This document shows positions 1 through 64,000 of a stretch of DNA of 64,000 bases, piece after piece. The position numbers and the translations under genes are program-made. Where the stretch lies: contig NW_001865039.1 of NCBI RefSeq assembly GCF_000002865.3, positions 2,357,315 through 2,421,314 on the forward strand. The letters run 5' to 3'. Origin of the DNA: Monosiga brevicollis MX1. Taxonomy: Eukaryota > Opisthokonta > Choanoflagellata > Craspedida > Salpingoecidae. Each line of letters begins with the position of its first letter. Positions within the stretch are counted from its first letter, which is position 1. The notes beneath the pieces were generated by a model that ran no database searches, was not told the origin of the DNA, and saw only the letters and a list, made by a program, of their open reading frames with translations.

Positions 1-2
1 GA

Positions 3-642
3 TCAATTAACGAATCTCTTCTGCAGGCACAAGCCGAGCTGAATGAAAGTCAAACGCGGGTGCAAACGCTCGAGGACGACGTCACTGCTTTGCGTGATGA
101 GCTGGTGCGCAAGACACAAGCCAAGGCGCAGTTGTACGAAGAGAATACACATCTTCAACAAGTAAGGGCGTAATGCCGCCTCTAGCACCATCTCATCAAT
201 CCTTTGCTTAGATTGCGAGCCCAGCAGGTATTTTGAGTACAGACTGAACTGCACTCCTCACCCCCTCACCTTGGGCTGCGCCTGTGTACATTCCCTTGTG
301 ATAGGACTTGTCGGCCAAAGAGGAGGCCGAGTGGCAAGATGATCATGCGGTTACTCATTGTCCAGGCTGCCGGAACGAGTTTGGCTTTTTTCTTCGCAAG
401 CACCACTGTCGAAATTGTGGCAAGGTGAGTTCTTATTAGCTTCCCGCCGTCACAGCGCCGTCTCTTGGTTCATCATGACATGGTCCATGATCGCATCCGC
501 CCGTCCTAATCATTTTGGTGACTGGTGGCCATTTCGGCAGGTTGTTTGTGCCGATTGCTCGGCCCATACGATCAAAGTTGCGTCGTCAGCGCAGCCCGTG
601 CGCGTGTGCGATCCGTGCTTTGCCAACCGGCACAAGTCATAG
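3..642 (+). CDS. C-terminal part of a coiled-coil FYVE zinc-finger protein (EEA1-like), 5' end outside window
   Basis: Exons 3-161, 305-424 and 541-642 join in phase 0. The first encodes Gln/Glu-rich heptads typical of a coiled coil. The other two encode a complete FYVE finger: a WQDD (WxxD-type) entry motif, CPGC, the basic patch RKHHCRNCGK, then CADC and CDPC, which supplies the eight zinc ligands. FYVE fingers bind phosphatidylinositol 3-phosphate on early endosomes. A coiled coil ending in a C-terminal FYVE finger is the EEA1 arrangement, but only the tail is visible, so other coiled-coil FYVE proteins remain possible. The protein ends four residues after the last Cys-containing segment. 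The next gene on the same strand starts 281 bases downstream. Confidence 0.85.
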
Positions 643-923
643 GTTCTTCTAAGAACTCTTAGAACAAGGTTCAGGGATGATACAAATTAAAGAAACCTCT
701 GTTTATTGTCATTTCGATCCTGATGGAAAGTGAATCAGCATGGTCACAAAAACCGTTGTCAAATGATACGCACTCGACACAAAGAGTTAAAAGCCCACAC
801 TTTCTTCACTTTCTTTGCTGTTCCCTTCAAAAGCAGGCGAGCCAACGGACTGGAGAGAGATCCCGGCACTGAAGTCACTGACAGAGCGAGAGCGAGAGAT
901 CCAGACCTGACTCATCGAGCATC

Positions 924-2545
924 ATGGGAGGTGGTAGCCGCCGTGTGTACGTGGGCAACTTGCCCCGGGATATCCGCGAGCGCGAGTTGGACGAACTGTT
1001 TTACAAATACGGCCGTATTTTGGACATCCACATCAAGGGCCCCTATGCCTTTGTCACGTTTGAGGATGAGCGCGATGCAGAGGATGCGGTGCATGGCCGC
1101 GATGGCATCAACTTTGCTGGTGGCCGCCTCCGGTAAGCCTGCGACATGGGGTCCATGTTTGTGACGATGTGTACTTTCCACACTAGCCCACCGTTTTATA
1201 CTGTACTCTTGTCAAGAGTTGAGCGTTGGTTGCGTGCTGGGAGCTGGACTGGGTCACAAGAACGGCGAGGGCAGGCAGAATGCTCGTGCAAGTTTGTTCT
1301 CTAGGAATGAGACAAGTCAAGGTGGCGTGAGGGGAGGTGAAGATGAGACTTGTGTGTGCCTGTGTGCCTGTGTGCCTGTGTGCGCGTGAAAGAGAAAGAA
1401 GGGGTAGGGCATTGCTTCGGGTCCATCTCAACACCATTGTGTTGAATTTGCCAGTCTGGAGGACTCGCGTGGCTTGGCCTGAGGAGGCGCGCGGATCGAT
1501 CCATGGACCCGGTGGCATAAACTCTGAGCGACTTTGGGAGCAGAAGATGGCGATTCAGGAATTCGTTGCTGCTGGGAGCGAAAAGCATGGGACGGAGACG
1601 ACAGCGAATTCTGGAGCACGAGCGTCCATTGGGACCTTGGTGTTGGTTGCTTTGTTGTAGTCGTTGTGCAAAGCGGTTTTGCTTGATTTTCCGACGCGGT
1701 CTTGCCCGATGGCTCAAACTTTATTGTTTGGCGAGCGTCCGGCATGTTGTCTTGCGTTTTACGCTGGTGCCACTTGCATGATGCTAACTTCCCACGATCT
1801 TCTCGCTAATGGCTTAGGGTTGAGCTGTCTAATCCCGGTCGCCGCGGCGCGAACCCACGCGACAATTTCAGCGGCAAGCACTCTGAGTTCCGCGTCCTCA
1901 TCAAGGGGCTTCCCCGTACTGCCAGCTGGCAAGATGTCAAGGACTTTTTCAAAGATGAGCGCCTGGATGTTGTTTTCACCGATGTGAACCGCGATGGCGT
2001 TGGCATGGCCGAGTTTGGTAACCAGGAGGACATGAACTTTGCTCTTGACAAAATGAATGGCCGCAAGCTCAACTCTCACCTGGTGCGTATCATGGCCTCC
2101 TGAAAGACCCCTGTGGTTGGGAGTTGCAACGGATGACCCTTATCAATTACCCCTGCTTTTCACTGACAGGGCGACTCTGAGTTTGTGGATGTGGTGCCAA
2201 TGAATGGTGGAGATGACCGTCGCGATGACCGTCGCGATGACCGTCGTGATGACCGTCGTGACGATCGTCGTGATGACCGTCGTGATGACCGTCGTGACGA
2301 TCGTGATGATGACCGTCGCGATGACCGTCACGATGATGACCGTGGCCGCGATGCGGACCGCCGCGATGATCATGAAGACGATCGTCGTCGTGATGAGCGC
2401 GAGGACGAGCGCCCCGTAAGTGATTGGCGTGCAACACTCGGACAAACAAATTGGGGTATTCACTCGTGTAAATTTCTTATTCTCATATTCTTATGACCAT
2501 TCCTCCTTGGCTGCGCAGCAGGTTGATGAGGATGATCGCCAGTAA
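924..2545 (+). CDS. SRSF1/ASF-SF2-like splicing factor with an Arg-Asp tail instead of an RS domain
   Basis: Exons 924-1132, 1818-2082, 2170-2415 and 2519-2545 give 248 aa. Residues about 4-72 form an RRM with RNP2 VYVGNL and RNP1 YAFVTFED, close to the first RRM of SRSF1. Residues about 90-160 form the pseudo-RRM with the SWQD(V)KD signature that defines the SRSF1 group. A Gly/Arg-rich linker separates them. In place of the Ser-Arg repeats, the third exon encodes about 60 residues of DDRR repeats from a 12-base tandem unit, with no serine. SR proteins recruit U1 and U2AF at splice sites in the nucleus, and their RS serines are phosphorylated by SRPK/CLK kinases. Here the tail may act as a permanent phosphomimic (inference). 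The ATG is the first in frame and directly precedes the RRM. The first intron is 685 bases, the longest in the window. Confidence 0.9.
2205..2340 (+). repeat. 12-base tandem repeat encoding DDRR units
   Basis: About ten copies of a GATGACCGTCGC-like unit with third-position drift (CGC/CGT, GAT/GAC). It lies wholly inside the third exon of the SRSF1-like gene and encodes the Arg-Asp tail. Confidence 0.9.
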
Positions 2546-2752
2546 ATGCATGCAACCACGTTGGGGCCCGAGGCCCCAGGCTTTATGTCCATTCAGAATC
2601 AAGCGGTGCCATCGTACGACTTGTAGACTGGTAGCTCGACGTGCATGATCAAGCGCACTTTGCCATCCGTCGAGCTTTGCTGCCCCATGCATTCTTGGTT
2701 TGTTCTGTGTCCGGCTGGTTCAGGAGGCTGGCTGCCAAAGATGACTGCCACT

Positions 2753-3267
2753 CTACGCGGTTAGCCGCGAGTAGAGCTCCACCAGCACCTTTGCAATGGC
2801 AGGGCCAACCCGAGCTGGCTTGCCACTGTTGGTCGAGGCGTTTAGGTTGGATATCATTTGACAAGCAACTGTCTTGCCTGTCAAACCATGCCAAATTGAG
2901 CGCCTGCGCTTTGGAAAATAAAATGTGTTGCTTTTCGCGACATGCATTGACTCGCGTGGCACAAGCTCTTGATGCAGTGCCGGGTCTAGGCAAACAAAGG
3001 CCCGCATGCCGTGGGATGTACGAGATGCATACCTTTTTGAGTGATGAGGCGTGTGAAATTGGCTGGCGTTTCGAATTCTTCCACCACCGCTGTGGCCTTG
3101 TGGACCGTAACTCCACGCAGGCACATCAGATGCTGCAGAAACAAGTCCCGAACACTCAAATCCTGAAAGGGAGACACCGAACAGTCCACGGGTGCAGTGT
3201 CAGAATGAAGCGGCAACATTGTACGCAACCCCTCATTCAAAATAAGAAAAGAGCAAAGACCCCCCAC

Positions 3268-3317
<50 letters not shown>

Positions 3318-6300
3318 CCAACAGGGAAGAAAAAGGCAAGGTCGACCTTGTTCTTTGCGCTGTTTTCGCAAAATTCTTCATAGGTCTGCAGCTCAACTGC
3401 ATGATTGCTTTGCTCGCCTGTGTTGATAGCGCGGCAGAGTGAATTCAAGCAGACAACGAGGCACGTGCAGCAGTCAGGTGCAAACTCACCAGTGCTCCCA
3501 TTTGCAAAAGTGGTATCCCGGTAGGCTTGTTGGAGATAGCGCGTCATCAAAGCAAGGTAGGTCAGCGTTTGGGTCAGGTTCGAAGTCGTCTTGACAAAGA
3601 ATCCTTCGTGAATCTGTTCAAAGCAAGAAGGTCAGCGACGAATTCATTCGGCTCAAGCCTTCGTGCGAATACCACTGCTTCCGTCGCGACCATCCGGACA
3701 AGACAGACCTGACTGTTCACAAGTGCTTGCTTCAGGGCAGAGCCAGCCATGGTTTGCCGCTCGATCAGATCTGGAAAAGTTGACAGGGGCCCGTTCGAAA
3801 GAGTGTTGGTTGAACATTTCACTAGTAAAAGTCGGTTTGCAAGGGTAACAAGGGCGCGCGGACCAACCGGCATTCTCCACCAGGTAGATGGGTCGATTGA
3901 TTCCAGAGCGCGCAAATCGAAATTTCTGTTCGCGGTAGCGGCCATCACGGATCGAGGCCACTAAATCGTCGATTCGTTTCCGCTCCACCACGTAGTCCAA
4001 CACCAGTTCTCGGCTAAGCCAAAACGCATGACGAGCCAGCACCAAGGAATGAGGTCGTGGTGAAGCTCAGTACAAGTCGGCATTTTGACGTACGGAATTG
4101 GTGCACGTAAACGTCCTGGTACTGGAGTTATACGTTCTTGCACTATCCAAAGAAAGTCACCGAGGGGAAGACGCTTGGCCACGCTGCGCACGCCCATGGC
4201 GTCCAGCCGCTCCTTGAAGATGCCGGGCGTAACAAGCAACAACATGTTGAAATTGTTTTGAGATTTTGTATTCCCCGGCCTTGCCTCTTGCAGGGTAAAT
4301 GAAAATCGATAAGATGGATGAGCCCATGCGGGTGAGGAGAGACAAACCTTCATAAGACCACGATCAAAAGCAAGGCCGTTGTCCTCGCGAGAGTCAATCA
4401 CAAGCACAATGTCATATTCTCGAGGCGCTAGCTGCCACGATGCTGCACGCAAGCGCTGAAAAGTTGCAAAGGGCGTGGCGCGCTGTCTGTTGGGAGTGGG
4501 CGCATCCCGCAATTGGTCAAAGCTGGAATCAAAGGTCGTGCTTGACATCGGGCCGGGGGAGACTGTTCGGGCAGTTGGGGACACTATAAAGGTCAAACAA
4601 ACCAAGTTCAGTACCACATGCAACCCCTGCCAGAATATCAATCCTTGATGCAGGCATTGTTTTCTGCCTGTCATACAAGCAGCGTACTTGGAATAGAGAG
4701 TGGCTGGCGCTGATGGGTTTGCTTGATCTCTGCACGGTGTGCAAAAAGATCACATTCCCGGCAAAGCGACCACGTGCATTCAAGGCACTACCATGCAGCA
4801 GCGTATTCGAGCCAGGCCAGGAGGGGCGCGTGAGATTATGGTCAACTGCAAGCTGAGTCAAGGTGGGAGGTCACCCTCTTCGGTCACCCTCTTCGGGCAA
4901 CAACAGCAACACAAATCTGGACAAGCTGTGGGTCTGGCGGGTCAGCATGTAGGCGTACCGATATACTTGCGGGCGCGGTCTCACAGATGTGGCATGGGGG
5001 CACAGCCTGAGCGGATTCTGCCGATTGGGGCGCAGCATTCGCGGCGGGCTCCTTGGGCGCTGGATGGTTGTCTGGGCGTGTGGGTGCGTGCTCGGCTGGT
5101 CGTGGCGGTGGGTGCCTCTGGCTGCGAGCGTCGTGGGGGGCGGATCTATTGCTCATGCCCGCAAAGGTCACGAGAGGCGATGCCACATCTACTGTCCGTG
5201 CAGCACTCTTTGGAAAACAAAGTCAAGAGTCGATGCTCAGTGAGGTTGGGTCTTGGTAGCAGCCATGACCGGCATCAACACATTACCAAACTCCTTGCCG
5301 TACCCTAGCTTGGTACAGACGCTGACCCAGCTCCAGGCCTTCTGGGGTAAGCTTAAATCTGATTGATCAAGCGACCACAAGCAGGGTGAGAATCTTGATC
5401 TTGCTTCTCTGTTCTTGAGACACCAAGAAGGGGGAAGAGCAAAATCACGCACTTGGCTGGGTTGGAATACTTGAGGAACAATCCCTTCTCAAGCAGCACA
5501 GCCATTGAGCTCCATGCCGTGTAGTGGGACACTACAAGAACATACAACATGTATCAGGGCAGGGCGGGAGCAAGCAAGAGGAGGACGTCATGGTGCTGAT
5601 AGGCAGCCCCCCCGCCCCCCACCGCAAGCGGGCATGGGCGTGGCGCAGGCGAGTCAAGCGATGGGAATAAACGCACTTTTGTCAGAGGAGGTAAAAGATG
5701 ATTCCGAATAAGGCTGGGCAACAGCAATCAGATCCCGTTTGCTCAGATACTCGAGCTCCCCGCCACTCTGGGAACATTGGGTGCACATTGTAAGCGAGGT
5801 TCAGCAGGCAGGTGGGAGAGAAACATCTGCTAGGGGCCGGGCTTGCTGCTGCCAGGCGCGCACCTGTGTCAAAGCTCCAAAGTACCCAATGAGCAAGGCT
5901 GCAGCACCCGATCCTCGGCGTGGCACATATGCGCGAGTAGCTCGCTTGCGCCGTGGACCACCGTCCGCACCGCTGGCAGCATCAGTGGAGGCGGCTGTGC
6001 CTTGAGTGTCGGTCGAGGTTGAGCCTGGCCGGGATGTACTATCAATATCAGCCGCAATTGGCCCGTCCAATGCCAGGTTTGAGTCGGTGAACGGGCAAGG
6101 GGTACATGAACAACGGAAGGGAAGTGCAATCCGCTGGCGATATAAAGCGACGGGGTGTGCGACGGGGCTGGTGCAATACCTGCTTCGGCTCGCGACGGGG
6201 AGGGGCCACCCTCGTTTGGTGCACAGACTGGCCTTTTTCTCGTCCAGTAAGCGCGCAATGCCAGCCCCAACGCCCTGTCACAGTCAGGAACAGCTGAGTG

Positions 6301-6586
6301 GCAAAGAAAACAGAGGGGTGGGGGGTGGGCGAGCGGCGTGCCTGCAACGCGTCGCAGGACTGTCAGGTGGCACGCATACCTTGAGTTGCATGGCATCCTT
6401 GCCGTTTTGAAGAGTCCCTGGGTGGGCTTGCATGGACTTGAGGGCTTTGCTGTACACCCGCTGAAAGGTGCTGTTTCTGGTTGATGCGGCGGATCGCAAC
6501 TCCTCGAGCCACTCGATAAAGTATGGCTTCCAGTCTGAGGGTGCCGACGCGCCCGCAGCCTCACTGTCTTGATCCTGGCTTGCCAT
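2753..6586 (-). CDS. MUS81: Crossover junction endonuclease MUS81
   Basis: Fourteen exons: 6586-6380, 6274-5864, 5767-5677, 5531-5453, 5358-5304, 5207-4967, 4583-4348, 4212-4134, about 4065-3868, 3770-3709, 3613-3490, 3417-3347, 3162-3033 and 2877-2753, giving about 702 aa. MUS81, with an EME partner, cleaves stalled forks and branched recombination intermediates in the nucleus. Visible parts are an N-terminal helix-hairpin-helix ([10 protein letters not shown]), a winged-helix segment (YTAWSSM, then FKLTPEG), and the XPF-family nuclease core with VIDSRED near residue 425, LPLGDFLW and ERKRIDDL near 494. The C-terminal helix-hairpin-helix reads [16 protein letters not shown]. The catalytic Asp and ERKR motif are intact. 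The acceptor of exon 9 is weak and its exact position uncertain; all other junctions keep phase. Human MUS81 is about 550 aa, and the excess is low-complexity linker. Upstream in-frame ATG at 6607 is an alternative start. Confidence 0.93.
3269..3315. repeat. Poly(A) tract (47 A on + strand) inside a MUS81 intron
   Basis: Homopolymer in the intron before MUS81 exon 13. On the transcribed sense it reads as poly(U), about 105 bases upstream of the acceptor. Confidence 0.97.
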
Positions 6587-6934
6587 ACGTCCGGTTTTAG
6601 GCAGCACCCATGCCCAGGCTCCTCGACATGCCTTGGCCTAACACGTAGCCTCAAGCACGACCAAGGACCAGGTCTGCGCTCCCCGTAGCTCGCAGACACA
6701 CCAGCTCGAGGTACCCGTCCGTCACACATAAGAATTTAAAAAAAAAAAACCAAAAAAACCCCAAAAAACCAAAAAACAAACCTCTTGTAACTGTTGCTCA
6801 AGCATACGCGAAAGAAGGAGAAAGAGAAAGAGAGAGGGAAAGGCATAAACAACAAAAGGCACAGAGAAACAGCAAAACTACCACAAGAAAGAGGGAGAAT
6901 AGTCTGCCAATTTCGTCTGACATCAAGCTTGAAA
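6587..6934. promoter_or_regulatory. Divergent spacer between MUS81 and the kinase-like gene
   Basis: 348 bases between two start codons pointing apart, so promoter and 5' leader sequence for both genes must lie here. It holds an A/C-rich stretch at 6736-6780 and a GA-rich purine tract at 6808-6842. No TATA box is convincing. Confidence 0.5.
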
Positions 6935-7991
6935 ATGGCAGTGAATGGTGCTGATGGTGCTGATGCTGATGGTGATGCTCATGGTGGCGGGGTGGAGGGG
7001 GTAGAGTATGAGCGAGGTGTGAGTGCGGGGCTGGCCAAGGGGCTGGGGGTTGGGCGGGATTTGAAAGCGCAGGCGCTGGCTGCGCGATGTGTGCAGCTCG
7101 GAGGAGATGGCTTCGGGCTGGCGCGGCTCCTGACCGCGTCAGAACCGGTGGGCGACCCTCTCTACACACGGCATCGCCTTCGTAGCTATACGCTCGCCGA
7201 GCGCCTCAATCATGCTGTCATCATTGCACAAACCCTGGTATGCTCGAGTTGGCGTGGGGTGCCCTGCTGGGCTGTGTTTTTGGCATTTGTCAGTCATGCC
7301 CTGCGCTTCGGCCGCTTTCGCATTCTGCTTGATTAGGCACAGCTGCATGAAGAGGGCATCGTGCACTGCCTGGCACATTTCAAGGATGCACGCTTTGGCG
7401 CCGGCGAGGGCGCTGTCCTGCTAATGCTTGCAAAAGCCATGCCTACATCTACCCCGGACTCGCCTGTGGCCGCTATCTTGCAGCGTGGACCTGACCCTCA
7501 GGTGGTTCAGCAGCAAGACATTTATCAGCTCGGTCTTTTGACGGCCTATCTCTGCCTCTTACCTGATGCGGAGCGCATGACCATTGAAGCCGTTAGTATC
7601 GTCGTGCAGCTCCAACGTCGTGCATGTGCATGCCACCTGGCTTGATCTGAGCAATGTACGGCCACTCTTGTCAATCTTGTCAATAGGATGGCTTGGTGGG
7701 GCGTTGCAATTCTTGGCTGGGAAGCTGCCCTGATGCTCTGCTTGATGTCATTCAATCTTGTACTATTGCTGAGGCTGCGTATCGGTGCGAGACATTCTAC
7801 ACGTTGTGCATCTCTGCTCCTTGACTTGCCTCGTTTTTGCCTCATGCCCTCCGTATCTGACGTTCGAATTTAATCGGGTCGATGATGCGCTGCAACCTTG
7901 CAGGCCGGATGCGGCTACGGTGGCTGCTGCCCTGGACGAAATTATCATGAAATTGCAGGGGGATTTGGACAGCCATCCCTCTTATGTGTAA
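6935..7991 (+). CDS. Degenerate protein-kinase-like C-lobe (predicted pseudokinase)
   Basis: Exons 6935-7237, 7337-7591, 7687-7784 and 7904-7991 give 247 aa. The order of motifs matches a kinase C-lobe: an alpha-E helix ending LAQLHEEGIVH, then a segment where HRDLKPEN is expected, then an alpha-F-like DIYQLGLLTAYL, and a last part (IAEAAYRPDAATVAAALDEI) typical of the final kinase helices with the conserved Arg. The glycine-rich loop and VAIK lysine are missing, the HRD motif reads HCL, and no DFG is seen, so catalysis is not expected. The N-terminal 60 residues are Gly/Ala/Asp-rich. MUS81 starts 348 bases upstream on the other strand, so little room exists for a missing N-lobe. The assignment rests on motif order alone. 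It could bind a partner as a scaffold. Confidence 0.65.
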
Positions 7992-8243
7992 ACTTGTGTG
8001 CCATAATATGTGGATACGTCAATGTTTACCTTCATCGCCAGCTTGAGCAGGACCGAGCTGCAGGGCTCGCTTTGTGCGGGCGCGGTGTAGGGCGGGTTAG
8101 GCCTGGCCTTGTGTTTGGAGTGGTGTGCCAAAAAAACGAGTTATTGGCTTCCCAAAGGTACAGAGGAGCTGTGAGAATTAATTGGTAAAATTCATGTCAC
8201 ACACACGGTGCCTCCAAGTCCTCAGATCACGCAGGCGCGAACT

Positions 8244-8810
8244 TTACGCAGTGGGTTTCTTGCTCTTGCGCTTGCTGCGCATCTCCTGGTACAGCTTCTG
8301 GCGTGCGCGATCCACTGGCACACCAACATCCTTACCCTTCTTATCCTTCTTATCCTTCTTATCCTTCTTATCATTCTTAATCTTCTTGTCCTTCTGCTCT
8401 TTTTGGGCTTCCTCTGCCGCAGCAGTTGCGGGTGGGTCGGCCTTGGAGCGCTTCTGGGCTGGCGTGTCTGCCTGCTCATCCTGGGCGTCCCCGGCATTCT
8501 CACTTGCGTTATCCTCGGCAGCTCGCTTGGCTTTCTTGGACTTGTGATGACGACGGGCCTTTTTCTTGCGCTCGTGTTGCTCGCCGTGGTTGCGCTCGTT
8601 GCTTGATGATAGCGCTTCTTCCGCCTCAGGTTGTTGGTACAACGAGCGCAGCGATGGGAGCACCTGAAGCTTGCGTGACATGTCCTGACCACGCTTCTTG
8701 AACTTTCGCACATCTTTCCACTCCATTGCTCGGTCACGATACTTGACAACCTTTTTCATCGACGCCCACTGCCGCAGTTCCTTGTCGTCAGCGGCCAAAA
8801 TCTAGAACGT

Positions 8811-8881
<71 letters not shown>

Positions 8882-9926
8882 GCGTTAATGTCAAGCCGTG
8901 AGGTGAGCTTTGAGGAGCAGAAGAAGAGAAAAAAAAATTGAAAAAAACCGCCCCTTTCCCTAGAAGCTGTTCAGTCCCGCGTTGTGTCATCATCTGCAGC
9001 AACGGGCAAAGCGACGCGTACCTCATCCACGGTCAATCCGAAATCGTTAGGAACCACTTCACGGTACTTGAAGCGATACTCCTGCGGACCCAAAAGCGCG
9101 TCCAACTCAAGGTCCTTGTACTCGCCCATCAGCTCGCCGAGGCTCTGAGGATGTTTAGAGACACAACGACAACAGCAAAAGCAACAGCATCCAAAAGAAA
9201 AAACCAAACAAAAAATGAAGGAGATGTGTAGGTTAGCCATGTGTAGCGCACAGTGCCATCACCGCAGCTGGACACATGCCATACCTTGTTCTCAGTTGCG
9301 CTGTGTTCTTCTCCCTGCACTTCGGCATCCTGATCTTCAGCCATGGCTTCAGCAGCTCCGCTGGCTTGCTCCTGCTGCAGCTTTTTCAGACGCTTCTTCT
9401 CCTTTTTCAGCTTTTTCTTCTCCTACACACGAAGAGTCACACCAAAGGTCAGTGCCACATTCGGACGCGGCCTGAAAAAATGCTTTGATGATCATGATTT
9501 CTATGCCTTTTATTTGAGGGCTCAGCCTGCTGGTCTTGTGGGCTTGAAGGAACCAGGGGTACGTATAAAGGAGATGCGACGCTCGTACCTTGCGACTGGG
9601 CACGTGTTCAGCGTCCATGACAAAGTCGTCATCTTCCTCATCTCCATAGTCACCCAAGTCGATGTCGTCAAACTTGGGCTTGCCATCAGCGTCAGTCGTC
9701 TCATAGTAGTCATCATTGAACAAGGTCTGTACGCGCAAAAATACCATTGCCCCCATGACCGTATAAGACAGGGCTCTTGGGAAGCATGCCAACCAGCCAG
9801 AAAGGGGAGAAAGAAGGAAGCAGGCTTGTGATACTCACCCCGAGCTGCTCCTCGAATCGATCCGGATCGAAATCGCCCTCCACGTCCAGATTGGCCAGCA
9901 GCGCTGGGTCGACACCAGCCGAAGCT

Positions 9927-10005
<79 letters not shown>

Positions 10006-11658
10006 TAGTGAGACTGGTTGGGTGACGACATCGGCGGGCATCTTCTGGGCAGTGAATTGGGAATGTTGCGGTATCCAACCTGCGATTTGTTCCATTTTGC
10101 TGCGAATTTCCTGGCTTTTGAGCTCCTTGAGGCGCTGAATCTCAGATTTCTTCTCGTCAGCCGCCTGTTGATGCACCAGCAAGCCAGGGGACACGGTGTG
10201 ACCAAATAGTGGGCCCGACAGTGACAACACATCGAGTGCAAACGCAAAGACAAGCCCATGGCCATACCTGGGCAACACGGTCCTTTTTGGCATCACGTTG
10301 CTGCTTGCGCTTGTTCCCTTGCTGTTGCTCACGGACGGAGGTTTCGATGCGGCGCGGAAAGCGCTTGATCTGTTTGTGGTGTTGGAGACAGCCCGACACG
10401 AAGCAGAGAATTAAGACGATGGCACGGATGACCAGGTACAGGAAGGTGAGTTCAAACGATGATGGGTCAGGGTAGATAGAGTCCATGGTCAGGCAAAGGG
10501 CATTCTATTCCAGCCCAAACATGCATGACGAGGAGACCGACCTCGTTTGCACCCTCTTCCTCGAAGCGAAAGTTGTATTCACGCTCAAACTCCTCGGCCG
10601 CTTCCACCACCACCTCATCTTCGTCGTCGACCTGGTTGTTGGGAGCAGAAAGGCCACCCTTCCACATGCGTTTTGTAATGTAATCACGAAGGAAGCGATC
10701 ACCCTCCGAGAGGTCAGGAGCTGTCCAGAATCGCTTGAGCGGATCCAAGTCCTGCTGGACTTCCTTCTCTAACACGGGGGCATCCTTTTCCAGCCACTCT
10801 TCATAGGCTATCAACAGAGATGGAAAAGCAGGGCAAACATGATGGGGTGTCTCGTGCAGAGGCAAGCGGCTTTGCTCACTGTGTGAGGACGCTATGAGAC
10901 GGGCACAAGGCTTACCGCGGTCGCGAGCTTCCTGCTCGGCGGGTGTGAGTTGCTTTTCGGTGAGAAAGCCGTCGGCGCCTTCCTCGCCCAGACCTTCAGC
11001 GGCGTCGGCGAAGGCGCGCTTAAGCTGTGATTGACGCTCAACGTATGAAGGGTCGTTGTTGCCGGGGGTCTCGTCGTCCTCTTCGTCATCGCTGACAAAG
11101 GCCTTTTCGCCCTTGGTCAGCAAGCGGCGACGTTCGTGGTCCTTCAGGGTCATGGGCTTTTGCTGGCGGGGTTTGTCGCTGGGCTCCTCATCATCTGCCG
11201 GTGTCTGATAGAGCTGTACCTCCGATTCATAAATGCGAGGATCATTGGCCTTGATCATGGACAAGGTGCGCAAGAAATCCCGCTCCAGACCGGGGGTGTC
11301 GCCTGGTTTAGAAGTCGGCATCCAAGAGCCATGCTTGATGAGCAAAGCCAAAATGCTGTTTCAAAGTGCACCCGCACCCTGATTGTCTTTTCTTTTCCTT
11401 CTTCTTTGAGAGGCTGAAGACGTGTTGCCTGCATACGAGACAACGTCTATTGAACCGCGCGCTCCAAGCAAGCAAGGCCGCACCTTCAGCGTCGTCGTCC
11501 TCCTCCTCTGAGCTGCTCTCTTCATCAAAATCCTCACCATACTTGTCCTTGAGCAGACTCAACTCCTCACCCCGCTTGCGCTCCTCATACCGCTCGGCAT
11601 AGGTCTTGGAGATGGTCAAGCCCGCGTTGTCGCCCTCGTCATCAAAGAGGTCGGCCAT
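8244..11658 (-). CDS. KRI1: Ribosome biogenesis protein KRI1
   Basis: Ten exons: 11658-11484, 11302-10916, 10807-10542, 10369-10268, 10164-10080, 9924-9839, 9726-9589, 9422-9285, 9144-9022 and 8801-8244, giving 685 aa. KRI1 is a nucleolar factor that works with KRR1 in 40S subunit assembly. Family landmarks in order: an N-terminal TYAERYEERKRGEEL, an acidic SSSEEEDDD run, MIKANDPRIYES, YEEWLE, FLRDYITKRMWKGG, PRRIETSVR, GDFDPDRFEEQLG followed by FNDDYYE, and the C-terminal RFKYREVVPNDFGLT with QWASMKK. The last exon ends in a Lys/Asp-rich tail with KKDKKD repeats. All junctions keep phase. Human KRI1 is of similar length (about 700 aa). Transcription converges with the kinase-like gene 252 bases downstream. 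Confidence 0.94.
8815..8878. repeat. Poly(A) tract (64 A on + strand) in the last KRI1 intron
   Basis: In the KRI1 sense this is a 64-U run ending about 13 bases before the acceptor of the last exon, so it sits where the polypyrimidine tract belongs. Confidence 0.97.
9929..10000. repeat. (CA)36 microsatellite in a KRI1 intron
   Basis: Perfect CA dinucleotide repeat. In the KRI1 sense it reads (TG)n and runs to within a few bases of the acceptor of exon 6. Confidence 0.97.
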
Positions 11659-12431
11659 GGCGCCGGTGAAACACGTTGAGGCTGCAAATTTGGCAAGAAC
11701 AAACAAAGAGCACGTGGTCAGGGGTCAAGTCGAGCGTGTTTCAAGTCGCGCAGCGCGGTTCATCCAGCCAGCAAGCCTTTGCATCAAAGGCCCGGCGCCC
11801 TTGCTGCAGTCCCATGTCTCGACAACCGCCTTTTTCCGCCCCAGCCCCTCACACCGCCGCCATTTCCCCTCCTGACTCCCCCCCACAACACTCGCTCGCC
11901 CCACCTCCCCGCGTTGCGTCCAAGAGAACAAAAAAAAACACCAACACCACCACAACCTGTCCGCAGGAACATGTTTCATCTGACAAACCACGTGTTATTC
12001 AGCCCTGCCATTCGGTAGCACGGAAATTCCTTTGTCTCTCTCTTGCCTTTGTGTCTCACTCTTTGGTTGGCTCTACTTGAACTTTCAATTTCTCTGCAAC
12101 TTCTCTGGCATGTTACTGTAAGAAAGATTAAAGACGGCGTCATCTTCCCGGTCTTTTACTTCATCTTCTTCTACTTCTGCTTTACTCCGTACTCTCTCTC
12201 ATTTGATCGCCCACCCTGCCGTTCCTGCCCCTCCCTGCCTCTCCCTGCCTCTCCCTGCCTCGCGGCCTCCTTGCTTCACACCGCGGCTCTCGCGGCCTCA
12301 AGATTCAACTGACGCCCGTGTATTTGACCGATTGGAGTCGGAGTTGGGAGTGAACGTATTCGTGTCGCCGAATTCGTGTTGTCGTTGTCGTTGCAGCGAC
12401 CCCGAGGTCTTGCGACGTCAACAACAGCGCC
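11659..12431. promoter_or_regulatory. Divergent spacer between KRI1 and the PTB-like gene
   Basis: About 770 bases with no coding support. The part nearer the + gene (about 12140-12300) is strongly pyrimidine-rich and holds three copies of a CTGCCTCTCC-like decamer at 12235-12265. It must carry the leaders and promoters of both genes. Confidence 0.45.
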
Positions 12432-14493
12432 ATGACTGAGTACCAACTGACCTACAAAGGTGTGTCCGAATGACTGACCTGGTGACTCGGGCCTTTCCGT
12501 TGTGAACAACGCCTCGTACTGGGTCCCGCCCATCGCTGAACGCGCCTTGGCGGCGCCTTGGTTCTTTAGGCTTCATCTACGTGAAGCAGGGCAAGGGTGA
12601 TGACAGTGGGGCCGTGACGTTGGATGAGGTCCGCCGCTGTGCGGCCTTGCTTAACAAGCCCAAGAAGGCCCGTGATATCCACCCGCTCTTTGCCCGTGGC
12701 TTTGCTACCCCTCTCAAACTCAAGGTACGACTCCAGCCCGCCGGATTGAGAGGGGCGAGGCGCGACTTGAGACTGCGGCTCGGCGCTGCTCGCCCACCGC
12801 TGTGTCGCGCTTCACGAAATCGCAAACTTGCCCATGGGCTGGGCCTCACACAAGGACTGACCTCTCGCTGCCTTGGACATGCAGCTCATCCCGGACGGCC
12901 TTCGCGTCTACGTTTTCAATGAGGAAACCAAGCAAGACCTTGTGGTCATGGACCACCCACTCCATCGCGTATGTTCATTGTCCAGGCATTTTTGAACACG
13001 CGCCGCATTCTTTGCACCCACGTCACGTGTGCCTGGAAAGGCAGCCGACGAACGCACATGCAGCCCTTCAGCGTGCTTCTGTGCCACGAATGCCCATTTC
13101 CCACACTGCTCTCTCTCCTGTCCTGCCCATTTCACATATCTGGGCAAAGTTTTTCATCATCGATGCATCTCATCTCGGACGCTTGGTAGATTGTGTTTGT
13201 GGTTGCCGATGACAAGGACGTGTACGTAGTGGCCAAGCACGAGCTTCGGGGCAAGGGAACCATGTACAAGTGTCATGGCTTCCGCTGCTCCAGTGACAAG
13301 GAGGTGGGTGGGGCCGCTTGTTATTCACTGGCCCATTTGCAAGGCCGTTGTGATGTACCGATGCGCGCATGACGCTTTTCCGACTGACTTCGTTTTGAAA
13401 CACACACACACGCACGCACGCGCACGCACGCACGCACGCATAGGCAAAGCAAACCTCCAACGCTGTCACGCGTGCTTGCAACGAATGCTTGGCCAAGGTT
13501 TGTCGACAGAGTGGAGATTTCACCCCTGCGTTGCGTTCCAAACCTTCTCAGCCATTTTATCGCTGCTTGGCCTTTTCCCACACCGTCGGTCTCTCATCTG
13601 CCTGGCGGTGGTCACCTGCACGGGATTGATCACAGCTTCGCGCCACGCGAGAGTTTGTGCGCAAAAACAGCGACAAGGCACTGCCCATCCGTCGTCGTTC
13701 ACATGCCCGTGCCGTGGCCAACCCGGCGGGTGCCAGCAGCTCTGGCAACATTACTGCGAGTGAATTCAAGCGCTACCGTCCCACCAAGCGGCGTCAGGAC
13801 GACTCGGATGCCGATCTTCTCAAGCGATACATTGCCATGGCCCGCAAGAGCGTCATTGTTGATACTTCTGAAGAATACGTTGAACTCAATTCAGATGATG
13901 AAGTAGGTCACGCACAACTTGGCGGAGGCATGAATGGTCTTGCTCTGTCAACAAGCGCCCTCTTCCTTCCCTTCCTCATCACCTGCCCTCACTTGTTTCT
14001 ATTCTTCCCCATTTCTCAGGCGGCGGTGGAACAAACTTTCCAGCACAGTGACGTCTTGGACGATGACCAAGTCGTGCAGATGCGTGAGGAGCTCAAGCTC
14101 GCTGTCTCAGCCATCAGTCCCTTGGACGTCGACGAGGGTGAGCAGTCGTTCGGATTTGACTTTTGGCGCTCCATGCCTCGCGGTGGCTGTCCACCCTCCC
14201 AGCACACCACCTGTGGCTGGCCGACTCAACCTCACCCATTCCCCCTTGTTCTTATACGTACGTGTGTCAACGTGCTCACAGCTTTGTCCGACAGTGCGGC
14301 TGGCAATGGTTCGGCATCAAGCAATGGCGATGAACTTGACTTTGCCAATTTTGAGTGGGACGGCACTTTTGATGATGACTTTGCTCGCATGACCCTCTTC
14401 GTGCACCATGGCTACTCGGCGGATGTTCCTCCTGTAGCTGAAATTACGCTTGACTCTGCTATTTTTGACTTGTCCAATAGCACGGCCGTGTAA
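12432..14493 (+). CDS. PTB/PID-like domain adaptor protein
   Basis: Exons 12432-12459, 12570-12724, 12885-12968, 13190-13303, 13444-13497, 13636-13902, 14020-14137 and 14282-14493 join in phase to give 343 aa. Residues about 5-150 resemble a phosphotyrosine-binding fold: TYKGFIYVKQGKGDDSGAV is the start (YLG-type strand plus GxG), DGLRVYVFNEET is a central strand, HRIVFVVADDKDVYVVAK is the RIxFxxxD strand pair, and YKCHGFRCSSDKEA leads into the C-terminal helix. Such domains bind NPxY-type peptides at membranes. The second half is Asp/Ser-rich with no recognised domain, but contains EEYVELNSDDE, a possible tyrosine phosphorylation site, and many acidic residues near the end. The exact family (FAM43-, Numb- or Dab-like) cannot be fixed by eye. 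Confidence 0.7.
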
Positions 14494-15116
14494 AGGCCTT
14501 TTTTATCTGTGTGGAAAGCGGCCCTGGGTCGCCTCCCTTGTCTCAATGTTGCTACTGGCCTCTCACCCCTCTTTTTGACATTTTCTGTCCAGTTTGTGCT
14601 GGCTTCGTTGCTAGCTCACCATGCATGCGGTGGGCGAAAATGCGCTGCGTCATACTGCCCAGAAACTTTTAAGTGACACACTCGGAATTACAGAAACTTC
14701 CGTGTCAAGGAACGCTGCATTTGCGGTCTTCTCCATTCGCCTCGAAATTGATTACACTGTAAAGTCCCAACACGATCGGGGTATAATTCATCGGTAGAAG
14801 GATGGTTTGCATGGACGGCAAGCAGTGGATGGTCCTTGGGAGTGAGCCGACGACAATTGGCGGGCTTTGTAAATTATTGACATGTCAAGGACAAAGAAAA
14901 TCGACATTCAAGTTAAAACCCAGCCACACATACAATCAGATCATGGTAAAAGCGAGAGGGGAAAGGACAATGGACTTCTATCCTAAGAAAAACAGGTTAG
15001 CTAGCAATCAGGCATTCAGAAAGGAATGGGCGGGTGTGGGAAAGCAAGAGACAATGACACGGCGAAACCAGGTTTACAATAATGTGCTTGCTCGCTCGCG
15101 CCTGGCAGATGTGACG
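14494..15116. other. Convergent spacer, no gene seen
   Basis: About 620 bases between the PTB-like stop and the NAD kinase stop. It must contain both 3' untranslated regions. No other feature is supported. Confidence 0.5.
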
Positions 15117-16341
15117 TTAAGACACAAACTGCTCCTGAAGCATGCGTTCATCCAAAGACAGGGCGGGATCGCAGAGAATGGTGATGCGCCGGGTCACGTC
15201 CTCGGATATTTTCACACGCTGCACGTGACGAAATTCTCCAAAATCGGCCGTGGCGCTGACGGGCCGTTTCTCCACGTTTCGGGCGATAAACTCGACCTCA
15301 CAACCCGAGCGCAGCAATGCACCCTTCCATCGGCGCGGCCGAAAAGGAGAGATGGGTGTCAGAGCCAATAGACCTGAACCCAGTGGTACCACTGGGCCAT
15401 GTGCACTAACACAGGCAGCGAATTAAGCAGTTGCATGTGGCTGAGCGCACGGGCGAGCTGGGCCAAAGATGGTTTAGTAGTGTGCTGCGTGAGTGATCGC
15501 GTGTTGGCGCACCTGAGGTTATAGGCCGTGGATCCGGCTGGAGTGGCTAGCAAAACGCCGTCGCAAATGAGACTATTCATGCGCTCCTGACCGTCGACAA
15601 TGACGGTAATGTGCGCAGCCTGGCGGGTTTGACGAAAGAGAGAGACCTCGTTGATGGCCACGGCCTGAAACTGTTCGCCATGCACATCATAAGCAGTCAT
15701 ACGTAAAGGATGGATGTGGGACACCTGTGCTTGTTGCAGGCGTTCAAATAAATCAGCCGCTTTGTAGTTGTTCATGAGAAAGCCGACAGTCCCTCGATTC
15801 ATGCCGTAAACAGGAATATTCAGCCGCTCATTGAGCAGAAGATGCATGGCCGTGAGCATGTGCCCATCGCCACCTGAGGTGAATCGATACCGAGTAGCAA
15901 CCCGATTGGTTGGTGAGTCTGGACAAGCAGGGCAAGACGATCGGCTCCAGCACGCTCAGCGGGGCACAGTCGTACCCAAGGCGACAAGACAGTCGGCTTC
16001 ATGGAGATCGTGATTATAATAGGTTCCCAAAAGCTCTTGCAAAGCCTCCTGTGCCTAAATGGGTCAAGATCAACCGAGCACAGGGAACAAGAAAGGTGGC
16101 CGCGTCCCAGTCACACCAAGACGGCAACAGGCCACATAGCTCAGCGCAAAAGCAGACCCTGGAGTCGTCGGCATACCTTGTCACTGCTGGAAGCGAAGAA
16201 GTGGGGTCGCTTATAGGGCTGCGGCGTCCGAAACCCAGACCAGTGTGGACCCGAATATCCCGCCGCCAAACGCCGCGCCGCAGTTCTGATCATAGCTATC
16301 CCTCCGCACACGAACGGGCCCCGCCCAAAGCCAAAAGCCAT
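15117..16341 (-). CDS. NAD kinase of alphaproteobacterial type with probable mitochondrial presequence
   Basis: Exons 16341-16177, 16048-15976, 15873-15513 and 15405-15117 give 295 aa. The enzyme phosphorylates NAD to NADP. Landmarks are GGDG at residues 80-83, the unusual [47 protein letters not shown] and [15 protein letters not shown]. These phrases, especially [10 protein letters not shown] and SPFRPRRW, match alphaproteobacterial NAD kinases rather than the usual animal cytosolic enzyme. The first exon precedes the bacterial start and encodes an Arg/Ala-rich, acid-poor stretch beginning [13 protein letters not shown], typical of a mitochondrial targeting peptide. Two ATGs are possible, 16341 and 16293, both in frame. 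The four exons and lack of extra domains fit an acquired gene that gained introns and a targeting sequence (inference). Confidence 0.88.
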
Positions 16342-16427
16342 AAAAAGAACGCACACAAGCCTCTTAGACGTTACAGTGCTTGAATGGCAAGTCAACAGAG
16401 AAAAACGAATGTCTCTCAGTTGTACTT

Positions 16428-16606
16428 TTCTCTCTCTGTCTCTCTCTGTCTCTCTCTGTCTCTCTCTGTCTCTCTCTGTCTCTCTCTGTTCAATTCTCTC
16501 TAACCAATTCATACTCTCTCTCTGTCTCTCTCTCTGTCTCTCCTCTCTGTCTCTCCTCTCTGTCTCTCTCTCTCTGTCTCTCCTCTCTGTCTCTCCTCTC
16601 TCTCTT
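16428..16606. repeat. Imperfect (TCTCTCTG)n / CT-rich microsatellite
   Basis: Eight-base TCTCTCTG units at the start, then looser CTCTCCTCTCTG units. CT lies on the + strand, upstream of COG8. Confidence 0.95.
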
Positions 16607-16694
16607 TGTCTTTTGTCTGTGCTTATCACACACACTCACTCTCTCTCTAAAATGATTTGACCCTTCTATTTTCAAGCAGCTCTCAGTCGTTTTT

Positions 16695-16696
<2 letters not shown>

Positions 16697-16738
<42 letters not shown>
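16697..16738. repeat. (CA)n microsatellite
   Basis: About 20 uninterrupted CA units in the NAD kinase/COG8 spacer. Confidence 0.95.
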
Positions 16739-16740
<2 letters not shown>

Positions 16741-16907
16741 AAAGGGCAGCGTGGTGTGTGCGTGGGGTCTGTTGACGGGGCCGTGGGCGGGGATCCGCAG
16801 GGTATTTGGATCAAAATTTGTCGGCCACAAGGCTTGTTTCCAGTGTGGTGAGGCGCTTGGCTTGTGCTGCAGCTCCGCTGGCAAGCCAGGACAGAAGAAC
16901 CACTGCG

Positions 16908-19901
16908 ATGGCACAGGATGGCCCAGCATCTCTGCTGGCACAGATCCTGCCCGACTGCGCGCATCGTAGGTTGCTGGTCTCGTTGAACATTGATCATTTA
17001 CGGATGCTCAATGCCACCGCCCCGGGGTGATGGCGCTTGCTGTCTGCTCGGCTTGCTGTCTGCTCGTCGCAACCTAGCCACTGCGATGAAAGTGGCGGAT
17101 GAGCCAGGTTCATGAACCAGCTGACCCTTTGCTCACGCTGCCTGCTGGGGTCGACAGAACCATGGGCAGAGCACCCAGATGCCATGGACATCCTGAACGG
17201 GCTCACCTCATCATCGCTCTCACAAATTCGTCAGTCTTTGCTCCCCCTCTTGTGGGTCATCAATAAGCGTTGTCCGTCTTCTCCCTCACCCTGTCCTCTG
17301 GGCACCCCCACCAGTCACCGAACAGCAGACCTTGCGCGATTCACTCACCAAGCTTTCACAAGACACGGAAGAGCTGGCTTGGTCGCACTACAAATCCTTT
17401 ATTAGTGCCGCTGACCATTCCAAAGCCATCTTTCGCGAGGTGTGTATCCTGGCTCCAAGCGTCTCTCACAGCGTGCGCTCGTCGAGCCTCGCGCCTCCTC
17501 ATTTCGCTGCAAATACGCCCACGCCCGCACGTAGTTCAAAGCCGTGGAAGACCATGCTTCGTCCCTGTCCAACCAGCTGTCTGGCCTGTCTGGGGCCTGC
17601 ACTGCACTCTTGCAACAGGCCAAGGCCATCAATGACCAACGCCACGAGGCTGCCTTGATGCTTCGTTACCATTCGCAGGTCTGTGCACACTGCTGTTGCT
17701 TTGTGCTCACCTGACAATCTCAGATCATCCTGGCTGCTGTTTCCAAACATCGGCACATACACACACGCGCACACGTATCTTGTGTGCCCTTTTGTAGATT
17801 ATGGAGGTGCTGGAACTACCCCATCTTCTGGATGCCTGCATCAAATCAAGGTACTCACGGCAATCGAATCGGGGCATCGCTTTGGCTCTGAATCAGAAGC
17901 CACTAGCACTCACTGACAACTGACAATCACGCCTAGCCGCTATGAAAAGGCGTTGGAGCTTCGCGCCCACATTCAACGTCTTGCCCGGAAGCTTTCCAAC
18001 GTTTCCGTGATCAAGGTCAGCATCAATACCTTCTCCTCAAAACGACCTTGATATGAGACACTTTGCTTGCCTTGTCTTTTTCTTCCTCGGGCTCGGCCTC
18101 AAACCAATTGGCCTCTTTACTCAAGCGACTCGCTTCTCACGACATCTTGATTTGCCCTCGCCTGCTGTCCGCTTTCTTTAGACGATTGCCGAGCAATCAG
18201 AGCTCAGAATGGGCCAGATGAAGGCAAGCCTGGTGCAGGCACTGCAAACCGACCTTGCACTCACAGATTGCATCAACACCGTCAGCCACCTGCGGGCTCT
18301 ACAAACATTCCAAGAGCCCGAGCTTCGCGTTCTCTTCCTTCAAGCTCGTAATGCTTTCCTCGACAAGGTGTGGCCGCTCAACTCTGGCCGCGAGCAGAGT
18401 ATCTTCCTATTCTTCTCATCGCTCAGCCCCTCCTCTCCCCTGCATGCCTACGCTAGACCCTGGCTAGTTTGTCAACGGCAGATGCAGCACGCTACCTGAA
18501 TGACGTTATGGACGCCTCTCGCCGACACATCTTCAACATCGTAACTCAATATGGCGCTGTCTTCTCGACGACCTATGCCAGCAGCAGCAAGACTCACGAC
18601 CCGCTACAACGCCATGAACTGCTCTACGATTGGGCGCTGTTTCGGGTACGTTACCTTCATGTTTCAGTTGTCCCGGGTGTCCATGCCGCACTCAGCTCAT
18701 CAGCTCAACCCCCTGGCAAATGCACATTGCATGCGTGTTAGGTAACCATTTTCGTAGCCACTCTTGAGCAGCACCTGCCGCGGGTCCAGGCCCGTGCCGC
18801 CGCCATCATGGGGCAAGCAATGGTAAGCCAGTGTTTTTCGGTCAATGTCATCTCCGATGTGTGGGGCCAGTGATCTTTTTTACTCACTGCCTACCCTGCA
18901 AATAGCAATTCATGGCTGCTCTGCGCCGTTGCGGCATGAATGGGCGGGCACTGCTCTTGCCCGTCTGCGAACGCTACTCCATCAACGCCTTTGAGGCTCG
19001 AGTTCGAGCAGCCATCGACATTTTTGAGACTGGCCTACCTTCCATGCGCTTGGCCGCCCATGGCATATTGAATGTTGATGCGTCATTTGACGGTACGAAG
19101 CATCGTAGCAGACCCAACCCGCTCTCGCGTCTGGGGTGCTGGCATTGATGGGTCGGTTTGTGGGTCGCTAGAATCTGATTTGCTACAGCCCCAACTTCCC
19201 ATTCGTCTCACCAGTCATGGAGCTTTGGCTTCTCTCGCAAATGCCATCCTCCATGCTTTCAATGAGCTTCGCGAGTATGTTCTGACCCTTGTTTTGCCTC
19301 ATGGTGGCGACCCATCATTCAACCTCTCTTGGGTACTCACTTTCCACCCTTGCCCGAGTTAGATTTGCTCTGGCCAGCATTGCGATCAAACTTGCAGAAG
19401 GCTTGACGGTTGCTCTCCAACGTGGTGCCGCTAGCTTGGCGCGCTTCTATGAAGGCATTAAAAGTGGTCTCACTCAGGTCCGCAAAAATCCCAATCAGCA
19501 AGGATTGATAAGATTGTGTGCACTGTGGTCTGCCCAAAGCCCCACTGATGCTCGACCCGGTTAACTCTCACACTGTTCTTCTCACCCCATGCCATGGAGC
19601 ACAGAAGGAAATGCTTGGTCTGAAAAACATCATGTCGCTCTATGGAACTGCCTTGGTGCCAGCTCTGGTCGCATGCTTTGATGCCATTTACATGCCCTCC
19701 CTGTTTCTGGATCGTGCTGCGGTGAGTGCTTCCATTCATTGAGTGGCACAGAGCAGATAGTTTGAAACTGTGCGAAATCTTTCTCACTGTGTCATCTTTT
19801 GGACACTACCCGCGCCTTGGCAGTTGGCTACTATGCGCCACCAGTCCTTGTTGAGTATCGAGGCGATTGTTTCTCCACTCTGCGACGCCTGTACGTTTTA
19901 A
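16908..19901 (+). CDS. COG8: Conserved oligomeric Golgi complex subunit 8 (Dor1 family)
   Basis: Exons 16908-16965, 17158-17229, 17315-17439, 17535-17678, 17798-17850, 17937-18015, 18182-18367, 18457-18645, 18742-18822, 18906-19092, 19172-19303, 19359-19477, 19605-19721 and 19824-about 19901. COG8 belongs to lobe B of the COG tether, which captures retrograde vesicles at the Golgi. Family phrases: SHYKSFISAADHSKAIFRE, MEVLELPHLLDACIK, RYEKALELRAHIQRL, EPELRVLFLQARNAFLDK, RRHIFNIVTQYGAVFS and LANAILHAFNELRE. All match human COG8 in order. If exon 14 is read through, a stop follows at 19899 and the protein has 539 aa. A GT at 19891 and an AG before 19996 would instead splice it in phase into the EF-hand reading frame that follows. 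The first exon is short and the least certain. Confidence 0.9.
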
Positions 19902-20015
19902 GTGGGCCTTGATGATTTCAACTGACAACAGGCAAGGTCGGCAGAGCAGGCCAGGTGCTGGTCGCTCGATGGCTAACGCGGGCAATGTTGAATAGGTCCT
20001 GAAACCGTCGGTGGC

Positions 20016-21338
20016 ATGGTCCGCATCCTGAATGGCACGGCAACTATCCCTAGCGAAGGGGCAAATGGCTCTGAGCCCACGGCCGCTGGGGCAGAAGACA
20101 AAGCACCTGCATCCGAGGCAGAACTTGAACCCACTACTGAAGATTCCGCTACGGAAAGTGAGGTCGTGAATGACGAAACTCCTGCCCTTGAGCGCCGAGC
20201 CGCTGGGGCAGAAGACAAAGCACCTGCATCCGAGGCAGAACTTGAACCCACTACTGAAGATTCCGCTACGGAAAGCGAGGTCGTGAATGACGAAACTCCT
20301 GCCCTTGAGCCAGCAAAGGGGGAAGAACCTGTCCCCGATGGTGAAGCTGGACAAGTCGGCGATCTGAAACCATCCACCCTGGAAGTTGAGCCAGCCGAGA
20401 GCGAGGACAATGCTTCACAGAGAGCCACAAGCAATTCCGAACCATCTGTGCTCGACGAATCCGCGTTTTCCCTAGACGATGATACGACAGCTGAAGTTGG
20501 AGCAACTTCTCCCAATGGCAAGCTCGAGCCCCCGGTTGAAGTTGATGCTGATGTTGATGAGGCTACCGCAGCCATTGACACGACACCTGCAACTCCTTCA
20601 GCCGAGGCCGCAGATACAGACGCTTACGCAAGCGAGGTGATTGCTGAGCCCGAGAGCGTAGCGTCTCCAGAAGCCTCGCATTTAATACCAAAGCCAGCAG
20701 CCGTGATGGAAGACGTGGAACGCGACAGGGCTGAGCAAGTGTTCGCCGACTGGCTCGAAGCCATGCGAGCTCACATGCAGCAGGATCATCTCCGTGTTCT
20801 AGATTTATTCCGCGAGTGTGATGTCAATGGCGACGGGCGCCTATCAGCAGACGAGTTGCGACAGTTTTTGACGACCGCTCACCTACCAATGTCCAACGAG
20901 GATGTGACGTGCGTAATGGGCGTTTTGGACGAGGATGGTTCCGGCCTGATTGACTACCACGAGTTTGCCCAAAAGGTTTATCGACGTCGCTACCCCGCTA
21001 CCGAGAGCCGTCGCAGCTCAGCGTCATCCACCACAGCTCCTGAAGCTCGAAGTGCACCTTCTGCTCGGCAGTCTGCCGGTGAAACTGCGCTCAACAAACT
21101 ACTCAAATACTTCCAAGCCCATCCGGCGGTTCAACAACAATTTGTTGACGAGATCCGCGCCAAGGACTCAACCGAGCAGACCGGGGCTGTTTCGCGCCAA
21201 GCCTTTCGGTCCATCGTGAGAAAATTGGAGGGCGCCCAAGTAAGCATACGCGATGCCAACGCTATGATTGCCTATTTAGACCCAGACAACACTATGAAGG
21301 TCGTCTATGAAGAGCTTGCTCCCTTTACCCAGGCATGA
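20016..21338 (+). CDS. Acidic EF-hand protein, possibly the C-terminal half of COG8
   Basis: Uninterrupted frame of 440 aa from the ATG, or from 19996 if spliced to COG8 exon 14 (total 983 aa). Residues 1-230 are Glu/Ala/Pro/Ser-rich and disordered, with a 39-residue direct duplication. Residues about 256-330 form an EF-hand pair: loop 1 DVNGDGRLSADE and loop 2 DEDGSGLIDYHE have all expected calcium ligands. A further EF-like segment near the end (YLDPDNTMKVVYEE) is degenerate. The frame opens after an in-frame TGA just upstream, and the distance from the alternative COG8 stop is only about 115 bases, short for two separate genes. Human COG8 also ends in an acidic Pro/Glu tail, but without EF-hands. 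Whether this is one gene or two needs transcript data. Confidence 0.8.
   Translation: MVRILNGTATIPSEGANGSEPTAAGAEDKAPASEAELEPTTEDSATESEVVNDETPALERRAAGAEDKAPASEAELEPTTEDSATESEVVNDETPALEPAKGEEPVPDGEAGQVGDLKPSTLEVEPAESEDNASQRATSNSEPSVLDESAFSLDDDTTAEVGATSPNGKLEPPVEVDADVDEATAAIDTTPATPSAEAADTDAYASEVIAEPESVASPEASHLIPKPAAVMEDVERDRAEQVFADWLEAMRAHMQQDHLRVLDLFRECDVNGDGRLSADELRQFLTTAHLPMSNEDVTCVMGVLDEDGSGLIDYHEFAQKVYRRRYPATESRRSSASSTTAPEARSAPSARQSAGETALNKLLKYFQAHPAVQQQFVDEIRAKDSTEQTGAVSRQAFRSIVRKLEGAQVSIRDANAMIAYLDPDNTMKVVYEELAPFTQA
20082..20309 (+). repeat. Direct tandem duplication, 117-base period
   Basis: Two adjacent copies of the coding segment starting AGAEDKAPASEAE. The second begins at 20199. 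Over about 111 aligned bases I see one synonymous difference (AGT versus AGC), so the duplication is recent or homogenised. Confidence 0.93.
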
Positions 21339-21765
21339 ACTATCCGCGTGGGGAGGCCTACCGTCAACACAGCCGGCAGGACAAAACACAATTTATACTC
21401 TTACAATCGCATCACAAAACTACCTTCCTCTCCCTGTGTGGTCTCTTACAAATCCCCAAGCTCCAGGTATGCTGTGCCAGAAGGGGTGGACTGATTATTG
21501 CATCATCAATTGCATGGACAAGGTCAACGGATCACGCTGTGCCCTGCCCATCAACATTCAACACATACATGCAACAAGCGGACGCCCCTCAAAGCTGTAA
21601 AACACTTCACGCTGACACAACACAGCATGATCACACTCGATCAATATACCTCTTTAAAACGCGAGGAGGAGGTCGGGGGCGGCAAAGTGGCGAGCAAAAA
21701 CAACGCCAGTGCGACAGGCACCCGCGCCGAGAAACTGCAAATGCAACTCCACTCAACGACATTGT
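21339..21765. other. Convergent spacer, no gene seen
   Basis: About 430 bases between the EF-hand stop and the RRP5 stop. It must contain both 3' untranslated regions. Nothing else is supported. Confidence 0.5.
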
Positions 21766-24700
21766 TTACGCAGCCTTTTCCTCAACATAAGCACGGGCGA
21801 GATTCTTAACGCGCTCGATACCATCAGCATTATCCTGCTCCTTCTCAAACTCAAGGAAACGCTTGAAGAAGTGCTTCATTTTCTTGGTACTCAAGCGCAG
21901 GGTCACGACCCGCTCAAAAAGGGCGCGAATGGCATCCTCGTCATCGATGCGCAGCTCCTGGTCGATCCAAATATTCCACATGTCGACACGTTTGGGGTGC
22001 GTGGTCACGACGTTCTCAAAGATGGTGCGGCCACGCTCGACATCACCAAGCTTAAACTCCAGAATGCCAAACTTGCTGATCAAATCGACGTGATCGTGCT
22101 TGGGCACGCTCTTGAGGGCACGCTCCAGCAACGCCCGGGCCGTGGCAAATTGCTCTACAATGTATGCACAAAAGGCAAACATTAGAACGAGTCGAACCGC
22201 TTGCAGTGAAATGTGACGCTGTGAGTGCGCCCTGCACTGACGAGGAAACACTACATACTTTGATTGAGAAGATACTCGGCATACTTGAGCCAAACTGATT
22301 TGTGTGACTTGAACTTTTTCAACATTGCCTGGAAAACTTCTTCGACCTGGTCGTGCTTTTCACTGCGCATGTAAATACCCAGCAGGTGCATGTGCATCTT
22401 CAGCGCATCCATGCGTTGGCAACTATCCGCAAAAACCTTGTCCAAGGCCTCTTGGGACCCAAAACTATTTTCCAGGTTCAGCCGAGCGACCCAAACGTTC
22501 ATTTTCTCATCCTCCTGTGACGCCAAGGGTCCGTGTTGCATGCAACACACATATCATCAGCAAACATTGATGCAGTACTTTGTAGAAAAAGCGACCTGGA
22601 AGCTTAGCTACTTACCAGCTCTGGAGCGATTGTCTTGAGAGCCCGGTGGGCAACGGCGCGGGCCTTGTCCAGCTCGGTGAGCTGCAAGAAGAAGGCAATG
22701 TACTGGATCCAGGTAAAGCTGCTGTTCGGCGACGCCATGACAGCGCGCTCGTGGTCCTCCACCGACATTGCTTCCGCCTGGTTCAACTTGGCAGCTTCGG
22801 CTGCGCGAATGCGTTGTTCTTCACGCGATTGGGCGGCCCGCTTCGCCCGCTTGTTGCGGGGTGCTACTCATTATGCAAACATGTAGGTAAGCATCCATTT
22901 CGAGCGCTCCCCATACTCCGACCCCAGTCACATTCTCCCTCACCAAATGCGCCCCCGCGCCCCCGCCCCCCCATAACTTCATCCCACAATAACATTTTGT
23001 TGGGCTGTCCCGTAAGCACGCCGACGTACCATCATCCTCGTCATCCTCATCCTCACTGCTTGACTCCACGCCGGCACCGGCACCCCCCGTCGTTGAGCCC
23101 CACAAGAGAGACTGAGACATCAGCTGAAATGGGTTGGCTGAAGTGGTGCTCGTGCCAAGAGCATCACCGGCGTCGCGGAGAGCGGTCGATGCTGATGCAA
23201 AGGCACCTCCGCCTTCGGCATCACTCTCCTCGTCACTGTCGCTATCGCCGTCATCGTCCTCAGCCTCCTCGTCCTCCTCATCCGACGAAGCATCAGCGCC
23301 CCGTTCCTGCAGGGCCACGGCGTCCGTGTCCAGCACATCGTCAGCATCTGCGTCACTCTCGTCGCCGCTCGCGTCACCATCAGCTGCGGATGCCTCATCT
23401 GCTGACTCGTCCATGGCCTGGGGCAAGCCGGCATCATCAAAGTATGACGGCTTGATGCCCAGAGATATCCGCTTCTTGTCCACGTCCACCTTCAAAACCA
23501 CAGCCTTGACCGCATCACCAGCAGAATATAGCTTGTTCAAATCCTGAGGGACAGACGGATGATGCGTGCTGAGTGAAAGCGATGCATCGCCAAGCCATCA
23601 TCCCATCCGTTGCACGATGCACTCAGCGCCCACACGCACAAAAGGACTCACAAAGCACAAGTCAACATACCTCGATACGTTGATCTGCACACTCTGAGAT
23701 GTGAGCCATGCCCGTGAGGTTGGCAGAGTCATCAATCACAATGAAGACGCCATAGGATTCGACACGCTTGATGACGCCCGTCACGTGTTGCCCTTGTTCC
23801 AACGTGTCAATTCGAAGCAAAGTTGTGCCCGAAGGATCGACATCCGACTATCACCAGGCAGCGACGACGAGATCAAAACATGTCACATAGAAGCCCATTT
23901 TGTGTGCCTGCCTTGGTGGTGTGTCGCACGGTGAGAGGGTCTAATTTGAGTTGACAAACCTTCTTCAAAGACATTTCAAGACGACCATCCGTCTTCGCCA
24001 TGATTCGGCCCTGGACCAGCGTGCCAACCTTAAAAGCCTGACAAGTTTACAATTTGGTCAGACTACCCTGCAGCCCACACAAAGAGAATCACGAGATGGG
24101 GCGAGATGGCTTAGTACATACCTTTTTGATGTCGCGCACGAACAGATCGCTGAGATTGGCGATTTGCACACGGGCCGTTACATTTCGGCTCTGTGCACAA
24201 GAAAAGTTGTGAGGGAACGCAAACCATGTGATGGCAAGGCAGGCGGCAGCCAAGTCATTTCGGTGGGGATGGGGACGTATCAAACACGTACAAGAGCGAC
24301 AAAAACGCCTTCGTCCGTGGCGTTGCACACCACGCCGCGGTGCACTTGATCGGTGTCGACATCTTCCATGCGCAGCACGGATGCCTTCGTTGCGGCGTCG
24401 CCCTCCACCTCCGAGGGGCGCAAAGACAACCGAATGTCCCCGATAGCTGAGCCCATGTTGCCCGTGGCTGCCAAGTTCTCACCACCAATGACCACCGCAC
24501 GATACACCTGCAAAGCATCAGATGCATGAATCGCCAACCACACTGAGTGAATGCGGATCCATCAGGGCGCAAAAACTTGTGGACTTGAAAGTGAGTCGTG
24601 GGCTCTGACCTTGGAGCGGTCTAGAGTTTTGAAAGGCTCGGCATGAAGCTTGTCGTCAACGTCCGTGATGTCAACGGCACCAAATCGGCCGTGGCCCAAA

Positions 24701-27700
24701 TGCATGATGCCAAAGCGGTTGACAATGCGCTTGAGAGAAGCAGACACAACACTGCCAACATGAATTTCTTGGCCTACACACCAGCAAGATTGAGCAAGGC
24801 CAGAGCACAACCCGCATGCCTTGACGACACTTGCGCGAAACGCAAACGAATGGCGCCTCAACAAAAATAGTTGAACCGTTGGTCAGCCACGACACCACCG
24901 TGACGTGAGCAACTCACTTGATTCGCTCGCCAGTTCGAGTTCGAGGAGCTTCTCGCTCATGATGATGATGCGAAATTTGTGCCGCATACCAATGCCAAAC
25001 TGCTTTTTCAGCGCTTTTGGGTCAGTGGCAGCCGCACCCAGCTACGTGACAAGGTGGTGGATCAAGAAAGTGCCGATTTGCCAAGATGAAGGAACTGAAC
25101 CGCATGTTCACGTGGGTATCGTCTGGTAAACTTACATTGACAAGGTTGATGCGCCCGCGCACGTTTGGCGCGAGCAGAACCCAAAGGCAGCGCTCGCCCA
25201 CTTCCGACACGACGCCCCACCGCTCCTGACCAACCTCCACGGCTTCACGCTCGAGCATCGGTGGCAACTGTGAACGCACCAAACAGACACAGCTGCTAGT
25301 GAGGTCTCGTGCTTGTGCTTGGGAGAAAGAGAGCCAAGGAGAGGAAAGGATGGGGAAAAAAAAGAGCCCTTGTGCACACATACCTCCTTGGCGGCCAGAA
25401 CGGATGGTTTGAGGGAGCACTCGGCGACGTGGCGCTTGAGAAACTTTTGGGTAATGGGCATGAAACGCCGCGTCTTTTGATCCCGGAAGCCCAGGATGCG
25501 AACTTGAATCTTATCGCCCTTGTGGTAGGCTTTAAAGGGCTGGGCCGAAGTGTCATTCTCATCCAGCACCTCGGTTGCCAAAACGCGACCTGATCGCTTC
25601 TCGGGCAGACGCAGTTGCAGCTGCGTCTGGCCGGCCTTGGTCACTTCTGCCTCGACAACTTGGCCTACTGCCAGCTCGCTCGTTGTCGGCTCACTCTCCT
25701 GCTTCCAGCCATAGAAGCAGTCACGCACAATGAGCATGCAGAAATGTAAGTAAAGAGGTAGTAGAGCCAGTTGGCTCCGCTGGTCCGGGGCACACGTTAA
25801 CAAACCTGAGAGGCCCATTGCACGGTGGCCTGGCCAACGACAAATTCAGGGTTGCCCACGGACAGGACGGTGACAGTGGCCTTGCTGCCAGCGACAAAGC
25901 GCTTGAACGGCTCGCGGCGGTCATTGTACGTTTGTGTCGCTAAAAAAGGACATGGATTCAATGAGCGAGCTTTCGCGTCAGCCAACCAAGCCAGTCCATG
26001 GCCCCATTCCACCTGAGTGCTCAAACCCCTCTCAACTTGAAAACGCAACTTACGGCAATAAAGCAGAGTGCGCTCGGGACCAGACACGACGGCGTGCGTC
26101 ACCTTGACCAGTTCGACTCGCCCTTGCACCTCCTCCTTCTTGGCGAATGGAAGCTTGGTAGGATGACTCCGCTTGCCCTTGCCCGTTTTCGAGTCCTTGC
26201 CATTGTCCGAGCTGGCGGACACGAGCTCGGGCTTGAGCGTGACATCTAGCACGCCCTTCTCGTAGTCAATATCCAAGACGCGACCTGGCAACTCAACGCC
26301 GACCTCGCACTCGATGCCTTGACGCTGCTCTTTGGTCACAAAGATGGGCACGCCGTCTTTGGTCTATTTAAAAAGCATTTCGATGTCAAGAAAAGAAGCG
26401 GGGCGGGGGCTCAAAAAAACCTGCAGTTCCAAACATGCAGTTGCCATTTGATGCTTCCACGACGCACGCACCGTGCCAACAACGCCAAAGGGCTTGATCT
26501 CCTGAATCAGCACAGATATGGCCTGGCCATGATGATAGGGGGCGGCACGGCGACCAGGCGAGTCTTTGATACCCGCGAAGCGCGCCATGTCTTTGGCCAG
26601 TGACTACCACACCGCCAGAAACACAACGTGAGCAATTTTAGGACGTGGCACAGAAAGGCTAACGTAAGCTTGAGCAATACCTGCATGTATGGGACCACGG
26701 CAACGGCACCGATGACATCCTCCTTCATTGAAAAAACAGCACGATTCTGTTCCTTGTTAATCTCAGAGACAGCGACAAGAACTGTTTGATCAGGATGGAA
26801 AAAGGCCTTGGGATTGTCCACGTATCGCTTGGCCAGTTGGCGCAGAGGAACCAATCCACTCTATATGAATATGAGGCCGATTCAGCCAACCACGCAAAAT
26901 GCAGTGAGCCGGGCAAAAGCAAAAGTGAAAAGCATGGGCTTTGCAATGCAACGGCAACATGATATAAATCGAGGTCTTCTCCATGAACGTACTAGACCGT
27001 GAATTGTACCGATAAAGCAGCCATAGTCCAGAACAGAGCGGATGTAGGCAGGGAAGACCTGGCCTAGTTTCAAATCATCAAGCTCCTTTGGCAAACTCTC
27101 GACCTTTGTTTGAGCCTGGAAACGAGATGGCAACACAATGGCTATAGACTGAGCAAGACCAGCAGCGGTGCACCACATGTCTAACAGGAAGCTCTGCTCG
27201 ATCATCGTGTCAAAAATCATTCAAGAACAAACCTTGAGCTGAGGCTTGCAGGAGATGGTGACGCGGCGGCCTCGCTTTTCAAGCACGACTGCTTCCAGCT
27301 TGTCGCCCTTCTTGTATGTACTGATAAAAAACAGAAAAAAGAGTCGAAGCAAGCGAAGACATGAGGTGTAACCGGACACTCAACCATGCCACCAACCCTG
27401 TGTGATGCTTCACGAACGCGTGCAATGCCACTATTCTGGGTAGATGTTACATACCGGCACAAGGCAGTGGCAAGGCTTGGGTGGTCAGTGAGATGGCCAG
27501 CACGAAGTTCAGTCTGTACCAAGGGTGACTCCACGAATTTCACGGTCAGCATGTCCTCGGCGACAGCGACAACCTCAACTGCCTCGAGTGAGCCCGCTTC
27601 AATGCGTCTACACAAACGAAACGTTGGTTTCGGGGTGAGAGGACGTTGCTGTAAACATGGTGTCACCCTACATTAGAATGGCTGAGCAAAAATGATAAAC

Positions 27701-28231
27701 GCACTTCAGTTGCGCGTCGCGAGCACCGCGGTCGGCGACGGAGGTTTTGGCCGCACGAAAGGTCAGGATGAGCGAATTTTCTTGAGGGTCGCAATTGAGC
27801 ACACCACACTCGACGACCTATACACATGCACAGTTGGATGGTGGTGACCATGAATTTACACCCACGATTCGCTAAAATGGCATTGTTCTGAAAAAGCGGC
27901 AGTGCACTTAGGCGACGTGCCTGTCCACGCCGGAAATTGTCTGAAGGAGTGGTGGTGCGAGCTTCGGTCATTTGACCAGCCGGAACAAATCCGCGGACCT
28001 AAACAATGTGGGGACATGTCAAAGCTCGGCCAAGATATTGGCGAGATCATGACGAATCAAACGGGCGCGTGACTGTAGAAGTACAACGTACTTGATTGTA
28101 AAAGCTGACAATGCAGCCCTTGTCCATCACCTTGCTGATGCAACCATGGGTACGCATGCCCGGTTGCGCATCGTGCATGTTTTTGATAATGGGAAGATCA
28201 GAGCGCACAAGCGTCTGGATGGGATTGTTGG

Positions 28232-28262
<31 letters not shown>

Positions 28263-30772
28263 ACCGAAATATGAGCTCTCAAGAAGCGATGTGCGACAGT
28301 CAGATGCAGTTCTCTCAATAAATAGAGGCGTGTGGCTTCAACTCTGCTGAGCGCACCTTCTTCAGAGTCACTTTAATACGATGCTTAGAGCCCTTGAGTT
28401 TCTCATTGGACAACACACGACCCTTGACCTGAATGAAAGCAAGTGGGCTGTGAGGAGTCATGCACATGCGCAAGCCTCAGCCGTGAGACAAGACGTCAAA
28501 CAGACACACCTTGTCGCCAGCTTTGAATTTTTTCTCCGGGTGCGTGAGCATGACATCGGCAAGGTGTTCCGAGGGAACGCGAGCTTAATAAAGGGTTTCG
28601 TGTCATGAGCCACAGAAACTAGCAACATTGGCACGGCACTCCAAAGCCATCCTTGAGTGAGCGACACACCTTGAATGCCCGACGCCAACTCAATCACCAT
28701 GCCTGAAGGGATGAGCGAGAGTACCGAACCCTGCACGAGAAGGCCAACTTCAATGCTCTAAGGAAAGGAAGACAGGCGGTGTACCAGAGCAATAACAATC
28801 ACATGCAATGGGATCAGAAAGGAAGGAACTGACCCAGGTCCAGCAACGCCAGCCAGCAACGCAAGCTGCCTGGATGTGCACGACAAACCTCAGCTGCGAG
28901 AAAAGGGACCTTCAAATCCTTTGGTGCGAAAGAGAAGGAGTAGATGCCGTCAAAAGGCTGCTGGGCCACGACACGTCCCTCGTGCGCCGTCCCACGGCGG
29001 AAGGACTTGGGCACTGTCTCCACATGCTCTTCAAGCAGGCGCGAGATGTGGGCAAACCCCAGCACTTCAGGGGTATCTTCCTCGGCTGGTACGCCACGAG
29101 CATGGCCTGGTGCAGGCTGGCCGGCGGCCAAAACACCAAAAGCTTGATCCACAAAGCGCACGTGGCAGGAAGGCAAGCGAGTCCCAATGGGTAGAGGCAA
29201 TGTGCAGTCGTCGATTTGCAAATGTGGCTGACGCAAGGAAGCCAAAATGACCTTGTTGGCGAGATCGATGAAAATGACGCGAGCCGTCAGGGTCTGGCCC
29301 ACCGTGTAGAGCTGTTCCGTAGTCTTCTTTTCAGTTGGCAATTGATCAAAGTGCACATGATGAATGCCAATGGAGAAGCCGCCGCTTTGCAGCACCAAGC
29401 CCTTGGCGTGAACCTGTTGCACCTTGCCGCGCACTTGGAGACCAGGACGAAGTGTGGACATGACTGCCTCATTGGTTGAGAGCTCAGCGGTGCGCAGCTT
29501 GGAAATGTTGATTGAGACTTGGACGACGCGAGTGGAGCCAGCCGTGGTGCCAGTTGTGACGCAGAACAGGGGTTCACCGGGGACAAGATTACGGCCAAGC
29601 TGCTTGACGTGCAACTTGGCAGCCTTGGTAGGCAGGAAGCCTTGAGCCCCGTCAATGCCAAGATCCACGACATAACCGTGATCTTCAACGCTTTGCACGC
29701 AAGCCGGTAGCAGGCGCCCCTGACAGTGAGCGCACGGAGGGGACCAATGGCGCGAATCCATGAGTGTCAGTGAGAGTAGTTGAGGGGTTTGCGAGCGATG
29801 CGCCTGGTTCAAGTCGATGCAAGAAAGGGGTCAGGCGATTGCCTACCTTTTGCAAGATATCATCCACATCCAAGTTGGCATGGATCAGGCGTGGGTCTGT
29901 CGTAAGCAGCAAGCGTTTGTCCTCTTTGGCTTTGACAGCACAGACAAGCTGTTGCCCGACATGAAAGAGCCGTGACATGGAGACAACAATCTCGTCGGAA
30001 GCCTGGCTACTTTGATTGGCCTGCTGTTCCTGCTCCTGCTCCTGCTCTGACTCTTCATCCTCTGAAGCACTGGCGGCTTCGGCATCTTCGGCGTCAGCGG
30101 CCTTGCCACGAAGATAGGCAACGTAGTGCGGCGAGACGTCGCTCAGTTGCAGCGTGCCCTGCAAACCATGGGGAAGGCTAATCTGCACGGCAAAGTCGGC
30201 AACCGACTTGACGCAACCCATCAAGAGCTGACCAACGACGATGCGCTGCAAATGCCAACCCATGCCAATCAACCACCCAACCAACAACATGCGCATCAGA
30301 TCAAAGGAGAGCCAAGCAAACCAGTCCACTCCCTTTCCGCATAGCGCCGTGAAGGCTCGTTTCTGCAGGCCCTCAGTACGCACCTTGCCGGTGAGCGGCT
30401 CGACCAGACTGGCCGTGCCCGATGCACTGGTTGTGCTTTCTGAAGTCTTGCGGGAACGAGAAGCCTTTGGTGTGCCAGCTTTACTGCCCTTGCCATTCGG
30501 CTTGCCCGAGCGACCCTTGGCGCGCTTGGATTGAGGCTCAACACTATCCGTCTGCGTGGAGGAGCCGGTATCCGGTGAAAGCGACCAGGACCAGAAGGCG
30601 TGAGCACACATTGCCGAGCGTTGAGCCTAAACCTCAACGGGGTTGACAAGGGCGCAGGTCATACATTCTCACTAAAAAGCACATCTTTTTCAGCTTGATG
30701 GCGCAGCTGGCGCTTCTCGGCAGCCGAGAGCAGCCGCTGCCCCCCGCGCGGGAAAGCGTCCTCGTCTGCCAT
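21766..30772 (-). CDS. PDCD11: rRNA processing protein RRP5 (PDCD11 homologue)
   Basis: I trace 29 exons: 30772-30665, 30551-30384, 30245-29847, 29719-28889, 28757-28670, 28583-28510, 28428-28357, 28214-28092, 27998-27921, 27817-27705, 27607-27455, 27320-27233, 27115-26993, 26860-26681, 26603-26472, 26363-26054, 25939-25806, 25698-25384, 25267-25136, 25041-24918, 24773-24610, 24507-24292, 24190-24122, 24037-23960, 23847-23671, 23543-23030, 22863-22616, 22514-22259 and 22154-21766. They sum to 1951 aa, near human PDCD11 (about 1870). RRP5 is a nucleolar pre-rRNA binding protein needed for both 18S and 5.8S rRNA. The N-terminus has the FPRGG motif. About a dozen S1 repeats follow (for example [20 protein letters not shown]). 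An acidic, DE-rich exon (23543-23030) precedes C-terminal HAT/TPR-like repeats such as [20 protein letters not shown]. The intron after exon 9 uses a GC donor. Confidence 0.95.
28232..28259. repeat. Poly(A) tract (28 A on + strand) in an RRP5 intron
   Basis: Reads as poly(U) in the RRP5 sense and lies 17 bases before the acceptor of exon 8. Confidence 0.97.
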
Positions 30773-31107
30773 GTCAGTCGGTTTGCTCTGGCTGACAGGT
30801 CACAAGGGGTCCAATCCTATCAAGCCGGCATAACGACGTGAGTCGGCATGCCCAGCTGCACCGCTCATCGGCCAGCCACCCTATGCCCGAACCGTACAAC
30901 GCAGCTGCTACACTCTACCCCTTCTTCCCTCCCCCAACACACGCACGCACACATGCACACTCACTCACTCACTCACGGACGGCCTCGGTGTTCGAGACGC
31001 GACCCGGTGAATAGAAAAAGACAGCCAGACACGCGAACGAGACGACATACACACGCACACGCACTCACACACACACACGTGTCCGTCCCTGTGTGTCTTT
31101 CTCTGAC

Positions 31108-31202
<95 letters not shown>

Positions 31203-31462
31203 TTCTTGCAACACGCGACTGAGGTGGCTCAAAACATTCAAATGTCAGATAAAAACATCTGGGGGTCTGTTTGTATAGGAGCATGATATGCGACCCTTGC
31301 CGCCAAAATTTAAATATCATAAGTGTGCTGAGAATTGGTCGGCTTAGCTTGTGTGCGCCTCAGAGAAGGGTCGGCGCTTTGCCCCTTTTTTTTTCCTCCC
31401 CTTCAAACCAAAAGGCGCTGCAGCAGGCACACCTGTGCCCCATTGACGAAAACCACCGCACC
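30773..31462. promoter_or_regulatory. Divergent spacer between RRP5 and the coiled-coil gene
   Basis: About 690 bases with CA-rich sequence at 30940-31080, a long TC array at 31113-31199, and a pyrimidine stretch at 31383-31400 just before the + gene. Confidence 0.5.
31113..31199. repeat. (TC)43 microsatellite
   Basis: Nearly perfect TC dinucleotide repeat in the RRP5/coiled-coil divergent spacer, TC on the + strand. Confidence 0.97.
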
Positions 31463-34115
31463 ATGGATCTCACGGCCTCGCCAGATCTTGGCGGCTTTGG
31501 CCAAAACCTTCAAGGTATCATTGATGCCAGCATCTTCAGCTCCCCGGTCCTCAAAGAGCGAGCTGCGCCCGCCTCCACCACAACAACACCCGCTACAACT
31601 GGCCGACGACCTTTAGCCGCTCGCAATGGAGGCATGAGCAGCAAAAGCAGTCGCCCCAAGTCAGCGGTCAAGCCCCCCGTGCGCTCGGCCCGCAAGCCAG
31701 CCAGCGCTCCGGCACCACCCAAGAGCACGTCAGAGCCAACCAAGCGTGCCGTGCCACCTCGCAAGCCCCCACGCCGCAGCAGTGGCGCCTCCTCCACCAG
31801 CTTGGGCTCCCCCAACTCGGACGAGCTTCGCTACAACGAGACGGTTGGCGTGACTGCGGACAACGTCTTTACCCCTGCCCCCAGCCGCGAGCACCTTTTC
31901 CGCCGCGCCTCGGGCAGCCTCGTGCAACCCCGCCTCGACCTCTCTGCGGCCGAAGAGGATGAAATGCCCCAGCCGGAAGAATCAGCATCCCCAGCACCCT
32001 CTCAAAAGTCATGGCATGCAAACCAAACCCCGGAGCCGTCCCGTGCCGTGGGAGCACAGCCCAAGGTGGCGTCGCCGCCAGCCGCCACTCACCCCTTTAC
32101 GGCAGACCTTAGTATCATCATGGAAAGCGACCATGAGGCTTCCTTTCAAGAGAACGAGGCCACAGCCCAGCTGTCCGGCTTGCCTGGGCCATCAAGCACG
32201 CCAGGGAGTCTCCAGCAAGACGTGCGGGAGTTGGACGAGGCCGAGTCGTCGACGGACGATGTGCCCGAGAACAATATGGCTGACGACGTGGTCAGCCAAA
32301 GCAAACGCTCCAGCCCGTTCACAGCACCCAACACGCCCGTCGCCAATGGCCCCAATGTTATCAAAATGCAGTCACCTGCGCTGGCCCCGAAGGCCAACGA
32401 CAGCCCACACCGCTCAGCTTCGGTGCAGGCCAGCGACAAAGAGAACCTGCCAACACCGCCGCCAAGTCNNNNNNNNNNNNNNNNNNNNNNNNNNNNNNNN
32501 NNNNNNNNNNNNNNNNNNNTGAGTACCCACGAACCTCAGTCCCCAAATTCCCCGGTTGATGTCCCGGTGCCACCTCGCGATACCCCGGCCTCTGTTCGCC
32601 TCTGGCGAGGCGACAACTCCCACAACCACGGTAAGCACGACACACCTCGACACCCTGCTAGCACTGTGTGTAGATGGAGCAGACGTGCGGCCGTTCGTTT
32701 AACAGCGGCATGTTTTTCTTTTCGCGTCTACCCATAGGTACTTCGTATGCTGGACCGATGACCGCAGGCTCGTATCAGCAGGCACGCCAACATCAGCAGC
32801 CCGATCAAGACGTCTCTGTGCAACGGGATCAACAACAAGCCCGCACCCTTCTTCTACGCGTTCGAGAAAAATTTGCCACGGAAGGCTCGCCTTTATCCCG
32901 GTCCCGCTCGGCCGCCGTCGCGGCTGCTCGTGGCCGCGACAAGACTGGGAGCATCTTTGACTTTCACCAGTTACGCCAGCGCTTCGAGTCTGGGCGGCCC
33001 AGTACAGCGTCGCCCACCAGCCAGCGCAACAAGGCACGCACGGCTTCGGAGAAGAGCTCGGGTAGCGTGCGCAGTCGCCAAGGGGCTGATCTCCGCCGTC
33101 ACGTGCTAGAATCGCGTCAGGGCTCGCAAACCGATGATGCCGATAAGACTGGCACGGATGAGGCAAGCCCCGCGCGTCATGGCACCTTGTCGATTGTGGA
33201 CGTGGACTCGGAGAGTAGCGTCTCCAGCTACACGTCAAGTCTGAGCAGCCCAAGTCTGAGCGACGAAAGCGTGCCGCCCACCACGGAGGCTGCTGAAGAG
33301 CAATACCTCTTGAGCGTGGCACACACCCGTCTGCTGAATACGCAACTGCGTGATCACCTGGCCTTGACGCGCATGGGCGGCAAGCGCCTCGATGAGATTG
33401 CAGAATTCAATGTGGATGATGCTGCCGTCAGCACCCGCCACATGGTCGACCGCAACACTCTGCGCGATGAGCTTCGCAATTTGACTCAGGAACGCGATGC
33501 TTTGCGTGCCCAGTCTGAGAGCTTGGTCAAGGAGAAGCTGCTCCTTCGCGAACAGCTCCACCACCACCGCAGCAAGGTGGATGCCCGCCAAGACGCCCTC
33601 CGAGCAGAAAATCGTCGCTTGCGCACGCAGCTGCAGAGCATGGCCATGGAAACCACCTTGGAGCACTCCATCTCCTTGTGTGAGCCCAACGTGAGCGATG
33701 CACAGCTGCAGGAGCTGCAGCGAACGTTTGACGAGTATAAACAACATCAACAGCAAATCTTGATGAGCCTGACCAGCGATAATGAGCAGCTCCTTCACGA
33801 CAAAGAGAGTCTTGAGAATAAGATGGAAGGTGAGGATATGACAATTTACCGTTGTGGTTTGCCCTTCGTGCTCCATGGGGCACGCATCTTTACAGATAAG
33901 CTGAATGCTAACACGATGGTATGTGTTCTGCTGGATGTGGCCCATATGCAGCAATGCAAATGGAATGGACAGCCCGCGAGGCGCACTTTGGCGATGTCAT
34001 GGCCAAGGTGTCCAGTTTCAAGTTTGAAATTACCGAGACTCTGCGCAAGGTGAGCTCTGATCTGAAAGTCTTCCAAGCTAAGTTGTTTGGCTGTCATTAT
34101 TATTATTATTATTAT

Positions 34116-34154
<39 letters not shown>

Positions 34155-34757
34155 GTTAAAGCCGACTCCCCCTCTTGCTCCATGTTTGCGACGTTCTTGT
34201 CCGTGTCTGCAGCCATGGTGTCAGCTTTTGCGTCTGTGTTTGATGTTGGCTGATCTGGCGCCTGGTTTGGTTCAATACAGCGTCGAGCGGAGCTGGAGGA
34301 CCGCGAGCAGGAATTGGCCAATTGCACCGAGTTGATTCAACGTCTGGATGCAGACTTGACCACGTCTATCAACGAGAAAAAGGTGATGGAGACCAAGCAT
34401 GCTCAGTTGCTGGCCAAGTACGAGCGTCTCAAAGCCGAGCACCGAGAAGTGCAGCGCCAGAACGCATCGCTCTCCATGCTGCAAGCACCACAGAGCGCGA
34501 GCGCCTCCATGCATGAGCAAAGTGCCAGCTTTCTACAAGGTGGCATGGGGCACATGCAAGCTTCAGATAGCTACTTTCTGGACCCCATGCTCGCCCAAGG
34601 GCACCACTCACGCCTCGACGCGGATTTGTCACAAGTCTCAATGACCAGCGTCTATGGCCAGCCCTTGGTTTCGTCAAACCAACCCACACCCAGCCAGACA
34701 GGTGGTGAGCAGGGCAAGCGCAAGCGTCGCCGCTTTCCATTCTTCAAAAAACACTAA
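31463..34757 (+). CDS. Large disordered/coiled-coil protein of unknown function with polybasic C-terminus
   Basis: Exons 31463-32630, 32738-33829, 33952-34049 and 34281-34757 give about 944 aa, including 17 unknown residues across a 51-base gap. I do not recognise the family. Residues 1-600 are Ser/Pro/Ala-rich and probably disordered, with many SP and TP sites that could be phosphorylated by proline-directed kinases, and a KEN-like DKENLP near residue 330. The second half has long heptad stretches: about 115 residues around LRDELRNLTQERDALRAQ, then LEDREQELANCTELIQRL. The end is RKRRRFPFFKKH, a basic-aromatic patch that could bind membrane or act as nuclear localisation signal. The overall layout resembles centrosomal, spindle or cytoskeletal scaffold proteins, but that is only a resemblance. 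The gap length (51) is divisible by three but may be a placeholder. Confidence 0.82.
32469..32519. other. Assembly gap (51 N)
   Basis: Run of N inside exon 1 of the coiled-coil gene. True sequence and length are unknown. Confidence 0.99.
34096..34153. repeat. (ATT)7 followed by poly(T)
   Basis: Short ATT microsatellite running into about 36 T, inside the third intron of the coiled-coil gene, in its sense strand. Confidence 0.95.
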
Positions 34758-35348
34758 GCAAGTTACCTTCCAAGTGCCTATCTTTGTGTTCTACTTGTGT
34801 ACCTGATGTGGCAACGTCCCAAGGATCAGTGGGTGTGATGTGGCCGTGTTCAAGGCCTGAAGTGATCCTGCGGGTGGCAGGATGCTTGTAATTATTTGCC
34901 GCAGAAAAGTTTAGACAAAGTTCCCGCTGTTGAAGCCGGGGGCGAATGGAGCGAGCTTGTTTTGTTTGATTGCAATGGCATGGTTGTCAGCTCATGAACG
35001 ACTCCTGTGCCTGGGCTTGCATTCACAACCTTTGTCCCTCTTGCTTGTAAGAAGTTGATGTTGTTCAATATGCGCGTCGCGTTTTGTGTTGCTTTTTTCT
35101 TGTCGTGTGATATGCACAACTGGTGGGCAGGCCCTTCATTTGTTTTGGCGCTAGATCTGGTGACTGCAAACGTGGCGTGAATCCACCAAAGAAACTCAAG
35201 CGGGCTGTGATGAAGGTTTTGGGAGATCAATCATAGAAAGCAAAGTGGGCAGAGAAAATACTAGAGCTATGCCAACACAAAAAGTGGCACAGCAGAGAAG
35301 GAATCCTCCAGCAAGGCCCGGCCGGAGTGAAGATTTTCTCTCGGGCGC
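34758..35348. other. Convergent spacer, no gene seen
   Basis: About 590 bases between two converging stop codons. It must hold both 3' untranslated regions. No other feature is supported. Confidence 0.5.
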
Positions 35349-36750
35349 TCAGGCATAATGGGCAAAGGAAGAGATGAACGATGGATACGCCGTGCTTAGT
35401 GTGGCGTAGGCTGAAGATGTGACGGCAGCCTCGGCTAGGACACCGGGTGCATCTGACAAGGATTCTGCGGAGCTGGCAGTTGGCGGCCGACTCGCTTCGA
35501 CCTGGGGTGCCAGTACGTCGGCAAACATGCCAATGGTAGATGGAAATTGTTGCGACAAAGTGGCATAGGCATGGGCACTTGCTCTCAAAGGCGAGTCCAG
35601 GGAAGCATCTGTTTTCGCTGCGTGCGATGAGCCAGGTGAAGCAGCCGGAGCTTCGGCCTCAAAGTCACTGCTTTCTGTTACTACCACCAGGGCCGAGGCT
35701 TCCTGTTGAGCCAGATCGGCGGCTGCTTGGGCTGCTGCTTCAGCTTCGGCTGCAGCTTTTGCCTCTTCGGCGGCTTTTTGAGCCTGCTGTGCGGCGACGT
35801 GCTGCTCAAGAAAGTACGTGCTAAAGGCCTTGACGTCCTCTGAAGAGACGCCATGAAGGAGAGGCGTCAGAATGGCAACCAAGGTCGGGGCGTCGATGTG
35901 ATCGGGCATCTTCTGCCGATCGGCATCAAAAGCAACCATTGCAGAGATGTGGGGATAGCGGCTGATGCACTCGGTAACAAACGGGGCAGGAAGACCCTGT
36001 GATGGGAATTTGGATAGCAGGGGCTCAAGCTGGGCTTCAATCGCCAGGCGCTGGGCTCGAATCTCAGCATCCATGCGCTCACGGCGTCGTTGAACATCGG
36101 CCTGTACGCGAGAGCGCGAGTCACCGGTGGCGGCGTGAAGGCGGTCTTTGAGGTGTTCCATGACGACCTGCATGGATTTGGCATAGGGGGAGCTATCGTT
36201 GAGGTTGCTATAGCGTGGGTTGTTGCGCATGAGGAAGGCGGCCAAAAAGTCCACTGGGTTGAAGCGACCGACGAGCGACTCAGAGGCGGGGTCGATGCCG
36301 CGCTTTTCGAGATCACTAAGAACAGCTTCCAGACCCATGACCACGGGGCCAAGACATTTCTCCACCAGGTACACGCGGGTGCGCAGGTCCACAATGCCAG
36401 ACTCGGAAAGCCACGAGGTCGCCAGCAGGTCGATTGGCACCTGCGATCACAACATCAAACGTCAGCGGCGCACACGGGCGCAAGAATAGCGAGGAGCAGG
36501 CCCAAAGGACAACGCCTCACAACAAAACAAGAAGGACACACAAGAAGCGATGCCGATCGAGCAGAGCAAACAGGCGTGCGTTGAGACTTGCGTTTTGGAG
36601 AGTCTCCAATTGATGTTGAATCTCGCGTTGTTGCTTTTCAAGTTTGTTGCGGCGCACAATCTTGCGGGCCACAAGTTTGAGGGAATGGCGTTTCTGCAAG
36701 GCCGCGGCTGAGGCAGGACGCCGCGGTGGTGGCATGGGCTGTGCCATCAT
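35349..36750 (-). CDS. Protein with a Dpy-30-like helical motif, possibly ciliary (EFCAB5-like)
   Basis: Exon 2 (36440-35349) is a clean 363-codon frame. Exon 1 (36750 to about 36538) supplies an Arg/Lys-rich start (MAQPMPPPRRPASA) and a short coiled coil; its donor is uncertain but phase 0 fits. Total about 434 aa. Residues about 75-140 contain YLVEKCLGPVVMGLEAVL followed by FNPVDFLAAFLMRNNPRYS, which has the spacing of the Dpy-30/RIIa-type dimerisation motif (helix, then P-x-x-[FY]-LA-x-x-L-M-R-N-N-P). Such motifs dock to anchoring proteins in axonemes and chromatin complexes, and the NNPRY ending recalls EFCAB5. The middle is an Ala/Gln/Glu-rich helix, and the C-terminus is Ala/Ser-rich with two SAYATLS-type repeats. 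No EF-hand is visible. Confidence 0.7.
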
Positions 36751-37330
36751 GTCCAAGGCCCTGCCCGAACACAACGTATCTGCAGCAACAGCGCTGGATC
36801 ACGACCAGAATCACCGCTTTGGGCCAAATGGCGGCCTCGCACCACGGTGATCAGGACCGATGTCCCCTTTTGGTTGGTGTTCCCTCTCGAACAATTAACC
36901 AGTCACTTTGCGGTTTGCTTTGCACCAAACAGGTCAGCCCGCGCAGGTGCGTTTGGAGCGAGGCGTCCTGCCGTTCTTCCTGGCTCGACGCGTCGTGTTG
37001 GGTGCTGGCGCTTTTTGTTGATCTGGTTGCCAAGATCAAATGCGAAACCAGTGATGGTAATATCTCTACTGTCGACGTGAAAGTATTTTACTAATTGTAT
37101 TCTGCGGCGTTTCACCACGCTTTACATAAGCTTGCTTCTCAAGGCAAGTCCCTAATGGGAGGTTTCTAGGGAAGTTTTATAGGAGTTGTATGCACTCGCG
37201 CGTGCGTAGTGTGCTGTTGTCAGCGTCCCACTGCTCCTGCTTGACTCGTCCCACACTCCTGCTCCTCTGACAACACGTACCATTGCCACCCACGACACAT
37301 GATACCATCTCTGAAGCTCTCCCTCTGAAG

Positions 37331-37374
<44 letters not shown>

Positions 37375-38063
37375 GCACCCCCATCAACCCAACCTCTCCC
37401 TTCTCTCTCTCTTTGTCTCTCACTTCTGGCGTTCTGCTCAAGTCGCCAAACGATCTGGTGTCGGAATAGCTCGAAGAGGCGTTTGCCTCTTTTTACAACG
37501 CGCGTAACAGCTTTTGCAGCATTCCATCGGGTGCGAGAGCGAGAGACGAGACGCAAGCGGCTTTGTGTCACGCCAATTGGGCTCTCGTTTTTGATCCATG
37601 CTCGGCACCGGCACAACTGGCACCGCCCTTTTCCCACCAATTTTGTCGTCATTCTTTGCCTCTCGGCGCAAGAGGTAAGAGAGAAATGTGTGGCGTGCCG
37701 CTTGCCGTCCTCTATCCGTCCTGGCCATGGCTTGGGTGTGTTCCGCGCCATTTCAACTCGCTCAAAGCGCGTGCTTCCCCGGATAATTTTTTAGGGTACC
37801 GCCTGCCCGCGTGAGGGCCTTTTTCTCTGCTCTTGAGCGCCACAGACTTATTGATATTGAGCACAGCCTACCTGAGCACCGTCTTATTCAAACCTTGGCC
37901 CGGTTTTGGGCGCTGCGATTTCCGCATGCTCTCAGCAACATTGATGTGTCGCCAACCGAGACGAAGAGGAGGCTAGCCTCCCCGTGCTTCTCTCTCCGAT
38001 TCAGTACAGCAAACAATAGTCTCACAGCTGTGGTACTCTTGGATTTTCCTTCGAACCGTCACA
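36751..38063. promoter_or_regulatory. Long divergent spacer upstream of the ankyrin-bZIP gene
   Basis: About 1.3 kb with no coding support on either strand. It carries a CT array at 37336-37370 followed by CT-rich sequence to about 37430. This is the largest divergent spacer here and presumably contains both promoters and a long leader for the + gene. Confidence 0.45.
37336..37370. repeat. (CT)17 microsatellite
   Basis: Perfect CT repeat on the + strand in the divergent spacer. Confidence 0.95.
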
Positions 38064-38222
38064 ATGGCACGGATGGGAGACAAGCTTGTCCTTGTCTTGT
38101 GTGGCCTCTTCCTACTTGCTACTGTCACCCGCGCCGTGCCTGTGCGCGACCGTCGCTTTCTCTCAATCAGCATTGACTTGAGTGTCCCTTTGGATATTCT
38201 ATTTCCCGGTGATCCCACAACA

Positions 38223-38284
<62 letters not shown>

Positions 38285-41012
38285 GGCAGCAACAACGGCA
38301 CTTCCCTCCACGACCAGCACCAGTGATACCTCCCCTGTTGTGGACCCTCCCACCACCACCACCACCACCACCACCACAACGACAACGACAACAACGACAA
38401 CGACAACAACGACAACGACAACGACAGCTCCTCCGAGCTTTTCATGTTGGTACAACATCACCTGGGATCGATTCATTGGCACCGGCATTGAGCTGAGCAT
38501 CCTCAAGCAAGTCGTGGCCGATCGGACCTTATTTCAGATTGGAACCAGCCTCAATGTCTCTTTTTCTTGGCTGATGATTCAGTCGTTTGATATTGTGCCC
38601 ATCACGGCCACGACTGGCGTTTCCTACCCCCGCCTGGTGACCAACTTTGACAACCAAACAATTCGTGACCTCTTCCAAGCTTACATCGATGCCTCAGGTG
38701 AAATCAGCGTCGTCCTTGGCGATACTTTGACCATCCCCGCGGGGTCCATGGAAACTCTGCCTTCCTCTGCCAATCCCACCACGCAAGGGCCCAACACTTC
38801 CGACCCAGGCAACGATGTCCCCACTGCTGATTCGCTTGCCAGCTGGCTTCTCACCATCGTCGTGGTGGCTGCTGCCGTTGTTCTTCTCTTCGGCGTTGGC
38901 TGGGCCGTCAAGAGTCATAGCTCCACGAGCTCCAAAAGTAACCCGCACTTGTCCGAAGGTGGTCTTACCCCCTTGCACATGGCGGTCATTCAACATGATC
39001 CCACGAGCTTGCAGGCCCTCTTTGGTGCTTCCCAACAAAGCGTCGACTTGGTCCCTGACATCCCCATGGCCAACCTCTCCTCTTCTTGGGACCAAGGAAC
39101 CCGTTCCTCCATCTCCTCCCTCCAATATCCATACTCAGCCGCCACTCACACCACCAGTTTGGACAGCTACACCAGCGAAGCGGCGATGGCGCCTCATGGC
39201 ATGCCAGCTACAATCCTCACACCAGGTGGGCTTGCGCGGTACCAAAATCCTTGTAGTAGTTGGTGTTGTTTGAGTTGTTCGAGTTGTTGGGGTTGTTTGA
39301 GTTGTTTGAGTTGTCGTCATTGCTGGCGTCACCGCTATCATCGTGATCGTAGCTTATTACCCTCGGGCATCTCTTTTCGTTGAATGCCTCTCACTTTCTG
39401 GCCTAACTTCTGTCTTGCTTGTAATCACCCACAGCACAACGACTGCAACTTGATCAACGCGATGGTGCTGGTTGGACGGCTTTAGCCTGGGCTGTCCAGG
39501 CTCGCAACGGCGAGCTCATGCACCAACTGCTCTCCCTGGGAGCCGATCCAAACATTCCCAACAAGGATCAGCAGTCACCTCTGCATCTGGCCGTGCTTGT
39601 GAACGCTGATCGGCGCATTATAGAAATGCTGGTAGCCGCAGGTGCCAATATCGACGCCATGGACGCCGAGGTATCTTCAAAGCCCTGCTACATTTTAGTT
39701 GACATTCGCCTGCCCTTGCCGCGCTCATTCTGCCGACGTTCTTGCTGATAGATGAATACACCATTGATACACGCTTGCCGACATGGCCGCTTGGACGTGG
39801 TTCGCCTCTTCTGTCAGCTCAAGTGCACCCCTAGTCTGGGAGACAGTCGTGGCATGACGGCGGCCATGCACGCGGTAGTCCAAGATCAACACCAGGTATT
39901 AAGTCATCTTCTTAAGACGGACCCTACGAGCATCAACACCCAGGATGCCAAGGGCTGGTCGCTGCTGCATTGGGCCCTGGCCATGGGCTGCAACGAATGT
40001 GTTCGCCTCTTGTGCCGAGTACCGGGTCTCAACACTTTGCTCACAACCAAGAACCGGGACAATATATTCCACTTTGCCGCCAAACATGGCGACTTGGAGG
40101 TGAGAGCCGCGTTGAGCTGTGGATATTTTAGCCGAGGCTGTTACAGTCCAGCATCGAGCAAAAGCGTCAATGCGTCACCTCGCACTTCACGCTGCCTCAT
40201 TGTTTTTTTTTTTTTTTTTTTCTCTTTGCCTTGCTCAACCCTTTACCAGATCATCACAGACCTGATACACTTTTTGCAAACCCCTGAGGCACGAGATTCA
40301 GTCAAGGGCTACACCATTGATGTTTCGGAGATGCTTACCAGCGCCAACTTGGAGGACAGGACACCACGCGACTTGGCAGAAGACAGCGGCAACCCGAAAG
40401 CGGCGGCCTGGATCTCAGGCATGATTCTCCAGCTTCGGCACGGTATGACCGCTTGCCGTGTGATTCCCTCTTTTCGTATCTTTCAGAAAATGGTGTTTTG
40501 GCGCTTCGTTTGCCTTGTTTGAGCCGCGGACGCTCATGCCGTTTTTCGAAACGCGAACTTTGGCCGCAGGTGGAGCCAGCTCGACCAAGCTGTCACCTGC
40601 GACGCACTCGTCGGCATCACCCATGCTGTCTCCGATTTCCCATAGCTCAGCCGTTATGTCACCCATGAATTCGGATGAGGATGTAGCTCGACGCCTAGGT
40701 TCGCCACCAAACCGACCCTCTGGCTGGGCCCTCGCAGCTCAACCCGCTGCTCAACCCGCTGCTCGTGAGCGCGAGAGAGACAGCTCAGAGTCAGAGGACC
40801 CGGCTCGCATGGAGAAACGCTCAGCACAACAACAGCGCCGTCGTGACCGGCGGCGCGTGTACATGCGCAAGCGCCGTGCGGACGAGCGTTTGGAACTGGA
40901 CTCCATGTCTGCTCAAGTTGAAGCCCTGCGTTCGGCCAATGCCGACCTGGAAAAGATTTGCCAGGTTCTTCGCGGCGAGGCCGACATGCTTCGTCGCCAG
41001 ATTCGAAGCTAG
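38064..41012 (+). CDS. Predicted type I membrane protein with intracellular ankyrin repeats and C-terminal bZIP
   Basis: Exons 38064-39225, 39435-39670, 39752-40099, 40250-40442 and 40570-41012 join in phase (1, 0, 0, 1) to give 793 aa. In order: a signal peptide (hydrophobic LVLVLCGLFLLATV, likely cut after TRA), two threonine tracts at about residues 51-68 and 94-121, a Cys-poor ectodomain of about 120 residues with sequons NIT, NVS and NQT, and one membrane helix (residues about 261-283, WLLTIVVVAAAVVLLFGVGW). Next come six or so ankyrin repeats starting GGLTPLHMAV, SPLHLAVLVNADRRIIEMLV, NTPLIHACRHGRLDVVRLF, WSLLHWALAMG and ending LEDRTPRDLAEDSGN, a Ser/Pro linker, and a basic region plus zipper (residues 728-793). 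The zipper has Leu or Met every seventh residue for six heptads. By topology it could be a membrane-tethered transcription factor released by proteolysis (inference). No EGF or LNR repeat is present. Confidence 0.85.
38217..38427 (+). repeat. Threonine-coding trinucleotide tracts (ACG/ACA/ACC)n
   Basis: Two microsatellite-like blocks in the ectodomain of the ankyrin-bZIP protein, split by a unique Ser/Pro-rich segment. They give mucin-like Thr runs. All repeat codons stay Thr despite mixed third bases, so the amino acid rather than the DNA repeat appears conserved. Confidence 0.9.
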
Positions 41013-42374
41013 TTCAGCTTGACCATCTTCGAACTGGATTAGGTATATTCAATCCCCTGGTCTCGACACAATCACTATTGAGACGCATCTGGTCCCTTGG
41101 TGTATGCAAGAGTCGACCGCCACATACGGCTTCTTGGCCGTGCATGGCCATACTATTATGACGGTGATTTTATTTGTTTTGTTTAGTTTTGTTTTGTTCT
41201 TGTCCCCGCCTCTCTTACTTGACTGCCCGTCGCCATGCGCTTCTCCTTCTTTCTCTGTTCCTTTCCCCTCATATTCTTCAGCCAATGCTAAATACTTGGG
41301 AAGAAAGCGATCATGGTTGTTGCTGTTGTGCAAGCTGGCTGAATGTTGTGGTCTCTGCACACAGGCGATTATGTGCCTCCCAAGGAGGCTTTCTACTTTG
41401 TATGTTGTTGTATCGGAAAACTGGGTTTTCGCCATACTATGTCTGTTCGTTCTTGCTTTCCGTGGTCTGTGACCTCTGATTCCCGCACATCTCGATGATG
41501 AGTATTTTGTCGCCTTCCTGACCCTCTCGTCGACTATCAATTGACCGTTGGCCTCTCAAGAGGCAGACAAAAGTATCGCTCGTCTCAGTTTTTCTTCTTT
41601 CCATCGTGTGTGCTCCACACGGGCACGTGAGGTTCGAATATGAGTACCACATTTTGCGCGCTGAGACTTCTCTTATTATTTGGTTTCCGAGAGTGCAGCT
41701 GGCTCATCTGCACACACACACACACACACACCACGTTGTGGTCTTTTGAATTGGTGCAATCTTGATTGTATTGCACAATCCTCGAACCAGCGATGTCAGA
41801 CGGTCTTGGCCTTTTGTCTTTTGGTCCTGCTTAAACTTGACGTCTCGATCTCTGTTTTATCTCTTGTGGGGGCTTGAAATTAACGTTGCTGTATTTTGCG
41901 ACAGCGGTACGTTCTCTGATTGCGACCACGCCGCCCGCCCAAAAAAAAAAAAAAAAAAAAAAGGAACACGCTCACTGGATGTGCTGAGACGGCAATGGGT
42001 GATGCGGATCACTGCAAAACGCGGCGGTTGGCCTTGAAGAAGAAGCATTCACTCACTCGCTTCTGGTGCGTGGAACACGGGTTATATCATTGTCGCAGGA
42101 ACTGTGTGCCTCCCTCACACAGCTGGTCGAGTCGAGAAGCGTGATTGCGCCTTGACAGGTCAGTTGACGTGGGCGCGCAGCACCCGCGATCGCCGCCGCC
42201 TCTGCACCGACCGAGTCCCGATCATTCATGACTAGCAGCCTTCAATCCATCTATCGACCTGCCAATCCTGGTTTCCATTCACACACATACAGCACATGCT
42301 CGCCATCACCAACACCCAACGCCGCTTGACTCTGGCTCACGACCTCTTGACGCACTGCTAGAGCCACCGCCGCC
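41013..42374. other. Spacer between two + strand genes
   Basis: About 1.36 kb. It contains a short CA repeat (41711-41731) and 22 A at 41941-41962. It holds the 3' end of the ankyrin-bZIP gene and the promoter of SHMT-GcvT. No coding frame is supported. Confidence 0.45.
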
Positions 42375-45300
42375 ATGTCGAGCGCCCTGCGCATGGCCCC
42401 GCGGGCTCCAGCAGCCCTGCTGGTTGGACGCCAACAAGCGCGTACCTTTTTTGCCTACCAAAAGACGAGCCCAGCAGTGACGTCGCTTGTGGAACAGGCC
42501 GTGCGCGACGAAACTCGTCGTCAACGTGACGAGCTGGTCCTCATCCCATCCGAGTCGATTTGCTACCCCGAGTGCGAGAAGGTCTTGGCATCTCCTTTTG
42601 GCAACATCTACGCTGAAGGACAGCCCGATTTGCGTCTCAGCCGCGTATCCCCCGACCTGGCCACGGACCGTGAATACTTTCATGCCTGGCATCGCCGCCT
42701 TAGCGATGGCCGCTTCTACCGCGGTTGCAATGAGAGCGACCGCGTCGAGCTCCTCGCCAAACACTATGTGGCCAACACCTTTGCCCGCCTGGAGGGCGGC
42801 ATCTCGGCCGATCGTATCCATGCCAACGTCCAGGCCCTTTCTGGCTCCCCTGCCAACCTCGCCATCTACGCTGGTCTGCTCCGCCCAGGAGACCGCCTTC
42901 TCACGCTTCACCTCTCGCACGGTGGTCACCTCTCCCATGGCTCCCCCTTCAACGTGTCTGGCAAGCTCTATGCTACCACCCAGTACCAGATCGACCCCAA
43001 CTCACGCAAGCTTGACTACGATGCCATTGCTCGCTTGGCCCAGGAGAAGCGCCCTGCCATGATTGTGGGTGGTGCCTCAGCCTACCCTTTTGACTGGGAC
43101 TGGGCTCGACTCCGCGAGATTGCCGATGACGTTGGAGCCTTGCTCCATGCTGATGTTTGCCATCTGGCTGGCCTCATCATTGGCGGTCAGCTCCAGAACC
43201 CTTTGCCCTATGCTGACACAGTCATGTTCACCACCCACAAGACCCTCATGGGCCCCCGAGGTGCCGTCATCGTGACGAAGGACAAAGATATGGCCCGCCG
43301 CATCGATAATGCCGTCTTCCCCGGCATGCAGGGTGGCCCCCACATGAACAGCATTGCCGGCATTGCCCGCATGTTTGAGCTCATTGACCATCACTACGAC
43401 GACTACAAGGAGCTTCAACGTCTGGTTGTGCACAACTCCAAGGTCTTTGCCGATGCATTGGTGTCGCAAGGCTTCTCGCTCGAGTACGGCGGTACCGAAA
43501 ACCACATGGTGCTGATCGACCTCAAGAAGTACCGCGTACGTATTTGCAGACCCCAAAACTCTCAAATGAAAACTGCATACCCATCACCGTGTGTGTGTGT
43601 GTGTGTCTGGTCCTTCCAGCTCGACTCACATCCTCTTTTGGACTTTGAATAGGTGGCCGATGGTTGTCCTCTGGACGGTGAGACGGCGTCCCGTCTGCTC
43701 GAGAATGTTGGCATTATTGTCAACAAGGTGTGTACCCACATGGAATGAATGTCCACGCTTACGAGCTTTTTTTTTTTTTTTGAATAGAAGGCAGGAACAA
43801 ATCTCACCTGGCCCACGTCGTTGTATAGAACACTCTGCCTGGCGATGAGAATGCTTCCGACTCTAGCGGTTTGCGTGTGGCTACCCCTTGGTTGACGCAG
43901 CGCGGTGTCACTGATGCCCAAATCCACGAGCTGGCCACTATCATGCAGTGAGTTGCCGACGCTGAGCCATGCACCACCCTGCTTTGGTGTATTTCTGCTT
44001 GTGGCAGTGAAGTCTCGTCCTTCTGGTGCCCTCGTACTGTGCTTGCAAACGACGGTGATGATATTTTGACTCGAAACCCGCACTGCTTCAAATAGCGAGC
44101 TCCTGTCCTCCGCCAACGGCTTTCAGGTGTGGGCTCCCTCGGGTGACGAGAAGTGCCGCGCCCGCGTTCCCTTCCAAGTCTTGCGTGACAGCCGCGCCAA
44201 GGTCAGTGACCACCTCATTCTGAGTGCCGTGCTATCGATCGTGCGCCCTGCTCGCGCTATCCCCCCCCNNNNNNNNNNNNNNNNNNNNNNNNNNNNNNNN
44301 NNNNNNNNNNNNNNNNNNTCCTCGATCCCACTGCTTGTTTACAGGTTCGCGCCTTGGCGCGCTCGCTGCCCTATCCCAAGCTGGACGAGTCCAAGTACAG
44401 CGACGCCGAGTTCGACCTGCTGAAGGACGCGGCTCACATCAATGGTCTGACCGCCATCACCGTGCGTGGCGAAAAGGCCAAGCTGGGCCTGGACCAACTT
44501 CTGACTGCAGACGTGCTTCCTCTCGAGAAGAATGGTGTGGTGACCAGCCGCATGTATTTGGCTGATGGCACGGAGCTTTCCGATGTGAGTCCACGGAAGG
44601 GCACCGTATTATGGTCGTCACATTCACATTCGCAACTCTTATCATGATCCACGTCTGCACGGCTCATGCCCGTGTGTCACACTCTTTATGCAGGTGCATG
44701 TTGCATACGTCGGTCGCCGGGACTCCATTGCATCCGGCCCCAACGGCGAGGATGTTTTTGTGCTGTTTGCCCCCGATGCACAAGCTGATGCCGTGTTGGA
44801 ATGGATTGAAGCAGCTTCTGGTGAGTCCTTGTTCGACGCTCGTTCGCGCAGGCAGTGCCACATGCAAAAACATGCTGATGGACAGATTTGTCTGTGGCCA
44901 TGGTCCTTTCTGTGCGTCGTTTGAAGTCTCGATTTGTGGCTGTGTTTTTGTTCCTCTGTTTTGTTTCTATTTGTATTGGGGGTGACTGTTTTGGCCTCCC
45001 TCTTTCCCTTCTTTTTTCTTCCTTTTTTTTTTCTTCTTACTTCTTAGCCTCCTCCCTATGAGATAGTGGCCATTGCGCTCGCGCTTTCTCATGTCTCTGC
45101 GTATGGCATCATTATATTTTTTTTAGATGGTTACGTCTCGCTGTCTAAGCGCGACCCGTACATGAAGGTGGACGGCCCCTTGGCGGTCCATGCCTGCACA
45201 GAAGCTAACCTGCCCACCGAAGTGGCAGATGCCATTCGTGCCAAGAGTGGTTTTGCCGATGTGCAGATCGTTCACGACAAACCCTTCTTCGTGGGCCAAG

Positions 45301-47600
45301 AAATTGTGTCGCCCGCCGGCTCCCCTTTGCCCGCCTTTTCCTGGTCGCCCAGTGACGGCACAGACAAGAGTACCGTCTACCATGGTGGGTTGCCGTATGC
45401 TGCGTCGCGAGCTTTGGCTCTGCTTCGTCTCCGAAAGCTTGTCATTGACCATTTTTGTGCTATCCCGCAGCCTGGCATGAGGCCAATGGCGGTTCCATGG
45501 TGCCATTTGGCGGCTGGTCCATGCCCGTCAAGTATGAGACAGGCATTTCAGCTGAGGTATGCTTCAGCTCAGTCGTGGCCTCGATGAAATTGCAGCGACT
45601 GCCCTCCTTCAAGGCTTCCGTCGTCTTTGCTTGCTACGTCTCACTCACACGCTGCTTGCTGACCTTCCCAGCATCGGGCAGTGCGAAAGGCGGCGGCCCT
45701 ATTCGATGTCAGCCACATGAGCGCTGTGGCGGTGGAGGGTCCGAATGCGCTGGCTTTTTTGGAGCTCGTCTTTGCCAACACGGCGGCCCGCCTCGTGGAT
45801 AACGAGGCGCAATACACGTCAGTTGATTGTGCTGTTGGCCCTTGTCAGCGTGTTTGAGCGGCAGACACATTGTATTGACAGGATTCAGATATGATTGCCC
45901 GCCGCCGTTGGTTCAAAAAAAGTTTCTCCTTTCTCCCTCATTCCGTGATCCTCGCGATTAGATACATGTTGCGTGAGGATGGCACGGCGCTGGATGATGC
46001 CTACGTCTACCGCTTCAACCAGGAGAAGTTTATGGTCGTCCTCAATGCTGGCAACTATGAACAAGATATTGCTTGGCTCACCGCCGTCAACGAGGTGGGT
46101 CTCTTGCCGATCTCACATGACACCCCTACTCGCGTTCTTGCCCCACTCACCATCTGCCCATAATGCACGCAGGGTCGTGTGAGCATCGACGTCGCCAACC
46201 CTAGCAAGCGGTTGACCACGCCGGCCAACGTGTACCCGCTCCGTGAGGCCGGTGACAAGTCTCTCATCGGCATTGCCTTCCAGGTTTGGCTTTGCTTGCC
46301 CGTGGCCGTGCTGCAAAGACTGCAACAAGCACTCACAGTACAAACTCGTTGTCGCTACCAACCTCAGGGTCCCTTGAGCATGGATGTCCTGGCTCGATGC
46401 ACCGCAAGCGCGGATGAGGTGAGTATTCTCCAAGTTTCGAGTCGCCGATATTTGAAAGTTCAGACAAACTAACATTTGTCATTTCTTCTTCTGATCTGCC
46501 CGTCGCATTCGCAGGTGCATGCTTTGCGCGGTGGCAAGCTCAACGATATTCACCATATTCACGTGGCTGGCAAGCCTGTCATTGCTGCCCGCACTGGCTA
46601 CACTGGCGAGGTGGGATCGTGCTGTTTACGTCCTCGAGATTAGCTCACCTATTTTGTTTGTACTGCTGCATTCCGTTGAGTCGCTTTTTGATACATGTGT
46701 TTGTTTGTTTGTTTACAATTCCCCTCTTGGCCTTTTTTGGCGGCACGCTGGCTCGGCCTGATCAACTTGAGCTCAAAATCCTTTGGCCTGGTGGCTTGCT
46801 ACATTTCCCTAGGAGATTGGCTACGAGCTGTTCTTCCATCCTGATCACGCCCAAACGGTTTGGGACGCGCTCTTGGACGAGGGTCGGGCGGATGGTGTCA
46901 TCCCGGCCGGTCTTGGTGCTCGTGACTCGACTCGCATCCAAGCGGGCTTCCCTCTTTTTGGCCATGTACGTTTCAACCAAGCGCCTTCCATCATATTCTT
47001 CAAGCGTGCATGAAGCCATTGGCGTGCTCTCATTCGTATCTTCGCCCCCGTGCAGGAGCTGGAGGGTCCCGAGGAGCTGTCGCTGACCGAGGCGGATTAT
47101 GGTTACGTGTCGCGTTTCCATCGCCCCTTCTACGTGGGTCGCGACGCCTACATCGAGCGCACACACCCTCGCAATAAGCGTTTGCTGCGCCTGCACGGCC
47201 AGGGCCGCCAGGCTGCTCGCCCCGGTCACACCGTCGTGGTTGACGGTACGAATATCATAGACTTTGTGACTTCCGCTCTGAGGAGTGGCCCTCGCTGGTC
47301 GCGACCGGGACCCCCAACTACATCGGCGTGCTCATGTTTCCACGTGCGTGTTTGAATTGGATTGTAGGTCGGGCTGTGGGAACCGTGACAAGCTTTGCCT
47401 TTACGGACGATGACTTCAACTATGTGGCCATTGCTGCGGTGGAGGCTTCGTACAACCCCGTGCCTGGCTCGACCGTCGACATTGCCCGCATGGAGCCGAG
47501 CAAGGTTCAGCAAGGCAAACTCACGGAGAAAAAGGTCGTTCAGCTCACCGCCACGACTCGTTTCCCCACGGCTGAGGAGAAGGCCAGCTGGCGCCAATGA
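42375..47600 (+). CDS. Mitochondrial fusion of serine hydroxymethyltransferase and glycine-cleavage T protein
   Basis: Sixteen exons: 42375-43535, 43653-43727, 43829-43947, 44096-44201, 44345-44584, 44694-44820, 45127-45384, 45471-45556, 45672-45817, 45962-46094, 46173-46283, 46368-46418, 46515-46610, 46813-46965, 47056-47245 and 47368-47600. All phases match, giving 1094 aa. The start is Arg/Ala-rich and acid-poor (MSSALRMAPRAPAALLVGR), fitting a mitochondrial presequence. Residues about 40-500 are PLP-dependent SHMT: LIPSES, GSPANLAIY, the TTHKT motif with lysine 289, GPRG, and GMQGGPHMNSIAGIA. SHMT interconverts serine and glycine using THF. Residues about 510-695 are a poorly recognised linker domain. 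From about 696 the protein is aminomethyltransferase: MVPFGGWSMPVKY, HRAVRKAAALFDVSHM, TGYTGEEIGYELFF, AGLGARDSTR. That half makes methylene-THF from the H-protein intermediate. Exon 5 lies beside an intronic gap. Confidence 0.92.
44269..44318. other. Assembly gap (50 N) in an SHMT-GcvT intron
   Basis: Run of N after eight C, inside the intron before exon 5. It does not touch coding sequence in the model given. Confidence 0.99.
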
Positions 47601-48226
47601 GAACCCATACCTAGTCGCGAAAACGCGCTTTCATTCAGCTCTTTCTAGTTCTTGAGTGCCGTGGGAGCCCACCCAGTGCCGTCTCTTCACGAGGACTCTT
47701 TTAACGTTTCAAATTCAACTTTGTTCCCAACTTGAAAGATCTCACTCAACAATGACGCTTTGCATTACCGTGGCTGCTCTTTCTCGGCACTCCCCAACAA
47801 CGCCATTGCGATCAGAAAGGGCACCGCCAAGCTCCAGCCATTCATCCTGACGCAAAACATAACCTGACATTGATTGTTGCTCCTGTTGCTCTTGGTGCTG
47901 TTGTTGTTGTTGTTGTTGTTGTCTGACGTTTTCGTTCATCACGAGCGTTCGATTCGATTCGTTCATCATCACCACCACCATCCTCAGTGAACTGATTCAG
48001 GGGCGGATCGGTCGATCTACTGCCTTCCGCCCGCTCATCTACCTGTCGACCCGTCCGCCCGTTCAGTGGGAGGACAAGTTGTACACTGGTTCTGAGATAC
48101 ACGGAGCTAGTGGAGTGGTTTGTGCATGGTGGTTGACGGACGTAAATTGGGCAAGGTCACGCTCTATTGACTTGTCGGGCGCTCTTGCTCTGTAGCGCTC
48201 CTTTCTGCGTCTCCCCATGCGCCTCC
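47601..48226. other. Spacer between SHMT-GcvT and Slingshot genes
   Basis: About 625 bases with a short TTG repeat near 47900. It must hold the 3' end of one gene and the promoter of the next. No coding support. Confidence 0.45.
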
Positions 48227-51200
48227 ATGATGGCATCAAGTCAACATGACCCCGATCGTCCAGACGCGCTCTTGATTGCCGAGGACTGCCTCTCACCGAG
48301 TGCTGAGGGCCATGAACACTACCATCTCTACTCTGTTGAGCGACGAGAGGTGCGCCAGCTTGCATGCCGAGTCAACTTCGTCGATTCTCGTGACACTCCT
48401 CCTCGCTACTGCTTGCTGACCCGACCCGATGAATGCGCCGCCGCCTATCTTGCCACCTCTGCCCCCCTTAGTCCAACATTGAGCACACCCCTGCCGCAGA
48501 TCGGTACGAATAACATGTGACAACCCTGTAGCCTGCTTTTCCGGGTTGCTGGTTGAGTCCCTGTATTTGAACAGGCCTTGGCATCGCACCACTTCATCTC
48601 TCACATCTCTTTGATTCTGGGGACGTGCATTTATGGGTGTGCAGGGCCACGTACCGCACCACGTCGACGGCAGCCATAGCCATCGATGAGGATGACGATG
48701 GTGACTCCACGAGTGGAGTCGTTGATGAGACGCGCGCCTCCTCGCGCGCAGAAAGCATCACCACCGACGAAGATAGTCGCATGCATCCCGTGCTAGATCA
48801 CCTCGATGGTCTCCTGAACGTGGGCGATAGCTGTATGTATGTGTTTTCCAACGCAGACAACTCCACCCTCAACGAGTCGGCTACGGAGCTACCGCGCAAC
48901 AGCTACCTGGCTTTGATTCGCCATGATGAGACGGATCAATGGGCGTTACTGGGCATGGAATTAGCCACCCCCGGCTCTGGGGATATTCTGCAGGTGGACG
49001 TTGTATTTGCCGTCGACCACACCTGTGATATCGTTCTTGATGGAGACGGTGGCTTGGTCTATCAGTCACAACAAGGAAAAGAGCAACGCTTCATGCCTTT
49101 TCGCCCTGCCTCCATTCGAAATCTCTGGGATGCGCTCCAAGCCATTCTCAAGATCCGCGAAGGCTCGGGTCGTGATCATAGCGACTGGATCTGGCTCGAA
49201 TTTTATCGCAACAAAATCAACGACACTCAACAGCAGCTCCAACGTTGGACTCACATCGTTCCCTCCCGCACCTCGGAACTTCAGCTGATTCGCAAGCAGC
49301 AAGCTGGAGCTCTTCAAAGGTTGGTTGCCGCCAGCATGGATATGAGAGTCGCCATGGGTGACGAACATGATACTTAATCGAGAGAGAGAGGGGCGGGGGA
49401 GTGCAGCATGATACTCAATCAAGAGGGAGGGAGTGGGGCAGTGACCACGCCAAATGCTCATCACCTTGCCTCGCATCCTGGCATCATAGGGACAAGGGGC
49501 CGCATCTTGACTCGGAGCTGGAGCAGCGTATCATCAGCAAGCTGAAGGAGATCATGTTCAAAAGCGATTTGGATACCATCACCAGCAAGCAGCTACGGCT
49601 CCAATTAGAAGCTGAGTTTGACATGGACTTGAAGAAGTATCGCAAAATCATTGATCAGCAAATGATCACCGTCATGGGCCAGGTTGGTCAGATGCTGCTG
49701 CGCAAAGGGCTTGCTTGCGATTTCAACCCGAAGCGCTTCCTGGTGCACCCCTAAGCGTTCGCTTTATACTGTGGGGTGTCGTCAGATGGAGCCCTCCTCC
49801 AAGATTTTCGACTACCTTTATCTCGGCACGGAATGGAACGCCAGCAATTGGGAGGAGCTGAGTCGCAACAATTGTCAGTACATCATCAACGTCACCTGTG
49901 AGATTGAAAACTTTTTTCCCGACAAAATCAAATACTGTAACATTCGGTACGGCGTGCTATCCTGCGGCTGTCGTGGCAATGCCAGCGTGCCGTCTAGCCT
50001 TGAGAAATGGTTCAAAGACAAGCAGCAGAGTGCCAGACTCACATGCAGATGTTGTGCCCTCCTACTTGATGTGTTGCTTACGCAGCGTCTGGGATGTGCC
50101 AACCACAACTATCTGGCCCAACTGGAATCGTACCTACGACTTCATCCGCCAAGCAAGAAAAGCCGGCTCCTCTGTTCTTGTTCACTGCAAGATGGGCGTC
50201 AGTCGCAGCGCGTCAACGGTCATTGCCTACGCCATGAAGCAATACTCTTGGTCGCTCGAAGAAGCACATGCTTTTGTCAAGGTTTGACCCCGGCTTGTCT
50301 GTCTCCTTGATGCTTTGCTCACCTCGATCAAGCAGTCTACTCACGCCCCAGCTGCGTTCAATGGGTGTTGTCGATAGAAGCGGCGCCGAATTATCAAGCC
50401 CAACGAGGGCTTTCGCACTCAGCTCGTCATGTACGAGGGCATGCTGACTGCCCGGCGCTCCGGTGCCTTTGGTACCGAGCTCGACATCAAGCCGCCGCCT
50501 CATGCCCCCATCCCTCTGAGTCAGCCCGTGACGCCCACAATCAAAAAAGTGACACCGCCCGATTCGCCCGTATCCACGCCCCCCAGCACGCCTGCGCCCG
50601 AACTGCGAGCCTGGTACGCCCTCGCCAGGCCTGCGATTCTCAATGAATGATTCAGACAGGCTATAAAGTGCCAATGTTACTCACTTGCAGGACGCTGGGC
50701 AACAGGGTGGCAGCGGAGAGGGGTTCTCAGGTAGCGCTCGAAGATGCAGGCACGACGGTATGCAGGCAAACGATGGTGGATACCCATCTTGTCTTTTTGA
50801 TGCTTGAGCCCGATACCTTTGTTCACCGCTCCCGTCTCCCCTTCCATGCGGCACTCTTGTTTTTGTGTTTATGCTCTCACCTCCCGGCAGCACTCATGTG
50901 TTTGTCTGTGCGCACTGATGCGACGCAAATGCTGCAACAGGAGAGAGAACGCGCAGGCTCAGAAACCTCGCCAAAACAAGCCGCCGCTGCCGACCCTGGT
51001 GAAATGCCTGTCACAGAAGTGAGCGAAGATATTGCTTTCCGCATCAAGAAATACAGTCAAGCCGTCGGTGTGACGGCAACCCCACTACACTCTGGCAGTA
51101 GTGGCGACGCTGTTGCTGGAGGGGTGTCACGGAACCGACCACACTCGCTGCACTTTGATCGTGATGGCAACCCAACGGGGCGCGCTCGTGTCAGCACCAA

Positions 51201-52334
51201 TCCAGACCCCAAAGTCTCCGGCGCTGACTATAAGCATCGAACCTGGTCTGACCGTACACGCAGCACCTCGTTTGCGACCACACGCGACTTGGCAGACCGC
51301 TTTGCAACGCAAATGGAGCAGAGCGTAAATGATTGCGCATCAGCTCCAGCCCCACCCGAGGCGACAACAGCAGCAGCAGGTACAACAACAACAACAACAG
51401 CAACAGCAACAACAGCGTCGCCCTCAACCGCATCAACAACCGTAGAGGCACAAGGAAAGTCGCAGCCATCCGATGAGCAAGCTGCTAGTCCAGCTGTCCA
51501 ATCTGTGCAACCAGCGCCCGAAGGTAAAACACTGGCCGCCGGTGCAGCTGGTGGGCATGAATTGCCTTCTCGGGGTCGAACACAGTCTTCAGGAGCCAGC
51601 GTCTCAGCCCTGCGCCCGTATCGCTCCTCGCAAGACAAAAGTGAGTTGCCAAAGCCTCCGCGAGGCTTTCCGCGGCAGCACCAAGAGGGCAAAAGCTCTT
51701 CCTCTTTGGTTGCACTCGATGGCTCTGCGACTGGTGCCGAGGCCAAGGCGGCCACAACGCGAGTCAGCTCGGCCCCAAACCCACAGCACGCATCGACGGC
51801 AGATGCAGTGCCGGCTGTAAACGCGAGCCCAGGCAGCTCGAATGCTGGGCACTCGTTGCCTCGTTCAAAGTCGACAGCCTCTGTTACATCCATTGCTTCG
51901 GCGTATGCAGAGACACAGGTACGCCCGTTTGTTATGAACGCAAATGCGAGTGTCAAACAGGTTTTGGGGCGTCGCATGCGCCGTTGTCTGCCATGGCATT
52001 ATTTAATTGTTTTGTTGCTCTTTTTGGTGCGTTTTGAATTTAGGAGGCGTTTGAGCCACTGCGTTGGACCAGTAGTGAGGTGGTTGCTTGGCTCGAACAA
52101 GCGGGGCTTGCTGAATACGGGCCTTTGTTTGCTCGCGAAGAGTTGCAGGGCTGTGACCTGCTTGACTTGTGTAATGATGATCTTAAGTCCATCGGCATCA
52201 TGACTTTGCACGCGCGCAAACGCATCTTACGTGCCTGTCGTGCGTTGACGGACGCGTGTGCCCCCGATGCTGACACATGCATGACAAGCGCTGGTGCCAA
52301 TACGCCCGGTGCCAGTGCATTTGGTCAATCATGA
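48227..52334 (+). CDS. Slingshot-type cofilin phosphatase with C-terminal SAM domain
   Basis: Exons 48227-48503, 48575-49319, 49490-49682, 49786-49946, 50086-50281, 50378-50613, 50691-50757, 50941-51918 and 52044-52334 give 1047 aa. Residues about 1-340 correspond to the Slingshot N-terminal domain. Residues about 341-405 are a DEK_C-like helical domain (IISKLKEIMFKSDLDTITSK). The dual-specificity phosphatase follows: IFDYLYLGTEWNASN, general acid D462 in VWD, and P-loop HCKMGVSRS with C493 and R499, then KPNEGFRTQL. Slingshot dephosphorylates phospho-cofilin to activate actin severing. The next 330 residues are disordered with a Thr-rich tract. The last exon encodes a SAM domain (WTSSEVVAWLEQAGLAEY ... 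SIGIMTLHARKRIL). If exon 6 is not spliced, a stop follows at 50648 and the SAM part would be a separate or alternative product. Confidence 0.88.
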
Positions 52335-52917
52335 CCTGCTCTGTTTGACCCATGAGACGAGTACCTCTGCTTGGCCACCGGTGTTGAAGGCGCCAAGCTT
52401 TGATCTTTGGCACCAGCTCGAGCCCAGATCAAAATGGCTTGATGATGCTTTCTCTTGATGCTTTCGAGCGCGGTCGTAGTAGCACCGATGTGCTGCGTGG
52501 ATTGATGTGATGCTTGTACAATGTTCCGAGCCTGGTCTGTACACCCTTGATGACTATCAAGAAAGCGCTCTTACCAGCCCTCCGTGAGTTCTTCTGGCCC
52601 AACCATGGTTCCGATACCTTGTCGAAGGTTCTTTTGTAGAATGGTTGCAACGCGGTACTTGATGATGCCTAACAACTTGCCAGACCCTGTGATGTGAGTG
52701 TCGCAGTCCTGAGGCTGCGCGGTTCAGAGGCCGAAAGCTCTTTGATGGATCACATGCTTGCCCGGCTGTTTCAGCACACCGGTCGAGCATCATTAATTGA
52801 TACTTGAACAGCAATTTTGTTCGTTAATCGCGAATAAACAAGATAGTCGAGCTTGTCGTTCTCAACCACTTTTTATATGATGGACTAAGGTTTGACCGAC
52901 AAGCCAAAGAAAGTGGA
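52335..52917. other. Convergent spacer, no gene seen
   Basis: About 580 bases between the Slingshot and COX20 stops. It must hold both 3' untranslated regions. No other feature is supported. Confidence 0.5.
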
Positions 52918-53677
52918 CTACTTGGAGGTCACATCTCGGTCGTGTGGGTAGGGCAATTGCTTGCCAGCCTTGGCACGGTTATACTCATTCATGGCTGCCA
53001 CGGTTTTATCCAAACGACTCTCTGAAGCTTGCCGGTTGTAGCGACAAAACTCGCTGTAGTATGGATGGATTGAGATTCAAGACATGAGGTGAGGGCAAAA
53101 TTTGAGAGCGCTGCGCCACAAAGGCCACGGGTGACACAGAAATTGCAACGTACAGCGCAGCCATGGTTGAGAGCATAAAGGTGGCGGTGCCCCACTTGAG
53201 TGCTGAGACAATGTATTCTAGATTCGCACAGAAAAGGAGCCAGGCAGTTGGCATCAACACGGACAGCGACTGGGCTGGGTGCAGGTGGCAACACAACCTA
53301 CTTGATCGCACAAAGCGAATGGCACCAACGGTGGCGCCCATCATGGCTCCCTGAGCAAAGCTTTCCTTTAGGCATGGCGTCTGCAATCGTTGCATTCGAG
53401 GCCATGATGCATGAGAGTGAGGCGAGGCGACCACACAAGCACACGCTGCGCGCGCTGAAGCCATACCTTGCTCAATTCCAAACGTGCAACGTTTTGAGCA
53501 AAAACGCCCGGGTCATATTTCTATTTCAGTTGAACAAGCGAATGAAGCTCAGCCCTTAACCGTGACGCAGCGCCACCTTGATCGCATGCAGAGAAAGGCA
53601 TGTTGAAAACCTGCCTGTTCATCTATTTGTTCCTGCCGCCGACGCCGCTGCGCCTCCAAGTCATCAACACCAGACAT
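52918..53677 (-). CDS. COX20: Cytochrome c oxidase assembly protein COX20
   Basis: Exons 53677-53615, 53380-53302, 53217-53154 and 53053-52918 give 113 aa, close to human COX20 (118 aa). COX20 is an inner mitochondrial membrane chaperone of newly made COX2. Visible signs: a charged N-terminus (MSGVDDLEAQRRRRQEQID), TPCLKESFAQGAMMGATVGA matching the family's TPC...G..GS first helix, a second hydrophobic helix (WGTATFMLSTMAA), the conserved FCRYNRQ after it, and a hydrophilic tail. The first intron needs a GC donor (CAG|GCAGGT); alternatively translation begins at an ATG inside that intron region (MQRLQTPC, about 53395). Apart from that junction, phases match. Confidence 0.83.
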
Positions 53678-53935
53678 GACAGCTGGGTGGTGTCACCCAC
53701 ATCCACACTTCACAGTTGAGCGTGGCTCTCCAGAGCCCTGTGGATGCTGGCTATAGCCTTGGATAGTACAAGCTAGCCGGTGAACCGCCCATCAGCACCA
53801 ATAGCCTGTACACTCTCAACACGCGTGGCCAGAACAAGCTCGCCCTCTACCCGCTTGCAGCCCGCCCTCACCTCGCCCGACACTGCTCGTCCTGCAGAGG
53901 AAAAAAAAAAAAAAAATAGGGCGGGGATGCAATTC

Positions 53936-53972
<37 letters not shown>

Positions 53973-54092
53973 CTGCCCCATGTACGGTAGTGTGGTTTTT
54001 GTCTCACTTTTACACACACACACACACACACACACTTTCTTTTTTGTGTTTTTGCTTGTGACAGGACGTGCTGATTTGAAAACGGGGACGAC
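53678..54092. promoter_or_regulatory. Divergent spacer between COX20 and the ANKRD40-like gene
   Basis: About 415 bases with 15 A at about 53901-53916, a (GA) array at 53938-53969 and a (CA) array at 54013-54034, close to the + start codon. Confidence 0.5.
53938..53969. repeat. (GA)16 microsatellite
   Basis: Perfect GA repeat on the + strand in the COX20/ANKRD40-like spacer. Confidence 0.95.
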
Positions 54093-55904
54093 ATGGCCGG
54101 TCGTGTATTGGATCAGCGTGCGGAGACGCTGCGTGAAGCTGCCTGTGCAGGGGACACTGACACCGTCCAGGAGCTTATCAGTAGTGGCGTCGATCCCAAT
54201 GACCAGAACCACATGAATGGCTGGTGCGTGTGCTCGCTTGATGTGGTGTACCTTGGGACCATGAGATGGAGTAGCCGCCTGGCTAGGGTTCATCCATTCG
54301 CTGGCATGGCACCGCTTTCCTGCCTTTGGGGGACCGACCACTCGGAAGAGGGCTCCCACGGTGGTTGGCCCTTACAGTTAAAGATGCCTTGCTCACCTTT
54401 TGGCTTTTGCTGCACCTGCCTCATCTCCCAGGACGGCTGTGCACTGGGCAGCCAAACGTGGCCACGGTGGCGTCCTGCGCGTCCTCCTGGAAAATGGAGG
54501 AAATTTGCAGACCGTCAACAGCAAGAATGAAACACCTGTAGACGTGGCCCACCCGGCCGTACTGCCCATCCTTCGCGCTGCCGGTGTCACAGAGTTACCA
54601 TCATCCGATGAAGCGCCAAAGCAGGATGGCTTCACACCCAATTACTTGGCCAATCCCGACTTCTTCTATCTCAAATCCACCCCTGGAGCAGGTCGCCATG
54701 CCGACGCCCAAAAATTGGCCAGCCTCAAGCGCAAACAAGAAGGTGCGAATTTTCAGCGAGCTGCCCGGCCAGCCTGGCGACTTTGTCACATTGATGGTCT
54801 TCCCCTCGTCCCTGGGTGCCGAGAGAGCTCTGGTGTCAGCATTCGTCGACCGGCTTGGATTGGCTCAGGGGAGCTGCACACCAACCCCTTGTCTAATAAC
54901 TCACTCAAACCCGTCTTCATCATAGATATGGTTGCGCAGCAGACTGCTGCGGCATCCCTGCCACAAGCCAACCACGCCCCCGCAATCGCTGCCCCAACGT
55001 TGACCCCAGCCTCGGTGCCCCAACCAGTGCGTGACTCACACCCTCGTCTCCACCTTGACCGTTGCTGGGAACCCCTGAGGTTCTCCGCCTGCAGTTGACA
55101 CGTCTTGGTTTCACGATCGCAACCCATCTTGTTGATAGCTGGCACGGTCGTCCGCAACAACACCTCAGCAGCTGTCTACACCACAGCAGCTGCCATTAAC
55201 GCATCGCAAGCCTCAAACGAGTGGACTGGACGACCATGTGCCCTTGAGCACGCAAACATCCCAACAGCTCTCTGAGTGAGTGCCAGAGAAAATTGGGCAA
55301 ATATTCAAAGCTTCACTAATTCGTGATCCCTCCCGCTCTGCCCATCACCTGGAAACTTAAAAAATGCTTGGTCACCTGCCTTGCGTGCTGGCTGCTTAGT
55401 CTGATGCGTCAGCTCTTGCAGAGCAATCAAGAACTACAAGATCTGATTAGACGCCAGCATGAGCAACAGCAAGCCACGCCCACTTCCGCGCCAACCGGTG
55501 ACCAAGTCATTCCCATCGTACATCTTGTTGTTCGCGATGAAGAAACCGTCAGGTACCGCTTTGTGAGCGCTGACACCACTCTCCGCCAAATGATCTGTGA
55601 CTATGACCATGGACAGTACGTACCCCGTTATTTGCCCATGCTTGATGATGCGTTGCTAGCCTCTGTTTTGATGTGGTGTGAGCATGTGTGAGCGTGTGAT
55701 TGATGAAAATTTTCTCTTTGGGGGCCTTGTTTGACACTCTGGCGATGGTGGATTCCCTTTCATCTTAGGTACACCACTTGGCAGTTTGCATTGGATGAGC
55801 GGGGAACAGAGCGCTTGCTGGGTGATTTGTCCTTGGGTCAGCTTCACGATGGCCTTGGCGACTTGGTGCCTCGCGATGGACTGCGCGTATACTGTCGTCG
55901 CTAA
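54093..55904 (+). CDS. ANKRD40-like ankyrin repeat protein
   Basis: Proposed exons 54093-54223, 54432-54691, 54723-54890, 54926-55026, 55139-55275, 55400-55615 and 55769-55904, giving 382 aa (human ANKRD40 is 368). The N-terminus LREAACAGDTDTVQELISSG, NGWTAVHWAAKRGHGGVLRVLL and the later FTPNYLANPDFFY match ANKRD40 in order and spacing. Three ankyrin repeats are followed by a possible beta-rich segment (KVRIFSELPGQPGDFVTLMV), a Gln/Pro/Thr-rich linker, a helix (LLQSNQELQDLIRRQHEQQQ) and a C-terminal ubiquitin-like-looking segment (IPIVHLVVRDEETVRYRF ... GLRVYCRR). The frame changes between exons 2 and 3, and only a 31-base GT-AG interval lies there; a base-calling error is the alternative. 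Function in the family is poorly known. Confidence 0.75.
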
Positions 55905-56203
55905 GTTTCTGGCCCCACACTGATAGTGAGGGGCCGGTTCGGAGCTGTCGACGCCACTCTCCCTTGATTTCCCAAAGCTTTTCAGGCATTGGCACGATTT
56001 GTTTTTTCCTTGATCATTTGCCTTTTTGACTTGTCCGAGACGATGGAAATGCACTCAAAAATGAAAAAAATTTAACATAAAAAAAAAAAAATAACCAAGT
56101 TTTGATTGCACACATCAACACCACAGCTGCAAACAGCCGGCAAAAATTCATCACCAGGCAAACACCCAGAGAACTAGACAGATTGTGCAAACGCTCGTGT
56201 GTG

Positions 56204-59200
56204 TCAGCAACCCGAGCCGGTTGGCTTGTTACGGCGGTGTCGGACCTCAACCGGATCAAAGCCGCGAGCACCGTGACCCAAGATGGCCCATTCGGGCGTT
56301 GGGGCCATGTAATCGACGGTCGAAAACGGTTTGCCAGAGCGAACAAGGTCGATGAAGCGAGGATAGTCAATCCATGTGTGCCAGCGACCCCCAACAAACA
56401 GCTGACAGAGCAAAGTATGCACAACCCACTGTGAGCCTGAGCCAACCAGAGCAAGAGAGGGGTACAGAAGGACAGTTTGCATGTGCGATCGTACCCGCTT
56501 GTGCACGGCCAACACGGAGTTGGAATGCTCGTGCTCACAAACGAGCTCATAATCGGGCAGCATATCCACGAGTGTTTGCACAAAGCCCACCACCTGAAGG
56601 AAGAAAGATATGGTGGCAAAGTGAGAGGGAAGTACAAGCATGTCGAAATGACGATGTGAAGAAGAAAAATGGGTTGACAAAAATTGGCGAATTGGATGAA
56701 TCGGAAAAAAAAACGCAGCCCGACACGCATGAGTGGAAGTGACTTCCAGCTTGTCAGTTGATATCTTGATACAAGGATATGGGTGGGGGTGCATGCGCAT
56801 AGGGTACATGGACGACGTGCTTGCAATTTTGTGTAAAAGCTTGAAATGCGCGAAATATGAAACAGCTGAATAACTCACCTCCTCGTGAAAGGGCACGTTG
56901 TCCATGGTCAGGGACGAGGCTTTGGAGGTGCCACAGAATGTCACGCCCTACGAGCAGGTGGAGCACGCCAGCAAAGTTGAGCTGAGCTTGGAGGGAGGGA
57001 GGGAAGCGGGAACAACACCCAAAGATGCGATTGTGAAATTGCAAGCAAGAAATCGCACCTTGACTTCAATAAAGTCTGGCTCGCCGAGCTGGACGAGGTC
57101 CGCGTAGCCACGAATCTCATCATCGTTCCATGCCTTGACCACGGTCAAGCGATACACTGTACGTTGGCCCTAAAGAAGAGAACAGATCCATGCGGCGAGT
57201 GAGTTCTTGCACCGCCTCTTGCCCATCAACCTAACGAGTGAGATGGAAAAACCAAGATGGTCTGTCATGTGATACCTTGCGACCCAGCTCGCGCAAGCAT
57301 TCCAAGAAACGAGGCCAGTAATCTTTGAACAGAGGCCGATCAATCTGCTTCAAACTTTGCTGCAACGTGCCAACAAAGGGGAGGGGGTGAGCCAATGGCA
57401 AGAGTGCAGGAGTTTTCAAGCACTTAGAGAGAGCACGTGGGAGACAAAAGCCCGCAACGGGAAACAACTCTGTGGACTGACCTCATTGCTAGCATCGATA
57501 CTGACGTCTGCCGGTGCGGAAGAAACGAGATGCCGCCGACCACAGGACAGTGAGAGAAAGCTGGCGGATGGAAGGAAACAAAGAACTCAAGCACAATTGG
57601 CAAAAGAAGCAGAAAGGCGTACAAAGCTGGCAGCAGGGGCGGAGGTTGGCGATGGCATCGGGAAATTGAGCATTGGTGACCAAGAAGGAGGAGATGTTGC
57701 GGTCGTGCAAAAGGTCAAGAAACTCGTTGATCTTGGGGTACATGATGGGTTCGCCGACCAGAGAGAGTGCACAATGACGAATCTCCATAGCCTCCCGCAT
57801 TCGCTCAGGCATAACGCCTGGCGCACCCGAAAACTGGCGCACCATGTCATAATGGTTTTGCATGGCTCCGTTGACAATTTCAATGGGTTCATCCATCTGC
57901 CAGCGCCACTCAGTTCCCACGGGATTGGTGTGGTGCCTAAAATACGGAAGCAAAATGGCATGAAAGTTTGAGCTACTTGTGAACCCGTGTCTGGTCACTG
58001 GGCCAATATAAGAGAACAGTGGCAGGGTCGCCGGGCGATTGTCGGGCATGAAAGGCAGTGGTGTCGTAGAGACGTCCATGAACGTGAGCGATAGAAAATA
58101 CCTCCAGCAGAAGACACATTTGTTGGCACAGGCCAAAGACGGGGTCGTTTCCATGCAGCGATGACTGGCGATGCCTGTCGTAGAGAACACAGATATATCA
58201 AGAGATATTAACAGCAGACCAACAAAAGGGGAACAGGTGCAAACAGGACCAAAACCTGCGCAAGACGAGCCCTGTTTGACGAACGACAACAACAGGACAA
58301 GAGTAAACCGACCGTAAAAGGTATGTTTGTAACAGCCGCCGCGACCACGGAGCATGCTCTTGGTCCAGCGACAGAGCTTGACTCCCGAATGCGAGCCGAT
58401 CAGCTTGTATCCTTGCTTAGTGAGGGCTTTGCGCAGGGCCGGTGTGATCATAGCACGAGGCTTGCCCACACGCGCGTCTTGATCCTGAGCCTGGCGCTGC
58501 GCCTGTTTGAAAAGACACCACGGACCGTGAGTAAACAAGGCCTGGGAAGCAAGAAAGCTGAAAAGGGTTTACCAAACGCGATTCCACCCCTCATTCATCT
58601 TGAAACGTACGCGGCCCTTGACAAGAGCATTGCCAAGATCTTCGAGGTCAACCATGCCATCATCCGCCTCATCCTCCTCCTCGCTGTCGGCTTCACCATC
58701 CGTCTCATAGGCTTCCACTGCTGAGCCTTGGAGAGCAGCAGGAATGCGGGCGACGGCTTCCTGCAACCAGGCCTCAAAGTCGCCTTCAAGGCTTCCGGTT
58801 TTGCTGTTGGCAACGTTCTCATCACCTAGGGCAGTGGGCACGATGCGAAGGCCGGAAAGCGCGGCAATGGAAACATCGATCTCGCGTGCGACGCGGTTGA
58901 AATTGTCACGATAAAGGCTGTTGCCCAGACCAAAGACGGCGTAGCGCACATTGGCGAGCTGTGTCTTTTTGACCCGAAAGTCGCTGAAAATGGAGCAAGA
59001 AGCAAAGTCAAAATCATGAGACAAGGTTGCCTGCACGCTTGCTGGCCCGTTGAACAGACAGGGGAAACAAACGAACAAACAAACAAAATAAATAAATCAA
59101 TAAAGTTCAAAAGCAGATATTGGACCGAGACCACAACTGCGACGACTCGAGGGGCTCAGCATACTTGGCAGCGTCGAGCAGGGTGGTGTGAAACCAGTTT

Positions 59201-60502
59201 GCATTGTCGGGCGGAGAACCGTGCTCATATGTGGCAGTGATGAAGATGACAATGCCCTTCTCTGCCTACTCAAGTTCAAGGTTCGGTGGACAAGTGAGCT
59301 GCAGTTTTGCGGCGTTGATGACGGATACCAACGATTCTGGATGTGGCCTTCTCCAGGATGGAGTCAGCTTTGATGCTTGGTAGCCACAAGACACAAACAT
59401 CCACCATTGGCGGCTCGTGTGCAAAGCAGGCCGGCAACGCACCGACAGCTTGTCGATGTCGTACTCGGCAAGGGAGGCAACGGTGACTGGGGCTGTCGTA
59501 GCTTGGCTCAGCGCGTTGGATAGGCGGTTCGCAAACCCCTATCGAGGACGTTGGCAGAAGTTAGCACGGTCGACGGATCATTGAAAGCATGCAGGCACAC
59601 CCATTGGAAAAACAAATAAGATGCAAGAAAAACGGTTCACCAAGAGTTGAATGTGTCGACACTAGGCGGATTGTCCACCTTGCCAGGAGGAGACTAACCT
59701 CGGCTGTACCAGTCTTGCTACCATAGTAGATGGTGACGACTTGAGGCGCATCGGCTGCCAGCGGCTTGCTCACAGTCTTGTACAATGGTTGGACACTTTT
59801 GGAAGACGGCGCAACCCGCGCCGGAGCAGGTGTGACGGTGGCAGCCTTTGCCTTTGGCTGCTCTGCCGGTGCGGCAGCTGTCGTGGTCGTAGTGGTGGTG
59901 ATGGCAGCAGTAGCAGCAGCGCGGTCGGCCACTACTTCGGCTGCCTTGCGCTGACGCTTCTCCTCTGTCTGTGCCTCGCGCATGCGACGCTCAAATGCCC
60001 TAAAGTGTGTCCGAACGAGGATTGGTCAGTCGTCTTGACAGCTCACGAATGGCAGCAGCAAAGGGGAACAAGAGCCAAGGGTTTTTCTCCGGCTTGCGCA
60101 CGGTCGGAACTTACGCAGGGTCAAAGGTCACGGGCTTGGTGTAATGTTCGTAGAGGGTACGTCCATACAGCGCGAGACCAATCACCCAGATTGGACCACG
60201 AAGCTCCTAGCAAGAGTGGCAAGAGGGGACCACCAACGAGTCATGCATCGAAGCGGTTAGTCGAGGTGGTTTGGGAAGGCCATTCAGCAAGACCCTCAGC
60301 AAGAGGGGCCCCACAGGAAAGCGCAATGTAAAATGGGCAGAGTTGGTGCTCGACTGTCGACCAGAAGCAGGCATCCTACCAAGAGGGCATCAAGCCACGA
60401 GCCGGCCGCAATGGCCCGCGGGATCAAGGTCATGATCCACGCGGTCAACCCAACGGTCAGGGCCACAAGCACGCCATAGCGTGAGGCTGTCCCAGCTTCC
60501 AT
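56204..60502 (-). CDS. TYW1: tRNA 4-demethylwyosine synthase TYW1
   Basis: Fifteen exons: 60502-60380, 60206-60115, 59999-59699, 59538-59443, 59265-59165, 58983-58611, 58502-58313, 58174-58102, 57936-57623, 57507-57482, 57359-57276, 57169-57059, 56947-56879, 56593-56495 and 56401-56204, giving 749 aa (human 732). TYW1 builds the tricyclic core of wybutosine at position 37 of tRNA-Phe from N1-methylguanosine and pyruvate. The N-terminus has one or two membrane helices (YGVLVALTVGLTAWIMTLIP), as in human TYW1. Next are a Lys/Ala/Thr-rich linker, a flavodoxin domain (IYYGSKTGTAE, YAVFGLGNSLY), an acidic linker, and the radical SAM domain: GSHSGVKLCRWTKSMLRG, cluster motif CANKCVFC, CALSLVGEPIMYP, VTNAQFP, QRTVYRLTVVKAW and YELVCEHEHSN. 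All motifs are intact and phases match. Exon 10 is only 26 bases. Confidence 0.95.
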
Positions 60503-61440
60503 GGCTTTGATCACTTCCAGGCCACGAGACTCAAATCACCACCAACACCCTCAACCCCAGCCACCAGTCGCGCCGACCAAGACGTCAAGACGGGTACGCT
60601 CGCTTTCAGCCAACAGCACGCCGTCAAAAATTGTCGTTTGCTTGCTGCTGTTGTTGCTGTTGTTGCTGCGTCATCAAGCAACCGCGCACGTGGAACGACC
60701 ACCTCACTGCGTTCGCCTTCTGATATTTAATTTGTTATCATCACTGATTTCGCTCCTGGTAAATTTGTGTTGTTGTTCGTGTTGAGTGGCAAATAATCAT
60801 ATGGCAGCCGGTGTTTTAGGACTTGCTCTGCCGTCCCGGCAGCCATACGCCTCAGATTGGGTTCCTGGCCAGCCTGCAATAATTTTTGCCAATTTTCTGT
60901 TGTGACCGTCTTGAGTCTCACTTCTCCGTGAGGTCTGTACGACCATGAAACACCGTTTGCGGTCTGTTCCTTGCCGAGGCTTTTTGTCAACATCTAACAA
61001 AGCCATCTGCTCTGATCTGAAACAAGACGTGAGCTCAAAACTCAAATGGCAGCGCACCATAAGTCTCAGTCGACGACGAAGACACGGCGACGAGAAAGAC
61101 ATCTCCGAACATCAAGGTACCGTCGTCGTCTACTCATCCTTCTTTCTGTACTCCCCTCCCCGTTCGGGGCGGGGTGGGCCCACTGCCGATGGTGAGCACT
61201 TTAGGATTTCTCGTGGTACATTTGTCAGAAAGAACAAAGCACCTCACACGCAATTCTTAAAAAACATTTTCTTCTTTTTTTTGCTTCTTCTGCTTTTGAA
61301 GAGCCAACACGGGCTGGAGACGGCAGCGCGTCGGGCCATCGTCTCGAGGAGGAGTCAGAGGGGTAACGGGGCCAGGTACTTGGCTGTTGGTTGAAGCATT
61401 AGTGGCACGTCTGTTGGCTGCCGATTGTAAACTGTACACG
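60503..61440. promoter_or_regulatory. Divergent spacer between TYW1 and ESS2
   Basis: About 940 bases with no supported coding frame. A TTG/TTGC-rich patch lies at 60648-60672. Promoters and leaders of both genes must be here. Confidence 0.45.
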
Positions 61441-63045
61441 ATGGCTGACAGCCAGGGTGGCGCAAAGGGCACTGAGGCTGCGGCAGCCGAGCGCCGGCTT
61501 GTGGTGCGACGGGCTACTGGTGAGCTGGCCGTGTTTCGCGCCCCCGAGGGCCTGCCACGACGCAAGCCCAAGACAGTCTTGGAGGAGGACGACTACGTTG
61601 CCGCACTGGAAAAGATTATTGAGCGTGACTTTTATCCCCAACTCCCTCAGCTGCGAGCACAGGAAGAGTATTTGCAGGCTTTGGAAGCCAACGATTTTGA
61701 ACGTTTGCGGGACATTTCTCGCCGCTACGGCACCCCCGGGGTAGGCAGCACGGCCAGCTCGCGCCGAACCACACCTAGTAGGGCAGGCGGATCCTTTGAG
61801 ACGCCTCTACCCGGCGCACGTCAGGATGCTGCCTCTCCTTGGAGCCGTGCCGGCACGCCCGGCATGCGCAGCGGGAGCGACTTGCACCTGCCTGGGGCTG
61901 AAGGCGGCACCGATGGTGCTGACAGTGTCAGCGCTGCTGGCAGCAATCGCAAGGCAGACGATAAACCCAGTGCGGATACCACTTTATCGCTGGACCGATT
62001 CCTGGACAAGTATACCTCCGAAGATAACGACTCGTTTGACCAGATTATTGAGCAGACCAACTTGCGCCTTCGAGCCCAGTTTGAGAGCCTCTTTGGGCGC
62101 GCAGAAGAGCAGGCACAGCGCCTGGCACTGACAGACGGTGACAAGGATGCCTACAAGTCTTACTTTCTCGACCATTGGCGTCACACCCCGCGCAATCAGC
62201 TCATGTGGGCGCCCTCCGAGAAGACCCCGACAGCCAAGGAACTGATTGCACTTTCAAAACGCAAGCAAAACGTTATTCAACACGCCAACACGCGCTTCAC
62301 TCGCGCTCCCTTTCCCACAACTGGCTCAAGTAACGGAACGAAGACTGGCACCAAGACGGGCGCCAGCCAACATGGCGTGGTCATTCTCCGAGACGATGGC
62401 AACAAACCTTCGGTGCACGCCCGCCACACACCGTCTAGCAGTACGGATGGGACGCCGGCTGTCAATGGCTACAAGTTTGTGGCCACCCCCTCGCCTGTGC
62501 CCGGCCAGGACTTGGATCCAGACCTGACTTGGGGTGAGATCGATGGGACACCATTCCGCCTGGATGCAGGGGATGTACCGCTGCAGTCGGGCCCAGCCTT
62601 TAACATACCCGAGCCCTCGGCACGCGACCAGCTTGGTCGTCGCCTGGCAGAGGACACGGCAGCCAAGCGTCGCAAGATGCAGCATGCCGCGCAGGCGCGC
62701 ACTCGTGCTGGCTCCGTCGAGCACTCCAGTCGACATACCCCGGCAGCCCGTCGCCTGGCATCAATGTCACCGGCCGCTCAGCAGCTTGCTCGACGCTTGG
62801 GCACCAACCGCTCGTCTTCCAGCTCCTTGAATTCTGCACTGCGGCGAGCTACGAGCTCGGCGGGCAACCGAGCACTTGGCACGCGCTCGACTCCGCGGGT
62901 GACCCCACGAGGCACCCCCTCCCTCCGAACGCCTCAGGGTACTCCGCGTGCTGACGCCAAACGACAGCACAGCAAGGATTCTGGACACGAAGCTGCGCCT
63001 GCAAGCTTGCCTACCGATAGCACGTTGACCGACAATCTGTTGTAG
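61441..63045 (+). CDS. ESS2: Splicing factor ESS2 (DGCR14/ES2 homologue), intronless
   Basis: Single open frame of 534 aa. ESS2 is a nuclear protein found in spliceosome C complexes. The diagnostic N-terminal region is present at residues about 43-95: VLEEDDYVAALEKIIERDFY, PQLRAQEEYLQALEANDFER and LRDISRRYGTP. Later family features are SLDRFLDKYTSEDNDSFDQI at about residue 180, the YFLDHWRHTPRNQLMW segment, and near the C-terminus the LTWGEIDGTPFRLD and SPAAQQLARRLG motifs, followed by TPR..TP repeats. The ATG at 61441 is the first in this frame. It is the only complete gene here that needs no intron, which is odd given the density around it and could mean retroposition or intron loss. Confidence 0.94.
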   Translation: MADSQGGAKGTEAAAAERRLVVRRATGELAVFRAPEGLPRRKPKTVLEEDDYVAALEKIIERDFYPQLPQLRAQEEYLQALEANDFERLRDISRRYGTPGVGSTASSRRTTPSRAGGSFETPLPGARQDAASPWSRAGTPGMRSGSDLHLPGAEGGTDGADSVSAAGSNRKADDKPSADTTLSLDRFLDKYTSEDNDSFDQIIEQTNLRLRAQFESLFGRAEEQAQRLALTDGDKDAYKSYFLDHWRHTPRNQLMWAPSEKTPTAKELIALSKRKQNVIQHANTRFTRAPFPTTGSSNGTKTGTKTGASQHGVVILRDDGNKPSVHARHTPSSSTDGTPAVNGYKFVATPSPVPGQDLDPDLTWGEIDGTPFRLDAGDVPLQSGPAFNIPEPSARDQLGRRLAEDTAAKRRKMQHAAQARTRAGSVEHSSRHTPAARRLASMSPAAQQLARRLGTNRSSSSSLNSALRRATSSAGNRALGTRSTPRVTPRGTPSLRTPQGTPRADAKRQHSKDSGHEAAPASLPTDSTLTDNLL

Positions 63046-63660
63046 AACCCATGCTTTCATGTCGTTGATTCGTGTAGCTGTGTCGTGGGACCGTCCTCTG
63101 TTCACCTTTGACGCTTGTGGTGACTTCTGCTGGTGATTGATACAAGTGCTGCGTGCTCCAGCCGCGCTGGAACGTACCGTGAAACTCGCTTGCTGTAGTA
63201 TCAGGCGTGATCCATTCAATTTCATTGCTATGGTATATTTCCTTCATCCCAAATGCCTGATGGAGGTGTAACAATCCTTTTCACGAACCATTTGGGTATT
63301 CTCTTCCTGCTCTTGGCGAGTTGTCTGGGCTATCCATTCAATCCGCATTCACCGTAGAAGGAGGACGCGAGATAAAAAAGGCAGGGAGACCATCTACTGT
63401 GTGTATGTGTGTACACACCCACGGCTCAAGCATAAGCTCGCCACTACGCGCAGTTTTGGCTGAATTTATTCACAATTTCTTTGTCTGCCCAAAAAAAACA
63501 GGTTGATTCACAACATGAAAGCCTCTGCCGCTCTCGACATGGTGCGATGTCGCGACTCAGCAGAGCCACTGGGTTGAGGCAAGGTAACAATTTAATGCAC
63601 GCTTCCTGGCTGCTTGCGAGTGGCACAGCAAAGGGTTGGAAGAAAAGAGACTGATTCAGC
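63046..63660. other. Convergent spacer, no gene seen
   Basis: About 615 bases between the ESS2 stop and the GLTP-like stop. It must hold both 3' untranslated regions. No other feature is supported. Confidence 0.5.
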
Positions 63661-64000
63661 TTAATTGTCCAAGGCATTCTTTTGGTAAAAGGCATCAATC
63701 TGCGCGAGCTGTGGATCAAACGACGTCTGGAATTGGCGAATGCGCTCTACTACGCCGGCATCATCCGCGCCCGAATCGCCGGCCAACGTGTCCATGAGTT
63801 TCTTGCGAGTGGGACAAGCGCGCATGGCCACAGAAAAAATGCCGCGCACAAGAAAATTGTGGTATTTGCGCAGGGTCTCGCCATAGGCTGTCGTAGCCGC
63901 AGTGGCAGGTTCAGCCCCGGCAACCAATTCACGCAGAAAGACAGAGATAAAAGAGAGCGCTCTATTTGTGCCGCAGGGGCAGCGAGGTTGCAACAAACGA
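63661..64000 (-). CDS. C-terminal exon of a GLTP-fold lipid transfer protein, 5' end outside window
   Basis: The last exon runs from about 63961 to the stop. It reads ALSFISVFLRELVAGAE, then TAYGETLRKYHNFLVRGIFS and VAMRACPTRKKLMDTL, ending AFYQKNALDN. The AYxxTLxxYHxxxxR and A..A.P.R signatures are those of the glycolipid transfer protein fold, including the histidine that contacts the sugar or phosphate head group. Proteins of this fold move glucosylceramide or ceramide-1-phosphate between membranes. Which subfamily (GLTP, CPTP or FAPP2 tail) cannot be told without the upstream exons. The acceptor at 63962 is weak. Confidence 0.8.
   Translation of the reverse strand, partial: RLLQPRCPCGTNRALSFISVFLRELVAGAEPATAATTAYGETLRKYHNFLVRGIFSVAMRACPTRKKLMDTLAGDSGADDAGVVERIRQFQTSFDPQLAQIDAFYQKNALDN

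Follow-up and report, generated by a model that had tools for sequence, protein, structure and literature searches.

A predicted membrane-anchored ankyrin protein with a basic zipper-like tail, and two paralogs of the same layout, in the choanoflagellate Monosiga brevicollis

The window analyzed here is a 64,000-nt stretch of the Monosiga brevicollis genome (G+C content 54.3%). On its forward strand, at positions 38064-41012, lies a gene whose five exons splice into one 793-residue frame according to exon borders and translation. All four introns are of the GT-AG type (209, 81, 150, and 127 nt), and G+C is 0.613 at third positions of the exons and 0.467 to 0.512 in the introns, where T accounts for 33-38% of bases. 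The gene is a real predicted gene for a membrane-anchored ankyrin protein with a basic zipper-like tail, and comprises the following features:

38064..39225, + strand: exon 1, with signal segment, ectodomain, membrane helix, and ankyrin start (open frame to a GT 5' splice site, phase 1)
38064..38144, + strand: N-terminal hydrophobic signal segment, residues 1-27 (hydropathy peak; present in both paralogs)
38217..38426, + strand: Thr-rich stalk, residues 52-121 (from the translation)
38433..38813, + strand: remaining ectodomain, residues 124-250 (four N-glycosylation sequons, at 131, 164, 197, and 244)
38835..38891, + strand: membrane helix, residues 258-276 (Kyte-Doolittle mean 2.74)
38967..39038, + strand: residues 302-325, probably the first ankyrin half-repeat; a long loop comes next (weak Ank_5 match)
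39435..39670, + strand: exon 2, ankyrin repeats (Pfam Ank families, splice sites)
39752..40099, + strand: exon 3, ankyrin repeats (Pfam Ank families; both intron borders kept in the C29 paralog)
40250..40442, + strand: exon 4, end of the ankyrin block (homologous to exon 7 of the C29 paralog)
40570..41012, + strand: exon 5, Ser/Pro-rich linker, basic segment, zipper, and stop codon (frame; AlphaFold2 helix over residues 724-792)
40833..40889, + strand: basic segment with R-x-x-Y-M-R-x-R-R, residues 735-753 (YMR-x-RR core invariant in the three-gene alignment)
40905..41009, + strand: leucine zipper, residues 759-793 (d/a register)

Splice sites and the single frame bear out the coordinates, the five exons with matching phases, and the 793-residue length given in the initial annotation. 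Kyte-Doolittle hydropathy of the window protein peaks at residues 9-27 (mean 2.16), called a signal segment from hydropathy only, and at residues 258-276 (2.74). The ankyrin block matches Pfam Ank_2 with an E value of 3.2e-29, and an Ank_5 match over residues 302-325 (E 0.014; 16.2 bits, under the 27-bit cut-off) weakly suggests the half-repeat. Of the 82 residues in the linker preceding the basic segment, 17 are Ser and 10 are Pro. A TC-dinucleotide tract occupies window positions 37336-37372, ~0.7 kb 5' of the start codon. The Thr-rich stalk (38217-38426) is encoded by ACN trinucleotide runs (ACG, ACA, and ACC), and hence its length may differ among strains. Neighboring genes in the window are ordinary and encode an EF-hand protein (19992-21335, + strand), an S1/RRP5-type protein (28817-29830, - strand), a serine hydroxymethyltransferase (42351-43649, + strand), and an Es2 nuclear protein (61300-63042, + strand); a strong ankyrin match (C56:2427443-2427727, minus strand, E 2.8e-17) lies ~6 kb past the right end of the window.

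Residues 124-250 of the ectodomain matched no Pfam family at E ≤10. A SEA-like ferredoxin fold, suspected from the predicted strand pattern, found no support, and AlphaFold2 run without an alignment on residues 124-256 was uninformative (pLDDT 37.8). In the genome (39.5 Mb in 57 contigs, denoted by C-numbers), the only relatives of the ectodomain beyond itself were unconvincing matches at C34:553988 (E 0.018) and C56:218138 (E 0.059). The former, a weak match of the ectodomain/membrane-helix region (C34:553988-554245), sits within a 5401-codon open frame. When membrane segments were compared with the PDB, that of the window protein matched only TrwL at E ≤10 (E 0.14) and no Notch chain, and that of the C29 paralog (see below) had no matches. 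The segment of the C13 paralog matched just Notch1 (5kzo, E 0.95) and a designed protein (E 2.5), neither significant. A suspected likeness of the membrane segment to the Notch S3 site was not used as evidence.

Basic residues flank the cytosolic side of membrane helices (the positive-inside rule). The 15 residues before the helix contain no Lys or Arg in any of the three proteins, and the 15 after it contain two in the window protein and three and six in the paralogs. Together with the N-terminal signal, this asymmetry argues that the ankyrin-zipper part would be cytosolic, an orientation that we infer from hydropathy and charge. Two points count against this type I single-pass reading: the window protein carries only two Lys/Arg after its membrane helix, and the C29 protein has a second hydrophobic stretch (residues 132-150, mean 1.81).

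Comparison of the whole cytosolic part with the genome yielded 28 places at E ≤0.001, five of which were the window gene itself. The others included two exons just upstream of C29:478618, and C13:153031-154215, where the alignment covers the ankyrins and continues into the zipper. The C29 paralog (481852-478510, minus strand) has nine exons encoding 810 aa, with GT-AG borders at 8/8 introns. The C13 paralog (151647-154269) can be modeled as two exons (833 aa) or three (797 aa), the uncertainty lying in the third exon and a long low-complexity ectodomain. At both loci the encoded protein starts with a hydrophobic stretch and has a membrane helix ahead of the ankyrins, the same layout as in the window gene. 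At C13, one 509-codon open frame contains both the ankyrins and the zipper, making their join independent of intron prediction, while the join between membrane helix and ankyrins crosses an intron at all three loci, with matching phase each time.

Searches of the genome with the tails alone (E ≤10) also connected the three genes: the window tail found itself and C29:478618 (E 0.023), the C13 tail found itself and C29 (E 7.9e-4), and the C29 tail found itself, C13 (E 0.0021), the window gene (E 0.065), and C54:709796 (E 0.74). The last of these, a weak match (C54:709796-710002, minus strand), is a possible fourth family member. Identity between the window and C29 proteins is 89/249 positions in the ankyrins and 21/63 in the basic zipper; corresponding values are 56/237 and 20/63 for window and C13, and 51/236 and 27/67 for C29 and C13. 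Two of the four window introns (after residues 466 and 582) share an identical aligned column and phase with introns in C29, and C29 introns of the same phase (phase 1) lie 4 and 11 columns away from those after residues 387 and 646, where the alignment is gappy. Two diverged paralogs with the same order point to a family, not a one-off. They are the strongest new evidence, suggesting that the layout is more than chance, and the three genes are, on sequence grounds, a three-member family with conserved architecture in the M. brevicollis genome. Moreover, hydropathy, Pfam matches, and the three loci support the earlier proposal of one gene with a type I layout, in which the ankyrin block and basic zipper would lie on the inner side.

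In the window zipper, the d positions are Met759, Leu766, Leu773, Leu780, and Leu787, and the a positions are Val763, Asn770, Cys777, Ala784, and Ile791; the second a position is Asn in the window and C29 tails and Glu in that of C13. The residues 18, 25, 32, 39, and 46 positions past the place of the bZIP Asn are M,L,L,L,L, M,L,L,L,I, and M,L,L,L,L in the three genes, and eight residues past that place all three have Arg (Arg749 in the window protein). This d spacing and the Arg agree with the bZIP spacing in section 7 of PMC4736632, which for eukaryotic bZIPs gives residues 13, 21, 31, 38, 45, 52, and 59. Five d positions, and not the six heptads described initially, thus fit the bZIP spacing. 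For exon 5 of the window gene alone, AlphaFold2 predicted disorder followed by one helix over residues 724-792 (69 residues, 66 of them with pLDDT ≥90; block means of 96-99 starting at construct residue 81), although such an unbroken helix is not specific and any charged coiled coil could yield one.

Few stretches of the tail are as well conserved as the basic segment, whose YMR-x-RR core is invariant in the three genes. All three have Arg at the Asn place and Tyr-Met at the Ala-Ala place, and the N-x-x-A-A signature is therefore found in none (0/3), which confirms its reported absence from the basic region. According to section 7 of PMC4736632, departures at the bZIP Asn are only Gly (Giardia) and Cys (oomycetes). 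At E ≤10, neither the window tail nor that of C29 matched a Pfam bZIP model, the C13 tail matched bZIP_2 below the cut-off (E 0.08; 13.5 bits against 22.3), and PF00170 matched 35 places across the genome, none of them within the three family genes. In the PDB, a myosin fragment (E 0.012) precedes JunD and Jun (E 4.6 to 8.3) among matches to the window tail.

A scoring matrix built from 12 bZIPs of the same genome was used to compare each tail with 5000 of its own shuffles. Its score was reached by 86 (window), 1 (C29), and 188 (C13) whole-segment shuffles, and by 264, 5, and 347 blockwise shuffles, respectively. For the basic block alone the counts were 1183, 106, and 288 per 5000, so that the basic block of the window protein scored no better than shuffles. 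With the register left free, the matrix placed all three tails in the same register, although as homologs they are not independent. Alignment with hhalign also separated the alternatives poorly (81.9% for a bZIP set, 67.3% for a coiled-coil set), with only the zipper side of the three tails aligned. The bZIP set comprised 11 proteins hand-picked from PF00170 matches, and the six coiled coils were drawn from weaker PF00170 matches, which makes the control lean to bZIP. The DNA pattern for YMRxRR was not enriched in the genome (31 places, compared with 57 for a reversed control), and hence the motif alone is no proof, whereas its position behind the ankyrin exons is. Under the refuting condition set at the outset, that a profile search would score the C-terminus as ordinary coiled coil with no bZIP basic region, the outcome was mixed: the YMR-x-RR core and the exact zipper register stand in three genes, while Pfam bZIP models found nothing in the window tail and profiles hardly separated bZIPs from other coiled coils. 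We conclude that the tail is a probable zipper whose basic region either derives from bZIPs or mimics them but does not carry their defining signature. Calling the tail a bZIP is justified only in part, and its DNA binding is putative.

The tail could also be a dimerizing coiled coil, near the membrane or in the cytosol, in which case the protein would be a receptor or scaffold remaining membrane-bound and its basic patch would bind acidic lipids or partners and not DNA. Consistent with this, the best Pfam matches of the C29 tail are generic coiled coils (Rab11-FIP3, E 4e-4, below the cut-off), designed coiled coils top the 121 PDB chains matched by the three-gene profile (E 0.0036; HY5, 0.0091), and the base-reading Asn is missing in 3/3 genes. 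Nonetheless, the same profile matches GCN4 on DNA (1dgc, E 0.11) and C/EBP alpha (8k8c, E 0.23), with both matches extending through the basic side. A scaffold would need neither these basic-side matches nor a conserved basic segment whose spacing in the three genes is exactly that of bZIPs, and we regard the idea of a membrane-bound scaffold as possible but rather doubtful. The reading we prefer, in which a freed ankyrin-zipper part would act in the nucleus, can be set against known systems.

Notch receptors resemble the window protein in having a signal segment, an ectodomain, one membrane helix, and cytosolic ankyrin repeats, and their first ankyrin repeat is interrupted, as it probably is in the window protein. 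However, Notch is not known to carry a basic zipper after the ankyrins and reaches DNA through CSL, which its RAM segment binds, while the window protein has such a zipper and lacks recognizable EGF, Notch/LNR, and NOD domains (none among seven Pfam families at E ≤10; EGF and LNR also absent from the C29 and C13 proteins at E ≤1). Its ankyrin block best matches generic ankyrins in the PDB, with Notch absent from the best 60 of 421 matches. The resemblance to Notch in the initial annotation hence holds for the order of membrane helix and ankyrins and not for the remaining domains, and, judged by these matches, the window protein is not a Notch. A Notch-like gene of M. brevicollis with a signal peptide, a membrane helix, ankyrins, one EGF, and two LNR has been described (Gazave 2009, PMC2770060); it shares the first three with the window gene, and a zipper goes unmentioned in the available portion of that paper. 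The choanoflagellate Mylnosiga fluctuans has a Notch of canonical order, and the term "bZIP" does not occur in the available text (PMC6040629).

ATF6, CREB3/CREB3L, and Nrf1 are similar in that a single chain unites a membrane anchor with a zipper domain of the DNA-binding type, but their basic region is canonical. In these proteins the bZIP precedes the membrane segment, and no ankyrin repeats are known. Yeast Mga2/Spt23 are dimeric, signal-released, membrane-tethered transcription factors with ankyrin repeats, but carry an IPT domain instead of a zipper and, according to the domain list of a legend, a membrane helix after the ankyrins (PMC8480995). The fungal bANK factors ToxE and Apf2 combine a bZIP-type basic region with ankyrins, yet the basic region is N-terminal, four ankyrin repeats are C-terminal, and there is no zipper; Apf2 is nuclear, and a membrane helix goes unmentioned in the part of the source covering these factors (PMC4109984). 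The window protein has the reverse order and a zipper, and so differs from bANK factors. Its tail is akin to the atypical bZIPs Zhangfei/SMILE and CHOP in retaining a zipper where the base-reading Asn is absent. These are not known as ankyrin proteins or as membrane-tethered. They have lost the Asn, kept the zipper, dimerize, and act via partners (PMC9917820). In the accessible parts of two surveys, one of membrane-bound regulators names Monosiga for MYRF (PMC12724719), and one of bZIPs includes M. brevicollis without the words "ankyrin" or "transmembrane" occurring (PMC4736632). Our search of PMC literature found no family with the order membrane helix, ankyrins, and zipper, in agreement with the earlier statement that none is described; a member may be listed in a supplementary gene table.

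We propose that the three proteins form a type I single-pass family whose freed cytosolic ankyrin-zipper part acts in the nucleus as a dimer, an account to which we assign an even chance. The ectodomain would face the outside or the ER lumen, and the ankyrin repeats and basic zipper the cytosol. A stimulus would lead to shedding and to cleavage in or near the membrane, for which presenilin is the obvious candidate enzyme; the freed fragment might enter the nucleus via its own basic, Arg-rich, import-like stretch and dimerize through the zipper. The dimer could then act on genes either with its own divergent basic region on DNA or as a partner of the cell's ordinary bZIPs. This series of putative steps (shedding, presenilin cleavage, import, and dimer action) would be the most economical account, with release from the membrane being presumptive and DNA binding even more so. 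Profile searches of the genome detected presenilin (six pieces at C23:230879-232621, together 208.7 bits), an M50 (site-2-protease-like) protease (C53:1330455-1330799, E 2.9e-12), and a CSL DNA-binding domain (C49:404240-404623, E 1.3e-31). Presenilin-model matches below the cut-off were also seen at C56:2305325-2305657 and C27:426975-427316, which may be signal-peptide-peptidase relatives.

Zhangfei/SMILE, which lacks the Asn, is reported not to bind DNA as a homodimer and to work through partners (PMC9917820), and action through a partner bZIP would therefore be at least as likely as direct reading of DNA. The more specific proposal of a one-component Notch-like receptor family, in which the freed dimer would read DNA via a new basic signature, R-x-x-Y-M-R-x-R-R instead of N-x-x-A-A-x-x-x-R, without a CSL-type partner, is weakened because the basic region is altered, and we consider it tentative, well short of an even prospect.

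The fragment may instead be freed by the M50 protease after an S1P-like cut in the ER or Golgi, as for ATF6 and SREBP, or by the ubiquitin-proteasome route, as for Mga2, and not by presenilin. The M50 match at C53:1330455 (E 2.9e-12) is in keeping with such a release, and Mga2 likewise joins ankyrins, a membrane helix, and dimerization (PMC8480995). However, only a single M50 match was found, with a stop inside the searched frame, and the type I layout and short Thr-rich ectodomain fit a sheddase and presenilin. To our knowledge, moreover, site-2 protease substrates are all type II or hairpin proteins, and we judge this route of release unlikely. That the gene model is wrong and the membrane-ankyrin exons and zipper exon belong to two transcripts is highly improbable: the exon 5 frame does have an upstream ATG (40536) after exon 4, and exon 4 read onward meets a stop, but the same order recurs at three loci, the C13 ankyrins and zipper share one frame, and intron positions are conserved with C29.

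Membrane-tethered transcription factors are known, and Notch is a cut receptor that steers genes but needs a separate DNA-binding partner. Choanoflagellates are close relatives of animals. The architecture is real and conserved, and under the preferred account of a freed, dimeric ankyrin-zipper fragment it would be a variant of the membrane-tethered regulator kind, its layout resembling a receptor combined with a gene regulator in a single predicted protein. A family uniting ectodomain, ankyrins, and zipper in the same chain would represent a second way of signaling from contact to nucleus, in a choanoflagellate. Even without DNA binding, the combination of a receptor layout with an Asn-less bZIP-like dimerizer would directly test the purpose of that region. 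Elsewhere in the genome, C56:793250-793387 encodes a segment that resembles a bZIP and contains HNARMAKLNREKKKAYIAELE; it falls below the PF00170 threshold and is reminiscent of the atypical Zhangfei type.
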